Of a stretch of DNA of 64,000 nt, positions 1-64,000 are shown in pieces. Source of the DNA: Demequina flava (GTDB taxonomy: Bacteria > Actinomycetota > Actinomycetes > Actinomycetales > Demequinaceae). Position 1 is the stretch's first letter; each line of letters starts with the position of its first letter. A program made the translations under genes and the position numbers. The stretch covers positions 248,001 through 312,000 of the forward strand of contig NZ_BBRA01000002.1 of assembly GCF_000975035.1 (NCBI RefSeq), read 5' to 3'. The notes under the pieces were generated by a model that had not been told where the DNA came from, searched no databases, and saw only the letters and a list, made by a program, of their open reading frames with translations.

Positions 1-350
1 GCCTCTTCACCGACGGTGACGTGTTCGTCGACCGGCATCGGCAGCGGGGCGGCCTCGTTGAGGATCTCGACGTCGGAGACGACCACCTCGATCTCGCCTG
101 AGGGCAGGTTTGCGTTCGCGGAACCCTCGGGGCGCTCGCGCACCTCGCCAGTGACCTGAATCACGTACTCGTTACGCAGGGAGTGCGCGACCTCTTCGCG
201 GATGACGACCTGGGCGAACCCGGAGGCATCGCGGAGATCGATGAAGGCCACGCCACCGTGATCGCGGCGGCGTCCCACCCATCCGGCGAGAGTGACAGTT
301 GAGCCCGCGTCGTTGGCGCGGAGGTTTCCAGCAAGGTGAGTGCGGAGCAC
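1..350 (-). CDS. aspS: Aspartyl-tRNA synthetase, N-terminal part (runs off the left edge)
   Basis: Charges tRNA-Asp (or Asp and Asn where the enzyme is non-discriminating) in the cytoplasm. Only about 116 N-terminal residues are present. They form the OB-fold anticodon-binding domain, with the typical beginning [10 protein letters not shown] and the AspS signature [19 protein letters not shown] near residues 20-40. The catalytic class II core lies outside the window. The GTG start at 350 is preceded by AAGAAAGG at a suitable distance. It lies 98 bases downstream of hisS on the same strand, the usual hisS-aspS pairing, so the two are probably co-transcribed. Discriminating versus non-discriminating status cannot be judged from this fragment. 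Confidence 0.95.
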
Positions 351-448
351 GTGAGGCCTTTCTTGGACGCGCTAGACGGGCGCGCCGGATAGGGAAAAGA
401 GCGGGCCCAGTCTATCGGGCCACGGGTTGACTCGTGGCGTGAGTGAAC

Positions 449-1798
449 TTACGCCTGAGGGACGATGCGCGGGCGGGCGTCGGCTTCCGGCGGCAGCCAT
501 GCGTCGGCATTAGCGGGCACCTGGTCGCCTGAGCGGATGTCCTTCACCTCACCGTCGGCGCCGTCAGCGGCAGGGAACCACACGAATGGGATCCCCCGCT
601 TGTCTGCGAACTGGATCTGCTTGCCGAACTTCGCTGCCTTGGGCGCAACCTCGCACGCAATGCCGCGTGCACGCAGGCGATCGGCGATCGCGGCTGACGT
701 GCCGCGCGACTCCTCCTCGTTCACTGCCACGAGCACGGCGGACGGCACGGGCCGCGAGGCGGTCGCGAGGCCAGACGCAAGCATCCGGCTCACCAAGCGA
801 GAGACGCCAATCGACATCCCGACGCCGGGGAATCCCCCACCGGCGACGAGCGAGTCGTAACGGCCTCCCGAGCAGATCGACCCCAGGTCCTCGTGTCCCT
901 CAAGGAACGTCTCGTAGACCGCGCCCGTGTAGTAGTCGAGACCGCGCGCGATCCGCAGGTCCGCGACGGCCGTGCCTGGAACGGCAGCGTTCACGCCTTC
1001 GACCAGGTCAACCAGGCTCGCGATTCCGACCTTCAGCTGCTCCTGGGCGCCCTCCACGTCCTCGATAGTGGTCGTTGACGCCCACAGGTCCTCCACCGCA
1101 GCCGCAAACGACCCATCGGTACTGGAGATTCGCGCCAACTCAAGAACAGCATCGGCCGCTGTCTCACTGACGCCCTTCCCTGCGAGCTCAGTACGCACGC
1201 CCTCGGGGCCGATCTTGTCGAGCTTGTCCACGCTCCGCAGAGCGTCCGCGACGTCCTCGATGCCGACACCTCGGTAGAAGCCCTCGACCAGTTGGCGATT
1301 ATTGACGCGCATCGTGGCGCCGGGCAATGGCAATGCCGCGAGAGCGCGCGCCATGACAACTGCGACCTCAATCTCGAGGTGCGCGGGAAGCGTCTCACGT
1401 GCAACGACGTCGATGTCTGCCTGGTAGAACTCGCGGAAGCGACCCTCTTGCGGGCGCTCGCCGCGCCACACCTTCTGAATCTGGAAGCGTCGGAACGGGA
1501 ACGCGAGGTCGTTCTGGAATTCCTCGACGTAACGCGCGAACGGCACCGTGAGGTCAAAGTGGAGACCCACCTTTGCCTCGGAGTCGCCATCGGCATTGAG
1601 CCGTCCGAGCGTGTAGATCTCCTTAGCGGCATCGGACTTGCCGGCCAGGCGGTCCAGCGGCTCAACGGCGCGCGTGTGAATCTCCCCAAAGCCATGGAGG
1701 GCGAAGACCTCGCTAATCGTGGACAGCACTTCTGCCTCCACAATGCGCTCGGAGGGGGTCCACTCGGGATAGCCAGATAGGGGTCGCACTCGTGCCAT
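449..1798 (-). CDS. hisS: Histidyl-tRNA synthetase
   Basis: Class II aminoacyl-tRNA synthetase that attaches histidine to tRNA-His; 449 residues, normal for the family. Motif 2 is visible as FRRFQIQKVWRGERP followed by GRFREFYQADIDV, and the histidine-binding HisA motif as ARGLDYYTGAVYE; the C-terminal anticodon-binding domain follows. The frame stays open upstream to 1996, but that extension would run into the divergent cyclophilin gene. The family N-terminus (MARVRPLSGYPEWTPSER) begins at the ATG at 1798, so that start is chosen. The Shine-Dalgarno there is weak (a GGGG run). It is divergent from the cyclophilin gene at 1907, with about 108 bases for both promoters. Confidence 0.96.
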   Translation of the reverse strand: MARVRPLSGYPEWTPSERIVEAEVLSTISEVFALHGFGEIHTRAVEPLDRLAGKSDAAKEIYTLGRLNADGDSEAKVGLHFDLTVPFARYVEEFQNDLAFPFRRFQIQKVWRGERPQEGRFREFYQADIDVVARETLPAHLEIEVAVVMARALAALPLPGATMRVNNRQLVEGFYRGVGIEDVADALRSVDKLDKIGPEGVRTELAGKGVSETAADAVLELARISSTDGSFAAAVEDLWASTTTIEDVEGAQEQLKVGIASLVDLVEGVNAAVPGTAVADLRIARGLDYYTGAVYETFLEGHEDLGSICSGGRYDSLVAGGGFPGVGMSIGVSRLVSRMLASGLATASRPVPSAVLVAVNEEESRGTSAAIADRLRARGIACEVAPKAAKFGKQIQFADKRGIPFVWFPAADGADGEVKDIRSGDQVPANADAWLPPEADARPRIVPQA

Positions 1799-1906
1799 GG
1801 CCCCATTGTTCCACTGACCGTCACCCAGCTGGTGCGCCATCCCAGCAAACTCCCAGGTGAGCCTGCCTAGAATGGCGTTTCGCGCATCGACCCTCGACGA
1901 GGAGCC

Positions 1907-2722
1907 ATGGGAACTAAGAAGCAAGACCGCGAGAAGGCCCGCAAGCGTCAGGAAGCCCTGGACGCCAAGCACGCTGCCAAGGAGGCTGTGCGCCAACGCA
2001 ACATCCGGATCGCGTCGATTGTGGTGGGGATCGTTGCGCTTGGGCTCATTATCTGGGGCGCCATTGTGCTGTTCACCCCCGAGGATGAGGAGGCGACCGC
2101 GGATACCGGCTCGTCGCCATCCACCAGCGAGACGGCCGATGCTGAGGCCAGCCCCGATGCCGAGCTCACCTTTACGTCAGGGTGGGGCACGTCGCCTGTG
2201 CCTCCCGATCCTTCTTACGCGCAAGGCCGCGAGTGGACCGTGACAATGGAAACCAACCAAGGCGAAATCGTCATGACGCTCGACGGCGTCAATGCTCCCC
2301 AAGCGACCGCAAGCTTCATCGCTCTGGCTGAATCCGACTTCTTCGATCACAGCCAGTGTCACCGCATCACCACGTCCGGTATCTACGTCCTGCAGTGTGG
2401 CGACCCATCCGCGACGGGCACGGGCGGACCGAACTACTCCTATGGCCCCATCGAGAACGCTCCCGAAGATGACCTCTACCCCGCCGGAACACTTGCAATG
2501 GCGCGCGTGGGAGGGGACGCTGAATCGATGGGTAGTCAGTTCTTCATCGTCTACGAAGACTCCACGATTCCCTCCGACACGGCGGGCGGATACACGGTAT
2601 TCGGGCAGGTCACCGCGGGTCTGAGTATTGTGGAGGACGTTGCCAGTGCCGGAACGATCACAGGCGAGTCCGACGGACCCCCGGCACAGTCCGTCATCGT
2701 GAACGAGGTGTCCGTAGAATGA
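1907..2722 (+). CDS. Membrane-anchored cyclophilin-type peptidyl-prolyl isomerase
   Basis: Predicted to catalyse cis-trans isomerisation of X-Pro bonds in extracytoplasmic proteins. The 271 residues begin with a highly charged Lys/Arg-rich cytoplasmic segment (1-33), then one membrane helix (about 34-56), an acidic Ser/Thr/Ala linker to about 90, and a cyclophilin domain to the end. Cyclophilin signatures are HRITTSGIYVLQCGDPSATG, which carries the conserved Arg, and GSQFFIVYEDS. The absence of a cleavage site suggests a tethered rather than secreted enzyme. Its stop overlaps the start of the DUF349 gene by four bases (ATGA), so the two are translationally coupled. This gene pair next to hisS and rel is common in actinomycetes. 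Confidence 0.9.
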   Translation: MGTKKQDREKARKRQEALDAKHAAKEAVRQRNIRIASIVVGIVALGLIIWGAIVLFTPEDEEATADTGSSPSTSETADAEASPDAELTFTSGWGTSPVPPDPSYAQGREWTVTMETNQGEIVMTLDGVNAPQATASFIALAESDFFDHSQCHRITTSGIYVLQCGDPSATGTGGPNYSYGPIENAPEDDLYPAGTLAMARVGGDAESMGSQFFIVYEDSTIPSDTAGGYTVFGQVTAGLSIVEDVASAGTITGESDGPPAQSVIVNEVSVE

Positions 2723-4074
2723 CCGCTCCCAAGCCCACCCCCCGACCCAAGCCCAAACCGCCCGCCAGCGGGCCCGCCGTGATGGCAGCCAAGGCCGCCT
2801 CACACCCGGTGAAGGTTCCGGTCGTCGAGGAGGTCAGCGCCGAGCAGGTCGCCGCGGCCGCGAAGTTCGGCGAAGTCACAGGCGAGACCGTGACGCTGAC
2901 CGTTGGCGACGAAAGGCACGAGGTTGGCCCCGCCCAGGGCGACGAACCCATCGCCCCGTACGCCCGCGAGTTCTACAAGCTTGAGGCTGCTGTGGAACGC
3001 TTCCACGCACGCCTCGAGGGTGCCGAACTGTCCCCTAAGGACATCGACGACTCCCTGACCTCACTAGGTGAGCAACTGGCTGAACCCAAGGTGGTCGGAG
3101 ATGTGGCCGCGCTGCGGACCCGCTTTGAAGCCGTCAAGGCCGAGGCTACGGAAACCCGTGAGCGCATCAAGGCTGAGCGTGAGGCAGCGCGTGCCGAGGC
3201 CGTGGCTGAGCGCGAGAAGATCGTCGCTCAGGCCGAGGCCATCGCCGCCAAGGACGAGGCCCAGGTTCACTGGAAGAACGACACCGCCGAACTGCGCGCT
3301 CTTCTGGACACCTGGAAGGAAGCCCAGCGTTCACAGGCTCGCATCCCCAAGGACGCCGAGCGCGCGATGTGGAAGCGTTTCACGACTGCGCGCTCGTCCT
3401 TCGAGAAGGCGCGCAAGCACCACTTCGCGCAGCTCGACAAGGAAAACGCCACGGTCGCGACCCGCAAGGAGGACCTCGTTGCCCAGGCCGAGCGCTTGGC
3501 CGAGTCCACCGACTGGGACCGCACCGCACGCGCTTTCAAGGACCTCATGGGCGAATGGAAGGGTGCTGGCCGTGGTCGCCGCAGCGTGGACGACGCGCTG
3601 TGGAAGCGATTCCAGACAGCGCAGGACGCCTTCTTTGACGCGCGGCGTGCAGCCGCGGACGAGGAAGACGAGGCGCTCGCGGGCAACGTTGAGGGCAAGG
3701 AAGCGGCCGTTGTTGAGGCCGAGGGAATCTTGCCCATCAAGGATCTCGACGCCGCCAAGCAGTCCCTACGCGCCGCACAGGACAAGTTTGAGGCAGCCGG
3801 ACGCGTTCCTCGCGGTGATGTTGCGCGCCTGACCAAGCGCATCGGCGCGGTCGAGAAGGCCGTGCGTGACGCCGAGGACGCCGCGTGGAACAACTCGAAC
3901 CCGGAGCTTGAGGCGCGCGCAAGCGGTGCGGTCGCTCAGCTCCAGGCCGCCATCGCGGATCTCGAGAAGGACCTCGCAGCCGCGGAGGCCACCAAGGACA
4001 AGCGCAAGATCAAGTCCGCTCAGGAAGCGCTCGACGCCCGTCGCGCGTGGCTGGAGCAGATTAAGGACCTGTAA
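2719..4074 (+). CDS. DUF349-domain coiled-coil protein
   Basis: A 451-residue protein with repeated DUF349 units, seen as recurring W-K segments such as AMWKRFTTARSSFEKARK, FKDLMGEWKGAGR and ALWKRFQTAQDAFFDAR. It is almost entirely helical, rich in Ala, Glu, Lys and Arg, and probably forms long coiled coils. The first 60 residues are Pro/Lys/Val-rich and probably disordered. No membrane segment or signal peptide is seen, so it should be cytoplasmic. The molecular function of DUF349 proteins is not established, and none is assigned here. The start overlaps the cyclophilin stop (ATGA). Confidence 0.88.
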   Translation: MTAPKPTPRPKPKPPASGPAVMAAKAASHPVKVPVVEEVSAEQVAAAAKFGEVTGETVTLTVGDERHEVGPAQGDEPIAPYAREFYKLEAAVERFHARLEGAELSPKDIDDSLTSLGEQLAEPKVVGDVAALRTRFEAVKAEATETRERIKAEREAARAEAVAEREKIVAQAEAIAAKDEAQVHWKNDTAELRALLDTWKEAQRSQARIPKDAERAMWKRFTTARSSFEKARKHHFAQLDKENATVATRKEDLVAQAERLAESTDWDRTARAFKDLMGEWKGAGRGRRSVDDALWKRFQTAQDAFFDARRAAADEEDEALAGNVEGKEAAVVEAEGILPIKDLDAAKQSLRAAQDKFEAAGRVPRGDVARLTKRIGAVEKAVRDAEDAAWNNSNPELEARASGAVAQLQAAIADLEKDLAAAEATKDKRKIKSAQEALDARRAWLEQIKDL

Positions 4075-4095
4075 ACCTGTCCACAGATTGCTGAG

Positions 4096-4127
4096 GTGCC
4101 CGCCATTCCCCTTGGGGTGGCGGGCAC
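4096..4127 (+). terminator. GC-rich hairpin after the DUF349 gene
   Basis: A 10-bp perfect stem (GTGCCCGCCA with TGGCGGGCAC) encloses a loop that itself contains CCCC/GGGG. It lies 21 bases after the DUF349 stop and just before the next reading frame. There is no clear T-run, so it may be a weak terminator or attenuator. Confidence 0.55.
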
Positions 4128-4136
4128 ACTCATGTC

Positions 4137-4721
4137 ATGTGGATGGTGAGCGCAGACGACGTGGGCCGCGCAGCATGGCGACGCATGCGGGCCGACGGAA
4201 CCTTGACGGTAGCCACGCCCTTCGCCGCTTTTCCGGCCGATGTTCCGGTCACCTGGCAGGTCAGGCTCGCCCTGATCAGGCCGTTCCTTCGTGTCGATGG
4301 GTACGTATCTGGGTTGGGGGCGCTCTGGGTGCACGACGGGGGCACTGCTCCCCTGGCGATAGACGTGTGCACGCCTTCTCGGCGGCACGACCGGCAGGCG
4401 TCGACCACATGGCCCGTCCGCCTCCACCACAGCGCTCGGCCAGAGGACCCGGAACGTCTTGCGGCGCGTCCGCGCGCGATCGTCGATGCGCTGCGGTGGT
4501 CGCCGCTCGAGGAGGCTCTGCCCGTCGTGGTGCGGACCGTACGGGACGGGCGCGCCGCCGTCGCGGACGTTCAGCGGGAACTCACCCTGCTGCGCAGCCA
4601 CGACCGCACCTGCAAGCGTGCAGAGCGGGCGTGGGCCATGCTGCGTCAGTCCGGCGTCTTGCCGGGCGCCACAGTGGCTCAGAACTCGCGGCGGGTACCC
4701 GTGACGCGGCGGGCGTCGTAG
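4137..4721 (+). CDS. Uncharacterised actinobacterial protein overlapping the end of rel
   Basis: A predicted 194-residue soluble, Arg-rich protein. I cannot assign a function. The middle part (YVSGLGALWVHDGG, then PLAIDVCTPSRRHDR, then VRLHHS and PRAIVDALRW) resembles the C-terminal layout of AbiEi-like or related proteins with an Ala-Leu-Trp-Val-His box, but the N-terminal winged helix typical of AbiEi is not clear, so this remains a weak resemblance. Start codons at 4137 or 4143 are both possible, and neither has a strong ribosome site. The last 43 bases overlap the 3' end of rel on the other strand. Without this gene there would be an otherwise unexplained gap of about 600 bases. Confidence 0.6.
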   Translation: MWMVSADDVGRAAWRRMRADGTLTVATPFAAFPADVPVTWQVRLALIRPFLRVDGYVSGLGALWVHDGGTAPLAIDVCTPSRRHDRQASTTWPVRLHHSARPEDPERLAARPRAIVDALRWSPLEEALPVVVRTVRDGRAAVADVQRELTLLRSHDRTCKRAERAWAMLRQSGVLPGATVAQNSRRVPVTRRAS

Positions 4722-6922
4722 ACGCCGTCAATGCGACGGATGGCGGTGAGGACGGCTCCGAGGTGGGAGGGGTCGGCCATTTCGAAGGTGAAGGTGTTCA
4801 GAGCGACCCGGTCACGGTTCGTGGACACGCTCGCACCCAAGATGTTGACGTGATAGTCCGACAGTGCCTTGACGACGTCACTGAGGAGCCGGTTGCGGTC
4901 AAGCGCCTCGACCTCGATCTGGACCAGGAACGCCGCGCTGGACTGTCCGGTCCATTGGACGTCGATGAACCGCTCGGCTTGATCGTTCAGGGCCGCGAGG
5001 TTGGCGCAATCTGCCCGGTGCACACTGACACCGTTGCCGCGCGTGATGAAGCCACTGATCGGGTCGCCGGGCACCGGCGTGCAGCACTTCGCGAGTTTGA
5101 CGATCACGTCAGACAGTCCGTGAACAGAGATGCCGGGGTCGCCACGGCGTGCGCGTTCGGCTGAGGTGCCGGGGCGCGTGATCTCGGTGACGTCCTCGTC
5201 CGCGCCGGCGTCGCCACCCACGGCGTCGACCATGCGAGCGACCACGTCACTTGCCTGCTCCTTGTGCTCGCCAATGGATGCATACAAGGCGTCCACGTCG
5301 TCGTAGTGCATCTCCTGGGCAAGTGCCAGGAGGGTCGACTTACTCATGAGGCGCTGCATCGGCAGGTGCTGACGACGAATGGCGCGCGCGAGCATGTCGC
5401 GGCCGGTCTCGATGGACTCTTCGCGGCGCTCACGGGTGAACCACTGGCGAATCTTGTTGCGCGCGCGCGTGGACTGCACAAAGTCGAGCCAGTCGCGCTT
5501 GGGGTGCGCGTTCTCGTCCGACGTCGTCAGGACCTCGACAGTGTCGCCGTTGTCCAAGGTGGAATCCAGCGGTACCAGGCGACCATTGACCTTGGCACCG
5601 ATGGTCTTGTGCCCAACCTCGGTGTGCACGGCATAGGCAAAGTCCACCGGGGTTGCGCCCTGCGGGAGTGCGAGCAGGCGTCCTCGCGGGGTGAAGACGT
5701 AGACCTCGGCGCGCGAGATCTCGCCTCGGAGCGAGTCCAGAAAGTCCGTGGGGTCGGCGGTTTCTTGCTGCCAGTCCGCGATCTGACGCAGCCAGCCCAT
5801 CTCCGAGGTATCGGAACCGCGCTGGTTCTCCTTGTAGCGCCAGTGAGAGGCCAGGCCATACTCGGCGCGGCGGTGCATCTCCTGCGTGCGGATTTGCAGC
5901 TCAACCGGCTTGCCCGAGGGGCCAATGACCGTCGTGTGCAACGACTGGTACAGGTTGAACTTGGGCATCGCGATGTAGTCCTTGAACCGGCCAGGGACTG
6001 GCTGGTACTTCGCGTGCATGGCGCCCAGGACTGCGTAGCAGTCGCGCACGGACGTAACGAGGATGCGGACGCCCACCAGGTCGTAGATCTCGGCCAAGTC
6101 GCGGCCGCGCACGATCATCTTTTGATACACCGAGTAGTAGTGCTTGGGACGCCCGGTAATGTCCGCCTTGATCTTCATCTGGCGGAGGTCTGCCTCAATC
6201 TCCGTGCGGATCTCGGCTAGTGCCTTCTCGCGTTCCGGAGCACGCTCGGCGACAACGTCGACGATCTCTTGGTAGATCTTTGGATACAGCGTCTTGAAGG
6301 ACAGGTCTTCAAGCTCCCACTTGATGGCGTTGAGGCCCATGCGGTGCGCCAAGGGCGCGTAGATCTCGAGCGTCTCTTGCGCCTTGCGCCGCGCAGACTC
6401 CACCGGCACGTACTTCCAGGTGCGCGCGTTGTGCAACCTGTCGGCGAGCTTGAGGAGCAGGACGCGAATGTCCTTCGCCATGGCGACGACCATCTTGCGG
6501 ACCGTCTCGGCCTGAGCCGCATCGCCATACTTCACCTTGTCGAGCTTGGTGACACCGTCGACGAAGGAGGCGACCTCATCACCAAACTCGTCGCGGAGAG
6601 TCTCGAGCGGATACTCGGTGTCCTCGACAACGTCGTGCAGCAGCGCTGCCGCGATGACGGTGTCGGGTAAGCCCATCTGCGCGATGATCTGCGCCACGGC
6701 TAGTGGGTGAATGATGTAGGGCTCGCCGCTCTTGCGCTTCTGTTCGCGATGCGCACGCTCGGCGACGACGTAAGCCTTCTCGATCAGAGCCGTCTTTCCC
6801 TTGGGGAACATCTGACGGTATTCCTCGAGGACGGGCTCGAGCGGCTGGGGCGCTTTGGGCGCAGTCCTACGGAAGAACGCCAGCGGTCCTAAGGACGTGG
6901 ACGTCGGGCGGGTCTCTGTCAT
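4679..6922 (-). CDS. rel: Bifunctional (p)ppGpp synthetase/hydrolase (Rel/RSH)
   Basis: Makes and degrades the stringent-response alarmone (p)ppGpp. It is a full-length long RSH protein of 747 residues. The HD hydrolase domain has an intact HD pair (LLHDVVEDT, residues about 95-102). The synthetase domain shows GRFKDYIAMPKFNLYQSLHTTV and ELQIRTQEMHRRAEYG. A TGS domain (about 400-470) and a C-terminal ACT domain (about 670-747) complete the set, so both activities should be present. The ATG at 6922 follows a strong GGAGGAGGC site. It stands downstream of secDF on the same strand, separated by a 329-base gap containing repeats and a terminator, and is therefore probably transcribed separately. 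Confidence 0.96.
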   Translation of the reverse strand: MTETRPTSTSLGPLAFFRRTAPKAPQPLEPVLEEYRQMFPKGKTALIEKAYVVAERAHREQKRKSGEPYIIHPLAVAQIIAQMGLPDTVIAAALLHDVVEDTEYPLETLRDEFGDEVASFVDGVTKLDKVKYGDAAQAETVRKMVVAMAKDIRVLLLKLADRLHNARTWKYVPVESARRKAQETLEIYAPLAHRMGLNAIKWELEDLSFKTLYPKIYQEIVDVVAERAPEREKALAEIRTEIEADLRQMKIKADITGRPKHYYSVYQKMIVRGRDLAEIYDLVGVRILVTSVRDCYAVLGAMHAKYQPVPGRFKDYIAMPKFNLYQSLHTTVIGPSGKPVELQIRTQEMHRRAEYGLASHWRYKENQRGSDTSEMGWLRQIADWQQETADPTDFLDSLRGEISRAEVYVFTPRGRLLALPQGATPVDFAYAVHTEVGHKTIGAKVNGRLVPLDSTLDNGDTVEVLTTSDENAHPKRDWLDFVQSTRARNKIRQWFTRERREESIETGRDMLARAIRRQHLPMQRLMSKSTLLALAQEMHYDDVDALYASIGEHKEQASDVVARMVDAVGGDAGADEDVTEITRPGTSAERARRGDPGISVHGLSDVIVKLAKCCTPVPGDPISGFITRGNGVSVHRADCANLAALNDQAERFIDVQWTGQSSAAFLVQIEVEALDRNRLLSDVVKALSDYHVNILGASVSTNRDRVALNTFTFEMADPSHLGAVLTAIRRIDGVYDARRVTGTRREF

Positions 6923-7006
6923 GGCGCCTCCTCCCAGCGTGAGCGAAACTCCAGTCTACTGGGGACGAATGGGGAGGTAGGGACGTTCCCCTTTCGTTCT
7001 TTTCTC

Positions 7007-7203
7007 CCCTGGCCGTACATACACGGCGGGATTTCGGGAGCAGAGCAGCCCTGGCCGTACTTTCTCGGTGGAACACCGCGCTCGCTACGCGCCAGCGCCC
7101 AAGCCAACCCGAGCATCGGCCCGCCTGACACCGGAATGCCACCGAAAACTTTCGGCCAGAAACACCAAACCCTCCACAGCCCGCCGTGTATGTACGGCCA
7201 GGG
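7007..7203. repeat. Exact 24-bp inverted repeat pair plus a partial third copy between rel and secF
   Basis: Positions 7007-7030 and 7180-7203 are perfect reverse complements (core GGCCGTACATACACGGC, itself a quasi-palindrome GCCGT/ACGGC). A third, partial copy in the same orientation as the first begins at 7049, sharing CCCTGGCCGTAC then diverging. The 329-base stretch 6923-7251 has no convincing gene. Besides these repeats it holds the rel ribosome site, the secF terminator whose apex contains the 7180 copy, and one GCATCGGCC nonamer at 7113. Confidence 0.85.
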
Positions 7204-7219
7204 CTGGTGGAGGGTGGTG
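7163..7219 (-). terminator. Long hairpin downstream of secF
   Basis: Read on the minus strand this is a stem of about 19 bp with two small bulges (CACC, then ACCCTCCA, then AGCCC pairing with GGGCT, TGGAGGGT and GGTG). It is capped by a second small stem GCCGT/ACGGC and followed on the minus strand by TTTCTGG. It begins 33 bases after the secF stop, so it is the likely end of the secDF transcript. The apex contains one copy of the 24-bp repeat. Confidence 0.7.
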
Positions 7220-7251
7220 TGAAGGCTGTGACGGCTCAGCGCCGGTTCCGC

Positions 7252-8334
7252 CTACTTACGCTTGCGCTTGGGCTGAGCGCCCTGTCCCTTGTGCTCGCCA
7301 GGCTTGAGTGCGCCAACACGGACAGATCCGTCCTCGGTACGCGCGACCTCGGTCTCGCCGGACTCGCGCAGTTCGAGCACCTTCTTGGTGTGCGCGGCGA
7401 TCTTGGGCTCGCGGGCACGCAACGCGACCTCGAGCGGAGTCGCCACGAAGATCGAGGAGTAGGTTCCCACTGCCATACCGATGAACAGCGCCAGGGCGAT
7501 GTCCTTCAGAGTTCCGGCACCCAACAAGTACGAACCGATGAACAGGATCGAAGACACGGGCAGAAGAGCCACGACTGACGTGTTGATCGAACGCACCAGC
7601 GTCTGGTTGACGGCAAGGTTCGCGAGCTCGGCGTAGGTATAGCGCACCTGCGAGTCGAAGTGACGCGTGTTTTCATTCACCTTGTCGAACACCACCACGG
7701 TGTCGTACAGCGAATAGCCAAGAATCGTCAGGAAGCCGATCACCGACGCCGGCGTGACCTCAAAGCCAGACAGCGCGTAGATGCCGACCGTAAACAGCAG
7801 GTCGTGAATCAGCGCGATGATCGCCGCTGCGGCCATGCGCCACGCTCGGAAGTAGACGGAGATGACGACAAACACGAGCAGCAGGAAGATAACCAGACCC
7901 TGCAACGCTTGCTGTCCGACTGCGGCTCCCCATGTGGGACCGATCTGGTCGAAGCTAATTGTCGACTCGTCGACGCCATAGGCATCAGCGAGTGCTGTCG
8001 TCAATTCCTGCTGCTGCTCGGACGTAATCTCGCCCAGCTGCACACGGATGTCGTTCTCGCCCAAGGTGGTGACCCGTGGCTCCTGACCGGGAGCGATCTC
8101 GGCCACGGCCTCCTCAGCCGGTTCGGGGCTCGTCGTCTCCACGTTGGGCACGACGTACTGCGCACCACCGGTGAAGTCGATACCAAGGTTCAGGCCCTTG
8201 CCGACGAGGATGCCGATTGAGATCAGCATCAGCACGGCGGACACCATGAACCAACGCTTGCGATTGCCAACGATGGAATACGTCGTTTCGCCGCTGTGCA
8301 GCTTGTTGCCCCACTGGGCCAGGTTAGAAGCCAT
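7252..8334 (-). CDS. secF: Protein translocase subunit SecF
   Basis: Inner part of the SecDF complex, which uses the proton gradient to pull secreted proteins out of SecYEG. The 360 residues begin with the SecF N-terminus and a first membrane helix (about 31-50), then the GIDFTGG motif near residue 72 (NLGIDFTGGAQY), a periplasmic domain, and five more membrane helices. The conserved region is SVIGFLTILGYSLYDTVVVFDKVNEN, in which Asp and Arg/Asn residues form the proton relay. The last 50 residues are a Lys/Arg-rich cytoplasmic tail. The ATG at 8334 follows GGAAGGAG and is only two bases from the secD stop, so secD and secF form one unit. Confidence 0.96.
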   Translation of the reverse strand: MASNLAQWGNKLHSGETTYSIVGNRKRWFMVSAVLMLISIGILVGKGLNLGIDFTGGAQYVVPNVETTSPEPAEEAVAEIAPGQEPRVTTLGENDIRVQLGEITSEQQQELTTALADAYGVDESTISFDQIGPTWGAAVGQQALQGLVIFLLLVFVVISVYFRAWRMAAAAIIALIHDLLFTVGIYALSGFEVTPASVIGFLTILGYSLYDTVVVFDKVNENTRHFDSQVRYTYAELANLAVNQTLVRSINTSVVALLPVSSILFIGSYLLGAGTLKDIALALFIGMAVGTYSSIFVATPLEVALRAREPKIAAHTKKVLELRESGETEVARTEDGSVRVGALKPGEHKGQGAQPKRKRK

Positions 8335-8336
8335 GA

Positions 8337-10394
8337 TTACTCCTTCCCCTCCTTCGACGTATCCGCATCGCCATCGTCATCGTTGCCGTCTTCGTCAGCA
8401 GCGTCAGCTGCAGAGTCGGAAGCGGCCTTGTCATCATCGTCGACCGCTGTCGCGACGGCGGCTGGCGCTGCCGCGGCCTCAGCCTCGGCACGACGCTTCG
8501 CGGCCTTGCGTTCGGCGAGCGTCAGTCCGTCGGACGGCGCATCAGTTCCACCAACGGACTCCTCCACGCCGGAGCCGTCTGCCTTACCGACCCGTGACGG
8601 GGTTGACTTGACGCGTCCGCGGCCCTTGTACATTGCCTCGCGACCCAACTGGCGCGGGTCAAGACCCGACCACTTGTGGCCCTCGGCAAAGAATTTGGTA
8701 CGGGCGAGCAGCATCATGACCGGGTGGGTGAAGAGGAACACGACAAGCACGTCAATCAGCGTCGTCAGACCCAGCGTGAAGGCGAAGCCTCGCACACCAC
8801 CCACCGCAAGGAAGTACAACGTTCCTGCGGCCAGCAGGCTGATCGCGTCAGACGCAAGGATGGTGCGGCGGGCACGACGCCAGGCGTGGTCAACTGCGCT
8901 GGGCAGCGAGCGGCCCTCACGGAGCTCGTCCCTAATGCGCTCGAAGTACACGATGAACGAGTCCGCCGTAATACCGATGGCCACGATCAGACCAGCAACA
9001 CCGGCCAGCGAGAGTCGGTAGCCGATCAGCCACGACATGAGAGCGATGATGCCATAGGTCGCAGCACCTGCGATGAGGAGCGAACCAACCGTCACCAGGC
9101 CCAGCGCGCGGTACTGGAAGATCGAGTAGATCACGACCAGGATCAGACCGATCAGACCGGCAATCAAACCAGCCTGAAGCTGGTCTTCACCGATCGTCGC
9201 GGAGATCTGCTGGTTGGACTGGACCTCAAGGCTCATGGGCAGCGCACCGAACTTGAGCTGGTTCGCGAGCTGCTCGGCACTTTCCTGGGTGAAGTTTCCG
9301 GAAATCGATGCTTCACCACCGGGGATGCGCTGTTCGACCTGCGGGTGGGAGATGACGACGCCATCGAGAACCACAGCGAACTGGTTGCGCGGCGACTCGA
9401 GCGTCGCGAGGCGCTGCGAGATCTCGTCGAACTTGGCGCCACCCTCGTCGGTGAAGTCCAGGCGGACCTCGTAGTCGCCGGTGAGCGTACCCTGCTGAGT
9501 CATGCGCGGACCCGAGGTGGCGGTTTCGATGTCGTCACCGGTCAACTCAACCGGGCCCATCGCGATCTTCTGGAAGTCGGCACTTGAGCAGGCGCTGTAG
9601 CCCGTCTCGGGGTTACCCATGGAGCGGCCGCCGTAGTTCTCACCGTTCAGGCAGTCCAGCGCCGAGTACTCAGCCTGAACCTCCGGGGTGAGCCACTCGA
9701 AGGACGACGGGTCGGTCTCGCCATAAACGGGGGCCGTAGACGTAGTGTCCTCGGCAGCGTCGTCGTCCTGGGTCGCGATCAAACCCTCAGTGGTGACGGC
9801 GGAAGGCGAGGGCGACGGGGAGGCCGATGCGTCAGTTGCGGTGGCAACGGCGGTGTCAGCACTCGTGATGACGTTCGAAGCCGTGGAAGCGCTTGGCGAC
9901 GGCGTGGGAGTCGCGGACTCAACGGGCTCTGCAGACTCAGAGTCCTCAGGGACCGGCTCCGTGGTGGCATCGGTCTGCGCCTCGTCGACAGTCGTCGGCG
10001 ACGGGTCGCCAACAACCAGCACGGGGCGGAACTGAAGCTGAGCGGACTGCGCCACAAGGTCGACCGTGGACTGGTCCGGGCTGCCGGGCAGCGCCACAAC
10101 GATGTTGTTGCCCTGCGTGGTGATCTCCGCTTCGGCGACACCAGAGGCGTCGACACGCATGCGGATGATCTCGACGGCTTGGTCGAGGTCCGACTGCTCA
10201 ATCTCTTGAGATGCGCCCTCCTCAAGCACCGGCGTCAGGATGATCTGACGTCCCCCTGCGAGGTCAAGCGCGAGTCCTGGGGTCCAGGATGCGGAGCCCG
10301 TGAGGACTCCAGCGGCGAGCGCTCCGTACATGACGACGAAGATCGCCGCGAGGCCGATGAGCGCTTTGCGTGCGCTCTTGGTCACTTTTGACAC
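8337..10394 (-). CDS. secD: Protein translocase subunit SecD
   Basis: Partner of SecF in protein export. Long for SecD (685 residues). The N-terminal helix (about 10-30) is followed by the LALDLAGGRQIIL motif, the periplasmic P1 domain, and six C-terminal helices including GLIVAIGITADSFIVYFERIRDE. Two low-complexity insertions explain the length: about 100 residues rich in Ser, Thr, Pro, Asp and Glu inside P1 (roughly 125-225), and an acidic Ala/Asp/Glu tail (about 630-685). Start is GTG at 10394 behind GAAGGAATC. yajC, which usually lies between ruvB and secD in this gene order, is not present; only 85 bases separate the two genes. Confidence 0.95.
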   Translation of the reverse strand: MSKVTKSARKALIGLAAIFVVMYGALAAGVLTGSASWTPGLALDLAGGRQIILTPVLEEGASQEIEQSDLDQAVEIIRMRVDASGVAEAEITTQGNNIVVALPGSPDQSTVDLVAQSAQLQFRPVLVVGDPSPTTVDEAQTDATTEPVPEDSESAEPVESATPTPSPSASTASNVITSADTAVATATDASASPSPSPSAVTTEGLIATQDDDAAEDTTSTAPVYGETDPSSFEWLTPEVQAEYSALDCLNGENYGGRSMGNPETGYSACSSADFQKIAMGPVELTGDDIETATSGPRMTQQGTLTGDYEVRLDFTDEGGAKFDEISQRLATLESPRNQFAVVLDGVVISHPQVEQRIPGGEASISGNFTQESAEQLANQLKFGALPMSLEVQSNQQISATIGEDQLQAGLIAGLIGLILVVIYSIFQYRALGLVTVGSLLIAGAATYGIIALMSWLIGYRLSLAGVAGLIVAIGITADSFIVYFERIRDELREGRSLPSAVDHAWRRARRTILASDAISLLAAGTLYFLAVGGVRGFAFTLGLTTLIDVLVVFLFTHPVMMLLARTKFFAEGHKWSGLDPRQLGREAMYKGRGRVKSTPSRVGKADGSGVEESVGGTDAPSDGLTLAERKAAKRRAEAEAAAAPAAVATAVDDDDKAASDSAADAADEDGNDDDGDADTSKEGKE

Positions 10395-10479
10395 AAGATT
10401 CCTTCGTTCAGCAGTCGACTGCGCTCCCGGGGAGCCCCGCCGATTCTAGGGTGTCCAAGCGTCAAACGTCGAATGACAC

Positions 10480-11526
10480 TCAATCGAACAAGCGACCGCC
10501 GCTCTGTCCAGGCAGTGCCTCAGCAGGCGGGGTCAGGCCCACATGCTCCCATGCATCGGCCGTTGCCACACGCCCCCGCGGCGATCGACTCATCAATCCT
10601 TCGCGTACAAGGAACGGTTCGGCGACCGTTTCCACAGTCTCTGGCTCCTCGCCAACGGACACCGCGAGCGTCGACAATCCCACTGGGCCTCCACCAAAAC
10701 GCTGGCACAAAGCCCGCAGAACAGCCCGGTCAAGGCGGTCCAGTCCCCTGTCGTCGACTTCGTACACCGCCAACGCTTCACGCGCGGCCGCAAGGGTGCC
10801 GCGGCCGTTGCCGTGGACTTCCGCGTAGTCGCGCACGCGCCGCAAGAGGCGGTTCGCGATTCGGGGCGTGCCGCGCGAGCGTCCGGCGATCTCACTGGCA
10901 GCGGCGACGTCCATCTCGAAGTCGAGAAGCCGAGCGGAACGTCCCAGAATGCGCTGGAGCTCCGCGGGCTCGTAGAACTCAAGGTGGCCGGTAAAGCCAA
11001 AGCGATCGCGCAGCGGCGCGGGCAACAGCCCAGCACGCGTTGTGGCACCCACCACCGTGAATCGCGGCAGGCTGAGCGGAATTGAGGTGGCACCGGCGCC
11101 CTTACCCACGACGACGTCGACACGGAAGTCCTCCATCGCGAGGTAGAGCATTTCTTCCGCCGGGCGGGCAAGGCGATGGATCTCGTCGAGGAACAGCACG
11201 TCGCCTTCCTCAAGTGAAGAAAGGATCGCGGCCAGGTCTCCGGCGTGCTGGATGGCCGGCCCCGACGTCAGTCGCAGGGGCGCTTCCATCTCCGACGCGA
11301 TGATCATGGCGAGAGTGGTCTTACCCAGTCCCGGAGGTCCTGACAGCAACACGTGGTCCGCCGTGGCGCCGCGAGCGGATGCCGCGGTCAGCACCAAGGA
11401 CAACTGGTCACGGAGGATCTGCTGACCCACGAACTCATCGAGCGAGCCGGGCCGGAGTGCGGCCTCGCTCGAGCGCTCAATCGCGTCAGCATCGGCATCG
11501 ATCACCCGCGGGTCCTCATCAAACAC
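10480..11526 (-). CDS. ruvB: Holliday junction branch-migration ATPase RuvB
   Basis: AAA+ motor that drives branch migration with RuvA; 348 residues, usual size. Walker A is [11 protein letters not shown], Walker B is [10 protein letters not shown], sensor 1 is GATTRAG, and the arginine-finger region is APLRDRFGF. The C-terminal winged helix ends with [18 protein letters not shown]. The GTG start at 11526 is chosen because it gives the family N-terminus [13 protein letters not shown] and has a GGGGG ribosome site. It overlaps the ruvA stop by eight bases, indicating tight coupling. An open frame continues further upstream but only within ruvA. Confidence 0.96.
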
Positions 11527-12118
11527 GCTTGGCCCCCATGGTCTGCAATGCCAGACGCAGCATCGCGGGCACATCGGCCTCCGCCACGGGCCCATCCGCG
11601 ACGGCATCGACAGCCGCAGCCGCCGCCTTCGCGTTCCAGCCCAGGCCCACGAGCGCGTCCTCGACCTGACCTCGGGAATCGGCCGATGCTGTGGTCACCC
11701 CGGGTGCGGACACTTCGGGCAGCGACAACTTGCCGCCGAGTTCGAGTAGGAGCCGGGCGGCGACCTTGGCGCCAATGCCAGGCACCTGCTCGAGAGCCTT
11801 GCGGTCCCCGTCCGCAACAGCCTGGGCGAGCGCCTCCGGAGTGTGAACCGCGAGCATGGCGAGAGCCAACCGCGGCCCCACACCCTGCACGGACTGGAGG
11901 GCCTCGAAGCTGTCGCGCTCCATCTCGGTGCCGAAGCCGAACAGCGTCAACGAGTCCTCACGCACCACCAGGTGGGTGTGTACACGCACGGTGTTCCCGT
12001 GCCGAAGATCCGCGAGAGTGGTCGGCGTCGACAGCACCTTCATGCCCACGCCGCCGGTTTCAATCACAGCGCTGGTAGCGCCAACCGACAGCACTGTGCC
12101 GTGCAGACTCGCGATCAA
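11519..12118 (-). CDS. ruvA: Holliday junction DNA-binding protein RuvA
   Basis: Tetrameric protein that binds four-way junctions and loads RuvB; 199 residues. The N-terminal OB domain starts [12 protein letters not shown]. Two helix-hairpin-helix motifs follow ([16 protein letters not shown] and [19 protein letters not shown]), and the C-terminal RuvB-contact domain ends [13 protein letters not shown]. The start is an unusual TTG at 12118, decided by a near-perfect AAGGAGGAT ribosome site seven bases upstream and by the family N-terminus; an upstream ATG would add 68 unrelated residues. Seventy bases separate it from ruvC, and this gap holds a candidate LexA site. Confidence 0.95.
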
Positions 12119-12128
12119 CGGATCCTCC

Positions 12129-12146
12129 TTCGAACGTATGTACGAA
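12129..12146 (-). promoter_or_regulatory. Candidate LexA (SOS) box in front of ruvAB
   Basis: On the minus strand the sequence TTCGTACATACGTTCGAA contains CGTAC-N4-GTTCG, one mismatch from the actinobacterial/Gram-positive LexA consensus CGAAC-N4-GTTCG. It abuts the ribosome site of ruvA. ruv genes are known LexA targets in several bacteria; binding here is inferred from sequence only. Confidence 0.5.
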
Positions 12147-12188
12147 TACCGTACGGGACACGTCGGACACGACTCGCGCGACGCGCCG

Positions 12189-12743
12189 CTATCGCCGCCT
12201 TCGCGCCGCTTGCTCGGCGGCTGCCCACTGTCGCTGAGCGGACGTGGTCGCGCCAGATTCCACTGGCGCCGCTCCCCCACGCCATGCGTGGGCAATGGCG
12301 ATTGCCAAGGCATCCGCGGCATCGGCCGGTTTGGGTGTCTCTTTCAGGTTCAAGACCCTGGTCACCATGTAGCCAACCTGGGACTTTCCAGCGCGACCGT
12401 CGCCGGTCACCGCTGCCTTGACCTCCGAGGGCGTGTAGAGCGTCACGGGAAGTCCGCGGCGCTGCGCCAAGAGCATCACCACGCCGGAGATCTGCGCGGT
12501 GCCCATGACCGTCGAGACGTTGGCCTGAGCGAAGACGCGCTCCAGAGCGACGGCCTGAGGAGAGAACTCGTCCATCGCCGCCTCAAGCGCATCGGCGAGC
12601 CTCGCGATGCGTGCGGGCGTGTCGGTGTCCGCCGGTGATGTGGCGGCACTGACATGCACCAGCGACACGCGGCGCGCCCCCGCAGCGTCGATCACGCCAA
12701 GCCCGCATCGGGTGAGGCCTGGATCAACGCCGAGGATGCGCAC
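12189..12743 (-). CDS. ruvC: Holliday junction resolvase RuvC
   Basis: Mg-dependent endonuclease that cuts four-way junctions; 184 residues. The N-terminal RNase H-like core begins [19 protein letters not shown] with the first catalytic Asp. The second acidic residue is in [20 protein letters not shown], and the C-terminal acidic pair in [16 protein letters not shown]. Residues after about 165 are an Arg/Ala-rich tail. The start is GTG at 12743, six bases past the yebC stop. Forms the yebC-ruvC-ruvA-ruvB cluster, with ruvA possibly having its own promoter. Confidence 0.96.
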
Positions 12744-12749
12744 GTGCGG

Positions 12750-13508
12750 TCAGTCGGCCTGTGCGGCCTCAAAGACCTCGTCCGACGCATCCATGTTCGC
12801 GAACACGTTCTGCACGTCGTCGCAGTCCTCGAGAGCGTCGATGAGCTTGAGCATCTTCTTGGCACCATCGACGTCGAGCTCTACCTTGACGGACGGAACC
12901 CAGGCGGCCTCGGCGGAGTCGTAGTCGATGCCGGCTTCTTGGAGCGCCGTACGCACGGCGACGACATCGGTGGCTTCCGACGTGATCAGGAAGACGTCGC
13001 CGCCTTCTTCGATTTCCTCGGCGCCGGCGTCAAGCGTGGCCTCCATGAGTGCGTCTTCAGTGACGTCACCCTCCTGCGAGACAACGACCTGGCCCTTGCG
13101 CGAGAACAAGTAGGACACCGAACCGGGGTCAGCGAGCGTGCCGTTGTTGCGGGTCAAGGCCGTGCGCACTTCCATGGCCGCGCGGTTGCGGTTGTCCGTC
13201 AGGCACTCAATGAGCATCGCGACACCATTAGGACCGTAGCCCTCGTACATGATGGTCTCGTAGTCGGCAGCGCCGGCCTCGAGGCCCGAGCCACGCTTGA
13301 CCGCGCGGTCGATGTTGTCGTTCGGAACCGAGGACTTCTTCGCCTTCTGAATGGCGTCGAAGAGGGTGGGGTTACCGGCAACGTCGCCGCCACCGGTGCG
13401 CGCTGCGACCTCGATGTTCTTGATCAGCTTGGCAAACAGCTTGCCGCGCTTGGCGTCAATGACTGCCTTTTTGTGCTTGGTGGTGGCCCACTTGGAGTGA
13501 CCGGACAC
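12750..13508 (-). CDS. YebC/PmpR-family regulatory protein
   Basis: Member of the YebC/TACO1 family, which includes DNA-binding regulators such as PmpR and proteins that relieve ribosome stalling. 252 residues with the invariant start [25 protein letters not shown] and downstream signatures [12 protein letters not shown] and [16 protein letters not shown]. It starts at GTG 13508 behind GAGGAG. It sits directly upstream of ruvC, as in most actinomycetes, which suggests a link to the recombination genes but does not prove it. The precise role cannot be read from the sequence. Confidence 0.94.
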
Positions 13509-13593
13509 GTGTGCTCCTCAAGATGCAGGGTGCAGGACTGGCAACCAGTGTACTCAGCCGAGCGAACCCGCTCGCCCAGCCACGGCATCGGCC

Positions 13594-13968
13594 CTATAGG
13601 ACGGCCAGGAGCGTGATCCGGGCTCCGAAACCGATCAACCCAGCCCATCCCAAACTTGCCAAGGTGCCGATGATGAACTGCTCAGAAGCCTGGGCACGCA
13701 CAGCCGGCTCGGTGTCGCGCAGTTCGGGATAGCGACCAAGACCCTTGACGGCAATGACAACCGCGACGGCGGCAGGTTCCCCCAACGCGATCGCTCCCGT
13801 GACAATTGCGCGCTCGAGCATTCCGACCCACAGCCCGCCACGCAATAGACCCGGCGTCGACACCTGAGGCTGAAGGCGACGCAACAGCCCGCCGACGAGG
13901 ATCGCGCCAAGTCCGGCAGACACCGCCACAGCGACCGCCACCACAACGATGGCCAGAAAAATGCTCAT
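13594..13968 (-). CDS. Small membrane protein coupled to the SatD-like regulator
   Basis: 124 residues with about three or four hydrophobic helices: about 3-29, a second around 46-72, and a C-terminal pair around 95-124. The loop VKGLGRYPELRDTEPAVRAQASEQFIIGTLASL lies before the last helix. I do not recognise the family; proteins of this shape commonly accompany SatD-like genes in actinomycetes. Its start overlaps the stop of the SatD-like gene by four bases (ATGA), so the two are translationally coupled and probably act together. A GCATCGGCC nonamer directly follows its stop codon. Confidence 0.75.
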   Translation of the reverse strand: MSIFLAIVVVAVAVAVSAGLGAILVGGLLRRLQPQVSTPGLLRGGLWVGMLERAIVTGAIALGEPAAVAVVIAVKGLGRYPELRDTEPAVRAQASEQFIIGTLASLGWAGLIGFGARITLLAVL

Positions 13969-14615
13969 GACTGGCCAGCATCCCGGTCAACGTGTCCGGT
14001 GTCCAGCGCGCCACGGGCCGCTGTGGACAGCAGATACGTCGCGACGGGCCGCGCACGCTGTTCTTCATCCAGTAGCGCCGCGGCGCTGCGTTGGCTAACG
14101 GCTTGGGCACTGATGTCCAGCCGATGCGCGATTGCCTTTTGCGTCAGGCCCTCCCTTGCGAGGTCGGCAACTTCCCAGCCAGCGTCGGAGCGTTTACGCA
14201 CAACGGCACCCAGGAGCTGAACGACCGCGGTCGCGCGCTCCTCGGTCACCTCGTCGCTGCCCGCGACGACGAGAGGCGTGGGTTCGGCCTTGCCGCGCGC
14301 GCGCTCGACGGCGCGACGCGCGTAAATGAACGCCGGGCCAGAGCTGGCACGGGAGGAATCGGCCAGTGGGAGTTCCACTTCACCGGCGCCGATTCCGACG
14401 GACCAGTTGCCGTGGCGCATCAGACTCAGCGCGAGATCCAGGGCGGACTCGGGAGTTGTGAGGACTGTCTGGACCTCATCCCCCACGGTGCGCTCAAGCG
14501 GTAGGGCGATGTCGTCTGCCCACGCGGGCGCCCACCCGTCAAACCATGTGAGGAGTTCCTCCACACGGTTGCCCACACGGGTGCTACCTCGCTGATCAGC
14601 TGTAACTACGAACAT
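13965..14615 (-). CDS. SatD-like protein with C-terminal helix-turn-helix
   Basis: 216 residues from the ATG at 14615. The N-terminal part (MFVVTADQRGSTR through VGDEVQTVL) matches the SatD-family layout, a putative nucleotidyl-cyclase-like fold with a conserved Asp-Gln-Arg-Gly-Ser box. The C-terminal part (GLTQKAIAHRLDISAQAVSQ) is a clear helix-turn-helix. Together they suggest a sensor-regulator. The frame remains open to a TTG at 14651, but that would put the start inside a three-part repeat that looks like its own operator, so the ATG is preferred; its ribosome site is weak. Coupled by ATGA to the small membrane protein. Ligand and targets are unknown. Confidence 0.75.
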   Translation of the reverse strand: MFVVTADQRGSTRVGNRVEELLTWFDGWAPAWADDIALPLERTVGDEVQTVLTTPESALDLALSLMRHGNWSVGIGAGEVELPLADSSRASSGPAFIYARRAVERARGKAEPTPLVVAGSDEVTEERATAVVQLLGAVVRKRSDAGWEVADLAREGLTQKAIAHRLDISAQAVSQRSAAALLDEEQRARPVATYLLSTAARGALDTGHVDRDAGQS

Positions 14616-14628
14616 GACAACAAGCCTA

Positions 14629-14667
14629 AGGGCTTGATTGTCGATAATCAAGTATTAGGGCTTGATT
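14629..14667. promoter_or_regulatory. Three-half-site operator before the SatD-like gene
   Basis: AGGGCTTGATT occurs at 14629-14639 and again at 14657-14667, with an inverted AATCAAG at 14646-14652. The first copy and the inverted one form the palindrome CTTGATT-N6-AATCAAG. The block fills most of the 60-base space between pdxT and the SatD-like gene and is AT-rich for this genome. Autoregulation by the helix-turn-helix protein encoded next to it is inferred. Confidence 0.65.
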
Positions 14668-14675
14668 CATGGAGC

Positions 14676-15260
14676 CTAGATCAGCGCGAGTAGGGCTTCG
14701 TGGACCCGGGTGTCCGCCGAGATCTCGGGGTGAAACGCCGTGGCGATGGCCTGCCCGTGCCTGACTGCAACGGGGTGCCGATCGCCGTCGGGACCGGTAG
14801 CCGTGGCAAGAACCTCGACGTCTGAGTCGTGCGACTCCACCCACGGAGCGCGGATAAACGTGCCGTGCATGCGAGAGCCGTCCGGTTCCCAAATCAGCTC
14901 CACCTCGGAGGAGTCAACCTGCCGTCCAAAGGCGTTACGACGCACGGTCATGGGGATCGCGTTCAGAGTCTGCTGACCTTCAATACCGTCAATGAGGTCG
15001 CGGGCAAGCATGATCATCCCCGCGCACGATCCAAGCACCGGCAGCCCCTGTTCAAGGCGCGCGATCAAGGGCTCGCGCAGGTCAAAAGCACGCAGCAACT
15101 TGTCTATCGTCGAGGACTCTCCCCCGGGAATCACTAACGCGTCCACGGCTTCGAGTTCTGCGGCCCGGCGCACCTTCACGACATCGATGCCGAGACCCTC
15201 AAGAATTGCCGCATGCTCGCGGACATCTCCTTGGAGAGCGAGTACACCTACCTGCGTCAT
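14676..15260 (-). CDS. pdxT: Pyridoxal 5'-phosphate synthase glutaminase subunit PdxT
   Basis: Releases ammonia from glutamine for PdxS in vitamin B6 synthesis. 194 residues starting MTQVGVLALQGDVREHA. The glutaminase triad is visible: Cys in VLGSCAGMIMLA (nucleophile elbow), and His and Glu in TAFHPEISADTRVH. The oxyanion motif PGGESSTI is intact. The ATG at 15260 overlaps the NUDIX gene stop by four bases and matches the family start; 13 extra upstream residues are rejected. It is separated from pdxS by one inserted gene, an order also seen in related actinomycetes. Confidence 0.95.
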   Translation of the reverse strand: MTQVGVLALQGDVREHAAILEGLGIDVVKVRRAAELEAVDALVIPGGESSTIDKLLRAFDLREPLIARLEQGLPVLGSCAGMIMLARDLIDGIEGQQTLNAIPMTVRRNAFGRQVDSSEVELIWEPDGSRMHGTFIRAPWVESHDSDVEVLATATGPDGDRHPVAVRHGQAIATAFHPEISADTRVHEALLALI

Positions 15261-15781
15261 TCGGGCTCCACTCCTAATTCTCGGGTGACCCCATCCCACG
15301 GGTCAAAGTCACTCCACGTCTGTCCCAGCCGAGCCGGGAAGATCTCAATGTCTGCCGCGCCAAGGTCCGCCAACGTCACCCACGCACTGTCGTCAATGAC
15401 GTCCTCCTCGTCGGCGGTCCACGCTTGATCGACCTGCGTGTGCCGGTCGGCATCCGCGCGCTGTGCGACAAAGAAGACTTCGTGCTGAACGTACTGGCGC
15501 GAATAGAAATCAAACAACGCCGTGCGGCGCCACACTGGCCCCACAAGCTCTTGCTCTTCGAGGACGTACCCAGTTTCCTCGGCCAGTTCCCGCACTGCAG
15601 TCGCGCGCTCACTCTCCCCTGGCTCAATGCCGCCACCGGGTGTGAACCACCACGCTCGCGACGGCTGATGAGGGTCGTGCCCGCGCAGCATGAGCAGGCG
15701 CTGTCCATCCAGAAGGAGGACGCGCGCGCCGTACCTCTCGATCCGCTCCCCGGTGTCAGGGGGCGGATCGGAGAACGTCAC
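15257..15781 (-). CDS. NUDIX hydrolase
   Basis: A 174-residue NUDIX-fold pyrophosphohydrolase of unknown substrate. The NUDIX box reads GGGIEPGESERATAVRELAEETG and continues normally, with the metal-binding Glu residues present. The C-terminal part is acidic (VDQAWTADEEDVID). The GTG at 15781 is the first start after the pdxS stop and gives a sensible N-terminus before YGARVLLLDGQRLLMLRG. No good ribosome site is seen, so translation may depend on reinitiation from pdxS, 25 bases upstream. It may have a house-cleaning role on nucleotides or cofactor derivatives, but nothing in the sequence fixes the substrate. Confidence 0.85.
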   Translation of the reverse strand: MTFSDPPPDTGERIERYGARVLLLDGQRLLMLRGHDPHQPSRAWWFTPGGGIEPGESERATAVRELAEETGYVLEEQELVGPVWRRTALFDFYSRQYVQHEVFFVAQRADADRHTQVDQAWTADEEDVIDDSAWVTLADLGAADIEIFPARLGQTWSDFDPWDGVTRELGVEPE

Positions 15782-15806
15782 AGTGCAGCAGACCGTAGAC
15801 CGAGAG

Positions 15807-16715
15807 TTACCAGCCGCGCTCGGCGAGGCGGTGCGGCTCCGGAACGTCGTCGACGTTGATGCCGACCATGGCTTCGCCCAGACCGCGCGAGACCTCAGCG
15901 ATGACCGAGGGGTCGTCGTAGAAGGTCGTCGCCTTGACGATGGCCTTGGCGCGCGAAGCCGGGTCGCCGGACTTGAAAATTCCCGAGCCCACGAAGACAC
16001 CCTCGGCGCCGAGCTGCATCATCATCGCCGCGTCTGCGGGCGTAGCGATACCACCGGCGGTGAAGGTGACGACAGGCAGCTTGCCCGTCTCAGCGACTTC
16101 CTGCACGAGCGGCAGCGGCGCCTGCAGTTCCTTGGCGGCAACGTAGAGCTCGTCCTTGGGCAGCGAAGCGATGCGGGCAATCTCGGTGCGTAGCGTGCGC
16201 ATGTGGGTTGTGGCGTTGGACACGTCACCTGTACCGGCCTCACCCTTCGAGCGGATCATCGCGGCACCCTCCGAGATGCGGCGCAGCGCCTCACCCAGGT
16301 TGGTCGCGCCACAGACGAAGGGCACGGTGTACTGCCACTTGTCGATGTGGTGGGTGTAGTCCGCGGGAGTAAGCACCTCGGACTCATCGATGTAGTCGAC
16401 GCCGAGGCTCTGCAGGACCTGTGCCTCGACAAAGTGCCCGATGCGGGCCTTGGCCATCACGGGGATGGACACGGCATCCACGATTCCCGAAACCAGGTCG
16501 GGGTCAGACATGCGTGCGACGCCACCCTGCGAACGAATGTCGGCGGGAACGCGCTCAAGCGCCATGACTGCGACGGCACCGGCGTCTTCAGCAATCTTCG
16601 CCTGCTCCGGGGTCACGACGTCCATGATGACGCCGCCCTTGAGCATCTCAGCCATGCCTCGCTTGACCAGGTCCGTTCCGACCTGCGGAGTGGTGGCGGG
16701 GGCGTTGTCGCTCAT
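15807..16715 (-). CDS. pdxS: Pyridoxal 5'-phosphate synthase lyase subunit PdxS
   Basis: Builds PLP from ribose 5-phosphate, glyceraldehyde 3-phosphate and ammonia, as a dodecameric TIM barrel fed by PdxT. 302 residues with very strong family identity: [53 protein letters not shown] and [16 protein letters not shown]. The catalytic lysines lie in VMAKARIG and in [15 protein letters not shown]. Starts at ATG 16715 with GAAGGAAG in front, three bases after the pimA stop, so it may be co-transcribed with the PIM genes. Confidence 0.97.
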
Positions 16716-16718
16716 AAG

Positions 16719-17864
16719 TCAGGCTTCCTTCGTGTGATGGGGATGGAACTCTGCGTCCATTCTAATCGCGTCACGGTAGGTCTCCTCGACTCGAGGGGCC
16801 ACCGTCTTCCAATCGAACGTCAGCGCTCGAGCCTGCCCGCGTGCGGACAGTTCTTTGCGCGCCTTCGGGTCAGCGATCAAGGCGTTGATACGGGCGGCCA
16901 TCTCGACCGAGTCGCCGACCGTGTGGAGCGCTGCGCACACCTCGCCGTCAGAGTCAGTGGCGACGTCGCGGAAAGCCACCAGGTCGCTCGCAACAACCGC
17001 CGCACCTGCTGCCATCGCCTCCACGAGCACGATCCCGAAGGACTCGCCTCCGAGGTTCGGTGCACAGTAAATGTCGACCGAACTCATGAAGCGCGCCTTC
17101 ATCGGCTCGTCGAGCTCTCCGATCACCTCGACGCCGGCGCGAGCAGCGCGCGCAGCGACACGGTCGGAGAATCGGCCAGCCACCAGGAATCGGGCTCGCG
17201 GGTACACCGCACGGACATGAGGCATCGCGGCAAGGAACTCCTCGAGTCCCTTGCGCGGCTCGTCCATGCGGCCCAGGATTCCGATCGTGGGCGAGTTCGC
17301 AGTTCCGCGCCATTCCTTCTTGGGCTCGGCTGCCACGTAATGGTCCGTCTCGACCCCGTTGGGAATGATGTGCGTGGCCGCCACCCGCAGGTGCTCTTTG
17401 ATGGTGCGGTCTGCCGAGGGCGACACGGCAATGCGGGCGTCCAGCTCCTCGTAGCCAGGCTTGATGAAGGGCTTGGCGTTGCGCATGATGCGCGAGTGCT
17501 CGTTGGACGTGTGAAACGTCGCCACGGTGGGGCCCAAACGTGCCCACATCGCGATCACGGACAGTGACATCGTTCCGGGTTCGTGAAGGTGGACAACATC
17601 GAAGTCACCCTCCTTGAGCCAGCGGCGCACCCGGGCCGCGGCGAACATGCCGAACTTGATACGAGCCACGGAGCCGTTGTAGTGAACCGGAATGGACCGG
17701 CCTGCGGTCGTGACGAAGTCCGGCACCTCCGTGCCGGGAGCTGCGGGCGCCAACACGGACACCTCGTGCCCACGCTCTTGAAGCGCCTCCGCGAGGTCCA
17801 TGATGTGAAGCTGAACGCCGCCGGGACGGTCAAAGCTATAGGGGCAGACAATTCCGACCTTCAT
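16719..17864 (-). CDS. pimA: Phosphatidyl-myo-inositol mannosyltransferase (PimA-like GT4)
   Basis: Predicted to transfer the first mannose from GDP-mannose to phosphatidylinositol at the inner face of the membrane. It is a 381-residue GT-B enzyme. The N-terminal PimA signature is KVGIVCPYSFDRPGGVQLH, followed by VVHLHEPGTMSLS and FHTSNEHSR. The C-terminal nucleotide-sugar site has GILGRMDEPRKGLEEFLAA and the E-X7-E region GGESFGIVLVEAMAAG. The ATG at 17864 overlaps the stop of the acyltransferase gene (ATGA). The context of pgsA and an acyltransferase supports PIM synthesis rather than another GT4 role. Confidence 0.9.
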   Translation of the reverse strand: MKVGIVCPYSFDRPGGVQLHIMDLAEALQERGHEVSVLAPAAPGTEVPDFVTTAGRSIPVHYNGSVARIKFGMFAAARVRRWLKEGDFDVVHLHEPGTMSLSVIAMWARLGPTVATFHTSNEHSRIMRNAKPFIKPGYEELDARIAVSPSADRTIKEHLRVAATHIIPNGVETDHYVAAEPKKEWRGTANSPTIGILGRMDEPRKGLEEFLAAMPHVRAVYPRARFLVAGRFSDRVAARAARAGVEVIGELDEPMKARFMSSVDIYCAPNLGGESFGIVLVEAMAAGAAVVASDLVAFRDVATDSDGEVCAALHTVGDSVEMAARINALIADPKARKELSARGQARALTFDWKTVAPRVEETYRDAIRMDAEFHPHHTKEA

Positions 17865-18751
17865 GACGCCCACCCAAACCGCTGCAGCATGTGCCAGTCC
17901 TCGGGGTGGCGCGCAATGGCGTCCGCCAACTGCGTCGCCCAGGCCTGCGTCATGGCCTCAACCTTGCCAGACCCCTCGAAGTCCTCTGGGTGAATCGCGT
18001 CACCGAAGTGCAGCACCACACCCCACGGCGAACCGGCCCTCTTGCGGCGCTCCTTGGGCAGTCGCTCGTAGAACACATGCACCGGGATGATCGGCGAGGA
18101 GATTGCCGCAGACAGTGCCGCGGGCCCGGGAGCGACCTTGACGCGGTTGCCCCACATGTCGACCTCGATGCCGGATCCGGACATGTCCCTGTCGGCAAGC
18201 AGGCAGATGAGAGTGCGTTCCTTGAGCCCCAACGAAATGAGTTTGCGGAACGTCGATGAGCCCTCGTGTCCGAGGACGTGAATCCCCAGACCCTCACGCA
18301 TCTCGACAAACTGATCGAAGACCTCGCGGGGCTTCAGAATTTCGGCGACGGCGTGCACGGGAATGATGTGCTTGGAAGCGTAGGCACCCACGAGGTCCCA
18401 GTTGCCCGAGTGGGATAGTGCCGCGACTACACCGCGTTCAGACGTCGCCAACAGGTCAGCAACCTCGTCGTAGCCCTCAAGCCTCACGCGGGCGTCAATC
18501 TGCTTGGGGCTCATGCGCCCAATCGTCAGCGCTTCTGCGTAGTACCGGGCAACGGACTCAAGTCCGGCACGACTCACGTTGCGCAGAGCTTCACCCTCAA
18601 GTCCAGTCACGCGGTGGAGGTTGTCTTCGAAGCGGTCAATGACGCGGCCGCCACGCCGCCAAGCGACTCGTGCCCCGGCCTCAGCGATCACACGTACCGC
18701 GCGCACGGGAAGCACGCGGGATACACGCCACGCGGTGAGGAGCGGATCCAT
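17861..18751 (-). CDS. Phosphatidylinositol mannoside acyltransferase (LPLAT family)
   Basis: Predicted to acylate the PIM mannose (PatA-type) at the membrane. 296 residues from the ATG at 18751. The LPLAT block I motif is present as ALSHSGNWDLVGAY (HX4D-like: His, Asn-Trp-Asp), followed by the HtrB-like regions GSSTFRKLISLG and LICLLADRDMSGSG, and a third block SPIIPVHVFYERLP. The N-terminus has a short hydrophobic segment. The start shares one base with the pgsA stop (TAATG). A longer open frame continues upstream inside pgsA and is rejected. Donor and acceptor are inferred from the family and from pgsA and pimA on either side. Confidence 0.88.
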   Translation of the reverse strand: MDPLLTAWRVSRVLPVRAVRVIAEAGARVAWRRGGRVIDRFEDNLHRVTGLEGEALRNVSRAGLESVARYYAEALTIGRMSPKQIDARVRLEGYDEVADLLATSERGVVAALSHSGNWDLVGAYASKHIIPVHAVAEILKPREVFDQFVEMREGLGIHVLGHEGSSTFRKLISLGLKERTLICLLADRDMSGSGIEVDMWGNRVKVAPGPAALSAAISSPIIPVHVFYERLPKERRKRAGSPWGVVLHFGDAIHPEDFEGSGKVEAMTQAWATQLADAIARHPEDWHMLQRFGWAS

Positions 18752-19392
18752 TACGCGTCGCCGGAAGTGGACTCTGCGGGCGTCGCGAAATCCTCGCGGT
18801 TCGCGCGCACCACGGCCATTGTCCGTTGCCCCACAGTGATAGCCGCCAAGACGGCAAGGATGTACAACGTGCCCGTCAGGATCCACAGCGGGAGCCCCAG
18901 TCCCACGAGGCCGGTCGCGAGCAACCCAAGGAAGAGTCGATCGGACCGCTCCGCGATCCCACCCTTGGCATCGATCCCAAGGCCTTCCGCACGCGCACGT
19001 GCGTACGGAACAAAGGAACCAATCGCCAGGCACAGCAGTGCAGCCATGGCGGTCGCCGGCTCTTCCACGCGGAAGGTCCACACTAATGCGCCAAAGATCG
19101 CAGCATCGGCCACCCGGTCCAAGGTGGAATCGAGATAGGCACCCAACCGCGAGGACTTACCCGACAGGCGCGCCATGGTGCCGTCGAGCATGTCTGTCAC
19201 CACAAAAACCGTGATGAACATGACACCCCAAAACAGCATCGTCCCGCCCTGCGGGAAGAAGAAGCATGCGCCGAAAACCACGCCAAGCGTGCCAACGATC
19301 GTCACAGCATTGGGGTGAACACCGAGTGCGAGAAGTCCCCTAGCGGGCGCTGCCCAGAGGCGGCCCACGATGGGGCGAAGCTTGCCGAACAT
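18751..19392 (-). CDS. pgsA: CDP-alcohol phosphatidyltransferase, probably phosphatidylinositol phosphate synthase
   Basis: Integral membrane enzyme that joins CDP-diacylglycerol and an alcohol phosphate, in this neighbourhood most likely myo-inositol 3-phosphate. 213 residues with about six helices. The complete family motif D-G-X2-A-R-X8-G-X3-D-X3-D is visible around residues 68-91 (DGTMARLSGKSSRLGAYLDS, then TLD). Position before the acyltransferase and pimA genes supports the inositol-lipid assignment over phosphatidylglycerol phosphate synthase, but the sequence alone does not settle it. Translationally coupled to the next gene. Confidence 0.88.
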   Translation of the reverse strand: MFGKLRPIVGRLWAAPARGLLALGVHPNAVTIVGTLGVVFGACFFFPQGGTMLFWGVMFITVFVVTDMLDGTMARLSGKSSRLGAYLDSTLDRVADAAIFGALVWTFRVEEPATAMAALLCLAIGSFVPYARARAEGLGIDAKGGIAERSDRLFLGLLATGLVGLGLPLWILTGTLYILAVLAAITVGQRTMAVVRANREDFATPAESTSGDA

Positions 19393-19407
19393 ATGTCTTG
19401 TGAGGAC

Positions 19408-19962
19408 CTAGTCCTCGTCCACCTTCCACTGCTCGGACACGCGCTGCCAGGTGTCATCCAACAATTGCGGCAGCGCCTTGGTCTGGCCAATGATCGGCAG
19501 GAAGTTCGAGTCGCCCATCCACCGCGGCACCACGTGTTGGTGGAGGTGTTCGGAGATGCCCGCTCCTCCAATGGCGCCCTGATTCATGCCGATGTTGAAG
19601 CCTTGCGTCCCTGATGTCGCGGTGAGGACCCGCATTGCTTTCTGCGTCAGCACGCCCATTTCGTCGCGCTCGGCGTCGGTAGCGTCGGTGTACCAGCCGA
19701 TGTGGCGGTACGGGCAGACCATCAGGTGACCTGGGTTGTAGGGGTACAGGTTCAACACGACGTAGCAGTGCTCGCCCCGGTGCACGACGAGCGCTTCACG
19801 ATCATCGAGTTCGAGCTTGGCGCACAGCGGGCAGTCCGCGGTTCCTTCGTACTTGGCGCGGGACTTGCCGTTGTCGATGTACGCCATGCGGTGGGGCGTC
19901 CACAGGCGCTCAAAACCGTCGGGCTCACCGCCCATCGTGGTGCCGTCTACAACGTCAGCCAT
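19408..19962 (-). CDS. HIT-family nucleotide hydrolase/phosphorylase
   Basis: 184-residue histidine-triad protein. The catalytic triad is clear as SEHLHQHVVPRW (H-X-H-X-H). The preceding Cys pair CPLC and a downstream His suggest a zinc site, as in the actinobacterial Ap4A phosphorylase/hydrolase type. The dinucleotide-binding part is YVVLNLYPYNPGHLMVCPYRH. Its ATG at 19962 shares one base with the thrS stop (TAATG). The thrS-HIT-pgsA order is conserved in actinomycetes. Substrate (Ap4A-like nucleotide or aminoacyl-AMP) is not determined by the sequence; the thrS coupling hints at aminoacyl-adenylate or Ap4A clean-up. Confidence 0.9.
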   Translation of the reverse strand: MADVVDGTTMGGEPDGFERLWTPHRMAYIDNGKSRAKYEGTADCPLCAKLELDDREALVVHRGEHCYVVLNLYPYNPGHLMVCPYRHIGWYTDATDAERDEMGVLTQKAMRVLTATSGTQGFNIGMNQGAIGGAGISEHLHQHVVPRWMGDSNFLPIIGQTKALPQLLDDTWQRVSEQWKVDED

Positions 19963-21953
19963 TAGACCTGCGCCTTCGTCTTCACTGCCTCGACGATGCG
20001 GGCAACAGCATCCGCGACAGGTACCTGGTTGTCTTGGCTTCCGTCACGGAAGCGGAACGACACAGCCCCAGCGTCAGCGTCATCCCCACCCGCGATGAGG
20101 GTGAAGGGGATCTTGTCCTTGCTCGCTGTACGAATCTTCTTGGGGAATCGCTCGTCGGAGTCGTCAAGCTCCACCCGAATGCCCTCGGCACGCAACTGAG
20201 CCACGACATCGGCCAGATAATCATTGAAGGCGTCAGCAACGGGAATCGCGCGCACCTGCACCGGAGCCAACCAGACCGGGAAGGACCCGGCATAGTGCTC
20301 GGTGAGGATCGCGAAGAAGCGCTCAATGGAGCCAAACAGCGCGCGGTGGATCATCACGGGGCGCTGGCGGGTGTTGTCAGGAGCGGTGTACTCAAGCTCG
20401 AAGCGCTCGGGCAGGTTGAAGTCGAGTTGGATGGTGGACATCTGCCACGAACGGCCGATGGCGTCGCGAGTCTGCACCGAGATCTTGGGGCCGTAGAACG
20501 CGGCGCCGCCCGGGTCGGGGACCAACTCGAGGCCCGAAGCTTCGGCGACCTCGCGCAAGGTGTCCGTGGCCTCTTCCCAGATTTCATCCTCACCCACGAA
20601 CTTCTCGGGGTTCTTCGTGGACAGTTCCAGGAAGAAGTCGTCCAGGCCGTAGTCCTTGAGGAGCCCCAGCACAAAGTCGAGCGTGCGAGTGAGTTCATCC
20701 TTCATCTGCGCGCGGGTGCAGTAGATGTGGGCGTCGTCCTGCGTGAATCCGCGGGCGCGGGTCATGCCGTGCACCACGCCGGACTTCTCGTAGCGGTAGA
20801 CGGTGCCGAATTCGAACAGGCGCAGCGGCAGCTCGCGGTAGGACCGGCCGCGCGAGTCAAAGATGAGGTTGTGCATGGGGCAGTTCATGGGCTTCAGGTA
20901 GTAGTCCTGGCCCTGACGTGTCACATTACCGGCGCTGTCGCGCTCCTCATCGAGGTGCATCGGTGGGTACATGCCGTCCTTGTACCAATCCAGGTGCCCG
21001 GAGACCTCGAAGAGCTTGCCCTTCGTGGCGTGCGGCGTGTAGACGAATTCGTAGCCCTCTTCGATGTGGCGCTTGCGGGAGTAGTCCTCCATCTCCATGC
21101 GGATCATTGCACCCTTGGGGTGGAAGACCGGCAGTCCCGAACCGATCTCCTCCGGGAAGGAGAAGAGGTCCATCTCAGAACCCAAGCGACGGTGATCGCG
21201 GCGCTCAGCCTCAGCCAGGCGCTCCCTGTAGGCGACCAGCTCTTCCTTGGACGGCCACGCGGTGCCGTACACACGCTGGAGCTGAGGGTTCTTCTCGGAG
21301 CCCTTCCAGTACGCGGCGGCGGAACGCATGAGCGACCAGCCGTTTGCGAGGAGCTTGGTGCTGGGTACGTGAGGACCGCGGCACAGGTCCTTCCACGCGA
21401 CGTCGCCATTGCGGCGGACGTTGTCGTAGATGGTGATGTCGCCTTCGCCGATCTCGACGGACGCGCCCTCCGCGCCTTCGGTGTCGTGGCTCAGCAGCTC
21501 GCACTTGTAGTGCTCGTGAGCGAGTTCGGCAAGGGCCTCCTCGCGCGTCACCTCGCGGCGCTGGAAGGACTGCCCCTCCTTGACGATGCGCTGCATGGTC
21601 TTCTCAAGCTTCTTGAGGTCCTCCGGTGTGAAGGGCTCTTCGACGTCAAAGTCGTAATAGAAGCCGTTCTCGATGGGAGGGCCCACGCCGAGCTTGGCGT
21701 CAGGGTTGATCTGCTGGACCGCTTGGGCGAGCACGTGCGCAGTCGAGTGGCGCAACACCATCAAGCCATCGGGGTCGCTGATCGTGACCGCTTCGATGTC
21801 AGCGTCGGCCGGAATGTCGCGGGACAGGTCCCACAGTTCACCGTTCACGCGCATCACCAGAACTTCGCGGCGCTCGGAGAACAGGTCGGTGCCCGTCGTG
21901 CCGGCGTCGAGCTCGCGCTTGTCGCCGTCGATGGTCGCAATCAGGCTGGGCAC
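19962..21953 (-). CDS. thrS: Threonyl-tRNA synthetase
   Basis: Class II synthetase of 663 residues with full domain order. The TGS domain comes first (from [17 protein letters not shown]). The editing domain follows, with [13 protein letters not shown] and the HYKCELL part. The catalytic core has [13 protein letters not shown] (zinc Cys), [38 protein letters not shown] (motif 2), and [16 protein letters not shown] (motif 3). A C-terminal anticodon-binding domain ends the protein. It starts at GTG 21953 after an AAGGAG site. The 160-base leader shared with the divergent kinase gene holds a 9-bp inverted repeat. It heads the PIM gene run. Confidence 0.97.
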
Positions 21954-21994
21954 CGTGGTGTCTCCTTGGGGTATGTGGGGCGTCGTTCGTCCTT

Positions 21995-22025
21995 GTGTGA
22001 CGCACGCATGGCGCGCGCGTCACAC
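21995..22025 (-). promoter_or_regulatory. Inverted repeat in the thrS leader
   Basis: GTGTGACGC at 21995-22003 pairs perfectly with GCGTCACAC at 22017-22025 around a 13-base loop. It lies 42 bases upstream of the thrS start, between thrS and the divergent kinase gene, so it could be an operator or an RNA hairpin in the thrS leader. No T-box features are seen. Confidence 0.45.
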
Positions 22026-22113
22026 GACGATGCTACCGACCTTGGCGTAGGTGCGAAGAATCGCACGTCACGACAGGTAGCGTGGACCTGACCGATAGCC
22101 AAGGAGCCACCCT

Positions 22114-23586
22114 GTGTCGCGACTCACTCGCCGTGCCGCGCGGGTCTCGGTTCGCGCCCGCATCGGCCTGGCTGTCGCCCTTCTCACTGGCCTGGGCCTG
22201 CTCTCGGCGGGGCTCGTGGCATCGGCCATCCTCACCCAAGAGGTGGAGTCACGCGTCGACGATGACCTGGTGAGCGACGTTGCGGAGTTTGAGCGCCTCG
22301 CGGAGGTCGGAGTGGACCCTGCCACCGGCGAGCCCTTCGAGTCCCCCGCCGCCGCCGTCCGCACCTCGATGGAACGCCTCATTCCGGATCCCAACCAGGG
22401 CGTGGTCGGCTTCCTAGACGGCGAGTTGGAATGGATCTCCCGCGACGCGCAGCTTCCCTTGCAAGACGACCCAGACTTCCTTGCCGCTGTTGCTCCGGCT
22501 ACCTCCGACGTTGAGGTGACGTATCAGGAAATCGTGACGGACGTCACGACGTATCACGTGGCCGTCGCGCCGGTGAGGTCGGGGGAGAACGGCGTCCTTG
22601 TGGTCGGCGGCCCCGGCGACGGCACGGTCGCCGCGCTGGTCATGGCGTACGACCTCGATGCTGAAGTCGCGCTCTTTCAAGAAGCCTTCCGTATCTACGG
22701 CTTCGTCGCATTCGGGGCATGGATCGTCGTGAGTGTGCTGGCATGGGCACTCGCCGGACGCCTATTGCGTCCCATCAAGACGCTCGCGGAGACCGCTTCG
22801 CACATTGGCCGCGACGACCTCTCGGAACGCATTCCCGTGACCGGGTCGGACGATGTGTCCGACATGACCGAGGCTGTCAACGGCATGCTCGACCGCCTCG
22901 AGGCAGCTTTCCGCGCGCAAGCGGACCTCCTCAACGACGTGAGCCACGAGCTGCGCACTCCCATCACCGTGGTGCGCGGCCACCTCGAACTCATGGATGT
23001 GTCCGATCCCGCGGACACCACGGATGTGCGTGACTTAAGCATCGACGAGCTCGATCGCATGACGGCCCTTGTCACGGACCTTCTCACCCTCGCCAAGGCG
23101 GACCGACCGGACTTCATCACCCTGCGCGCCACCGATATCGCGGACCTGACCCACAGCGTGCTGGATAAGGCATCCGCCATGGGAGATCGCTCCTGGGTGA
23201 TAGATGCGGCGGCCGATGCCGTGGCCATGTTGGACAAGGACCGCATTACTCAGGCGTGGCTGCAGTTGGTCGCCAATGCTGTGCGATTCTCCGACCCTGG
23301 TTCCGAGGTTGGCCTTGGCGCCCGCGTCGCAGACGGCGAGGTTCACCTGTGGGTGCGAGACCAGGGAGTCGGCGTGCCGAAGGATCAGCGTGACCGCATC
23401 TTTTCGCGCTTTGTCCAGGCAGATCCCACGCGTCAGGACGGGTCCGGCCTGGGACTGTCGATCGTGACAGCGATCATGCACGCACACGGCGGCTCCGTCG
23501 CTGTGGATTCTCGTGAAGGGCACGGCTCAACATTTACGATGAGCCTGCCTACGTCGGCAACTGCCATCGAAGGAGAGGTTCCGTGA
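22114..23586 (+). CDS. Two-component sensor histidine kinase
   Basis: 490-residue membrane kinase. A first helix (about 18-40) and a second (about 192-213) enclose an extracytoplasmic domain of about 150 residues. It is followed by HAMP (LRPIKTLAETASHIGRDDLS), a HisKA domain with the phospho-accepting His in NDVSHELRTPITVVRGHLE (about residue 278), and an HATPase domain with N box (WLQLVANAVRFS), G1 (VRDQGVGVP) and G2 (QDGSGLGLSIV). GTG start at 22114 behind AAGGAG. It overlaps the response regulator by four bases. The signal is unknown; the neighbouring convergent gene for a Ser/Val-rich secreted protein is a possible target. Confidence 0.93.
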   Translation: MSRLTRRAARVSVRARIGLAVALLTGLGLLSAGLVASAILTQEVESRVDDDLVSDVAEFERLAEVGVDPATGEPFESPAAAVRTSMERLIPDPNQGVVGFLDGELEWISRDAQLPLQDDPDFLAAVAPATSDVEVTYQEIVTDVTTYHVAVAPVRSGENGVLVVGGPGDGTVAALVMAYDLDAEVALFQEAFRIYGFVAFGAWIVVSVLAWALAGRLLRPIKTLAETASHIGRDDLSERIPVTGSDDVSDMTEAVNGMLDRLEAAFRAQADLLNDVSHELRTPITVVRGHLELMDVSDPADTTDVRDLSIDELDRMTALVTDLLTLAKADRPDFITLRATDIADLTHSVLDKASAMGDRSWVIDAAADAVAMLDKDRITQAWLQLVANAVRFSDPGSEVGLGARVADGEVHLWVRDQGVGVPKDQRDRIFSRFVQADPTRQDGSGLGLSIVTAIMHAHGGSVAVDSREGHGSTFTMSLPTSATAIEGEVP

Positions 23587-24260
23587 GCCAGATTCTCATC
23601 ATCGAGGACGAGGCGCGTATCGCCTCCTTCGTCGCCAAGGGTTTGAAGGCGGCAGGGTTCACCAGCGATCATGCAGCGACGGGTCGTGACGGCTATCACA
23701 AGGCTATGACCGGTGACTTCGAGCTCATCATCCTCGATTTGGGATTGCCCGATGAGGACGGCATGGACGTGCTTGAACGACTGCGCGGCACGGGAAACGA
23801 CCTTCCCGTGATCGTGCTCACGGCGCGGACCACCATCGAGGCCACTGTTGACAGCCTTGAACGCGGAGCCGACGACTACATCGCCAAGCCCTTCCGCTTT
23901 GAAGAGCTCCTGGCACGTGTACGGCTACGGCTGAAATCCGGCGGTGCGGCGGCGGCGCCCACATCGATCATGCGCTGCGGGGACGTGGAACTCGACCCGA
24001 TCTCGCGCTCGGTCACGGTTGCCGGCCGCACTGTTGACCTGTCCGCGAGGGAGTTTTCGTTGGCAGAGGCCTTCATGTCGCACCCCGGTCAGGCACTTAG
24101 CCGTGAACAGCTGTTGTCCCGCGTGTGGGGATACGACTACGACCCGGGGTCCAACGTGGTCGACGTCTACGTGCGGTACTTGCGCGGAAAGTTCGGCGCG
24201 CACCGCATTGAAACAGTTCGAGGCGTCGGCTACCGCATGGCGGCAACCGACGCCTCGTAG
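23583..24260 (+). CDS. OmpR/PhoB-type response regulator
   Basis: 225 residues. The receiver domain has the acidic pocket (ILIIEDEARI), the phospho-acceptor Asp in LIILDLGLPDEDG (about residue 53), the switch Thr in VIVLTART, and the Lys in YIAKPFRFEELL. The C-terminal winged helix (about 130-220) contains VDLSAREFSLAEAFMSHPGQ and the recognition-helix region SNVVDVYVRYLRGKFG. Start is GTG 23583, overlapping the kinase stop (GTGA), so the kinase gene comes first and both are translationally coupled. Cognate DNA sites are not identified. Ends 18 bases before the convergent repeat-protein gene. Confidence 0.94.
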   Translation: MSQILIIEDEARIASFVAKGLKAAGFTSDHAATGRDGYHKAMTGDFELIILDLGLPDEDGMDVLERLRGTGNDLPVIVLTARTTIEATVDSLERGADDYIAKPFRFEELLARVRLRLKSGGAAAAPTSIMRCGDVELDPISRSVTVAGRTVDLSAREFSLAEAFMSHPGQALSREQLLSRVWGYDYDPGSNVVDVYVRYLRGKFGAHRIETVRGVGYRMAATDAS

Positions 24261-24278
24261 AAGCGGCGCTTTCGCGAC

Positions 24279-24812
24279 TTAGTCGACCGAGTCTGCCGAC
24301 GGGGCCGACTCGGGGCTGACCGGCGACGGCGCGGACTTGGCGCTCTTGGCAGACGGCGCCGACTGAACGCTGACCGGCGACTTGGCCGACTGAACGCTCA
24401 CAGGCGACTTGGCCGACTGAACGCTGACCGGCGACTTGGCGGACTGGATGCTGACCGGAGACTGAGCAGACTTCACGGACTGCACCGAGACCGGCGACTT
24501 CGTGGACTGCACGCTCACGGGCGACTTGGTCGACTGAACCGAGACAACCGACACCGTCGACACCGGTGACACGATCGACACGGGCGACACGGCGGACGCG
24601 GCCGAGGCGACGGTCAGGGTCGACGAGACGATCTTCATGTCCTTTTCGATGGTGCCCGAAGCCACCTTGCCGTCGATGGTCGACACGGAGTTGTCGGAGG
24701 ACGTGTCGTTCGTGGGAGTGTCGGATGAGTCAGCGACAGCGACGCCTGCGCCCACGCCAATCACACCGAGGGTTCCAGCTGCGATCCAGATTGCACGGCG
24801 GTTGATGTTCAT
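24279..24812 (-). CDS. Secreted or membrane-anchored Ser/Val/Gln/Lys repeat protein
   Basis: 177 residues from ATG 24812, which follows GAGAGGATC. The N-terminus (MNINRRAIWIAAGTLGVIGVGAGVAVADS) is a signal peptide or anchor with a possible cleavage after ADS. After an acidic Thr/Ser/Asp segment, the C-terminal 110 residues are nearly free of large residues. They consist of a 9-residue unit, S-A-K-S-P-V-S-V-Q and variants, repeated about six times, then Ala/Pro/Ser-rich sequence. Such regions resemble extended wall-spanning stalks. Similar proteins beside two-component systems are known in Micrococcales as far as I recall. No enzyme or binding function can be assigned. Confidence 0.8.
   Translation of the reverse strand: MNINRRAIWIAAGTLGVIGVGAGVAVADSSDTPTNDTSSDNSVSTIDGKVASGTIEKDMKIVSSTLTVASAASAVSPVSIVSPVSTVSVVSVQSTKSPVSVQSTKSPVSVQSVKSAQSPVSIQSAKSPVSVQSAKSPVSVQSAKSPVSVQSAPSAKSAKSAPSPVSPESAPSADSVD
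24361..24531 (-). repeat. 27-bp coding tandem repeat
   Basis: Six 27-bp units at 24361, 24388, 24415, 24442, 24478 and 24505, with one 9-bp fragment at 24469. They encode the 9-residue repeat of the secreted protein. The units differ at a few positions only, mostly synonymous, suggesting recent slippage or recombination. Confidence 0.85.
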
Positions 24813-24896
24813 GTTGTCTGATCCTCTCGTTGTGGATGCCGGGGCATCCGTGTCTGAGGACAACAATGCACATCGCCGGTGAGAGCACCAGGAGAA

Positions 24897-26141
24897 TTAG
24901 ATGAGAGTTCTCTCATCTGCGACGTCAAGCGCGAGAGACAGCCAGTCGCTGGCACGCGCGTCGTCGTCCACACCCGAGGCCAGGGCCACCAGGTTTGCCG
25001 CGACGCGGCGCCGCAAATCCTCTGTCTCGACCGTCTCTGCGAACTCGCTGAAGAGCCGGGCGGCGTGCTCTTCAATGCCGCGGTAGCCGTTTGGATCAAG
25101 GGTGGGCAACACCAACACGTGCGCCACCATGCATGCGAGGTCATCCGCGCGTCGGCCCGGACCCAAGGTGTCGATATCAATCAACCCGACGATGCGCTCG
25201 GGCTGGCTTGCATCGTTCACACGGACGTTGGCTGCGTGGAAATCGCCGTGCGTTGGCACGGTGGCCGCCTCCGGAGGCGCTTTTAGACCAGGGCCGATGC
25301 TCGCCACCAGTCGATCGAGTCTGTCACCATCGAGACCGCGATTCCGCGCCAAGTCGATGTACATCTCGAGGCGTTCCGGAATGCTGTTTCGACGTGGAAG
25401 TTCACATACTGCTGGCGGGAGGGTGTCGAGCGCGGTGATCAACGAAGCGCCTGTTACGTGTCCGGGCTCGGACCCGTCACGGCGATGCAAGGCTTCAGTC
25501 ATCGCGGCACCATCGGCTTGAGCCACGAGCACAATCCCATCACCCGCGTCGAGGGCCCGCGGTGCCAGCGAACTAAGCCGATGGCGATGGAGGAGCTCGC
25601 CAGCGCGGTCTGGCCGCACAACCTTGACGAACCACACATCGTGGCGCTCGTCCTCGGCGACCTCCGCGCGCAAGACCGCTCTGCGCAATGGCCGGAGGAC
25701 CAGCATCTCCAACCGGTCAATCTTTGGATGATCCGCGCCTGCGCGCGCGAGGCGCGCCTGAAGCGCCTGCGGAACGCAAGCATCGGCCAACCCCGTCAGG
25801 AGCGGATCCGCAGGATGGCGCCACACATGGACCGTTCCGGTCTCTGACTGGAGCCGAACGGCCTTTGTGGCGGCACGCTGCTCGTCTGACAGTTCCACGG
25901 TGCTCGCGACGAGGTAGATGCGCTCGCCGCTCGCCGTCACGTCATAGCAAGCTGAGGTCTCCGCACCCGGCCGTGCGTGTACCGCATCAAGTCGCCAGTC
26001 CTCGAGCTCAAGGTGCGTGGTCGCGAGGGCTGTCGCCAACATGTCGCCAGCATCGTCGCTGGTCAGAACGTCAGCAGCGGCGTTCGTGGTCATATCGACA
26101 TCGAACCACGGAACGCTCTCGAGAGTGACGCTCACGCGCAC
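24897..26141 (-). CDS. APH-fold (aminoglycoside phosphotransferase-like) kinase
   Basis: 414 residues. The C-terminal half holds the kinase core: catalytic loop THGDFHAANVRV (His-Gly-Asp-X4-Asn) and the metal-binding Asp in LIDIDTLGPGRRADDLACM, as in APH, choline or maltose kinases. The N-terminal half is divergent, with KVVRP possibly carrying the ATP-contacting Lys. No substrate can be assigned; the name should not be read as antibiotic resistance. Start is uncertain: GTG 26141 gives the longest protein, ATG 26093 is an alternative, and neither has a strong ribosome site. The neighbours give no clear pathway. Confidence 0.75.
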   Translation of the reverse strand: MRVSVTLESVPWFDVDMTTNAAADVLTSDDAGDMLATALATTHLELEDWRLDAVHARPGAETSACYDVTASGERIYLVASTVELSDEQRAATKAVRLQSETGTVHVWRHPADPLLTGLADACVPQALQARLARAGADHPKIDRLEMLVLRPLRRAVLRAEVAEDERHDVWFVKVVRPDRAGELLHRHRLSSLAPRALDAGDGIVLVAQADGAAMTEALHRRDGSEPGHVTGASLITALDTLPPAVCELPRRNSIPERLEMYIDLARNRGLDGDRLDRLVASIGPGLKAPPEAATVPTHGDFHAANVRVNDASQPERIVGLIDIDTLGPGRRADDLACMVAHVLVLPTLDPNGYRGIEEHAARLFSEFAETVETEDLRRRVAANLVALASGVDDDARASDWLSLALDVADERTLI

Positions 26142-26168
26142 ACTCGCTTAAGGAAATGTCAGCGGATC

Positions 26169-26333
26169 TCAGTCGTCGTTATGGTCCTTGGCCCAGTCGG
26201 CGGCCTGGTCCACCTGCGCGTCGAACTTGTCGGGAGTCTTGTCCTTCAAAGTCTCAGCGGCGTCATCAATCTGATCGTCCGACATCCCTGCGGCCTTCTC
26301 CTTGGCCTTGTTCAACATGTCATCCATACCCAT
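26169..26333 (-). CDS. Small charged helical protein resembling MT0933-type antitoxins
   Basis: 54 residues (MGMDDMLNKAKEKAAGMSDD at the start, ending AADWAKDHNDD), rich in Asp, Lys and Ala and predicted to be helical. The pattern of KAK/EKA and DAAETLKDK resembles the MT0933 antitoxin-like family and also CsbD-like stress proteins. No toxin gene is adjacent, so a working toxin-antitoxin pair is not supported. ATG 26333 has a good AAGGAG site six bases upstream, which makes expression likely. It lies between the kinase gene and tRNA-Val(CAC). Confidence 0.7.
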   Translation of the reverse strand: MGMDDMLNKAKEKAAGMSDDQIDDAAETLKDKTPDKFDAQVDQAADWAKDHNDD

Positions 26334-26410
26334 GATGGGCTCCTTGCGTCGATTCGTGTGGACACCGTCAACGCTACGTCTGGGCGCGAAAAAGCGCGCG
26401 CTGGAATGAC

Positions 26411-26442
26411 AAAACCCCCGCAGGTCCTGGACCTTGCGGGGG
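26411..26442 (-). terminator. Intrinsic terminator of tRNA-Val(CAC)
   Basis: Read on the minus strand: CCCCCGCA, AGGTCC, then AGGACC and TGCGGGGG, followed by TTTTG. A strong stem with a U-tract, nine bases after the tRNA. Confidence 0.85.
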
Positions 26443-26450
26443 CTTATTGC

Positions 26451-26525
26451 TGGTGGGCGATACTGGGATCGAACCAGTGACCTCTTCCGTGTGAAGGAAG
26501 CGCGCTACCACTACGCCAATCGCCC
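26451..26525 (-). tRNA. tRNA-Val (anticodon CAC)
   Basis: 75 nucleotides including an encoded CCA. Acceptor stem GGGCGAT/ATCGCCC, anticodon stem CTTCC/GGAAG with loop TTCACAC, and T-arm CTGGTTCGATCCCAG. It differs from the two tRNA-Val(GAC) genes downstream only at a few positions in the D arm and anticodon loop, so they share an origin. Confidence 0.97.
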
Positions 26526-26592
26526 TATGAAGCGTGAACAATAGTAGCGCGTCTTGAAAGCCACGGTGACCAACTACACGCCACGGATGCAC

Positions 26593-26745
26593 CTACTCGT
26601 CGTCGGGCTCGGTGTCACTAGGGCTTGTCGATACACCGGTGTCGTCCGTCTTGGCCGGAGCGGCCTTCTCGAGACTCTCAGCCGCCTTCTGCGTCACCTT
26701 CTTCTCGTAGCGCTCGCCCTGCTTACCTTCGTGTTCGTTAGCCAT
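26593..26745 (-). CDS. Small hypothetical charged protein
   Basis: 50 residues: a Lys/Glu-rich helical first half (MANEHEGKQGERYEKKVTQK) and an acidic Ser/Thr/Asp tail. No family recognised. The case for it is an AAGGAG ribosome site six bases before ATG 26745, a clean stop, and no competing feature in the space between pabC and tRNA-Val(CAC). An upstream ATG at 26892 in the same frame would intrude into pabC and is not preferred. Confidence 0.6.
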   Translation of the reverse strand: MANEHEGKQGERYEKKVTQKAAESLEKAAPAKTDDTGVSTSPSDTEPDDE

Positions 26746-26836
26746 GCCTCGCTCCTTCCACTTCGCGCCAGAGCACCCAGCGCGGTTGTCTGCAAAACAC
26801 CTCACGCCGCCCGCGCATTCCTTCGGGGCGCCTGTG

Positions 26837-27706
26837 CTACCGGCGACGGGGGGGTGCTGGGTCAGGCGTACGTTCCGCCTGAAGCTCGACATGCGCCGCC
26901 AGTTCGCGAAGCAGCCGGCCCGGGGTCACGCGCTCACCATCGAGCGCAGACACGTGTTGTACACGCCTGACCGTACTTGTCACCGCCAGGTGCGCAGCGC
27001 CCGCGATGACCTCGTCAAGGTCTGCAAGCGTGAGTTCCCCTGGAGCACCCACACGCACGGGGATTCCGGCCCTCGCGCCCCACTCCAACGCGAGTCCACG
27101 CATGATGCCCGGCAGGCATCCTGAAGCCAAGGGCGGGGTGATGATCTCTCCCCCGCGCTCGACGAACACGTTCGTCGACGCCCCTTCACAGAGGTTTCCG
27201 TAGGTGTTCGCCAGGATGGCCTCGTCGGCACCTCTGCCCCGGGCGTAGTTGGCAATCACCGCGTACTCCCCCGCGGAGGTGGTCTTCACGCCGGCCACGG
27301 CGGATCGCTCGTTTCGCTTCCACGGCGCACGGACCGCCACGCACTCGCGCGGGGCGCGGCCCGTTGCACCGGTCACGACGACGGTGGGTCCGCTGTCACC
27401 TCTGGCGTAACCCGCCGGACCCACACCCGAGGTCACGGTGACCCGCACGCGGGTGAGTGCCTGTCCGGTTCCGAGTAGGTCGCCGATTGCTCCGCGGACG
27501 ATGCCGGGGTCAAGCGGGGACAATCCCAAACGTTCCAAGCCATAGGCAAGGCGGGCCAGGTGTCGTGTCAGGGCAAAAGGCACGCCGTCACGGATGGCGA
27601 TGGTCTCGAAGAGCCCATCGCCCACGGTGAACCCATGATCGCTGGCACTGATGATCGGTTCGTGCGCGCCACGAATGCGCCCCCCAGCCCACACCACCTC
27701 AGTCAT
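26837..27706 (-). CDS. pabC: Aminodeoxychorismate lyase (class IV aminotransferase fold)
   Basis: PLP enzyme expected to release p-aminobenzoate and pyruvate from 4-amino-4-deoxychorismate, for folate. 289 residues. Fold-type IV signatures are ISASDHGFTVGDGLFETIAI, the PLP-Lys region GVKTTSAGEYAVIANYARGRGADEAIL (Lys in VKTTS), and ANTYGNLCEGASTNVFV. It overlaps the pabB stop by four bases, which supports PabC over branched-chain aminotransferase or D-amino-acid transaminase, otherwise similar in sequence. The C-terminal 20 residues are Arg/Pro-rich. Confidence 0.88.
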   Translation of the reverse strand: MTEVVWAGGRIRGAHEPIISASDHGFTVGDGLFETIAIRDGVPFALTRHLARLAYGLERLGLSPLDPGIVRGAIGDLLGTGQALTRVRVTVTSGVGPAGYARGDSGPTVVVTGATGRAPRECVAVRAPWKRNERSAVAGVKTTSAGEYAVIANYARGRGADEAILANTYGNLCEGASTNVFVERGGEIITPPLASGCLPGIMRGLALEWGARAGIPVRVGAPGELTLADLDEVIAGAAHLAVTSTVRRVQHVSALDGERVTPGRLLRELAAHVELQAERTPDPAPPRRR

Positions 27707-28806
27707 GGGCTCATTGTTCCGGTAGATGCCAGGGCAATCAACCGTTTCGCCTTAAGTTCAGTCTCCGCCCACTCCTGAGCCGGGTCCGATCCCCACGTAA
27801 TGCCCGCGCCAGTACCGAACCGCAAGGTGCCCCCGTCGGCGCGGTCCCACCAAAACGTGCGGATTCCGACCGCCAGTTCGGCGCGGCGCGCATCCGCGTC
27901 TATCCAACCCACGGCACCGCAATACGGGCCCCGCACTGCTCGCTCTTCACGCTCAATGATCCGCAGCGCTGCCGACTTGGGCGCGCCGGACACGGACCCC
28001 GGCGGGAAAGTCCCGTCCAGCAAATGCGGCCACATCTGCGGTGTCCAGGCGTGCTCGCGCGTCAATGTGGCGCTGACCGTCGACTGCAGGTGCCGCAATC
28101 CGGGAAGATCGTGAAGCCCAAGAAACTCCGGCACCGCCACGGAACCAGGCTCCGCGACGTGCGAGATGTCGTTGCGCACCAGGTCGGTGATCATCACGTT
28201 CTCGGCCTCGTCCTTGGGCAGCATCTGCTCCCCTGGCGCGGCGGTGCCCTTGATCGGAGAACTCAAGACTTGGTTTCCGTCCACGGCGAGATACAGCTCA
28301 GGTGATGCCGACACGACCCACGCACCACGAGCATCGGCCATATCCGGAATCTCGATCGAGGCGCCGTACCGTGCCGGGTTCCCCCGAGCCAGCACGTCAG
28401 CCAGTGCAGCGGCGTGAGGGAGGTCGCGCCCGGGCAGGGACGCACTCAAAACGCGGCACAGGTTGACCTGATAGACCTCACCGTCGCGGATATCAGCGCG
28501 GATGCGCTCAACGCCTGCCATGTACTCGTCTCGCGACAACGACGAGCGCCAACTATCGCGCTGAGGTCCATGCCACGAGGGCGCGTGCTCGTTTGGCGGG
28601 GAATCAGAGACTTCCGCCATGCGCCAGGCATCAATACGGCCGTCAAAGGCCCCCACGAGGACCCAAAAGCCGCCCTCGGCAAGCCGGTGACCGTCGCGTG
28701 CGACGTCGATGTGTTCGATCACACCGCGCGCGTAAATGCCAGCGAAGCGTGCCTCGCCAGCCATGCGACCTTGACCTTCGTCCACGCCTACAACGGTAGT
28801 GCTCAC
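27703..28806 (-). CDS. pabB: Aminodeoxychorismate synthase component I
   Basis: Converts chorismate and ammonia to aminodeoxychorismate. 367 residues, the chorismate-binding domain with only a short N-terminal part. The PIKGTA motif has the Lys that marks PabB rather than anthranilate synthase (PIAGT). Other signatures are YQVNLCRVLSA, DLVRNDISHVAEPGSV, FPPGSVSGAPKSAALRIIE and RGPYCGAVGWID. No glutamine amidotransferase subunit is encoded beside it; the partner must be elsewhere. Start is uncertain between GTG 28806 and ATG 28764. Coupled to pabC. Confidence 0.9.
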   Translation of the reverse strand: MSTTVVGVDEGQGRMAGEARFAGIYARGVIEHIDVARDGHRLAEGGFWVLVGAFDGRIDAWRMAEVSDSPPNEHAPSWHGPQRDSWRSSLSRDEYMAGVERIRADIRDGEVYQVNLCRVLSASLPGRDLPHAAALADVLARGNPARYGASIEIPDMADARGAWVVSASPELYLAVDGNQVLSSPIKGTAAPGEQMLPKDEAENVMITDLVRNDISHVAEPGSVAVPEFLGLHDLPGLRHLQSTVSATLTREHAWTPQMWPHLLDGTFPPGSVSGAPKSAALRIIEREERAVRGPYCGAVGWIDADARRAELAVGIRTFWWDRADGGTLRFGTGAGITWGSDPAQEWAETELKAKRLIALASTGTMSP

Positions 28807-28857
28807 TGAGGCGCTTCTAGGCCGTCGCGACGTCGCAGCAGGCCGGCGAGAGCGGAT

Positions 28858-28887
28858 TTGTCAGCCGCTCGCGCCATGGGCTAGTCT
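28858..28887 (+). promoter_or_regulatory. Candidate promoter of the first tRNA cassette
   Basis: TTGTCA at 28858-28863 and TAGTCT at 28882-28887, spaced 18 bases, 33 bases before tRNA-Gly. A plausible housekeeping-sigma promoter, judged by consensus only. Confidence 0.5.
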
Positions 28888-28919
28888 CTACATCTCGTCG
28901 GGGGCAACACCTTGACAGC

Positions 28920-28992
28920 GCGGACGTAGCTCAGCTGGTAGAGCATCACCTTGCCAAGGTGAGGGTCGCGGGTTCGAATCCCGTCGTCCGCT
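28920..28992 (+). tRNA. tRNA-Gly (anticodon GCC), copy 1
   Basis: 73 nucleotides, no encoded CCA. Acceptor stem GCGGACG/CGTCCGC, anticodon stem TCACC/GGTGA with loop TTGCCAA, T-arm CGGGTTCGAATCCCG. First gene of a Gly-Cys-Val cassette. Confidence 0.97.
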
Positions 28993-29025
28993 CGTAGGTT
29001 CGTAGCCGGATTTTTCGGCGACCAC

Positions 29026-29096
29026 GGTGGGTTGGCCGAGAGGCGAGGCAGCGGCCTGCAAAGCCGTATACACGGGTTCGAATCCCGTACCCACCT
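29026..29096 (+). tRNA. tRNA-Cys (anticodon GCA), copy 1
   Basis: 71 nucleotides, no encoded CCA. Acceptor stem GGTGGGT/ACCCACC, anticodon loop CTGCAAA in the stem CGGC/GCCG, T-arm CGGGTTCGAATCCCG. One base separates it from the following tRNA-Val. Confidence 0.96.
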
Positions 29097-29097
29097 C

Positions 29098-29172
29098 GGG
29101 CGATTGGCGCAGCGGTAGCGCGCTTCCCTGACACGGAAGAGGTCACTGGTTCGATCCCAGTATCGCCCACCA
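29098..29172 (+). tRNA. tRNA-Val (anticodon GAC), copy 1
   Basis: 75 nucleotides with encoded CCA. Acceptor stem GGGCGAT/ATCGCCC, anticodon stem CTTCC/GGAAG with loop CTGACAC. Closely related to the tRNA-Val(CAC) gene on the minus strand. Confidence 0.97.
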
Positions 29173-29175
29173 GAC

Positions 29176-29203
29176 AAGCCGCCCCCTCGGGGGCGGCTTT
29201 TTT
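29176..29203 (+). terminator. Terminator of the first tRNA cassette
   Basis: AAGCCGCCCCC pairs with GGGGGCGGCTT around a TC loop, followed by a T-run. A classic intrinsic terminator four bases after tRNA-Val. Confidence 0.92.
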
Positions 29204-29215
29204 GTGCGCTAGCGT

Positions 29216-29455
29216 GTGCGCGTGCAGGCTGCAATTGAGAGCACGGCGCCAAGCGCCTGGGATGTGTGGGGCGGCGTCTTCGTCGTCATCGCTCTGATCA
29301 CGACCGTCCTGGCTGTCGTTTCTATCGTTCGACACCGTGGCGACCTCAGTACGCGCGTGACAACGGTCTGGCTCATCATCACTGTCATCTTCCCGCCGCT
29401 GGGCGTAATCGCCTGGTTCGTGGCCGGAAGGCGTGCCGCGCAAGACAAGAACTAG
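29216..29455 (+). CDS. Small membrane protein, PLDc_N-like
   Basis: 79 residues with two membrane helices (about 18-37 and 49-69) and a short basic C-terminus. The second helix region (TTVWLIITVIFPPLGVIAWFVAGRR) matches the phospholipase D N-terminal-like (PLDc_N) pattern of Trp, Pro-Leu-Gly and Gly-Arg. Such short proteins have no known enzymatic activity. GTG starts at 29216 and 29222 are both possible. A ribosome site is not evident because the region overlaps the tail of the preceding terminator. It is enclosed by the two tRNA cassettes. Confidence 0.72.
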   Translation: MRVQAAIESTAPSAWDVWGGVFVVIALITTVLAVVSIVRHRGDLSTRVTTVWLIITVIFPPLGVIAWFVAGRRAAQDKN

Positions 29456-29504
29456 CAGCCGGGCCCCTGCGCGCGCCTCGAGCGACGACTCGCGGGACCG
29501 AGTG

Positions 29505-29535
29505 GTGACCGGATGCCTCCCGAATCCGCTATAGT
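29505..29535 (+). promoter_or_regulatory. Candidate promoter of the second tRNA cassette
   Basis: A good -10 hexamer TATAGT at 29530-29535 lies 34 bases before tRNA-Gly; GTGACC at 29505-29510 is the best -35 candidate but at a long spacing of 19. Unrelated in sequence to the promoter of the first cassette. Confidence 0.42.
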
Positions 29536-29568
29536 TTTCTTCGGCCCGGAAACAGTCTTCCGGATCAT

Positions 29569-29641
29569 GCGGACGTAGCTCAGCTGGTAGAGCATCACCT
29601 TGCCAAGGTGAGGGTCGCGGGTTCGAATCCCGTCGTCCGCT
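29569..29641 (+). tRNA. tRNA-Gly (anticodon GCC), copy 2
   Basis: Identical over its 73 nucleotides to the copy at 28920. First gene of the second Gly-Cys-Val cassette. Confidence 0.97.
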
Positions 29642-29674
29642 CGCATTACAACGTCGGCTTTGCCGACACCATAC

Positions 29675-29745
29675 GGTGGGTTGGCCGAGAGGCGAGGCAG
29701 CGGCCTGCAAAGCCGTATACACGGGTTCGAATCCCGTACCCACCT
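29675..29745 (+). tRNA. tRNA-Cys (anticodon GCA), copy 2
   Basis: Identical over its 71 nucleotides to the copy at 29026. The spacer before it differs from that of the first cassette and carries its own small inverted repeat (GTCGGC, TT, TGCCGAC). Confidence 0.97.
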
Positions 29746-29750
29746 CGCAT

Positions 29751-29825
29751 GGGCGATTGGCGCAGCGGTAGCGCGCTTCCCTGACACGGAAGAGGTCACT
29801 GGTTCGATCCCAGTATCGCCCACCA
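29751..29825 (+). tRNA. tRNA-Val (anticodon GAC), copy 2
   Basis: Identical over 75 nucleotides, including CCA, to the copy at 29098. Confidence 0.97.
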
Positions 29826-29828
29826 GAC

Positions 29829-29857
29829 AAGCCGCCCCCCTCGGGGGCGGCTTCTTT
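29829..29857 (+). terminator. Terminator of the second tRNA cassette
   Basis: AAGCCGCCCCC and GGGGGCGGCTT around a CTC loop, followed by CTTTC. Nearly the same as the first cassette's terminator but with one more C in the loop and an interrupted T-run. Confidence 0.9.
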
Positions 29858-29901
29858 CGTTGTGGAGTACGTGCAAGGCCCGATGCGACAGGATGGCACG
29901 T

Positions 29902-30519
29902 ATGTCCCTCCAGATTGCGGTGGGGTGGCGACGCACCTCGCTCACTCCCCCGCCGCCAGCGTCACTGGCCCGTGACCTCGCGGTGAGCACGGCAGCCCAG
30001 CTTCTTGGCGTGGACCCACAGACCTTGCGGCTGTCTCATCACTGCGAGCACTGTGGAAGCGCCGAGCACGGCACGCCTGTCGTGATCGGTGGGGGTTCGG
30101 TGAGCGTGTCACTCTCCCGGGCTGAGGGCTACGCGGTCGCGGTCGCGACACGGGCGGAACGGCCCCTCGGGGTGGACATTGAAAGCGAGTCAGCCGCGCC
30201 GCGCGCTGAACTCAGCGCCACGGCGATGCTGTCAGCCCAAGAACGTGCCGCGTCCAAGCACAGCCCTCCGGAGTCTTTGCTTCGCACATGGGTCCAAAAA
30301 GAAGCATTGCTCAAGGCCTGCGGCGAAGGGTTACGTTATCCGCTCGAGTCCGTCACGATCCGTGGCGACAGTGTCGTATCTGGTCCCCCGGCTACCCACG
30401 GGAAGTGGAACCTGGCGCCGCTTCTCATCGAAGGCGCAGTCGCCTATGTGGCCTACACCGCTCGGTGGCACGAAAGGCTCGTACTCCGGGTCGACGAGTC
30501 ACCGCAGGATGGCTGCTAG
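29902..30519 (+). CDS. 4'-phosphopantetheinyl transferase, Sfp type
   Basis: Predicted to transfer phosphopantetheine from CoA to a carrier-protein serine. 205 residues. The Sfp-type motifs are visible: LGVDIES (magnesium-binding Asp and Glu) and LLRTWVQKEALLKACGEGL (W-X3-KEA-X3-K). The N-terminal His region (LRLSHHCEHCGSAEHGTP) fits the Sfp subgroup rather than AcpS. Start at ATG 29902 is favoured by AGG nine bases upstream; ATG 29893 is possible. It is convergent with the M1 peptidase and lies close to the Pls-type synthetase, whose carrier domain is the obvious substrate. Confidence 0.88.
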   Translation: MSLQIAVGWRRTSLTPPPPASLARDLAVSTAAQLLGVDPQTLRLSHHCEHCGSAEHGTPVVIGGGSVSVSLSRAEGYAVAVATRAERPLGVDIESESAAPRAELSATAMLSAQERAASKHSPPESLLRTWVQKEALLKACGEGLRYPLESVTIRGDSVVSGPPATHGKWNLAPLLIEGAVAYVAYTARWHERLVLRVDESPQDGC

Positions 30520-31826
30520 GCGACTGGAAGGTCCGGCAGTTCTGGCTTCCCAATCCAGGCAGTGAAAAAGTCGCCCAGGGAACGCGCTGCCCCGGACTCT
30601 GCCCGCGTGATGAACCCAGCGGTGTCCACAGAACCGTGGCGATGCCGCAGCGTCCACTCACGCAGCAAATCGAAGAATGCGCTGTCGCCAATCTCCAGCC
30701 TTAGCGCGTGAAGGGTAATTGCTCCGCGTTTGTAGAGGCGATCATCAAACATCGCATCCGGGCCAGGGTCCTGGACCACGAGTTCCTGAGGGAGTGCGCT
30801 CAGGCGTGCGTGGGCGGCCCGCGCCTTGGTATCGGCGGAGTCGGCTCCGGATTCCTCGGACCACAGCCACTCGGCGTAACAGGCAAAACCCTCATGGAGC
30901 CAAATGTCTTGCCAGCGCCGCAACGTGAGGGAATTACCGAACCACTGATGTGCAAGTTCGTGAGCGATCAGACGTTCCTCGACATGCATTCCATCGACGT
31001 GGTTCTCACCAAAGATGGACAGGCCTTGGGCCTCCAAAGGAATCTCAAGGGAGTCTTCTGCGACCACGACCGTGTAGGAGTCGAAGGGGTACGGCCCAAA
31101 AAGGTCTTCGAACAACGCAAGCATCCGCGGTTGCTCCGCAAAGTCAGCCTTTGCGCGCGACCTGAGGGCTGGCGGCGCCACGACGCGTTGTGCGACGGGC
31201 TTCGACGACAGTGACCATTCCTCATAGCGCCCAATCTGCACGGTCGCGAGATACGTGGCCATCGGGGCTTCATGCTCGTAGACCCAACGAGTCCGGCCCG
31301 CTTTGACCTTGCGTTCCACGAGCGAACCGTTACATACAGCCCGGTACGGACTCTCGGTCGACACGGCTATGCGGAACGTCGCCTTGTCGCTGGGGTGATC
31401 GTGACACGGGAACCACGACGGCGCGCCATCGGGCTGCCCCGCCACCAGGGCACCTTCGGTCAACTCTTCCCAGCCGACGTCGCCCCAAGGCCCCATCAAT
31501 GGGCCCGGGGTGCCTTGATAGTCGACGTCGACCGCAAACACGGTCCCAGTCTCGAAATCGTCGTGAAGGCGCACACTCAGGACATCGCCACGGTGCACCC
31601 ACTTCGCAGGCTTGCGCCCGTTCACCGTGACTCGTGTCACTTTGAGGCCCGCGAGGCGAAGGTCAATGCGGTCGATACGTTCTGTCGCAGTCCCGTGCAC
31701 TGTTGCGTGGGCGTCAAGCCGATTGGTGGCGACACGGTATTCCAGGTCCAACTCGTAGCGGGACACGGAAATGTGAGGGTCCGGGCGTCCTGGCAGATAA
31801 GGATCCTCGGGTGGGCGTCGTAGCAT
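30516..31826 (-). CDS. M1-family zinc metallopeptidase coupled to the Pls-type synthetase
   Basis: 436 residues with no signal peptide, expected in the cytoplasm. The zinc site HELAHQWFGN (His, Glu and His about residues 289-293) and the third ligand Glu in WLHEGFACYAEW (about 312) are intact. The substrate-recognition segment reads PLEAQGLS in place of GAMEN, as in the actinobacterial LETQ-type branch. It is short for M1, lacking the large C-terminal helical domain. Its ATG overlaps the synthetase stop (TGATG), so both come from one transcript. Aminopeptidases are known to degrade epsilon-poly-lysine in producing Streptomyces; self-protection or trimming is inferred here, not shown. Confidence 0.9.
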   Translation of the reverse strand: MLRRPPEDPYLPGRPDPHISVSRYELDLEYRVATNRLDAHATVHGTATERIDRIDLRLAGLKVTRVTVNGRKPAKWVHRGDVLSVRLHDDFETGTVFAVDVDYQGTPGPLMGPWGDVGWEELTEGALVAGQPDGAPSWFPCHDHPSDKATFRIAVSTESPYRAVCNGSLVERKVKAGRTRWVYEHEAPMATYLATVQIGRYEEWSLSSKPVAQRVVAPPALRSRAKADFAEQPRMLALFEDLFGPYPFDSYTVVVAEDSLEIPLEAQGLSIFGENHVDGMHVEERLIAHELAHQWFGNSLTLRRWQDIWLHEGFACYAEWLWSEESGADSADTKARAAHARLSALPQELVVQDPGPDAMFDDRLYKRGAITLHALRLEIGDSAFFDLLREWTLRHRHGSVDTAGFITRAESGAARSLGDFFTAWIGKPELPDLPVA

Positions 31827-34800
31827 CACTCGCTCACCGGAGCCACGGGATTGCCCTGCCACCGCGTTCCCGAAGGAATCGCGTCACCTCGCAGGACCAA
31901 CGACGCTGGCCCCACGGAAGCGTCTGGACCGATGCTCGCAGCGGGAAGAATCACGCCGTGCGGGCCGAGCGTCGCCCCAGCTGCGAGAGTCACCGTGTCG
32001 ATACTCATGACGCGATCGTGGAACAAGTGAGTCTGCACTACACAACCGCGGTTCACTGTTGAACCATCACCGAGCGAGACAAGGTCTGCCTCAGGTAGCC
32101 AGTACGACTCACACCACACTCCTCGTCCGATTCGTGCGCCGAGCGCACGCAACCATAGGTTCAGCACCGGCGATCCGTCGGTTGCCGGTCCGAGCCAGGG
32201 TACGGCTACTTTCTCGACGAAGGTATCTGCGAGTTCATTTCGCCAGATGAACGAACTCCACAACGGATGGTCGCCAGAGCGTATACGCCCGACCAAGGCC
32301 CATTTGGCTGCAACGGCGATAAGCGCGCCGGCGACAGCCGCCCCGAGGACGACGAGCCCGCTCACCAGGAATGCCAACGCTATTCCGTGGGTCTCGACGA
32401 GCGCAAGCAAGGTGAGCATGACGGCGGTACCCAAGGTGAATGACAGCATCTCGGGCACCACGCGGCACACCTCGACGAGCGCGCGTGCGACACGCAGCTT
32501 TGTGGGAGGCGAGTACGCCCGCTCCTTGTCCGCTTTGACGTTCACGCGACGCAGCTTCTCGGGCGGGGAACCGATCCACGACGTCCCCTTCTTCGCCTTG
32601 TTCGCCTTGCGAGGCGTTGCCGACAGCACGGCAACCAGGCCTCCCTTGGGCACTGACCTACCAGGAGCGATCATGCCCGAGTTGCCGAGGAAGGCCTTGC
32701 GGCCAATACGTGCCTTCTCGACACGCATCCACCCGCGGCCCAGTTCATATGATCCGATCAAGGTGTCGTCTGCAAGGAACGCACCGCGGCCCACGCGCGT
32801 CATGCGCGGCAGCATCAGCACAGTGGACGCCTCGACGTCCTTGCCGATGCGTGCGCCAAGTGAACGCAGCCACCAGGGCGTGGCACTCGAGGCGTAGAGG
32901 CCATAGAGCCGCGTGCGCGCCTCGTCCATCAGCCGCAACGTGGCCCAGATTTGCCAACCCTTGCGCGATCGCACCGGGTAATACCCAGCGCGCATGCCGA
33001 TCGATGTCAGGCGCACCCCAACCCAAATCACGATGGCCAGGACCGCCAAGTACGCGAGCGCTCCCACGGGCGCCCACAGCAACGCGTCAGGTGCGGCTTC
33101 ACCGAGTGTCGTGTCGTGCGCCGTTGCCGACGCGACAACTGTGAGCCCAGCGACCGCCGCCACCACCGGCAATGCCCCCAGAGCGGCCGCGCTTGCGCCG
33201 TAAATGGCCACCCAGCGCCGGCCTCGAGGGGCGCGCTTCCTGGGCCACGGCACTCGTGCCGGCCCCACGAACTTTGCTGGCGACCCAGCCCACAGTTCAC
33301 CCGGCGGGATGGAGCCGCTTACTGCGGTACCCGCGGCGATCTCCGCGCCCTGACCAACGCGTGAACCAGGACCGAGCGTCGATCTGGTGCCGACGGTGGC
33401 CTTCTTATCCACCCTCACGCGTCCTACGACGAACGTGTCGCCATCGAGCCAGTGACCAGCCAAGTCGACCTCAGGCTCAATGGCGCAACCCGCGCCCAGC
33501 GTCAACATCCCCGTCACAGGAGGAAGCGAATGCAGATCGATTCCTGCGCCCACCTTCGCTCCCAATGCGCGTGCGTATGTCACCGTCCACGGTGCACAGC
33601 TGAGGTTTCCCACGCCGGCAGCATCGGCCCAGCTCTCCACGAACCACACCTTGAGGTGCGTCGCTCCCCCACGTCGATAGTGACCAGGCCGGATCCCGCG
33701 AAGCAACGTCCGCGCCACGAGGACCGTCGACCCCATGCGTCCAAGCGGACTGATGCACACGACCCATCCGATAAGGCCCCAGAGCCATGCGCCAGGGACG
33801 GTGGGCACCCAGGAAAGGAGGTCGAGACTCTCCACGATCGCGACTGTCAGCAGGATCCAGGTGAGCCACCGAAGACCCACCCAGGTCGCAAGCACAAGCC
33901 CCGCAAGAGTCTGCAGTACTTGAGCCGAGACCGGTGTGGGAGCGATCGACGCCGTCTCGCGCTCTTCACGTGGGTCTAGTTCCGACAGTCGCGCGGCCAG
34001 GTCAGCGAGCCGTGGATAGTCGTAAAGGTCCGCAACCGCGACCGTGGGGTAGCGCTCGCGCAAAGCGGACACCAGCTGCGCCGCGGTGAGGCTACCGCCG
34101 CCGGAGTCGAAGAAGTCCTCGTCTGGACCCTGCACAGGGGCACCGAGCGCGGCGGTCCAGTGAACCGCGATCCAGTACTCCAAGTCGGAGAGGTTGCCGG
34201 ATGGGCCCTCGTCATCGACGGATTGCTCTAGCGGCCACGGCAAGGCGTCACGATCAACCTTGCCGGATCCGCGCGTCGGTATCTCCGGAACCACGGCAAG
34301 CTGCGGAATTAACGCTGCGGGCAGTCGTTCGCGAAGCAGCCGCCGTGCCTCGGCCACGTCCACTGTGCCTGACCCTGTGGGCGCGAGATAGCCGATCAGT
34401 ACAGCGGCTCCACCACTGGTGCGCCGTACTGCCGCCGCCGCCATCGCGACATCCGGCACTTCCAGGAGGGCGGCATCCACCTCACCCAACTCGATCCGCC
34501 TGCCGCCAATCTTGACCTGGTCATCGGCCCTGCCCAAGAAGACGAGTCCTCCAGGGTCTTCACGAACAAGGTCGCCGCTGCGGTAGGCGCGCTCCCAGCC
34601 CAACGCGGGAGCAGGGGCGTACTTTTCAGCGTCCTTGGCGGGATCCAGGTAGCGAGCGAGGCCCACTCCCCCAATCATGAGTTCGCCAGCTTCACCGGGC
34701 ACGACACGTTCCCCAGAAGGATTGACGACGGCGAGGTCCCAACCGTCCAGCGGCAATCCAATCCGGACCTCGCTCACGCCATCCATCAACGAAGCGCAGG

Positions 34801-35728
34801 CCACCACGGTCGCTTCGGTGGGTCCGTAGGTGTTCCACACCTCCCGACCGTCGGCAACCAAGCGGGCTGCGAGTTCAGGCGGAACCGCCTCTCCGCCGAA
34901 GATCAACAAGCGGATGCGTTCCAACTGTTCAGGCTGGAGCAGCCCAGCCAGTGTGGGGACGGTGGAGATGACGGTGATCTCCTGGTACACGAGCCACGGG
35001 CCTAAGTCCATACCCGTCCGCACGAGCGCCCGCGGGGCCGGAACCAGACAAGCGCCGTAGCGCCACGCGAGCCACATCTCTTCGCACGAGGCATCGAAGG
35101 CCACGGAGAGACCCGCCAGCACCCTGTCGCCGGGTCCCAACGGCGCTTCGGTCAAAAAGATCCGTGCCTCCGCGTCGACAAATGCGGCGGCAGAGCGTTG
35201 AGAAACTGCCACGCCCTTGGGTGTGCCTGTGGAGCCCGACGTGAAGATGATCCACGCTCCGTCGTCGAGGCTCGGGCGCGGAACCGGAGCCTGCCCAGAA
35301 GGCTCCACCCCCAGGTCGCCATCAGACAGAACGAGTGCGACGCCCGCCTCGTCGAACACGGTGCGCGCACGTTCTTCGGGGTCGTCGACATCAACCGGGA
35401 CGTAGGACGCACCCGCTGCCATCACGGCGAGCACGGCGGCGTACAGCTCCACCGTTCCTGACGAGATCCGCACGCCCACACAGTCGCCCGGCGTCACGCC
35501 CCTACTTCTAAGGTTCGTGGCGGCGGCGTCGATCATGATCCCGAGTTCCGCGTAGGTCACGGAGGCCTGGCCGTCATCGATGGCGGGCGCATCTGGGTGG
35601 GTGGCAACAGTCTCGTCGAAGATGTCGAGAAGGGTCCGCGGCGACGCGGCGTATGAGGAGCGCAGGAGGGCGTCGGCAGGGGTCACGGTCGCGATCGTCG
35701 CAGGCTGAGGTGTCGGAAGGGTGAACAT
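31826..35728 (-). CDS. Pls/PosA-type single-module NRPS (epsilon-poly-lysine synthetase-like)
   Basis: 1300 residues in the layout of epsilon-poly-L-lysine synthetase. An adenylation domain (about 30-500) has IIFTSGSTGTPKG, NTYGPTEATV, YRSGDLV and GRADDQVKIGGRRIELGEVD. A carrier domain (about 510-585) has the pantetheine Ser at about 546 in DSGGGSLTA. Membrane helices follow, with three tandem left-handed beta-helix-like C-terminal domains (about 720-825, 945-1060, 1195-1300) separated by further helices. There is no condensation or thioesterase domain of the usual kind. By-eye specificity residues are D212, A213, E216, S255, I276, G278, T300, V308, V309 and K490, close to the lysine code I recall. 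Its stop overlaps the M1 peptidase start; divergent from treY. The product is inferred. Confidence 0.9.
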   Translation of the reverse strand: MFTLPTPQPATIATVTPADALLRSSYAASPRTLLDIFDETVATHPDAPAIDDGQASVTYAELGIMIDAAATNLRSRGVTPGDCVGVRISSGTVELYAAVLAVMAAGASYVPVDVDDPEERARTVFDEAGVALVLSDGDLGVEPSGQAPVPRPSLDDGAWIIFTSGSTGTPKGVAVSQRSAAAFVDAEARIFLTEAPLGPGDRVLAGLSVAFDASCEEMWLAWRYGACLVPAPRALVRTGMDLGPWLVYQEITVISTVPTLAGLLQPEQLERIRLLIFGGEAVPPELAARLVADGREVWNTYGPTEATVVACASLMDGVSEVRIGLPLDGWDLAVVNPSGERVVPGEAGELMIGGVGLARYLDPAKDAEKYAPAPALGWERAYRSGDLVREDPGGLVFLGRADDQVKIGGRRIELGEVDAALLEVPDVAMAAAAVRRTSGGAAVLIGYLAPTGSGTVDVAEARRLLRERLPAALIPQLAVVPEIPTRGSGKVDRDALPWPLEQSVDDEGPSGNLSDLEYWIAVHWTAALGAPVQGPDEDFFDSGGGSLTAAQLVSALRERYPTVAVADLYDYPRLADLAARLSELDPREERETASIAPTPVSAQVLQTLAGLVLATWVGLRWLTWILLTVAIVESLDLLSWVPTVPGAWLWGLIGWVVCISPLGRMGSTVLVARTLLRGIRPGHYRRGGATHLKVWFVESWADAAGVGNLSCAPWTVTYARALGAKVGAGIDLHSLPPVTGMLTLGAGCAIEPEVDLAGHWLDGDTFVVGRVRVDKKATVGTRSTLGPGSRVGQGAEIAAGTAVSGSIPPGELWAGSPAKFVGPARVPWPRKRAPRGRRWVAIYGASAAALGALPVVAAVAGLTVVASATAHDTTLGEAAPDALLWAPVGALAYLAVLAIVIWVGVRLTSIGMRAGYYPVRSRKGWQIWATLRLMDEARTRLYGLYASSATPWWLRSLGARIGKDVEASTVLMLPRMTRVGRGAFLADDTLIGSYELGRGWMRVEKARIGRKAFLGNSGMIAPGRSVPKGGLVAVLSATPRKANKAKKGTSWIGSPPEKLRRVNVKADKERAYSPPTKLRVARALVEVCRVVPEMLSFTLGTAVMLTLLALVETHGIALAFLVSGLVVLGAAVAGALIAVAAKWALVGRIRSGDHPLWSSFIWRNELADTFVEKVAVPWLGPATDGSPVLNLWLRALGARIGRGVWCESYWLPEADLVSLGDGSTVNRGCVVQTHLFHDRVMSIDTVTLAAGATLGPHGVILPAASIGPDASVGPASLVLRGDAIPSGTRWQGNPVAPVSE

Positions 35729-35810
35729 CAGGTGTCAAGGCCCACGTAACACTGCTGACACTCCCATCTGAGATGATGTGAACGTACGCGACGAAGGGCA
35801 CTTGAGCTAG

Positions 35811-38327
35811 ATGTCAGAGACGAACCACGACCGCACGCACCGCCTTGGCCACCGCGCCGACGCACCCGTGCCGACCTCGACCTACCGACTACAACTCAAC
35901 GCTGATTTCACATTCGCCGATGCTGCAGAGCACCTGGACTACTACGCCTCCTTGGGCGTCACTCACCTGTATCTGTCGCCAATTCTGGAAGCGGCACCCG
36001 GGTCCACCCATTTTTACGATGTTGTCGACCACTCGCGCATTGCTGGCGCGCTAGGCGGCGTCGATGGACTGCGAGACCTGGCGTGGAAAGCGGGCGAACA
36101 CAACATCGGGCTCGTGGCCGATGTTGTTCCCAATCACATGTCTGTGCCCACCCCCGCCTATCACAACAAAGCGTTGTGGTCGCTGTTGCGCGACGGCGAG
36201 GACTCCGACCATGCGCACTGGTTCGACGTGGACTGGTCAGGCGGCGATCCGGTCCTGATGCCCGTCCTGGGTCAGCGCATCGGCACCGTCCTCGCCAATG
36301 GCGAACTCTCCATTGACTCGATGGTGATCCCCGGCTTTGAGGATGAGGGCGAAGTCCCCGTCCTCAAGTACTACGACCACGTCTTTCCCATTCGCCCCGG
36401 CACCGAGAATCTGCCGATGGCGTCGCTAGTCGACCAGCAGCACTACCGCCTGGCCTACTGGCGAGTAGCGAACGAGGAGCTGAATTACCGACGCTTCTTT
36501 GACGTGGGCTCTCTCGTGGCCGTCCGCGTTGAAGACCCGGATGTTTTCGAGGCGACTCACCGCGTGATCGTGGACCTGATCAAGGACGACACCCTCCAGG
36601 GCCTACGCATCGACCACCCGGATGGCCTCGCGGACCCCGCCGGCTACATCCAGCGACTGGCGGACGCCACCAACGGCGCATGGATCGTCGTCGAGAAGAT
36701 TCTCGAGGACGAAGAACGGCTGCCCACGAGTTGGCGCACGGCCGGCACTACCGGCTACGACGGCGCGTGGCGCGTGGGCGCGTTGTTGCGCGACCCCGCG
36801 GGCTCTTCTCCCCTGGCGGCGACCCTGCACCGCGTGACTGGCGACGCGATGGGCATGTTGCCGGCGATGATCAACGACGCCAAGCGGGAGATCGTCAAAG
36901 ACTCGCTGTCGAGCGAAGTGCACCGCCTGGCGACCATTGCGCACACCATCTGCACCACAGACGTCCGCCTTCGCGACCACACCTGGCGGTCGCTCTACGA
37001 CTGCCTGCGGACCCTGCTGATCACGTTTGACCGCTACCGCGCCTACGTGGTTGCTGGCACGCAGCCCAAGCCACCTTCACTCGAGGCCATTGAACAGGCG
37101 TCGGCACGGGCACGGACACTTCTTGATGAGGAGCGTCACGAGACACTCGACGTCGTAGTCGACCTGCTCCAGGGTGCCGAGGTGGGCTCTGCAGGCCGTA
37201 CCAATGACGCGAACCGTCGCGAACTCATCACTCGCTTCCAGCAGGCGTGTGGCGCCGTCATGGCGAAGGGAATCGAGGACACGGCCTACTACCGCTGGAC
37301 CCACCTGCTCCCGCTGTGTGAAGTGGGCTCGCCCGCGTCACGCTTCGCAATGCCGCCCGCGGCCTTCCACGCGTGGGCCGACGAGCAGCAGATGCAGTAC
37401 CCACATGGCATGACGTGCCTGAGTACCCACGACACCAAGCGCTCGGAAGACGTCCGGGCACGACTAGGGGTGCTGAGCGAGGCCGCGGATAAGTGGGACG
37501 TCCTGGTCACGAAGCTGCAGCACGCGACCGAGCAGATGCGGCCCGCCCTTCTTGATGGGCGCACCGAGAACCTCTGGTGGCAGACGCTGGTCGGCACCAG
37601 CGATGAGAACGAGTTCATGGATTGGGATCGCCTCGAGGGTTATCTCCTCAAGGCGATGCGTGAGGCCAAGACCCACACGACCTGGACGTCAGTGGACGAG
37701 GACTACGAGTCCGCCGTGTTGTGGTTCGCCCAGTCCACCCATGCAGACCATGCGGTTCGTACGCTCGTCCACGACTGGCACGTTGAGGCTGCCGCCGGCG
37801 TGAGGGCGCACGTGCTGTCGATGAAGCTCATCCAGTTGACTATGCCTGGCGTTCCCGATGTGTATCAGGGCACCGAAGCGCTCGCGCCTTCGCTCGTAGA
37901 TCCCGACAACCGGCGGCCGGTTCCGTTCGACGACTTGGCCAGCGACCTTGAACGCCTCGACGCCGGCACCAAGCCGCGCGGCCTCAGCGAGGAGAAACTC
38001 CTCGTGACGAGCCGGGCCCTGCGCGCACGACGCGACAACGCCGAAGCCTTCATTGGCGAAAGCGCCGGCTATCACCCCCTGCCGTCCTCTTCGGGCCACG
38101 CGGTCGTCTTTGCACGCACGGCACATGACAAGGCTCGAGTCATTACTGCGGCAACCCGCCTTGGGCTGGATCTCGACGAACTCGGCGGCTGGCGTGAACA
38201 CACCGTCACACTGCCTGAGGGCCGGTGGCGCGACACCCTGTCGAACCGGAAGTTCGACGGCGGAACTGTCGACCTGTCGGACCTGCTCGGAACGTTGCCG
38301 GTGGCGCTTCTTGTGGAGGACGAATGA
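35811..38327 (+). CDS. treY: Malto-oligosyltrehalose synthase
   Basis: Rearranges the reducing end of a maltodextrin into a trehalose unit, the first step of the TreY-TreZ route. 838-residue GH13 enzyme. Signatures are STYRLQLNADFTFADA, HLYLSPILEAAPGSTHFYDVVD, VADVVPNHMSV, LRIDHPDGLADPAGY (nucleophile Asp) and WIVVEKILEDEERLP (acid Glu), and the C-terminal MTCLSTHDTKRSEDVRARL and PGVPDVYQGTE. Start ATG 35811 has only a weak ribosome site. Overlaps treZ by four bases. No debranching gene treX is next to it, unlike many treXYZ operons. Confidence 0.95.
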   Translation: MSETNHDRTHRLGHRADAPVPTSTYRLQLNADFTFADAAEHLDYYASLGVTHLYLSPILEAAPGSTHFYDVVDHSRIAGALGGVDGLRDLAWKAGEHNIGLVADVVPNHMSVPTPAYHNKALWSLLRDGEDSDHAHWFDVDWSGGDPVLMPVLGQRIGTVLANGELSIDSMVIPGFEDEGEVPVLKYYDHVFPIRPGTENLPMASLVDQQHYRLAYWRVANEELNYRRFFDVGSLVAVRVEDPDVFEATHRVIVDLIKDDTLQGLRIDHPDGLADPAGYIQRLADATNGAWIVVEKILEDEERLPTSWRTAGTTGYDGAWRVGALLRDPAGSSPLAATLHRVTGDAMGMLPAMINDAKREIVKDSLSSEVHRLATIAHTICTTDVRLRDHTWRSLYDCLRTLLITFDRYRAYVVAGTQPKPPSLEAIEQASARARTLLDEERHETLDVVVDLLQGAEVGSAGRTNDANRRELITRFQQACGAVMAKGIEDTAYYRWTHLLPLCEVGSPASRFAMPPAAFHAWADEQQMQYPHGMTCLSTHDTKRSEDVRARLGVLSEAADKWDVLVTKLQHATEQMRPALLDGRTENLWWQTLVGTSDENEFMDWDRLEGYLLKAMREAKTHTTWTSVDEDYESAVLWFAQSTHADHAVRTLVHDWHVEAAAGVRAHVLSMKLIQLTMPGVPDVYQGTEALAPSLVDPDNRRPVPFDDLASDLERLDAGTKPRGLSEEKLLVTSRALRARRDNAEAFIGESAGYHPLPSSSGHAVVFARTAHDKARVITAATRLGLDLDELGGWREHTVTLPEGRWRDTLSNRKFDGGTVDLSDLLGTLPVALLVEDE

Positions 38328-40063
38328 CACAGCACGTGTGGGCGCCGGAAGCCGACTCAGTCGTCGCAGTGGTCGGCCCTCCGGATGCTGACGAACACGA
38401 ACGCTTGGACCTATCCCGGGGCGCTGACGGCTGGTGGGAGGGCCCCCGCCTGCCCCACGGCACGGACTACGCGTACGAGGTTGATGGTGACGGCCCGTGG
38501 CCAGACCCTCGCTCCGCGGCGCAACCGTACGGCGTCCACGGCCCGTCACGGGTCTTTGACCCGTCCCTGTACCGCTGGCGCGACAGCCAGTGGCACGGCG
38601 TCGGTGCGCTTGGCGCAGTGTTCTACGAGATGCACGTAGGCACGTTCACACCCCAAGGCACGCTCGATAGCGCGATCGTCCAACTCGAGGACCTCAAGGC
38701 CACCGGCGTCGACATCGTTGAGCTCATGCCGGTCGCTCCGTTCCCCGGACGCCATGGTTGGGGCTACGACGGGGTGTCCCTGTACGGCGTGCACGAGGCC
38801 TACGGGGGCCCCGCAGCGCTCCAACGCTTCGTCGATGCCGCCCACCGTGCCGGGCTTGGCGTCTGCCTCGACGTTGTCTACAACCACTTGGGACCGGACG
38901 GCAACTACCTGTCGAAGTTCGGCCCCTACTTCACCGACGCCCACCACACGCCTTGGGGCTGGGCCGTCAACCTTGATCAGGCTTCCAGCGACGGGATGCG
39001 CCGGTTCATCGTGGACAACGCGCTGCGGTGGTTCAAGGACTTTCACCTCGACTGCCTTCGCCTCGATGCTGTACACGAATTGCAAGACGATTCCGCCGTC
39101 CACATCCTCGCCCAGCTGAGCGACGAGGCGGCCACGCTGGCCAAAGAACTGGGCCGGCCGCTGTCGCTGGTTGCTGAGTCGGACCTCAATGACGCGCGCA
39201 TGGTCACCCCGACCTCTGACGGTGGTCTTGGCATGACGGCCCAGTGGAACGACGACGTGCACCATGCTTTGCACGCCTATCTCACTGGCGAGCGCCATGG
39301 CTACTACGTCGACTTTGGCTCGATCGAGTGCCTCGACAAGGTCTACCGCGAGGTGTTCTGGCACAACGGCACGTTCTCCCCGTTCCGCGACAAGACGTGG
39401 GGCGCCCCGGTTCCGTCAGACATGGACCGCCAGCGCTTTGTGGTGTGCGCCTCCAACCACGACCAGGTCGGCAACCGTGCAATCGGCGACCGCCCGTCGA
39501 ATCGCCTCAGCGCAGGCGCACAGGCCACATCCCTGGCCGCGGTGCTGCTGTCACCATTCACGCCCATGCTCTTCCAAGGCGAGGAGTACGGCGAGGAGCG
39601 CCCGTTCATGTTCTTCACCGACCACGATGAGCCGCTGGGTTCCGCAGTCTCTGAGGGACGCATGAGTGAGTTTGGCGGTCACGGGTGGGACGACCTCTAC
39701 GGCGGGAATGTCCGCGTCCCTGATCCCCAAGATCGCACGACCTTCTTGCGCTCAAAACTGGGTTCGGGAATCGGATCAGAGGGTGAGCCGCACGACTCAT
39801 TGCGGCGCTGGGTCGCAGACCTGATGGCGCTTCGAGTTCACGTCTCCGATCGCGCAGCCTGGGAGTCTCACCCCGCCGGAGCCTCCGAGAGTGAACCCCG
39901 CCTGCTCACCTTGCACGGGCCTGTGACGGTGCACGCCAACTTGACCGGAGCATCGGCCGTCATCGAAACCTCTGGCACACTCGTGGGCCACTTCGGCGGC
40001 GTCGAGCCCGGCGATGGTGCGCTCACGCTCGCTCCCGATTCAGTCGCGTTAGTAACGGCGTAG
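38324..40063 (+). CDS. treZ: Malto-oligosyltrehalose trehalohydrolase
   Basis: Cuts free trehalose from the product of TreY. 579 residues. An N-terminal CBM48/E-set region begins HVWAPEADSVVAVV, followed by the GH13 barrel: GRHGWGYDGVSLYGVHEAYG, CLDVVYNHLGPDGNYL, FHLDCLRLDAVHELQDDS (nucleophile Asp), LVAESDLNDARM (acid Glu) and VCASNHDQVGNRAIGDR. ATG 38324 overlaps the treY stop (ATGA). The frame is open further upstream within treY and that extension is rejected. Trehalose production serves osmoprotection and, in actinomycetes, glycolipid supply. Confidence 0.95.
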   Translation: MTQHVWAPEADSVVAVVGPPDADEHERLDLSRGADGWWEGPRLPHGTDYAYEVDGDGPWPDPRSAAQPYGVHGPSRVFDPSLYRWRDSQWHGVGALGAVFYEMHVGTFTPQGTLDSAIVQLEDLKATGVDIVELMPVAPFPGRHGWGYDGVSLYGVHEAYGGPAALQRFVDAAHRAGLGVCLDVVYNHLGPDGNYLSKFGPYFTDAHHTPWGWAVNLDQASSDGMRRFIVDNALRWFKDFHLDCLRLDAVHELQDDSAVHILAQLSDEAATLAKELGRPLSLVAESDLNDARMVTPTSDGGLGMTAQWNDDVHHALHAYLTGERHGYYVDFGSIECLDKVYREVFWHNGTFSPFRDKTWGAPVPSDMDRQRFVVCASNHDQVGNRAIGDRPSNRLSAGAQATSLAAVLLSPFTPMLFQGEEYGEERPFMFFTDHDEPLGSAVSEGRMSEFGGHGWDDLYGGNVRVPDPQDRTTFLRSKLGSGIGSEGEPHDSLRRWVADLMALRVHVSDRAAWESHPAGASESEPRLLTLHGPVTVHANLTGASAVIETSGTLVGHFGGVEPGDGALTLAPDSVALVTA

Positions 40064-40096
40064 GACAGCATTGCTTGGGTAGGGCCGATGCTGGCT

Positions 40097-41086
40097 TCAG
40101 CTAGCTTCGCCCGTCACCATCGCGTGCATGCGGGATAAGGCTCGGGCGTACTTTTTGCGATAGCCGCCGCGAAGCATGTCCTTGGTGAAGACGTCTCCCA
40201 GCGAGTGCCCCGAGGCGACCAATCGGACGTCGCGGTCATAGAGGCGGTCAACGAGAGAAACCACTCGGAGTGCCTGGGCCTGGTCGGTTAACGGCGCGAC
40301 GCCGCGCAGTCCGAGGGTGGCGATCCCATCCACGTAGGCGCCGTAACGGCTGGGGTGAACATGTGTGAGGTCCTCCATGAGCGCAGCCCAGTCCTCGCAC
40401 GCGCCGTCCTCGATCTTGGCAACGGCAACCACGTCTTCCGCGCGCGCCGGATCGGGAAACGGCGCATTGCCACGGCCGCGATAGTCCGGCCCATCGATCG
40501 TGACGACATCAAACACGCTGGAGACAGCCTGGATCTCGCGCTGGAAGTCATCTGCCGCGAAACGCCCTTGACCCAAGGAACCCGGAACCGTGTTGGACGT
40601 CGCCGCTAAGGCCACCCCGGCATCGGCCAGTTCCCGCATGAGGCGGGCCATGAGGACAGTGTCGCCCGGGTCATCGAGCTCAAACTCATCAATGCACACG
40701 AGCGCGAACTCTTGGAGCGCGGCCCGTGTCGCTTGGAAACCGAGCGCTCCCACGAGGTGGGTGTATTCGACGAACGTCCCGAACGCCGCGCGCTGACCCA
40801 CGTCGTGAGCCAGAGCGGCCAACAAGTGAGTCTTGCCAACGCCGAATCCGCCATCGAGATAGATCCCGCGCCCGGCGCTCGAGCGACGCAGACGGCTGAG
40901 GCCCTTGCGCGTCACCCCGGCGGCGAAGGCCTTGACTGCATCGACGGCCTCAGACTGGCTGGAAAAGTCCGGGTCCGGAACATAGGTGTCGAAGGAGGCG
41001 TGCGCAAAGTGTGGCGGCGGTACCAGATTCGCAATCAGCAAGTCAGGCGCCACATGTGGCCGACGGCCCACCAAGCGTGCGGTCAT
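40097..41086 (-). CDS. zapE: AFG1/ZapE-type AAA ATPase
   Basis: 329 residues. Walker A GGFGVGKTHLLAAL, Walker B LVCIDEFELDDPGD, sensor region LAATSNTVPGSLGQGRF, and the C-terminal region HSLGDVFTKDMLRGGYRKKYARALSRM match ZapE/AFG1. In Escherichia coli ZapE acts at the division site and AFG1 in yeast helps degrade mitochondrial proteins; the actinobacterial role is not known. ATG 41086 follows AAAGGGGGAGG, which decides the start against an ATG six codons upstream. A GCATCGGCC nonamer at 40083 lies in the short gap to treZ. Probably separate from gnd because of a strong hairpin between them. Confidence 0.87.
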   Translation of the reverse strand: MTARLVGRRPHVAPDLLIANLVPPPHFAHASFDTYVPDPDFSSQSEAVDAVKAFAAGVTRKGLSRLRRSSAGRGIYLDGGFGVGKTHLLAALAHDVGQRAAFGTFVEYTHLVGALGFQATRAALQEFALVCIDEFELDDPGDTVLMARLMRELADAGVALAATSNTVPGSLGQGRFAADDFQREIQAVSSVFDVVTIDGPDYRGRGNAPFPDPARAEDVVAVAKIEDGACEDWAALMEDLTHVHPSRYGAYVDGIATLGLRGVAPLTDQAQALRVVSLVDRLYDRDVRLVASGHSLGDVFTKDMLRGGYRKKYARALSRMHAMVTGEAS

Positions 41087-41126
41087 GCCTCCCCCTTTCA
41101 TCAAACTTCAGTGCTCGGAGCCCAAC

Positions 41127-41161
41127 GCGGCCGCAGATCCCCTGGGGAATTCTGCGGCCGC
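41127..41161 (-). terminator. Strong hairpin downstream of gnd
   Basis: An 11-bp perfect stem GCGGCCGCAGA/TCTGCGGCCGC encloses a second stem TCCCC/GGGGA. There is no T-run, but it sits 34 bases after the gnd stop and just before the ATPase gene. Confidence 0.55.
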
Positions 41162-41195
41162 GCCGATGGCCTCGAGTGCGTGAAAGCGAGGCTCG

Positions 41196-42632
41196 TTAAG
41201 CCTCGACCTCGGAGCGGTCCCCCGACCACAGCGTGTGGAAGGTGCCCTCTGAGTCGATGCGCTTGTACGTGTGTGCACCGAAGAAGTCGCGCTGGCCCTG
41301 GATCACGGCAGCGGGCAGGCGCTCCGCGCGCAGCGCGTCGTAGTACGACAGCGACGACGAGAACGCAGGTGCTGGCACTCCCGCAAGAGCGGCCTGCGAC
41401 ACGACGCGACGCCATGCCGAGAGGCCACCGGCAACGGCGTCCGCAAAGTACGGGTCAACGAGCAGCGAGGCCAGGTCGGCGTCGCGCTCGTAGGCCTCGG
41501 TGATGCGGTCGAGGAAGCGTGCACGGATGATGCAGCCCTCGCGCCAAATCTTCGCCATGTCTCCACGCGTGATGTCCCAGCCGTACTCTTCCGAGGCGGC
41601 CTGAATCTGGTCGAATCCCTGCGCATACGCGACAACCTTGGACGCGTACAGAGCGAGGCGGACATCCTCGATGAAGCCTGCACGGTCGCGAATGTGGAAG
41701 TCGGATGCGTTTGCTGCGAGGACCTCGCGGGCCGCCGCACGCTGTGCACGCTGCGACGAGATTGCACGAGCGAACGTGGCCTCGGCGATTCCGGTGACCG
41801 GTGCACCAAGGTCGAGCGCGGACTGCACGGTCCAGCGACCGGTGCCCTTCTGGCCTGCCTCGTCAACGATGACGTCGACGAGGGGCTTGCCCGTCTTCTC
41901 ATCGGTCTGCTTGAGGACCTCTGCCGTCACCTCAATGAGGAAGGAGTCGAGGTCGCCGGAGTTCCACTCGGCGAAAATCTCGCCGATCTCGGCGGGCGTC
42001 AGGTCCAGGCCTGCACGGAGCAGGTCGTAGGCCTCTCCGATGAGCTGCATGTCGGCGTACTCAATGCCGTTGTGGACCATCTTGACGAAGTGACCGGCAC
42101 CGTCGGGGCCGACGTGGGTGCAGCACGGGGTGCCGTCTTCGGCCTTGGCTGCGATCTTCTCGAGGATGGGGCCAAGAGTCTTGTAGGACTCAGCAGGGCC
42201 GCCGGGCATGATCGAGGGGCCCAGGAGCGCGCCCTCCTCACCGCCGGAGACACCAGCACCGACGAAGTGGATGCCCTGCTCGCGCAGTGCGGCTTCGCGA
42301 CGGCGGGTGTCCGGGAAGTGGGCGTTGCCGGCGTCGACGATGATGTCGCCCTTGTCCAACAGCGGGACCAGCGCGTCGATCACGGCGTCTGTGGGTCCGC
42401 CGGCCTGGACCATGACGACGATGGTGCGCGGCGTGGCCAGCGCGTCGACGAAGTCCTGCAGGCTCTCGCAGCCAATGAAGTCACCTTCGGACCCGTGGTC
42501 CTCGACGAGCGACTGCATCTTCTGCGGCGAGCGGTTGTGCACCGCCACTGTGTAGCCGTTACGGGCGAAGTTGCGCGCGAGGTTGCGCCCCATCACCGCC
42601 AGTCCTGTTACACCGATCTGCGCAAGCGCCAT
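41196..42632 (-). CDS. gnd: 6-phosphogluconate dehydrogenase, decarboxylating
   Basis: Oxidises 6-phosphogluconate to ribulose 5-phosphate and CO2 in the pentose phosphate pathway. 478 residues, typical of the long NADP-linked class. The Rossmann start is QIGVTGLAVMGRNLARNFARNGYTVAVHNRSP. The substrate loop is GAGVSGGEEGALLGPSIMPGG, and the catalytic Lys and Glu lie in HFVKMVHNGIEYADMQLIGE. The C-terminal part has DEAGQKGTGRWTVQSALDLG and RRDFFGAHTYKR (as QRDFFGAHTYKR). ATG 42632 follows GAAGGATG. Single-gene unit, divergent from the DUF3000 gene. Confidence 0.97.
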   Translation of the reverse strand: MALAQIGVTGLAVMGRNLARNFARNGYTVAVHNRSPQKMQSLVEDHGSEGDFIGCESLQDFVDALATPRTIVVMVQAGGPTDAVIDALVPLLDKGDIIVDAGNAHFPDTRRREAALREQGIHFVGAGVSGGEEGALLGPSIMPGGPAESYKTLGPILEKIAAKAEDGTPCCTHVGPDGAGHFVKMVHNGIEYADMQLIGEAYDLLRAGLDLTPAEIGEIFAEWNSGDLDSFLIEVTAEVLKQTDEKTGKPLVDVIVDEAGQKGTGRWTVQSALDLGAPVTGIAEATFARAISSQRAQRAAAREVLAANASDFHIRDRAGFIEDVRLALYASKVVAYAQGFDQIQAASEEYGWDITRGDMAKIWREGCIIRARFLDRITEAYERDADLASLLVDPYFADAVAGGLSAWRRVVSQAALAGVPAPAFSSSLSYYDALRAERLPAAVIQGQRDFFGAHTYKRIDSEGTFHTLWSGDRSEVEA

Positions 42633-42740
42633 GGTTCATCCTTCACAAGGTTCGGGGAAGTCGTTCGCGCCACTAGCCTAGTGGCCCCTCGTCGCGTGGC
42701 GTACCGGCTCCACATACGGTCGCGCACCTAGTCTCGGGAC

Positions 42741-43301
42741 ATGGCCAAGGAGTTCCCGGAGGCACCGCCCGCCTTCCGCGACGCACTGATCTCTCTGGGG
42801 CGCGCGCAGACGCGACCAGACGTGACGTTGGCCGAGAGTCCCGCTCCGTCAAAGATCGCGCCCTACGCAGTCGCGGTCAACGGCGAGGTGACGGCTCCTG
42901 ACACTGACGGGACGGGACGATTCGTGCTCTTGCACGACCCCGCCGGGAACGACGCGTGGGAGGGCGACTTCCGCATCATCGCGCTGGTCAAGGCCGCAGT
43001 GACGCCCGAGGCCGGTGGGGACGATATCTGGGCCGACGTTGCGTGGTCCTGGCTCGAAGACGCTCTGGCTGGCGTCGAGCACCGCGCTTTGGGCGGTACA
43101 GTCACCAAGATTCTCAACCGCTCCTATGGCGAGCTCGCCGAGCGTCCTCAGGACGTGCATGTCGAGCTGCGGGTCTCCTGGACCCCGCTAGATCCGCAGA
43201 TGGAGCCGCACATCCAGGCTTGGACCGAGCTACTGGCCGCATGCGCAGGCGTGCCGCCGTTGCCAGAAGGAGTGACCATGCTTCCAGGAAGCACTTCATG
43301 A
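42741..43301 (+). CDS. DUF3000-domain protein
   Basis: 186 residues with the actinobacterial DUF3000 pattern: PPAFRDALISLGRAQTRPDV, SPAPSKIAPYAVAVNGEV and DIWADVAWSWLEDAL. Function is unknown. It is translationally coupled to the RNase D-like gene (ATGA overlap at 43298), an arrangement common in actinomycetes that hints at a shared role in RNA metabolism, but no motif proves this. No signal peptide or membrane helix. Confidence 0.85.
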   Translation: MAKEFPEAPPAFRDALISLGRAQTRPDVTLAESPAPSKIAPYAVAVNGEVTAPDTDGTGRFVLLHDPAGNDAWEGDFRIIALVKAAVTPEAGGDDIWADVAWSWLEDALAGVEHRALGGTVTKILNRSYGELAERPQDVHVELRVSWTPLDPQMEPHIQAWTELLAACAGVPPLPEGVTMLPGSTS

Positions 43302-44596
43302 GCGAAACGGCCGAACCTGTCGAGGCAGACGACACACCCGCTGCCACTCCCTTGACGGAGCCCGCTGGCGGGGTTCCACCAGTGATCGACACGATCGAGG
43401 CGCTCGAGGCCATGGCGAGCGAGTTTGCAGCGGCCTCCGGTCCCATCGCGGCCGATGCTGAGCGCGCCTCAGGGTTCCGCTACGGCCAGGCCACCTACTT
43501 GGCACAGTTCAAGCGCGCCGGCACGTCCATCGCTCTCGTCGACACGGCCGCGGTTCCGGACTTGTCCATCCTGAACGACGCGTTTGGTGACGCGGAGTGG
43601 GTCTTCCACGCCGCGAGCCAGGACCTTCCCGGTATGCATGACTTGGGGCTCAAGCCGGCATCGGTCTTCGACACGGAACTTGCAGCGCGTTTGCTGGGTT
43701 GGCCCAAGGTCGGACTTGCCGCGGTGGTTGAGCGCGAACTGGGGCTGGCGCTGGCCAAGGAGCACTCCGCGCAGGACTGGTCGACGCGCCCTCTCCCCCA
43801 CGACTGGCTCGTCTACGCGGCACTGGATGTCGAGATCCTGCTTGAGTTGCGTGACGCGATGCACGGCCACCTCGTGGACGCCAACAAGTTGGAATGGGCG
43901 CGCCAAGAGTTTGAGGCAGTCCGCACCGCACCGCCGCCCCCGCCGCGCGTCGACCCATGGCGCCGAACGTCCGCTTCGCACACCGTTCGCGATCAGCGCG
44001 GACTCGCTGTGGTGCGTGGACTGTGGGAAGCGCGTGAAAAAGAGGCTCAGCGTCGCGACATGTCGCCCGGGCGCGTGCTGCGTGACCGCGCCATCGTGGC
44101 CGCCGCTCTCGCCAAGCCCACGTCGATCGAGGCCCTTGTGAAGGTCCCCGAATGGCACTCGCGCGGTACGAAGCGAGCCGCCCCTCGGTGGTACCCAGCC
44201 ATCGACAAGGCGCTGCGACTGCCAGAGAACAAGCTTCCTTCCAAGCGCGGGCCCCGTGGCGATGGGCCACCTCAGCCGCGAACGTGGAAGGACAAGCGGC
44301 CGGAAGCCGCCGCGCGTCTGAACGCTGCGCGCGAGCGTATTGCTGCGTTGGTCGAGGAACACACGATGCCCGCTGAGAATCTCCTGCAGCCGGACGCGAT
44401 GCGCCGGTGCTGTTGGGAGTATCGCGGCGGTGGCGAAGCGGAGATCCGTCAGTTCTTGGCAAGCCGCAATGCTCGTCAGTGGCAGATCGACCTCACCGCG
44501 CCCGAGTTGGTTGCGGCGTTCGAGGAGGCTGCAGCTGAGGCTGCGGCCCCTGATCCTGAAGCTGACACCACGGACGCAAGTGAGTCATCTGACTAA
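43298..44596 (+). CDS. rnd: RNase D-like 3'-5' exoribonuclease with HRDC domain
   Basis: 432 residues. The DEDD exonuclease domain (about 30-210) shows Exo I as PIAADAERASG (Asp and Glu), Exo II as VFHAASQDLPGMHD (Asp) and Exo III as WLVYAALDVEILLEL (Tyr and Asp), hence the DEDDy class. The HRDC domain follows (about 240-320, RVLRDRAIVAAALAKPTSIEAL), with a further helical region to the end and an Ala/Glu/Asp-rich tail. It probably trims tRNA or other small RNA 3' ends. ATG 43298 overlaps the DUF3000 stop. Ends before a large inverted repeat shared with dxs. Confidence 0.88.
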   Translation: MSETAEPVEADDTPAATPLTEPAGGVPPVIDTIEALEAMASEFAAASGPIAADAERASGFRYGQATYLAQFKRAGTSIALVDTAAVPDLSILNDAFGDAEWVFHAASQDLPGMHDLGLKPASVFDTELAARLLGWPKVGLAAVVERELGLALAKEHSAQDWSTRPLPHDWLVYAALDVEILLELRDAMHGHLVDANKLEWARQEFEAVRTAPPPPPRVDPWRRTSASHTVRDQRGLAVVRGLWEAREKEAQRRDMSPGRVLRDRAIVAAALAKPTSIEALVKVPEWHSRGTKRAAPRWYPAIDKALRLPENKLPSKRGPRGDGPPQPRTWKDKRPEAAARLNAARERIAALVEEHTMPAENLLQPDAMRRCCWEYRGGGEAEIRQFLASRNARQWQIDLTAPELVAAFEEAAAEAAAPDPEADTTDASESSD

Positions 44597-44616
44597 CCTC
44601 TGCCCGCTGCAATCGC

Positions 44617-44708
44617 TTTGACACAAGCGCGTGACAGCCGTGACTGAGGTGGCTGCTGTGTAGGCACATGCGCCCCAGGAGCCACCTGCGTCACAGCGTT
44701 GTGCCAAA
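44617..44708. repeat. Long imperfect inverted repeat between rnd and dxs
   Basis: The outer arms TTTGACACAA (44617-44626) and TTGTGCCAAA (44699-44708) match at 9 of 10 positions. The inner arms GTGACTGAGGTGGCT (44640-44654) and AGCCACCTGCGTCAC (44680-44694) match at 13 of 15. The 168-base intergenic space between the two convergent genes is almost filled by it. It may be a bidirectional terminator, although there is no T-run. Confidence 0.7.
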
Positions 44709-44764
44709 CCGACAGGAGAGACCCTTCGAGTCGCAGGCGAAACCGTGTTGCGTCGGTCGTCGTG

Positions 44765-46627
44765 TCAGTCGTCGCGTAGCGCTGCGAGGGTCGCGTCGGC
44801 GATCGCACTCGCATCCAATCCAGACGCCTCCACAATCTGCGCACGTGAGGCGTGCTGCAGGAATTCGCGCGGCACTCCCCTGTGCAACCACTGTGCCTTC
44901 ACGCCTGCCTGACGTGCGGCATCGGCCCATTCCTGGCCCAAGCCTGCATCCGCAAGGCCATCCTCGATGGTGACGACCCAGTCGCAATCCTTGACCAGCT
45001 CGACGAGTCCCTCTGGTACCGGGTGCACCCACGTTGCCGACGCTGCCAGCACGTCGATGCCGTCCGCGGCGATCTTCTCTGCGGCGTCAACGGCAGTGGT
45101 CGCCATGGGTCCAAGACCCAAGACCGCAACCTGGGGCTGCTCACCGTGCTCGGCCAGAATGTCCATCGCACCCACGGAGCGCGCGGCGGGAAGGTCGTCC
45201 CCCACCGGGCCCTTGGGATAGCGCACCACTGTCGGAGCGTCATCGACTGCGATGGCCTCCCGGAACGCCTGGCGCATACTCGGAGCGTCACGCGGCGCAG
45301 CAATCTGGAGAGTCGGAACGTGACGCAGCAACGCCATGTCCCACATGCCGTTGTGGCTGGGACCGTCGTCGCCGGTGATTCCGGCTCGGTCCAGCATGAA
45401 CGTCACACCGGCTCCATGCAGCGCGGCATCTAGCAATACCTGGTCGAACGCACGATTGAGGAATGTCGCATAGACCGCAAACACAGGATGCATCCCTGCG
45501 AATGCCAACCCTGCTGCTGATGTGACGGCGTGCTGCTCGGCGATGCCGACATCGATCACGCGCTCGGGGAAGGCCTCGGCAAAGGGCTGCAGGCCCACCG
45601 GCTGCAGCATCGCCGCAGTGATGCCAACGAGGTCGTCACGCTCGCGACCGGCTGCGAGCATCTCTTCAGCAAACACCTTGGTCCAGCCAAACCGGCTGGG
45701 CTTCACAGGTAGCCCGGTTTCGGGGTGGATCTTGCCCACTGCATGGAAGCGGTCAGCGACGTCCTCTTCGGCCGGGATGTAGCCTCGCCCCTTCTCCGTC
45801 AGCACGTGCACCAAGACGGGTCCGCCGTAGTCGCGCGCGTGCGTCAGCGCGGCCTCAACTTGCTCGAGGTCGTGACCGTCGACCGGTCCTACATACTTGA
45901 GCCCGAGGTCTTCGAACATGCCCGGCTCAGTGATCAGGCCCTTCACAGCACGCTTGCCATGCATGACGGTCTTGTACGTGAAGGTACGCATGGGGCCGCG
46001 GTCCTTGAAGGTGCGCTTTCCCCACCCCAGGAACTGTTCATAGCGAGGATCGGTGCGGATACCGTCCAGGCGGCGAGCCAGACCACCGATCGTGGGCGCA
46101 TAGGAGCGACCGTTGTCGTTCACGACGATGACCACGCGGTCCTGGGTGTCGGACACCGAGTTCAGCGCTTCCCACGCCATGCCTCCGGTCAGCGCCCCAT
46201 CGCCAATCACGGCCACGGCGGTGCGGTCATCTTCGCCGCGCAGCGCGTAGCCACGTGCGATTCCGGTTGCCCACGACAGCGAGGTCGACGCGTGCGAATT
46301 CTCTACGACGTCGTGCTCAGACTCACTTCGCTGGGGGTAGCCGGCCAGTCCGCCGCGGCTACGCAGGTTCGAGAAATCCTGGCGGCCCGTCAACAGCTTG
46401 TGCACGTAGGACTGGTGGCCGGTGTCGAACACGAGGGTGTCACGCGGAGAGTCAAAGACGCGGTGGAGCCCAAGTGTGAGCTCAACGACCCCGAGGTTGG
46501 GACCGAGGTGGCCTCCGGTGCGCGACACGGAATCCACGAGAACGTCACGGATCTCGGATGCGAGCTCCGTCAATTCCTCTTGGTTCAGCGCGCGAACATC
46601 CTGCGGCTGTGAAATGCGCTCGAGCAC
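44765..46627 (-). CDS. dxs: 1-deoxy-D-xylulose-5-phosphate synthase
   Basis: First enzyme of the MEP isoprenoid pathway; condenses pyruvate and glyceraldehyde 3-phosphate with thiamine diphosphate. 620 residues. The first domain has RTGGHLGPNLGVVELTLGLH and the TPP motif VIGDGALTGGMAWEALN. Further on are YIPAEEDVADRFHAVGKI, DVGIAEQHAVTSAAGLAFAG (catalytic Glu), DRAGITGDDGPSHNGMWDM, and the C-terminal transketolase domain. GTG 46627 is preceded by AGGAGG. It stands alone between a hairpin terminator after aconitase and the long inverted repeat. Confidence 0.97.
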   Translation of the reverse strand: MLERISQPQDVRALNQEELTELASEIRDVLVDSVSRTGGHLGPNLGVVELTLGLHRVFDSPRDTLVFDTGHQSYVHKLLTGRQDFSNLRSRGGLAGYPQRSESEHDVVENSHASTSLSWATGIARGYALRGEDDRTAVAVIGDGALTGGMAWEALNSVSDTQDRVVIVVNDNGRSYAPTIGGLARRLDGIRTDPRYEQFLGWGKRTFKDRGPMRTFTYKTVMHGKRAVKGLITEPGMFEDLGLKYVGPVDGHDLEQVEAALTHARDYGGPVLVHVLTEKGRGYIPAEEDVADRFHAVGKIHPETGLPVKPSRFGWTKVFAEEMLAAGRERDDLVGITAAMLQPVGLQPFAEAFPERVIDVGIAEQHAVTSAAGLAFAGMHPVFAVYATFLNRAFDQVLLDAALHGAGVTFMLDRAGITGDDGPSHNGMWDMALLRHVPTLQIAAPRDAPSMRQAFREAIAVDDAPTVVRYPKGPVGDDLPAARSVGAMDILAEHGEQPQVAVLGLGPMATTAVDAAEKIAADGIDVLAASATWVHPVPEGLVELVKDCDWVVTIEDGLADAGLGQEWADAARQAGVKAQWLHRGVPREFLQHASRAQIVEASGLDASAIADATLAALRDD

Positions 46628-46689
46628 GCAACCCTCCTGTGACTGACTAGATGACCACTGTACGGCGATAGACCTGGAAGATGGAGCAA

Positions 46690-46719
46690 AGGGCGCCGCG
46701 ACGTGTGTCGCGGCGCCCT
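46690..46719 (-). terminator. Terminator after aconitase
   Basis: A 13-bp perfect stem AGGGCGCCGCGAC/GTCGCGGCGCCCT with a four-base loop, followed on the minus strand by TTTGC. It lies 22 bases after the aconitase stop. Confidence 0.8.
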
Positions 46720-46740
46720 CGGCTCATACCTGGTCTTGAG

Positions 46741-49419
46741 TTACGACACCAGCGAACGCAGCACGTACTGCAGAATGCCGCCGTTGCGGAAGTAGTCCGC
46801 TTCGCCGGGGGTGTCGATGCGGACGACTGCGTCGAACTCGACGACAGTGCCGTCAGTCTTGGTCGCCTTCACGGGAAGGGTCCGCGGGTGATCGCCGTCG
46901 CTGAATGCGCTCACGCCGACGATGTCGAAGGACTCCGTACCGTCCAGTCCAAGCGTCGCGGCCGACTGGCCCTCCGGGAACTGCAACGGAAGCACGCCCA
47001 TGCCGATGAGGTTCGAGCGGTGAATGCGCTCGAAGCTCTCGGTGATGACTGCACGCACGCCCAGCAGGCTGGTGCCCTTAGCGGCCCAGTCACGCGAGGA
47101 TCCCGAGCCGTACTCCTTACCGGCCAGCACGACCAGCGGGGTGTCGGCAGCGGCGTAGTCCTGTGCCGCGTCGTAGATGGTGTCCTGCGCGTCCTTGATG
47201 AAGTTGTAGGTGAAACCACCCTCGACGCCATCCAGGAGCAGGTTGCGCAGGCGAATGTTCGCGAACGTTCCGCGAATCATGACCTCGTGGTTACCGCGAC
47301 GTGAGCCGTACGAGTTGTAGTCACGACGCTCGATGCCGTGGTCCGCAAGGTACTTGCCGGCCGGCGAGTCTGCCTTGATGGCACCTGCAGGCGAAATGTG
47401 GTCGGTCGTGACCGAGTCGCCCAGGAGGGCCAGCACACGCGCACCGGCGATGTCCTTGACCGGCTTAGGGGTCGCCTCCATGCCCTCGAAGTACGGGGGC
47501 TTGCGCACGTAGGTCGACTCGCCGTCCCACTCGAAGGTCTTGCCATCCGGCGTGGGAAGTCCGCGCCAGCGCTCGTCACCGGCGAAGACGTCCGCGTAGT
47601 CCTTGGCGAACATCTCTTCCGTGATCGAGGACTGGACGATCGACTCCACCTCGGTGGGGTCGGGCCAGATGTCACGCAGAAAGATGTCGTTGCCGTCTGC
47701 GTCCTGACCCAGCGCGTCGTTCTCAAAGTCGTGGTGCATGGTGCCGGCGAGCGCATAGGCGATGACCAGTGGCGGCGAGGCCAAGTAGTTCATCTTCACG
47801 TCCGGGTTAATGCGGCCCTCAAAGTTGCGGTTTCCGGACAGCACGGACACCACTGCGAGGTCGTGCTCGTTGACGGCGTTCGACACGGGCTCAGGCAGCG
47901 GACCGGAGTTACCGATGCAGGTCGTGCAGCCGTAGCCCACCAGGTGGTAGCCCAGCTTCTCGAGGTCGCCCCACAGGCCGGCCTTCTCGTAGTAGTCGGT
48001 GACGACCTGCGAACCAGGTGCCATCGACGTCTTGACCCACGGCTTGACTCCCAGGCCCAACTTGTTGGCGTTGCGCGCCAGGAGCGCGGCGGCCAGCATG
48101 ACAGAGGGGTTCGAGGTGTTGGTGCACGAGGTGATCGACGCGATCACGACGTCACCGTCCTTCAGAGGAACCTCGGTACCGTCCTCGTCGATGTAAGTGC
48201 CGTGGCCGCCCTTGGAACTCTTGTAGTTCTCGAGGTCCTTGCCGAACTGTTCCTTCGAGTCCGTCAGCGCGACGCGGTCCTGCGGACGCTTGGGGCCGGC
48301 GATAGAGGGGACAACCGTCGACAGGTCGAGCTCGATGTACTCGGAGAACACGGGCTCCACGTAGCCCTCAGCGGAGGGGTCGTGCCACATGCCCTGCTCC
48401 TTGCAGTACGCCTCGACCAGCTTGACCTGGTCGTCGGAGCGTCCAGTGAGGCGCAGGTAGTCGATCGTGACGTCGTCGATGGGGAACATCGCGGCGGTCG
48501 AGCCGAACTCGGGCGACATGTTGCCGATCGTGGCGCGGTTGGCCAGCGGCACTGCGCCGACACCCTCGCCGTAGAACTCGACAAACTTGCCGACCACGCC
48601 GTGCTGGCGCAGCATCTGGGTGATCGTGAGCACGACGTCGGTCGCCGTCGCACCGGAAGGGATCTCGCCGGTGAGCTTGAAGCCCACGACCTTGGGGATC
48701 AGCATCGAGACGGGCTGGCCCAGCATCGCGGCCTCTGCCTCGATACCGCCCACGCCCCAGCCCAGGACACCCAGGCCGTTGATCATCGTGGTGTGCGAGT
48801 CGGTGCCCACACAGGAGTCGGGGTAGGCCTGGACCGTGCCGTCTTCGTCGCGGGTCATGACGCCACGCGCCAAGTACTCGAGGTTGACCTGGTGGACGAT
48901 TCCGGTGCCCGGGGGGACGACCTTGAAGTTGTCGAATGCCGTCTGTCCCCAGCGGAGGAACTGGTAACGCTCGCGGTTGCGCTCGTACTCAAGCTTGGTG
49001 TTGAGTTCGAGTGCGTCCTTGCGGCCAAAGACGTCGATGACGACGGAGTGGTCAATGACCATCTCGGCAGGCGCAAGCGGGTTGATAACAGCGGGGTCGC
49101 CGCCAAGTTCGACGACAGCCTCACGCATCGTGGCAAGGTCCACGACGCACGGAACGCCGGTGAAGTCCTGCATCACGACACGGGCAGGAGTGAACTGAAT
49201 TTCGGTATCAGGGGCGGCCTGCGGGTCCCACGAGGCAAGCGCCTGCACGTGATCGGCCGTGATGTTCGCGCCGTCCTCGGTGCGCAGCAGTGCCTCGGCT
49301 AGGACCTTCAACGAGAAGGGAAGCTTCTCCAGACCGGGTACCGCACCGAGGCGGTAGATCTCGTAGGCCTTGTCGTCCACGTTCAGCGTGGCTTTGGCTC
49401 CCAAAGTGTTCTCGCTCAT
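46741..49419 (-). CDS. acn: Aconitate hydratase A
   Basis: Isomerises citrate to isocitrate in the TCA cycle. 892 residues, the usual IRP1/AcnA length. The iron-sulfur cysteines are in [12 protein letters not shown] and [14 protein letters not shown]. Substrate and swivel-domain signatures are [55 protein letters not shown] and [19 protein letters not shown]. The ATG at 49419 is favoured over 49425 because the GGAGG site then lies at a normal distance. In related organisms aconitase is often followed by a regulator; here dxs follows instead. Confidence 0.97.
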
Positions 49420-49485
49420 GCACATCCTCCGTTGGTGTTGACCGGCGTCCAGTCTACCGGCCCTGGTGCCCAGCCGATGTTTGTA

Positions 49486-50682
49486 TCAGCGGCGCTCAAA
49501 GGTCGCCACTGTCTCGACATGGTGGGTCATGGGAAACAGGTCATGGGCCGTGGCGTCGACTAGCGAGTAGCCGTGCTCGGCTAACGTCGCCGTGTCACGC
49601 GCCAAGGCCACGGGGTCGCAGGCAACATACACGATCCGTGGCACGCCCACCATGGCCTCGAGGGTCGCGGCACCTGCGCCCGAGCGCGGTGGATCAAGCA
49701 CAATCGCATCCATAGGGCCGATGCCCGCTTGCAGTGTGCGGCGCACGTCGCCCTGGACAATGCGGGCGCTGGGCGCCGCGTGACAGTTGCGCTTGGCGGC
49801 GCGCGATGCGTCGGCGTCGGCCTCGACCGACAGCACCTCGCGGCCCGTGGCGGCCAGGGGCAGTGTGAACAGGCCCGCACCCGCGTACAGGTCAGCAACT
49901 CGTTCGGCATCCCCCACGCGATCCAGCACTTCCTGCGCGAGGAGCGCGGGGGCTTCGACGTGAACCTGCCAAAACCCATCCGTGGCGACCTTAAAGTCAT
50001 GTGTCGCGCCACCGGCCGTGAAGGATTGTCGCACCGTCCGCGGCGCATTCGGGCGCTTGTCGAGCCGGCCCGCATTCCAGGGAACACCGTCGACCGTCGC
50101 TCGCACTGCGCCGTCAGAGCCCTGTGCAAGCGAGATCCGCGCACCGGCACGAATCCGCATGCTCAGCAGGAGCTCCTCAAGTTCCGGAGTGGCCAGTGGC
50201 ATCGACTCCAACGCGTGGAGGTCACGCGAACGGTGGCCGCGCATCGCTGGTCGGCCCTCGGCATCGGTCGTTGCGGAGACGCGGGTCCGGTACGCCAGTC
50301 CCCCGCGCTCGTCCTCGCCGGGCGCAGCCACAACCTCGCCAGGAAAATCTCTCTTCGCAAAGCGCTCGAAGGACTCTTGCAGGACCGCGGCCTTCCAGCG
50401 CCGCTGGCCTGCCAAGGAGACATGTCCAAGCTCTCCCCCGCCCACACCTCCAGCTCCGGCCTGGGGCCAGGGGGACGGCACCCGGTCTTCCGATGCCTCA
50501 AGAATCTCCACAGCATCGGCCCGCCAGAGCTTTGCATCGTCACCGGACTCGGTCAGCCGTGCTCGCACCTTCTCGCCGGGCAACGCATGGCGGACAAAGA
50601 CCACCCGTCCATCGAGTCGGGCGACGCAGTGGCCGCCGTGCGCGGGAGCACCGACCTCAAGCTCGATCAGCGCTTCGGTCAC
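49486..50682 (-). CDS. TrmA/RlmD-family RNA (uracil-5-)-methyltransferase with TRAM domain
   Basis: 398 residues. The N-terminal TRAM OB-fold (about 1-60, from IELEVGAPAHGGHCVARLDG) precedes the methyltransferase domain with DLYAGAGLFTLPLA (SAM site), IVLDPPRSGAG, and the catalytic Cys in VYVACDPVALARD. The closing base/Glu region is MTHHVETVATFERR. The four cysteines that bind an iron-sulfur cluster in RlmD (near residues 75-95) are missing; the region is Gly/Pro-rich. GTG 50682 follows GAGGAG and overlaps the permease stop. Target (23S rRNA or tRNA uridine) is not resolved by sequence. Confidence 0.88.
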   Translation of the reverse strand: MTEALIELEVGAPAHGGHCVARLDGRVVFVRHALPGEKVRARLTESGDDAKLWRADAVEILEASEDRVPSPWPQAGAGGVGGGELGHVSLAGQRRWKAAVLQESFERFAKRDFPGEVVAAPGEDERGGLAYRTRVSATTDAEGRPAMRGHRSRDLHALESMPLATPELEELLLSMRIRAGARISLAQGSDGAVRATVDGVPWNAGRLDKRPNAPRTVRQSFTAGGATHDFKVATDGFWQVHVEAPALLAQEVLDRVGDAERVADLYAGAGLFTLPLAATGREVLSVEADADASRAAKRNCHAAPSARIVQGDVRRTLQAGIGPMDAIVLDPPRSGAGAATLEAMVGVPRIVYVACDPVALARDTATLAEHGYSLVDATAHDLFPMTHHVETVATFERR

Positions 50683-52577
50683 GGCAACTCCTCGTTTGGT
50701 TCGGGTGCCTCTTCACGGGCGATGTCTTCACGCGCTGACTCCAGGTGCCACGGCACTGCTGCCACGACAACTCCCTTGAGTCCCAGCAACTGCGCTCGCA
50801 ACTTCGATGTCGAGCGATTGTGCAGGAGACGCTCCCACCAGCGTCCCACGATGTACTCGGGAACGTAGACCACGACCACCTCTCGGGGACTGTCGCGGTG
50901 AATCGTCGTGACGTACTCCATCACCGGGCCCACAAGGTCGCGGTACGGCGAATCAAGAATGACCAATGGCACACCGGAATCGATCTGCCCCCAGTCTCGC
51001 TGGAGCTTCGCCGCCGAGGACCGCTCGATCTGCACGCCCACGGCCTCCAGAGTCGAGTGACGCGCGGCCTTCGCGTATGCCAGCGCACGCAGTGCGGGGC
51101 GGTGAAGTTGGGCGATGAGGACGACACCGCGAGTCGAGCTGGGAAGCGCCACTTCAAGATCGCTCTTGTCGAGCCGCACATCTGCTCGCACCGCCGCATA
51201 GTGCCTGTTAGTGGCGTGCATGAGCACGACCAGGCCGCAAATGAGTGCGACCGCGATCCACGCGCCATTGACGAAGTTGAAGATCAGGACGGCCAGCCAC
51301 ACCGCGGCAGCAACGATCGCCGCGACGATGTGGAGCGTCTTGCGTCCGATCAGGCGCGTGCGGGCTGGCCGCAGCGTCGCAAGCTTGAGCTTCCTGTCCG
51401 TCCAGCGCACCATCGCGACTTGGCTCAGGACAATCGAAGTAAAGACACCCACGACGTACATGTGGATGAGGGTCTCGACCTCTGCGCCGGCCAGCGCGAC
51501 CACCACCGCAGACATCGTGGCGACCAGGAGAACACCCCCGCGCAGGACGGCGCGGTCGTTGCGCATCGACAGCTGGCGCGGAAGGTAGGCGTCCTTGGCC
51601 AGGTAGGACGTGAGGTCCGAGAAGCGCCTAAAGACTGCAGCGATCGCGGCGTAGAGCAGGGCGCCCGCAATAGCCGCGACGATCCACACGGCGAAGGCCT
51701 GCAGGAAGACGTTCTCTGCCACCTGGAGCAGGATGGGGCCCTTGGACCAGCCCGTAATGCGATACGTCCACGCGAGGTAGGCGACCGAGAAGAACGCGAC
51801 GGCAGAGATCGCGACGGCGATGATCAGCGTGCGGCCTGCGCGCCGCCCCCGCGGCTTGGCATGGTGCGGAGCGGACGCGGCCAGGTGCTCGATTCCCGTC
51901 ACCATCACGGCACCGGACGCGATCGCTCCTGCGTAGGAGAACCACACGGACCACGTCTCAGGCGAGTTGGCGGCGATGGGGCTGGCAATGTCTGAACTGA
52001 ATCGCGTCAGGCCCAGCACGACCATCACCGCGATGACCACGAGGAATCCGAACCACACCGTCAAGAGGATGCGGGCGCGGTCGCGCATGACCCGCAGCAT
52101 CGCGAGCGTGACGAGCCCCACGATCGCGACAGACAACGGCACGTCCCAGTCCTGTAACTGCGGGATGAGGAATGCGACGAGCTGGGTGATGGCGGCAACA
52201 GACACGGCGACGGTGAACAGGTAGTCGACCAGGACCGACGCTCCGGTCACCACTCCCGCGCGACGCCCAAGGACGTCGCGAACCAGGCCGTAGTCGCCCA
52301 GGCTGTCGGGACGCGCTTGCACGTTCGAGCGGTAGGCAAAGCCCAACAGCAGCATGATCAGCACCACGCCGAGCGCCATGTACGGGATGGCTCCCTGCTG
52401 GCTGCCGTGGCGGAGTGCGTCGACGACGGCGTCGGGGGCGTACGTGACCGCGGAAAGGATGCCCGCGCCGAACACCGGAAGGGCAAGGCGCGTGCGTAGA
52501 GTCACGGGTTGCAGCGCGTCCGTCGCGATAGGCTGCCCGAACACCAGGCGCCTCAGCTTGTCTAGAACTCCTCGCAC
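50679..52577 (-). CDS. APC-family permease, KimA-like
   Basis: 632-residue transporter: 12 or so membrane helices (about 30-470) of the amino acid-polyamine-organocation type, with VFGAGILSAVTYAPDAVVDAL near the first helix, then a cytoplasmic domain of about 160 residues (VVLIAQLHRPALRALAYAKAAR onward) like that of KimA-type potassium importers. Two TrkA-type regulatory proteins are divergently encoded 41 bases away, which favours potassium over amino acids as substrate. Starts at GTG 52577 and overlaps the methyltransferase start by four bases. Confidence 0.83.
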   Translation of the reverse strand: MRGVLDKLRRLVFGQPIATDALQPVTLRTRLALPVFGAGILSAVTYAPDAVVDALRHGSQQGAIPYMALGVVLIMLLLGFAYRSNVQARPDSLGDYGLVRDVLGRRAGVVTGASVLVDYLFTVAVSVAAITQLVAFLIPQLQDWDVPLSVAIVGLVTLAMLRVMRDRARILLTVWFGFLVVIAVMVVLGLTRFSSDIASPIAANSPETWSVWFSYAGAIASGAVMVTGIEHLAASAPHHAKPRGRRAGRTLIIAVAISAVAFFSVAYLAWTYRITGWSKGPILLQVAENVFLQAFAVWIVAAIAGALLYAAIAAVFRRFSDLTSYLAKDAYLPRQLSMRNDRAVLRGGVLLVATMSAVVVALAGAEVETLIHMYVVGVFTSIVLSQVAMVRWTDRKLKLATLRPARTRLIGRKTLHIVAAIVAAAVWLAVLIFNFVNGAWIAVALICGLVVLMHATNRHYAAVRADVRLDKSDLEVALPSSTRGVVLIAQLHRPALRALAYAKAARHSTLEAVGVQIERSSAAKLQRDWGQIDSGVPLVILDSPYRDLVGPVMEYVTTIHRDSPREVVVVYVPEYIVGRWWERLLHNRSTSKLRAQLLGLKGVVVAAVPWHLESAREDIAREEAPEPNEELP

Positions 52578-52618
52578 GTCGCACCATCCTAGGCGCAGGG
52601 GGTATAGCGTGGTGGACC

Positions 52619-53284
52619 GTGCACATCGTCATCATGGGTTGTGGACGTACTGGCTCCGCGCTAGCGTCCGAATTTGAGTCCCGCGGACACTCCGTCGCGG
52701 TCATCGACAGGGTCGGCGACGCGTTCCGTCGCCTCCCCAACGATTTCCAAGGCCAGAAGATCACCGGAATCGGCTTTGACCGCGAGACTCTGGTCTCCGC
52801 AGGCGTCGAGCAGGCGTATGCGTTTGCGGCCGTGTCCTCCGGAGATAACTCGAATATCCTCGCCGCCCGGGTGGTGCGCGAGACGTACGGCGTCGACAAC
52901 GTGATCGCGCGCATCGCCGACTCTGGCCGCGCCGAGGTGTACAGGCGGCTCGGGATCCCGACGGTGGCGCCCGTGCCGTGGACCAGCGCACAAATCGTGT
53001 CGCGCTTGTTGCCCGGTGGTGTCGAGGAGAGCTTCACCGACACCAATGCGGGTGTATCCGTCCGAAGGCTCGCGGTCAATGGCGCCTGGGTGGGTCGCAA
53101 GATCACTGAACTGGAAACCGCGACCGGCACACGCGTCGCCTACATTGTGCGCTTCGGCAAGGCGCTGCTGCCCGAGCCGTCGACCCTCCTCCAGTCCGAC
53201 GACGAGGCACATTTCGTCATTCCCGCCGATGTCGCAAGCACCGCCGAACGCGTTGTCTCACGAGCACCTGGAGCACAACAATGA
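52619..53284 (+). CDS. TrkA-type potassium transport regulator (first of a pair)
   Basis: 221 residues. The N-terminal RCK/TrkA-N Rossmann domain is MHIVIMGCGRTGSALASEFE, with Asp in VAVIDRVGDA and the NAD(H)/ATP-binding Gly motif. A TrkA-C domain follows (about 135-215, FTDTNAGVSVRRLAVNGAWV). The arrangement of two consecutive half-size TrkA proteins corresponds to CeoB-CeoC in mycobacteria. The GTG start at 52619 has a weak ribosome site. Overlaps the next gene by four bases. Likely gates the neighbouring divergent permease, an inference from position. Confidence 0.88.
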   Translation: MHIVIMGCGRTGSALASEFESRGHSVAVIDRVGDAFRRLPNDFQGQKITGIGFDRETLVSAGVEQAYAFAAVSSGDNSNILAARVVRETYGVDNVIARIADSGRAEVYRRLGIPTVAPVPWTSAQIVSRLLPGGVEESFTDTNAGVSVRRLAVNGAWVGRKITELETATGTRVAYIVRFGKALLPEPSTLLQSDDEAHFVIPADVASTAERVVSRAPGAQQ

Positions 53285-53967
53285 AGGTTCTGATTGCCGG
53301 CGCCGGCTCCGTGGGACGCTCCATCGCACGCGACTTGCTCAGCCACGGGCACGAGGTCTTGCTCATGGACAACACCCCGGCGGCAATGCGCGTCGCCCAG
53401 GTGGCGGAAGCCGACTGGATGCTTGCGGACGCATGCGAGATGAGCGCGCTGCGCGAAGCCGGCACGGAGGAAATGGACGTGGTCGTCGCCGCGACCGGTG
53501 ACGATAAGTCAAACCTCGTGGTGTCGTTCCTGGCGAAGACAGAGTTTGGTGTTCCGCGCACTGTCGCCCGCGTGAACAACCCCCGCAATGAGTGGATGTA
53601 TGACGCTCAGTGGGGCGTGGACGTGGCTGTCTCCACACCACGCATCATGACGGCCATGGTTGAAGAGGCCGTGGCCGTGGGCGATCTCGTAAAGGTCTTC
53701 ACGTTCCACCAGTCCGGCGCATCCATCATCGAGGTGACGCTGCCCCCCGACTCCCCCATCGTGGGAGCGACCGTCCGGCAGATTCCGTGGCCGCCGGAAA
53801 CCGTGCTGTCGTGCATTGTCAGGACCGACCGCACCATCGCGCCGTCGCCCGCGGACACGCTCGAAGCCCACGACGAACTGCTATTTATTATGTCGGCTGA
53901 GGCGGATCCTGAGGCTCTGGACGCGGTGTTGCGTTCCGCACCATCAGCCACACCACCCACAGAGTGA
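53281..53967 (+). CDS. TrkA-type potassium transport regulator (second of a pair)
   Basis: 228 residues: TrkA-N domain (MKVLIAGAGSVGRSIARDLL, acidic residue in VLLMDNTP) and TrkA-C domain (about 140-215, SGASIIEVTLPPDSPIVGATV). It corresponds to CeoC. The ATG overlaps the first trkA stop. Its last 80 bases overlap the 3' end of the DUF3159 gene on the opposite strand, the longest convergent overlap in the window; the part involved is the weakly conserved C-terminal tail. Confidence 0.9.
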   Translation: MKVLIAGAGSVGRSIARDLLSHGHEVLLMDNTPAAMRVAQVAEADWMLADACEMSALREAGTEEMDVVVAATGDDKSNLVVSFLAKTEFGVPRTVARVNNPRNEWMYDAQWGVDVAVSTPRIMTAMVEEAVAVGDLVKVFTFHQSGASIIEVTLPPDSPIVGATVRQIPWPPETVLSCIVRTDRTIAPSPADTLEAHDELLFIMSAEADPEALDAVLRSAPSATPPTE

Positions 53968-54643
53968 GTGCGAACAGCGGCACGCCCATCGCAAGACGTG
54001 CTGTTCCCAGCGCCGCTACCTGATCGGTGAAGTACAGCGGTAGCTGCACCGCAAGCCGCAGGATGTACATCCCCACGAGCACTGCCGTCGCGCGCTGAAA
54101 CACCCGCATCTGCACGGGGTCGCTGCGCCATCCCTTCCAGTCACCGTGGATAAGGCCCACGACGATGCCGACCAGCGGCCAACGCACCACCATCGAGATG
54201 ACGGTGCCGATGCCGTAGATCGTGTTGATCCACAGGCCGGGCACAAAATAGTCCTCAGGCTCTCCTGTGCGCCATGCCCAGATTGCTCCAATGGCCACAC
54301 CTACGGCGCCCGCAAGAGCCTGCTGGATGCTCGAGCGTTGGATCAAGCGGATCACAACGAGCACGGCCATGGTGGCAACGGCTGCGATCACGGGGACGCG
54401 CATGCCGCCCACGGTCAAGAACATCAGGACAAAGACGAAGCCGGGCGCTACGGATTCGATGAAGCCACGCCAGCCACCGACTGCCTCTTGAAACGAGAAC
54501 TCGTCCGAGGACAGCATCTGGCCAATACGGCCCTCTGAGGCCTTCTGGCTCGCGGCCTCGATCGCAGGCTCGTCTGCCTGTGTCCCGTCGCGTCCAGCGT
54601 TCACACCCTGGTCATCGCGTTCAGCGTCGCGTTCGCGCGTCAC
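53888..54643 (-). CDS. DUF3159-domain membrane protein
   Basis: 251 residues. An acidic cytoplasmic N-terminus (about 1-55) is followed by five or six membrane helices containing the DUF3159 signature FIESVAPGFVFVLMFLTVGG and RWPLVGIVVGLIHGDWKGWR. The function of DUF3159 is unknown. The GTG start at 54643 overlaps the OB-fold gene by four bases (GTGA), so it is the end of a coupled dut/DUF3710/OB/DUF3159 run. The C-terminal 27 codons overlap the second trkA gene on the other strand. Confidence 0.87.
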   Translation of the reverse strand: MTRERDAERDDQGVNAGRDGTQADEPAIEAASQKASEGRIGQMLSSDEFSFQEAVGGWRGFIESVAPGFVFVLMFLTVGGMRVPVIAAVATMAVLVVIRLIQRSSIQQALAGAVGVAIGAIWAWRTGEPEDYFVPGLWINTIYGIGTVISMVVRWPLVGIVVGLIHGDWKGWRSDPVQMRVFQRATAVLVGMYILRLAVQLPLYFTDQVAALGTARLAMGVPLFALTLWVVWLMVRNATPRPEPQDPPQPT

Positions 54644-54915
54644 AGCGTGTACTGGGGATTGAAGATTCGGGGCAGGTCCTCAGCGTCGCTGACACGACCT
54701 TCGACGCTCATCATGGCGCCTGGTTCAACGCCCGGGATTTCACGCCTGCCCATGAACACCACGTCCATGCGGCCGGTGCCGTCGTCGATACGCGCGGTCA
54801 GTTGCGGGGCAGCATCACGAGGCTCGATGCGAATCGACACGATCCGGCCCCGCACTGCGGCAATGGTCCGCGGCGCAGCGGACGAGATCGACCTCGTGAT
54901 GTCGGTAGCGGTCAC
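54640..54915 (-). CDS. OB-fold nucleic acid-binding domain protein
   Basis: 91 residues forming a single OB fold: TIAAVRGRIVSIRIEP, QLTARIDDGTGRMDVVFMG and MMSVEGRVSDAEDLPRIFNP. This resembles the OB domains of RecG and similar proteins and is found beside DUF3710 in actinomycetes. No catalytic part. The GTG start overlaps the DUF3710 stop. Possibly nucleic acid-binding; the partner is unknown. Confidence 0.85.
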   Translation of the reverse strand: MTATDITRSISSAAPRTIAAVRGRIVSIRIEPRDAAPQLTARIDDGTGRMDVVFMGRREIPGVEPGAMMSVEGRVSDAEDLPRIFNPQYTL

Positions 54916-55514
54916 GCCTGGGCACCCTTGCCGTCGTCCTTGTGGAATCGCGGGAAGTCGAGCACCAGAACCGACCCAGCGATCATGGGGCTTGGCCCGC
55001 GGTCAATCGCGCACTGCGACAGCAACGCGTTGATGCGCTCGCGCGTCTCATCGGAATGTACGGATGGGCCCATCGAAACGGCTTTCAGAAGCCACCGCGC
55101 GCCGTCGATGCCCTGAAACCGCATGGGGATCTCGACCTCGTCGCCGGCCTTATTTTTGCGCTTGAGAGTAGCCGCAAGTTCAGCACCGAAGTGCCCCTCT
55201 TCCGCACGCATGTCGCCCGTAGCGCGTAGCCGGTCGCTGACGGCTCGCCGAGTCTCGGTCCACTGGCCGGTGCCGCGTCCTGCGGCGATGACCTGGAGTT
55301 GCACCTGACAGTCGGCGACTTTGACGCTGATCGCGCCGCACTTGTCGTTCGACGGATCGATCTCTGCGCGCACCTTCATGTGGGGGATCGCAGGCAGACG
55401 CAGGGGTCCGTAGTAGATGAACTCCTTGTCCTGCGGGATGGAAGTCCAGTCCCACGGCCCATCAGCGATCTGTAGATCGTCGAGTCCGTCGTCGAATCCA
55501 GCGTCGTCGCTCAT
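54912..55514 (-). CDS. DUF3710-domain protein
   Basis: 200 residues with the DUF3710 signatures GPWDWTSIP, YYGPLRLPAIPHMKVRAEI, AVSDRLRATGDM and GIDGARWLLKAVSMGP. Soluble, no signal peptide. Function unknown. Lies between dut and the OB-fold gene, with four-base overlaps on both sides, an arrangement widely conserved in actinomycetes. Confidence 0.88.
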   Translation of the reverse strand: MSDDAGFDDGLDDLQIADGPWDWTSIPQDKEFIYYGPLRLPAIPHMKVRAEIDPSNDKCGAISVKVADCQVQLQVIAAGRGTGQWTETRRAVSDRLRATGDMRAEEGHFGAELAATLKRKNKAGDEVEIPMRFQGIDGARWLLKAVSMGPSVHSDETRERINALLSQCAIDRGPSPMIAGSVLVLDFPRFHKDDGKGAQA

Positions 55515-55957
55515 CCTGTTACTCCAGTTGATCCAAATCCGCCTTCGCCACGGTGGGACCCCGGAAGGTCTTCCACGTGGACAAATGCGGCTCTCTCGAC
55601 CCGCTGAATCACCAGCTGGGCAATCCGGTCTCCCGCGTTGAACGTGACCGTCTCCACAGCGTCGGTATTCAACAGCGTTACCTTCACCTCGCCACGGTAC
55701 CCGGCGTCAACGGTGCCCGGAGCATTCACCACAGTGATGCCGTGACGGGCAGCGAGCCCCGAGCGCGGGTGCACGAACGCTGCGTATCCCGCGGGCAGTG
55801 CAATCCGCACCCCGGTGGGGACGGTAGTCCGTTCCCCTGGGGCGAGCGTGACGGCCACGCGCGTGGTCAGGTCCGCTCCCGCATCTCCCGGGTGGGAGTA
55901 TGCAGGGAGCGGAACTTCGGCACTCGTCGTGGAGACGAGCACCTCGAGATCAGCCAT
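55511..55957 (-). CDS. dut: dUTP diphosphatase
   Basis: Hydrolyses dUTP to dUMP, keeping uracil out of DNA. 148 residues, trimeric dUTPase. Motif 1 PGDAGADLTT, motif 2 VHPRSGLAARHGITV, motif 3 APGTVDAGYRGEVKVTLLN, motif 4 GDRIAQLVIQRVE, and the glycine-rich motif 5 with the Phe in RGEGGFGSTG are all present. ATG 55957. The stop overlaps the DUF3710 start by four bases. Confidence 0.97.
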   Translation of the reverse strand: MADLEVLVSTTSAEVPLPAYSHPGDAGADLTTRVAVTLAPGERTTVPTGVRIALPAGYAAFVHPRSGLAARHGITVVNAPGTVDAGYRGEVKVTLLNTDAVETVTFNAGDRIAQLVIQRVERAAFVHVEDLPGSHRGEGGFGSTGVTG

Positions 55958-55972
55958 TGTTGTCGCCTAGAT

Positions 55973-56272
55973 TTAAGCGGCGCACTCGGAGCAGATCGGC
56001 TGGTCGCCACGCAGCTGCGCGAGCTGGCTGCGGTGGTGCACGAGGAAGCACGACATGCACGTGAACTCATCCTGCTGCGCAGGAAGGACACGTACCGACA
56101 GTTCCTCGCCGGAGAGGTCGGCTCCGGGCAGTTCGAAGCCTTCAGCCGCCTCCGTCTCATCTTCGTCGACCACACCGGACGACTTGTCGTTGCGGCGGGC
56201 CTTCAACTCCTCGATGGAATCGGCCGAGATCTCATCATCGGTCTTCCGAGGTGCATCGTAATCAGTTGCCAT
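55973..56272 (-). CDS. DUF4193-domain protein
   Basis: 99 residues. The acidic N-terminal half (DEISADSIEELKARRNDK) is followed by a likely zinc ribbon with C-X2-C pairs in FTCMSCFLVHHRSQLAQ and PICSECAA. DUF4193 is found only in actinobacteria and has no known role. It lies 15 bases upstream of dut and is probably in the same transcript. Confidence 0.9.
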   Translation of the reverse strand: MATDYDAPRKTDDEISADSIEELKARRNDKSSGVVDEDETEAAEGFELPGADLSGEELSVRVLPAQQDEFTCMSCFLVHHRSQLAQLRGDQPICSECAA

Positions 56273-56383
56273 CAGGCGGTTGTTCCCTTCACGTAAAACA
56301 CCGTGGGCCTACGTCTAAGTCGGAGAACCAAATTATTCTCACGAGCGCAGGCATTGTGCCCCAAAAAACGCGAGGGCGCGACT

Positions 56384-57202
56384 CTAGGCGTCGGCGCGTG
56401 CCCAGGTTCTGTCTGCTCCTGCCTTAACGAGCGCATCGCGCAAGTCATTCCAACGACTCTCCGGGGCCGCGATAAGCAGCCGCTCATCGGCCCCGCCACC
56501 GTCGATACCTGCGACCTTGAGACCGGCTTCCGTGGCGATCAATTCGCCGGCAGCAAAGTCCCAAGCATTGAGACCGTGCTCGTAGTACGCATCCACGATT
56601 CCAGCCGCCGCGTGACACAAATCGATCGCTGCAGACCCAAGTCGCCGGATGTCACGCACCTGCGGCAACATGCGAGTCACGATCTCGCCCTGGATTGCAC
56701 GCCGCGACGCCTGGTACTGAAAACCGGTGGCAAGCAACGTGTGAGCCAGGTCGGGCCCGCCGTCGCGTATGAGCGGGGTGTCGTCGCACCGGGCCCCCTC
56801 GCCGCGGGCGGCTGACCACAGTCGTCCCGTCCCATCGAAGACCGCGCCCGCTTCAAGCGTCCACTCCCCCGGCCTCGCGGGACCCGTCACGGCCGCGACA
56901 GAGACTCCGTAGTGCGGGATGCCGTAGAGATAGTTCACGGTGCCGTCGATGGGGTCAAGCACCCACGTCACGCCCGAGTCCCCTGCCGTGTCGGCGCCCT
57001 CTTCGCCGTGCACCGCGTCGTCCGGACGCAACTCGCTGAGGCGACGCCTGAGTAATTGCTCTGCCGCGACGTCCATCTGAGTCACGATGTCGACGGAGGA
57101 CGACTTTGTAGCGGCAACCTCTGCGGTTGCGCGCCCTCGAGTGATCAGTTCCCCCGCCTCGGTGGCAAGTGAGCATGCGATGTCGACAAGTGAGGGAGCC
57201 AT
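56384..57202 (-). CDS. suhB: Inositol monophosphatase-family phosphatase
   Basis: 272 residues of the IMPase/SuhB fold. Metal-site motifs are HGEEGADTA (Glu), VLDPIDGTVNYLYGIPHYGVSVA (Asp-Pro-Ile-Asp-Gly-Thr) and NAWDFAAGELIATEAG (Trp-Asp). ATG 57202 follows an AGGATGGG stretch and is preferred to an ATG six codons upstream. Substrate may be inositol phosphate for the phosphatidylinositol pathway encoded at 17-19 kb, or another sugar phosphate. Divergent from sepH across 180 bases, which include one GCATCGGCC nonamer. Confidence 0.88.
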   Translation of the reverse strand: MAPSLVDIACSLATEAGELITRGRATAEVAATKSSSVDIVTQMDVAAEQLLRRRLSELRPDDAVHGEEGADTAGDSGVTWVLDPIDGTVNYLYGIPHYGVSVAAVTGPARPGEWTLEAGAVFDGTGRLWSAARGEGARCDDTPLIRDGGPDLAHTLLATGFQYQASRRAIQGEIVTRMLPQVRDIRRLGSAAIDLCHAAAGIVDAYYEHGLNAWDFAAGELIATEAGLKVAGIDGGGADERLLIAAPESRWNDLRDALVKAGADRTWARADA

Positions 57203-57382
57203 CAGCCCATCCTGCCGCACAAATGAGGGCCTGTGTCAGGGCCGATGCCCGGGCTGGGATTGTCCTCCGGCTCACCTGGTCCTGACCCAGGAACACTTCG
57301 GTGCTCTCCGCGCCCGGAGACGCACATCAAACGCGCCGCGTGGCATCCACACATTGCGTGTGCCGCGTGGCAATCTGTGGAC

Positions 57383-58426
57383 ATGATGCGTCTGACACTT
57401 GTGCGGCCCGCCGAAGACGGCGAGCACCTGATCGTCGCCGACGACAACGGCACCGAGTATGAGCTTGTGCTCACGGCAGACCTGCGGCGCGCCGCAAATA
57501 CTGTCAGGCCACGCCCCGAACGGGACGACGCTGAAGCATCGCCGACCATGTCGCCGCGTGAGATCCAGCAGCGCATCCGAGGCGGACTCAACGCAGCAGA
57601 ACTGGCTGAACTCACAGGGCAACCTATCGAGGTCTTCCAGCGCTACGAGCAGCCGGTCGCTGCCGAGCGTAGCTATATCGCCGACATTGCGCGCAGCACT
57701 CGCATCGGCCGTGACGCAGACTCCCCGGTGCTGGGCGACCTCGTCACTGACCGCCTCGCCGGTCGCGGCGTCGACCCGGATGCCATCGTGTGGGACGCCT
57801 GGCGTGCCGTCGATGAACCGTGGATGGTGGCAGTCGACTACCCCATTGATGGTCGGACGGTCCGCGCCCAGTGGAACTTCGATCACACCGCCCGCCACCT
57901 CACAGCGCTCGACGATGAGGCACGCTGGCTCACCGAGACAGAACTTCTCGACGTGCCAATCCCCAAGCGTCACTTGAGCGCCGTACGTGACGCTAAGGCA
58001 GATGCTGCACGGCCACTCGAAGCAGTTCGCCCCGCAGTCCCGCAGCCAGAGACGGCTGCGATCCCGGAAGTGGACGAGCCTCAGCAGACCGAACTTCTCC
58101 TCGACGACCTCGAGAGCCGGCGCGGCACACGCGACGCAGTTGAGGTCGGCGAGTTTGACGACGAGGACGATGACGACGACGGCGGCTTTGAGGGCTTCGG
58201 TCCGGCTGTCCAACGTCAGCGACAGGCAGAGGTGGGCTTTACAGCAACACCGTCAGCCAGGTCTGCTTCCGCAACGACCGGTTCCACTGCGCCCAGTGCC
58301 GCGGAGCCTCCGAGCGCTCCGTCAGCTGCCGAGGGCGCTCATGAGACCGAACCCAAGAAGCCGCGCCGTGGCCGCTCGTCAGTTCCGAGCTGGGACGAGA
58401 TCGTCTTCGGCGCAAAGAACGACTAA
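57383..58426 (+). CDS. sepH: Septation protein SepH
   Basis: 347 residues. The N-terminal DUF3071 region (MMRLTLVRPAEDGEHLIVAD at the start) contains a helix-turn-helix-like part, MSPREIQQRIRGGLNAAELAEL. The C-terminal part (after about 225) is acidic, low in complexity and probably disordered, ending with a short conserved-looking basic and Trp-containing tail (RGRSSVPSWDEIVFGAK). SepH is known from Streptomyces and mycobacteria to bind FtsZ and help division. ATG 57383 or 57386; neither has a strong ribosome site. Confidence 0.86.
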   Translation: MMRLTLVRPAEDGEHLIVADDNGTEYELVLTADLRRAANTVRPRPERDDAEASPTMSPREIQQRIRGGLNAAELAELTGQPIEVFQRYEQPVAAERSYIADIARSTRIGRDADSPVLGDLVTDRLAGRGVDPDAIVWDAWRAVDEPWMVAVDYPIDGRTVRAQWNFDHTARHLTALDDEARWLTETELLDVPIPKRHLSAVRDAKADAARPLEAVRPAVPQPETAAIPEVDEPQQTELLLDDLESRRGTRDAVEVGEFDDEDDDDDGGFEGFGPAVQRQRQAEVGFTATPSARSASATTGSTAPSAAEPPSAPSAAEGAHETEPKKPRRGRSSVPSWDEIVFGAKND

Positions 58427-58430
58427 GGCG

Positions 58431-59588
58431 TCACGACACCATCAGCAGAGGGACGTCCAGTTCCATCGGAGTCAGTGAACCGTGGACGCCAATGAGCGCA
58501 CGTGAACGTTCGCTCTGGGTACGCGAGTCCACGATCGTGGCATTCGACGCCATCGCTACCACGACGTCCCCGATGCGGTCGTCGACCTCAGGGTCCATGA
58601 CGCCAAACAGTTCAGCCTGCCTGGCCTGATCCCGAGTGGCGACCACCCCGCTTTCACCAATGACGTCTTGCCAGCGCAGAGCCACCGCAGTTGGATCGGC
58701 TCCGGGCGTGAGGTGCAAGTGAAGCGCTCGCGGCTCCCCTGCCACCAGGTCGACGCTGTCGCGTAGCGCGGGCACATCCTCGACGTTCCACACTCGACCA
58801 CCCGTGGTGTCGATCATGCCGTGGTCGGCGGTGACCACCATGGAGGCACCACGCGGCAGAGATCGCGCGAGTATTTGCAGTTCACGATCGGCGTCCTCGA
58901 GCGCTGCAACCCATTGGTCGCTCTCCCACCCGTGCTTGTGGCCAGCCGCGTCGATCTCACCCCAATAGCAGTACGACACGCCAGGCTTACGCGCGGCTCG
59001 TAGGGCGACCTCGATGCGCTCGCTTAAGGTCTCTGCGCCCACGAAAGTGCCGCCATGGAGCGCTGCCTGAGTGAGGCCTGATCCAGCGAAACGCCGCTGG
59101 CCGAGCGTGGTCACCGCAACCCCGGCATCGGCCCCTTGCTGCAGGATTCCAGGCTGCCGCTGCCATTCTTCGGGCGGATAGGCGCCCTCCCACGACACGA
59201 GGTTCGCAAGCGTTCCCGTGCGGGGGTTGCGGGCCGAGTACCCGGTCATTCCCGTGCGGCCAGCCGGCTGTCCGGTGCCGAGAAGGGCAAGGGCCGAAGC
59301 CGTGGTTGAGGGATACCCCGTGGTGATAGTTCCGCTCTCGATCGAGCGCAAAAAGGGCGCGTGGCCGCGGCGGGCTTCAAGTAGGTGGTGGCCGAGCCCA
59401 TCCAGCAGCACCACGACGACGTGGCGCGCACGGGGAAGCCCCAACCTCCTCCGGTCCGCACCGGCATCACGGCCTGTAACGGCATCCCCTGCGCCCACAG
59501 CATCGAAGGCCGCGGGCATGACCGCACCGAGTTCACGTCCGCCGTAGTCCGGCAGTCGCAGCCCTACGGCACGCAGCGCATCAATCAC
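58431..59588 (-). CDS. Alkaline phosphatase-superfamily nucleotide pyrophosphatase/phosphodiesterase
   Basis: 385 residues. The metal site begins VVVVLLDGLGHHLLE, followed by the Thr nucleophile in TITTGYPSTTASALALLGTG, and later IDAAGHKHGWESD and MVVTADHGMIDTTG (Asp-His and His ligands). This is the NPP-like branch of the alkaline phosphatase superfamily. There is no signal peptide, so it should be cytoplasmic. Substrate unknown. The GTG at 59588 overlaps the DUF5998 stop by four bases. Confidence 0.88.
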   Translation of the reverse strand: MIDALRAVGLRLPDYGGRELGAVMPAAFDAVGAGDAVTGRDAGADRRRLGLPRARHVVVVLLDGLGHHLLEARRGHAPFLRSIESGTITTGYPSTTASALALLGTGQPAGRTGMTGYSARNPRTGTLANLVSWEGAYPPEEWQRQPGILQQGADAGVAVTTLGQRRFAGSGLTQAALHGGTFVGAETLSERIEVALRAARKPGVSYCYWGEIDAAGHKHGWESDQWVAALEDADRELQILARSLPRGASMVVTADHGMIDTTGGRVWNVEDVPALRDSVDLVAGEPRALHLHLTPGADPTAVALRWQDVIGESGVVATRDQARQAELFGVMDPEVDDRIGDVVVAMASNATIVDSRTQSERSRALIGVHGSLTPMELDVPLLMVS

Positions 59589-60151
59589 GACGTGCGCGTC
59601 GTTGCCAGTTGAACAGCGGCCGCGAAGTCCGACAGTGCGCGGACCGTCTCCTCGCCGTCGGCGATAGTACTGACCCGCACCAAGGTGTCGTCGCCCGTGA
59701 TGCCACCCGAGTAACCGTGATCAGCGTCACAGTTGGCATCGCCACAATTGGCTGGCTCGAGGTCGATGCGCGAGTGGACACCCCATCCCACTGCGAGAAC
59801 CAGTTCGGAGGGCACGTCGCCGTCCGAGAAGTGCTCGGGGTGGTGCACCACGTGCGTCATCGCCACATGCGTCACCGCGCTGAGCTGTGCCGTCTCAACG
59901 GTCGCGGAGGCCTCATGGGTGCCCTCTGCCGAATGTCCTGCGCCGTCATCGATGTGCATGCGAATCAGCCGCGAGGGTGTCAATACGAGCACCGTCATGT
60001 GGCGGCGCACCTCACGGTCATCGAAGGTGGTCTCCGCATGCACGAAGTGCGCGTCGACGGTTTCACGGCCGATGGCCTGGCGGAGTACCGAGTTCGACAG
60101 CGCTGGGTAATACCCGGCTCCGGCGACGGCCTGGTCAAGGGTCTGTGGCAT
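59585..60151 (-). CDS. DUF5998-domain protein
   Basis: 188 residues starting MPQTLDQAVAGAGYYPALSN at ATG 60151, with GGAAG in front. Beta-rich, with FDDREVRRHMTVLVLTPSRLIRMHIDD resembling a PH-like fold and a Cys pair in EPANCGDANCDADHGYSG. This matches the actinobacterial DUF5998 family, always found next to an alkaline-phosphatase-like gene. Function unknown. Divergent from parC. Confidence 0.85.
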   Translation of the reverse strand: MPQTLDQAVAGAGYYPALSNSVLRQAIGRETVDAHFVHAETTFDDREVRRHMTVLVLTPSRLIRMHIDDGAGHSAEGTHEASATVETAQLSAVTHVAMTHVVHHPEHFSDGDVPSELVLAVGWGVHSRIDLEPANCGDANCDADHGYSGGITGDDTLVRVSTIADGEETVRALSDFAAAVQLATTRTS

Positions 60152-60276
60152 GCGGGTATTCTTCCACTTCGCACGCTGGGTGACCACTTGCGCCGCGTGG
60201 CACCCCTGTGGTGTCAGCGGCACACGGCACAATAGCCCGCAGTCCCGAATGCCCGAACGAATTCCTGAGGAGTCAC

Positions 60277-62715
60277 ATGGCCGACGCGCCCGATGGCCAG
60301 ATCATCGACATCGACGTCAGCTCGGAGATGGAAACGTCCTTCCTCGAGTACGCCTACTCGGTGATCTACTCCCGCGCTCTGCCCGACGCGCGCGACGGCC
60401 TCAAGCCCGTCCAGCGCCGCATCATCTACTCGATGGGCGACATGGGGCTGCGTCCCGACCGCGCACACGTGAAGTCCTCGCGTGTGGTCGGTGAGGTTAT
60501 GGGTAAGTACCACCCGCACGGTGACAGCGCGATCTACGACGCGTTGGTGCGCATGGCCCAGTCGTTCTCGCTCCGACTTCCCTTGGTCGACGGTCACGGC
60601 AACTTTGGATCTCTCGACGACGGCCCGGCAGCATCGCGTTACACCGAGGCACGCCTGGCCCCCGCTGCCCTGTCGATGATCGCGGACCTCAACGAGAACG
60701 TCGTCGACACGGTCCCGAACTACGACAACAAGCTGACTCAGCCGGAGGTTCTCCCGGCGGCATTCCCCAACCTGCTTGTGAACGGCGCGTCCGGCATCGC
60801 GGTCGGTATGGCGACGAACATGGCGCCGCACAACCTCATCGAGGTCATCTCCGCGGCTCACCACCTACTCGACAACCCCAAGGCACAACTCGACGACCTC
60901 ATGAAGTTCGTACCCGGGCCGGACCTGCCCGGCGGCGGCAAGATCGTGGGACTCGATGGCGTCCGCGAGGCGTACGAGACCGGCAAGGGCAAGTTCATGA
61001 CCCGCGCCGTCACACGCATCGAGAAGGTCACCCCTCGCCGTCAAGGCATTGTCGTCACGCAGCTGCCCTACCTCGTGGGACCCGAGAAGGTCATCGAGAA
61101 GATCAAAGACGCTGTCTCGGCGAAGAAGCTCGAGGGCATCACGGCGGTCACGGACCTCACGGACCGTCACAACGGCCTCAAGCTGGTCATCGAAATCAAG
61201 AACGGATTCAACCCCGACGCCGTCCTTGAGCGCCTGTACAAGGTCACGCCGCTCGAGGAGAGCTTCTCGATCAACAACGTTGCCCTCGTGAACGGCCAGC
61301 CACGCACCCTAGGACTGCGTGAAATGCTCACGGTGTGGGTGGACCACCGGTTGGACGTCACGCGCCGCCGTAGCCAGTTCCGGCTCGACTCTCGCAAGGA
61401 CCGCTTGCACCTGGTCGAGGGCCTGCTCGTCGCGATCCTGGACATCGACGACGTCATTCAGATCATTCGCGCCTCTGAGGACGCCTCGGAGGCCCGTGAG
61501 CGACTCATGACGGCGTTCGAGCTGTCGGAGATCCAGGCGGACTACATCCTCGAGCTCCGCCTGCGCCGGCTGACGAAGTTCTCGCGTATTGAGCTCGAGA
61601 ACGAGAAGGCGCAGTTGCTCGCCGAGATCGCCGAGCTCGAAGAGATCCTCGGGTCTGACCGCGCGCTGCGTGCCGTGGTGGGCGCGGAAATGGACGCCAT
61701 GGCCGCGCAACACGGAACGCCCCGCCGGACGATTCTGCTTGCCGACGCAGGTGCCGTGACGTCTGCGGCCACGATGCCGACAGGACGTGGCAAGGCCGCG
61801 CCTTCTCTCGAGATTGAAGACACCCCGTGCCACGTCATGCTGTCGTCGACAGGATTGGTCGCTCGCACCGCCGGTGACGAGGCACCCGCTCGGGAAGGAC
61901 GTCGGAGCGCTCATGACGTTCTGACGGCCTGCGTCGCCACCTCGACACGCGCCGATGTCGGTGTCGTGACGTCGACGGGCCGCATCGTGCGGATGTCGAT
62001 GCTCGACGTGCCCAGCCTGGCTCCTACAAGTGAGCCCCCCTCGCTGAGCGGAGGAAGCCCCCTGAGCGAACTCGTCACTCTCGACAAGGACGAGACTCCA
62101 GTGACTCTTGTGCCCTTGGACTCCGAGACACCTCTTGCGCTGGGAACAGCCCAGGGAATCGTCAAGCGCGTCAAGCCCGAACCCGCACCCAACAAGGACG
62201 CGTGGGAGGTCATCTCCCTCAAGGACGGCGACCACGTCGTGGGTGCGGCACTCGCAGCCGACGGCGCCGAACTCGCGTTCGTGTCCGATCAAGCCGCGCT
62301 CCTGCACTTCGAGGCCAGCCAGAACGCCGCGCGTCCGCAGGGCCGCACGGGTGGCGGTGTGGCCGGAATCAAGCTTCCTGCGGGGGTGCAGGCGGTCTTC
62401 TTCGGTGTCGTGACTGACGCGGAGAATGCGGTCGTTGTGACGATTGCAGGCTCGTCGACGGCGCTGCCGGGAACCATTCCCGGTGCCGCCAAGATCACGC
62501 CCTTTACGGAGTACCCCGCAAAGGGCCGCGCCACAGGAGGCGTGCGAGCGCACCGCTTCCTCAAGGGCGAAGACGTCCTGCTTCACGCGTGGATCGGACC
62601 CGCACCTGCCCGCGCTTCTTCCGGCGCGGGACAGTCCGTGGAGTTGCCTGAGGAGCACGGTCGCCGTGATGGCTCCGGAACGCCCCTCAGCGCGCCTGTG
62701 ACTGGCATCGGCTAA
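60277..62715 (+). CDS. parC: DNA topoisomerase IV subunit A (ParC-type)
   Basis: Type IIA topoisomerase subunit that cuts and rejoins DNA. 812 residues. The N-terminal winged helix has [26 protein letters not shown]. The quinolone-resistance-type region is [25 protein letters not shown], the active-site Tyr lies in [10 protein letters not shown], then a coiled-coil region and a beta-pinwheel C-terminal domain. No GyrA-box (Q-R-R-G-G-R-G type) is seen, so ParC rather than GyrA. ATG 60277 follows GAGGAG. The parE partner is not in the window. Confidence 0.92.
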
Positions 62716-62728
62716 GAGCGTTGTAGCC

Positions 62729-63142
62729 ATGGCAGTCGAGATCGCCCGCGTTGGCGAGATTGAGACCGACGAGTACATCGACCTGCTCGTAAGGTCCACT
62801 CTCGCTGCCCGCCGGCCCGTCGACCACCCAGACGTGATTCGCGGAGCGCTCGAGAGTTCTGATCTGCTCATCACCGCACGCGACGGCGACCTGCTTGTGG
62901 GTGCCGCACGTGCCATCACCGACTTCCACCTTCACTGCTACCTGGCGGATCTCGCGGTCGATGCCGACGTCCAACGCGGTGGGATCGGACTTCTGCTCCA
63001 GCATGAGTTGCGCATGCACCTTGGCCCCATGTGCAAACTCAAGTTGTCCGCTGCCCCGGCAGCGTCCGACTACTACCCCCGCATCGGGTATTCCCGCAAT
63101 GATCGCGCGTGGGAACTACCGCCGGGTGCCGCACTGGGCTGA
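62729..63142 (+). CDS. GNAT-family N-acetyltransferase
   Basis: 137 residues with the GNAT core: LLVGAARAITDFHLHCYLADLAVDADVQRGGIGLLL, in which Gln-Arg-Gly-Gly-Ile-Gly is the acetyl-CoA pyrophosphate loop. The substrate is unknown. ATG 62729 lies 13 bases after parC and has no clear ribosome site, so translation may depend on parC. It ends before a hairpin that separates it from ppc. Confidence 0.85.
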   Translation: MAVEIARVGEIETDEYIDLLVRSTLAARRPVDHPDVIRGALESSDLLITARDGDLLVGAARAITDFHLHCYLADLAVDADVQRGGIGLLLQHELRMHLGPMCKLKLSAAPAASDYYPRIGYSRNDRAWELPPGAALG

Positions 63143-63193
63143 CCGGGTACCAGTACTCACCACGCACGGTTCGGTACTCGGGCAATACACGAC

Positions 63194-63235
63194 ACAAGCC
63201 CGGGCCCACGCCATACGACGCGAACCCGGGCTTGT
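63194..63235. terminator. Hairpin between convergent GNAT and ppc genes
   Basis: An 11-bp perfect stem ACAAGCCCGGG/CCCGGGCTTGT with a 20-base loop, positioned between two convergent genes, so it may end both transcripts. No T-run. Confidence 0.6.
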
Positions 63236-63255
63236 CTACCGTGTAACGGCTGGAA

Positions 63256-64000
63256 TCAACCGGTGTTTTGCAGTCCGGCGGAGACTCCCGACACGGTCAG
63301 GAGAAGTACCTTCCGGATACCGTCGGCGTCGTTGTCGTCGAGGTCTCCGGAGCGCAACGCGGCCAGCGCCCGCACCTGAATCATCGACAGAGCGTCGACG
63401 TAGGGCGCGCGCAACTGAACTGCGCGGCCCAGGACGCGGCGCTTGGACAACGGCCACTCGCTCTCGGTGACCTTAAGAACCCACTCGCGGGTCAGGCGCA
63501 TCTCGTCGAGAACCAGTTGCGCGAGGTCATCGCGGTCGCCGAGCGCAAGGTAGCGCGAGGCCAGGTTCTCGTCGGTCTTTGCCAGCGACATCTCGATGTT
63601 GTCCAGCAGGGTCGCGAACAGCGGCCACTCGCGGTACGCGCGGCGGAGTTCATCGATATCGCCGAACGACGCCAACGCCGTACCCAAGCCATACCAACCT
63701 GCAAGGTTGATGCGGGCCTGGCTCCACGCAAACACCCACGGGATCGCGCGGAGGTCATCGAGGGAGTTGACCGACAGTCCGCGCTTGGCGGGCCTAGAAC
63801 CGATCTGCAGCATGCCCAGCTCTTCGAGCGGGGTGACCTGCGCGAACCACTGAGGGAAGCCTTCTGCCTTCACCAGCGAGTGGAAGCGCTCACGAGACGT
63901 CTCGTCCAGCTGCGAGGCCATCGCGGCGAACTCCGCGGTCGCGGTGGTGTTGCGCTCCTCCACCGACGGCGAGGACTGCAGCAGCGTAGCGCCCGCGACT
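63256..64000 (-). CDS. ppc: Phosphoenolpyruvate carboxylase, C-terminal part (runs off the right edge)
   Basis: Anaplerotic enzyme that fixes bicarbonate onto PEP to give oxaloacetate. About 247 C-terminal residues are present. Signatures are LEELGMLQIGSRPAKRG, DLRAIPWVFAWSQARINLAGWYGLG, and the C-terminal VSGVSAGLQNTG, which is the conserved NTG end of the family. The reading frame continues unbroken to position 64000, so the start lies outside the window. Confidence 0.95.
   Translation of the reverse strand, partial: VAGATLLQSSPSVEERNTTATAEFAAMASQLDETSRERFHSLVKAEGFPQWFAQVTPLEELGMLQIGSRPAKRGLSVNSLDDLRAIPWVFAWSQARINLAGWYGLGTALASFGDIDELRRAYREWPLFATLLDNIEMSLAKTDENLASRYLALGDRDDLAQLVLDEMRLTREWVLKVTESEWPLSKRRVLGRAVQLRAPYVDALSMIQVRALAALRSGDLDDNDADGIRKVLLLTVSGVSAGLQNTG

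Follow-up and report, generated by a model that had tools for sequence, protein, structure and literature searches.

Does a compact group of genes in Demequina flava encode the synthesis, activation and breakdown of a poly-amino acid, and is its arrangement a new one? The genes lie in a 64,000-nucleotide stretch of contig NZ_BBRA01000002.1 (hereafter the window). A sequence-only reading had described them as a three-gene unit made of a Pls/PosA-type synthetase, an M1 peptidase and an Sfp-type phosphopantetheinyl transferase (PPTase), possibly in a distinct gene order. The open reading frames (ORF) that it named are all present where it placed them.

Family, fold and predicted monomer of the synthetase

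The synthetase gene pls (31826..35728, minus strand) has an ATG start in the ORF reading, and an 82-bp intergenic gap (35729..35810) separates it from treY, the two genes having divergent starts. Its 1300-aa product matches TIGR02353 in a profile search over aa 604-1295, with 698 bits against a cut-off of 423.1 bits (E 1.3e-209, well outside chance expectation). Aligned with a Streptomyces protein annotated as epsilon-poly-L-lysine synthase, it agrees at 667 of 1311 columns (51% identity). The TIGR02353 match is full-length and the C-terminal region can be aligned to Pls along its whole length, so that the proposed Pls-type identity withstood the first of the checks that the sequence-only reading had set for it.

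All domains are encoded on the minus strand. The adenylation (A) domain (aa 16-501; 34226..35683) matches the epsilon-poly-L-lysine synthase structure PDB 7wew (1.7e-181) and gives an AMP-binding match at aa 37-359 in a domain search. It is followed by a carrier (thiolation) domain (aa 520-581; 33986..34171; PF00550, 1.2e-11) with the motif FFDSGGGSL, and by the polymerisation region (aa 604-1295; 31844..33919), which comprises three left-handed beta-helix domains and as many helix pairs. In a structure model with a mean pLDDT of 89.1 and a pTM of 0.90, each beta-helix domain is predicted to stand behind a helix pair, with approximate limits of aa 722-823 for C1 (33260..33565), aa 957-1059 for C2 (32552..32860) and aa 1196-1291 for C3 (31856..32143). 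Within C3, QTHLFHDR (aa 1232-1239) is invariant across 12 aligned sequences. Foldseek searches with the C-terminal region returned partial matches to hexapeptide acyltransferases alone, with low TM-scores, and a search of a viral library yielded nothing useful. No condensation or thioesterase domain was found in Pls by domain search. Domain search and model together bear out the layout read from the sequence, which is that of Pls proteins: an A and a carrier domain, then three tandem C-terminal domains with their helix pairs.

The C-terminal region is common to all such synthetases (passages of PMC10522769), so TIGR02353 by itself does not fix the monomer, and the product could be another cationic polymer, i.e. 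poly-ornithine, poly-diaminobutyrate or poly-diaminopropionate, as for PosA and the PDAB/PDAP synthetases. The substrate code, however, argues for lysine. It reads DAESIGTVVK (aa 212, 213, 216, 255, 276, 278, 300, 308, 309 and 490), and this code is common to 54 of the 61 aligned loci, window included. Ala at code position 2 marks lysine, Met marks PosA and Phe marks PDAP/PDAB (passages of PMC10522769); Pls has Ala, the lysine type, rather than Met or Phe. In addition, four loci with a DFE code are ∼30-32% identical to the window Pls and lack a strong M1 match in their neighbourhood. One of these other cationic polymers is therefore a very unlikely product. Because the code equals that of 7wew at all ten positions (alignment compared by eye), lysine is the predicted monomer.

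The overlapping M1 peptidase

The next gene on the same strand (30516..31826, minus strand) encodes a 436-aa M1 zinc metallopeptidase. The listed ORF (30516-31862) opens with GTG, and an alternative ATG at 31826 gives the 436-aa protein. This ATG shares one base with the TGA of pls (gag-tga-tg), so that the peptidase gene literally starts inside the pls stop codon, as had been noticed, and the overlap suggests that the two genes are translationally coupled. The protein matches PF01433 (4.5e-27) and PF17900 (2.4e-14) in a domain search, its nearest PDB entry is 6a8z (1.1e-52), and it is 42% identical to an M1 protein whose gene adjoins a Streptomyces pls. It has the M1 fold, the zinc motif HELAH(X18)E and the overlap with the pls end that characterise PldII, the Streptomyces albulus peptidase. 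PldII is, however, sited outside the membrane (passages of PMC9223678), whereas we found no twin-arginine or hydrophobic stretch before the catalytic domain of the window protein, as assessed by eye and with a hydropathy window. Because it shows no export signal, we filed it as PldII-like, not as PldII, and it may act on the other side of the membrane from that reported for PldII; the cytoplasm is its predicted site of action. The idea of a degradative or self-protective peptidase thus keeps its footing in homology to PldII, but is weakened by the missing signal.

The same picture extends to relatives. A hydropathy scan put 2 of 134 M1 N-termini above 1.6, both by eye inside the catalytic domain. 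This threshold is weak, since arithmetic says that it would miss the twin-arginine-like signal at Streptomyces plasmid locus L227, and the N-termini were therefore judged by eye, with several rows unreadable (wrong frame or distant M1). No evident export signal was seen in the readable pls-linked M1 N-termini of Micrococcales and Mycobacteriales, or in 11 loci of one large-genome family. In a limited search of open-licence literature, which for signal peptides covered PMC9223678 and found no mention there, we did not see the absence of an export signal from the window peptidase in print.

Could the M1 protein be an ordinary aminopeptidase whose substrate has nothing to do with the polymer? Its nearest solved relative, 6a8z, is a general M1 zinc metalloprotease, and it lacks an export signal, unlike the M1 proteins at L227 and L232, the two named Streptomyces plasmid loci with an M1 gene next to pls, which have twin-arginine-like signals. 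Nevertheless, the one-base overlap, the adjacency of M1 and pls in 79 of 80 named homologue loci, and the degradation of epsilon-poly-lysine by the S. albulus peptidase encoded at the same position (passages of PMC8117764 and PMC9223678) make this unlikely. Even for S. albulus, accounts of the peptidase's role conflict: a review states that removal of Pld and PldII left yield and chain length unchanged (passage of PMC8506220), but lysis and a lengthening of the chains are reported from CRISPRi work (passages of PMC9223678).

The convergent PPTase and its probable clients

Directly beyond the M1 gene, as previously read, lies a convergent gene for a 205-aa Sfp-type PPTase (29902..30519, plus strand), with a 4-base overlap between the two gene ends. 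The mechanical ORF opens with TTG at 29860, directly behind a tRNA array; ATG at 29902 is the likely start. Being convergent on pls and M1, the PPTase gene is excluded from their operon. The protein has an ACPS-superfamily domain (PF01648, 4.9e-11), a length in the range of ∼200 aa or more, and the conserved motifs GVDIE and WVQKEALLK, which fit (G)xDxE and WxxKEAxxK, the motifs that we take to define Sfp-type PPTases.

A convergent PPTase gene comes next in 15 of 18 named Micrococcales loci versus none of the 62 other named loci, and in 33 of 60 chosen loci from the same order. At the 23 of these 60 loci that remain aside from more distant or differently placed copies, no PPTase gene lies near pls; given also its convergent orientation, the gene cannot count as a constant member of the unit. 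Nor is it a trait of Micrococcales only, since convergent copies also occur in families f45 (4/9), f54 (1/1) and f38 (1/1) of the class sample. At the Cellulomonas loci L147, L149 and L151, no PPTase emerged from a six-frame profile search; tblastn matches there came from an unrelated part of a long ORF.

The genome has just two PF01648 genes; the window PPTase is the second of them and the sole Sfp-type enzyme. The genome encodes exactly two PF00550 carrier proteins, one AcpP-like and the other Pls, which would be the one visible client of the PPTase besides AcpP. Among this genome and 28 relatives, a second PF01648 gene is found in 6/6 Pls-positive and 0/23 Pls-negative genomes (no phylogenetic correction). 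Counter to this pattern, a weak second PF00550 match goes with a single PF01648 gene in the Pls-negative congener G013. Across the order sample, 105 of 108 Pls-positive genomes have a PPTase-profile match, and three have two PF01648 genes (no phylogenetic correction).

These counts point to the Pls carrier as a substrate of the PPTase, but the enzyme might instead be the general activating enzyme of the cell, beside pls by chance. PPTase-profile matches in 58 of the 239 order genomes that lack Pls would fit this, as would the 23 loci with no PPTase nearby. Against it, no Sfp-type enzyme was seen in 29 Pls-negative congeners, of which PF01648 covered 18 and profile A2 the other 11, the three Pls-positive congeners found have a PPTase 3' of pls (3.8 kb off in G118), and there is no third PF00550 carrier protein in the genome. 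We consider a chance neighbour improbable, and action on Pls the better reading.

Gene order across relatives and within the genus

The pls gene is common: 108 of 347 genomes in the order sample have it, as do 73 of 296 in the class sample. M1 lies on the same strand, 3' of pls, in 53/53 non-window loci with the exact code DAESIGTVVK and likewise at L109, where the A domain is missing; at L113 it is 3.5 kb away. Six loci with other codes have no M1 match or a weak one (E 2e-15 to 1e-8), although at one of the six, L134, only 1.5 kb of contig remains past pls. In related genomes, M1 and PPTase genes do accompany pls, as the sequence-only reading required, although many lack a PPTase there. Its suggestion of a distinct variant does not survive, since pls-peptidase operons are published for S. 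albulus and Corynebacterium variabile (passages of PMC4361855 and PMC8117764, respectively) and many Micrococcales have the additional PPTase. Other genomes thus share the gene order of this one. The arrangement is real but, because it recurs in many related bacteria, mostly already known, and the window locus is one more example. A PPTase beside pls was not found in print in a limited search of open-licence literature, which is no proof of absence; the PPTase passages of PMC4361855 and PMC11078359 concern matters other than linkage to pls.

In the congeners G118 and G265, pls is also beside treY, and the window Pls groups with theirs in a tree (SH-aLRT 90, below the 95 mark), with Cellulomonas as neighbour. 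Horizontal gain by the window genome alone was rejected as the simplest reading given the shared position; repeated loss of pls in the genus would fit better, although pls is missing from the genomes closest by treY (G008, G014, G015 and G013).

Proposed function

Taken together, these findings favour a joint reading, to which we give a probability of roughly 0.85, in which the locus makes epsilon-poly-L-lysine, the PPTase activates Pls and the M1 peptidase hydrolyses the polymer. The A domain would activate L-lysine, the PPTase would place a phosphopantetheine arm on the carrier domain, and the membrane-anchored C1-C2-C3 region would polymerise lysine through isopeptide bonds, giving short cationic chains. 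The peptidase, whose translation would keep step with that of the synthetase, would hydrolyse the polymer and so might limit damage to the producer, or trim and recycle chains. Of this scheme, the computations establish the family, the domain layout, the substrate code, the gene overlap and the joint occurrence of PPTase and synthetase, whereas the monomer, the two accessory activities and the site of the peptidase are inferred. A compact unit with an activating enzyme of its own is a practical candidate when poly-lysine is to be produced in simple hosts.

More tentatively, and with considerable doubt, actinobacteria other than those of the S. albulus type may mostly make and turn over epsilon-poly-lysine intracellularly, as the signal-less peptidases here, set against the signal-bearing ones at L227 and L232, would allow. 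The polymer might then act as a regulated polycation within the cell or bound to its envelope, and the silent look of such loci would be easier to understand. On this view, a PPTase of its own, as in many Micrococcales, would let the unit work where, as in this genome, no further carrier protein of NRPS or PKS kind exists. Signal-bearing and signal-less peptidases offer a direct route to its purpose in non-secreting bacteria.

Comparison with known systems

The locus would probably fall in the NAPAA (non-alpha poly-amino-acid) cluster class (passages of PMC11078359), which is a cluster label, not a mechanism. PosA, the delta-poly-L-ornithine synthetase of Acinetobacter baumannii, belongs to the same superfamily and has the same predicted C-terminal fold, but differs in its code (DMEHNGTVSK), its monomer ornithine and its single-gene operon (passages of PMC10522769); by tblastn, homologues in A. 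baumannii share 30.5% identity with the window Pls.

The related C. variabile and other coryneforms have the same enzyme type and a pls-peptidase operon, according to a study whose list of pls bearers includes Arthrobacter, Microbacterium, Micrococcus, Brevibacterium and others (passages of PMC8117764, Jiang et al. 2021). The excerpted text mentions no PPTase beside pls, whereas the window has one. According to the same passages, C. variabile Pls is 51% identical to Streptomyces Pls, and its product, the one that this study proves for a coryneform gene, was established by heterologous expression in S. coelicolor. Epsilon-poly-lysine was undetectable in C. variabile under the conditions tried and in C. 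glutamicum with the C. variabile gene, so the window locus may be silent too.

At the Streptomyces plasmid loci L227 and L232, no PPTase was found within 4-7 kb flanks. The published pls-pldII operon of S. albulus ZPM has a 4-nt overlap between the M1 gene and the pls end (passages of PMC4361855), compared with one base here. With Pls and PldII of S. albulus and relatives, the window locus shares the A-T-C1-C2-C3 layout with helix pairs and the lysine code.

Gene layout of the locus

The pls gene (31826-35728, minus strand) encodes a synthetase of 1300 aa. The M1 peptidase ORF behind it (30516-31826, minus strand) opens with an ATG at 31826 that has one base in common with the pls stop codon, and the ORF of an Sfp-type PPTase (29902-30519, plus strand) lies on the opposite strand and overlaps the end of the M1 gene by four bases. 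Both features, the peptidase start inside the stop codon and the convergent PPTase beyond, are as described in the sequence-only reading. The PPTase start is most likely at 29902 rather than at a TTG at 29860, because the latter directly follows a tRNA array. This tRNA-Gly-Cys-Val array is present twice in succession (28920-29172 and 29569-29825); in congeners, it is single, double, or accompanied by extra Gly and Val genes. A 317-aa ORF antisense to the array (28946-29899, minus strand), with no match among NCBIfam models, is probably not a gene. The divergent neighbours of pls are treY and treZ of the malto-oligosyltrehalose pathway (35811-40063).

Family, fold and substrate code of the synthetase

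Pfam searches identified AMP-binding and PP-binding domains in the 1300-aa protein, and residues 604-1295 match the Pls/PosA family model TIGR02353 with 698 bits (cut-off 423), a cut-off passed only by C. glutamicum among 14 well-known control genomes. For the A domain, the PDB search ranked epsilon-poly-L-lysine synthase 7wew, from S. albulus, first (608.8 bits), and over its full length the protein shares 51% identity with a Streptomyces plasmid protein annotated as epsilon-poly-L-lysine synthase Pls. These results uphold the assignment to Pls/PosA synthetases rather than to ordinary NRPS. An AlphaFold2 model of residues 590-1300, computed from 36 aligned sequences (mean pLDDT 89.1, pTM 0.90), displays a helix pair plus β-helix repeated three times, in line with the three tandem β-helix-like C-terminal domains claimed earlier. 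This agrees with the PosA model in PMC10522769. When the model was compared with the PDB using Foldseek, serine and other hexapeptide acetyltransferases came out on top (best E 2.6e-6), although these structures matched in part only and scored low in TM-score.

At the ten substrate-pocket positions, located via GrsA numbering, the window protein has D A E S I G T V V K. This code is common to 54 of 61 aligned loci, the window included; the other seven comprise one locus without an A domain, two near variants, and four with codes opening D-F-E. According to PMC10522769, position 2 holds Ala in enzymes that use lysine, Met in those that use ornithine, and Phe in those that use the shorter diamino acids.

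The M1 peptidase is closely linked to pls

The peptidase contains both M1 domains (Pfam) and the zinc motif HELAH-X18-E, and is 42% identical to the M1 protein beside a Streptomyces pls. Of 60 loci, selected for diversity among those that matched in the order sample (108 Pls-positive genomes), 54 have a strong M1 match 3' of pls on the same strand (3.5 kb from pls in L113). These are all 53 loci with code DAESIGTVVK and, in addition, L109, where no A domain is present. In the other six, no M1 gene was found near pls in L132, L135 and L134 (whose contig stops 1.5 kb behind pls), and matches were weak in L084, L133 and L137. The M1 neighbour expected from the sequence-only reading was also found in 79 of 80 named loci, a set taken from the top of a ranking of at least 589 relatives and hence not a random draw; the sole exception is a Tsukamurella locus (L184) with an M1 start 2.1 kb off. 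In the class sample, M1 lies beside pls in 11/12 loci of family f37 and 9/9 of f45. Plasmid loci without M1 near pls were those of R. opacus pROB01, Streptantibioticus cattleyicolor, S. viridifaciens, and an M. intracellulare plasmid. Full-length plasmid Pls genes without an adjoining M1 are L229 (R. opacus pROB01), L236 (M. intracellulare), L231 and L233; the gene in L236 is flanked by a cysteine-synthase-like gene and PE/PPE genes.

The window M1 protein opens with MLRRPPEDPYLPGRP, followed at once by the catalytic domain. As judged by eye, readable M1 N termini in Micrococcales and Mycobacteriales homologues are similar, whereas two Streptomyces loci (L227, L232) have RRALIRG or RRALLRG and then a short hydrophobic stretch. 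No M1 signal was visible in Kitasatospora, Embleya and Nonomuraea loci (L228, L234, L235), nor any export signal in 11 loci of the large-genome family f37. A Sec-like N terminus is seen in L284 (genome G502), on an M1 whose ORF opens ∼0.8 kb downstream of a synthetase that does not have the lysine code, because its A domain has FDFSVEE.

The PPTase gene is linked to pls in part of the loci, and co-occurs with it

In the 60 order-sample loci, the PPTase is convergent 3' in 33 (starting 3.8 and 4.8 kb behind pls in L078 and L113), divergent 5' in two, same-strand 3' in two, and absent nearby in 23. The convergent arrangement therefore recurs, but as a constant partner of pls the PPTase does not hold up. 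It lies beside pls in 15 of the 80 named loci, which rank highest in a list of at least 589 relatives; all 15 belong to the 18 loci from Micrococcales. Of the 62 remaining loci, L161 ends too soon to judge and two have no order name. In the class sample, a PPTase was found in 2/20 loci of a first set (both f45), and in a second set of nine it was convergent in four and on the same strand in one. Among plasmid loci, only the Arthrobacter one of a first five has a PPTase, and none of a further five has one near pls.

The D. flava genome encodes two PF01648 proteins. Across it and 28 relatives, at least two such genes occur in 6/6 Pls-positive genomes (including G027, whose synthetase has a D-F-E code) versus 0/23 Pls-negative ones. 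A PPTase profile (A2), built from genes near pls, matched 105/108 Pls-positive versus 58/239 Pls-negative genomes in the 347 of the order (Fisher p 6e-42, kinship not corrected for), and the three Pls-positive genomes without a match (G095, G184, G301) have two PF01648 genes each. Only two carrier proteins (PF00550) are encoded in the genome, one AcpP-like and the other Pls. In Pls-negative congeners, the number is one for G008, G014 and G015, with a second, weak match in G013.

Distribution in the genus and comparison with known systems

At least 29 congeners lack Pls (18 by search and 11 more among the genomes listed). In the Pls-positive congeners G118 and G265, pls adjoins treY as in the window, and pabBC and tRNA genes are kept near treY in 6/7 Pls-negative congeners compared; pabBC was not seen within the compared stretch of the seventh (L144) or of G118 (L146). 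In the Pls tree, the window protein groups with G118 and G265 (SH-aLRT 90), beside Cellulomonas (support 100 for the set of 12), which also has the closest named Pls proteins and thereby suggests a place in the Micrococcales. The pls and treY starts are 82 bp apart in the window (35729-35810) and separated by >2 kb in G265 and G118. Further stretches compared at this site are L145, 15336-17855, and L139, 3190-5367. By eye, the G265 interval has ORFs resembling a TetR regulator and an Ohr-type protein, and similar ORFs occur in the Pls-negative G014. Genome G023 (contigs C1, C14) contains one complete Pls as well as several TIGR02353 matches that are partial and split; these may be the remains of a second copy in decay.

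Our literature search on PPTases with poly-lysine found no report of PPTase-pls linkage. In S. albulus, pls and the peptidase gene overlap by 4 nt within a single operon (PMC4361855), and PldII is described as translationally coupled and external (PMC9223678). In Jiang et al. 2021 (PMC8117764), Pls is found across coryneform actinobacteria, the pls-peptidase operon is reported, and the product of the C. variabile pls gene is proven. The gene order, earlier suggested as a possible distinct variant, is thus not peculiar to this genome, since that operon was already reported and the convergent PPTase is shared by 33 of 60 loci. On the strength of these coryneform precedents, the window locus is a further example of an already known type.
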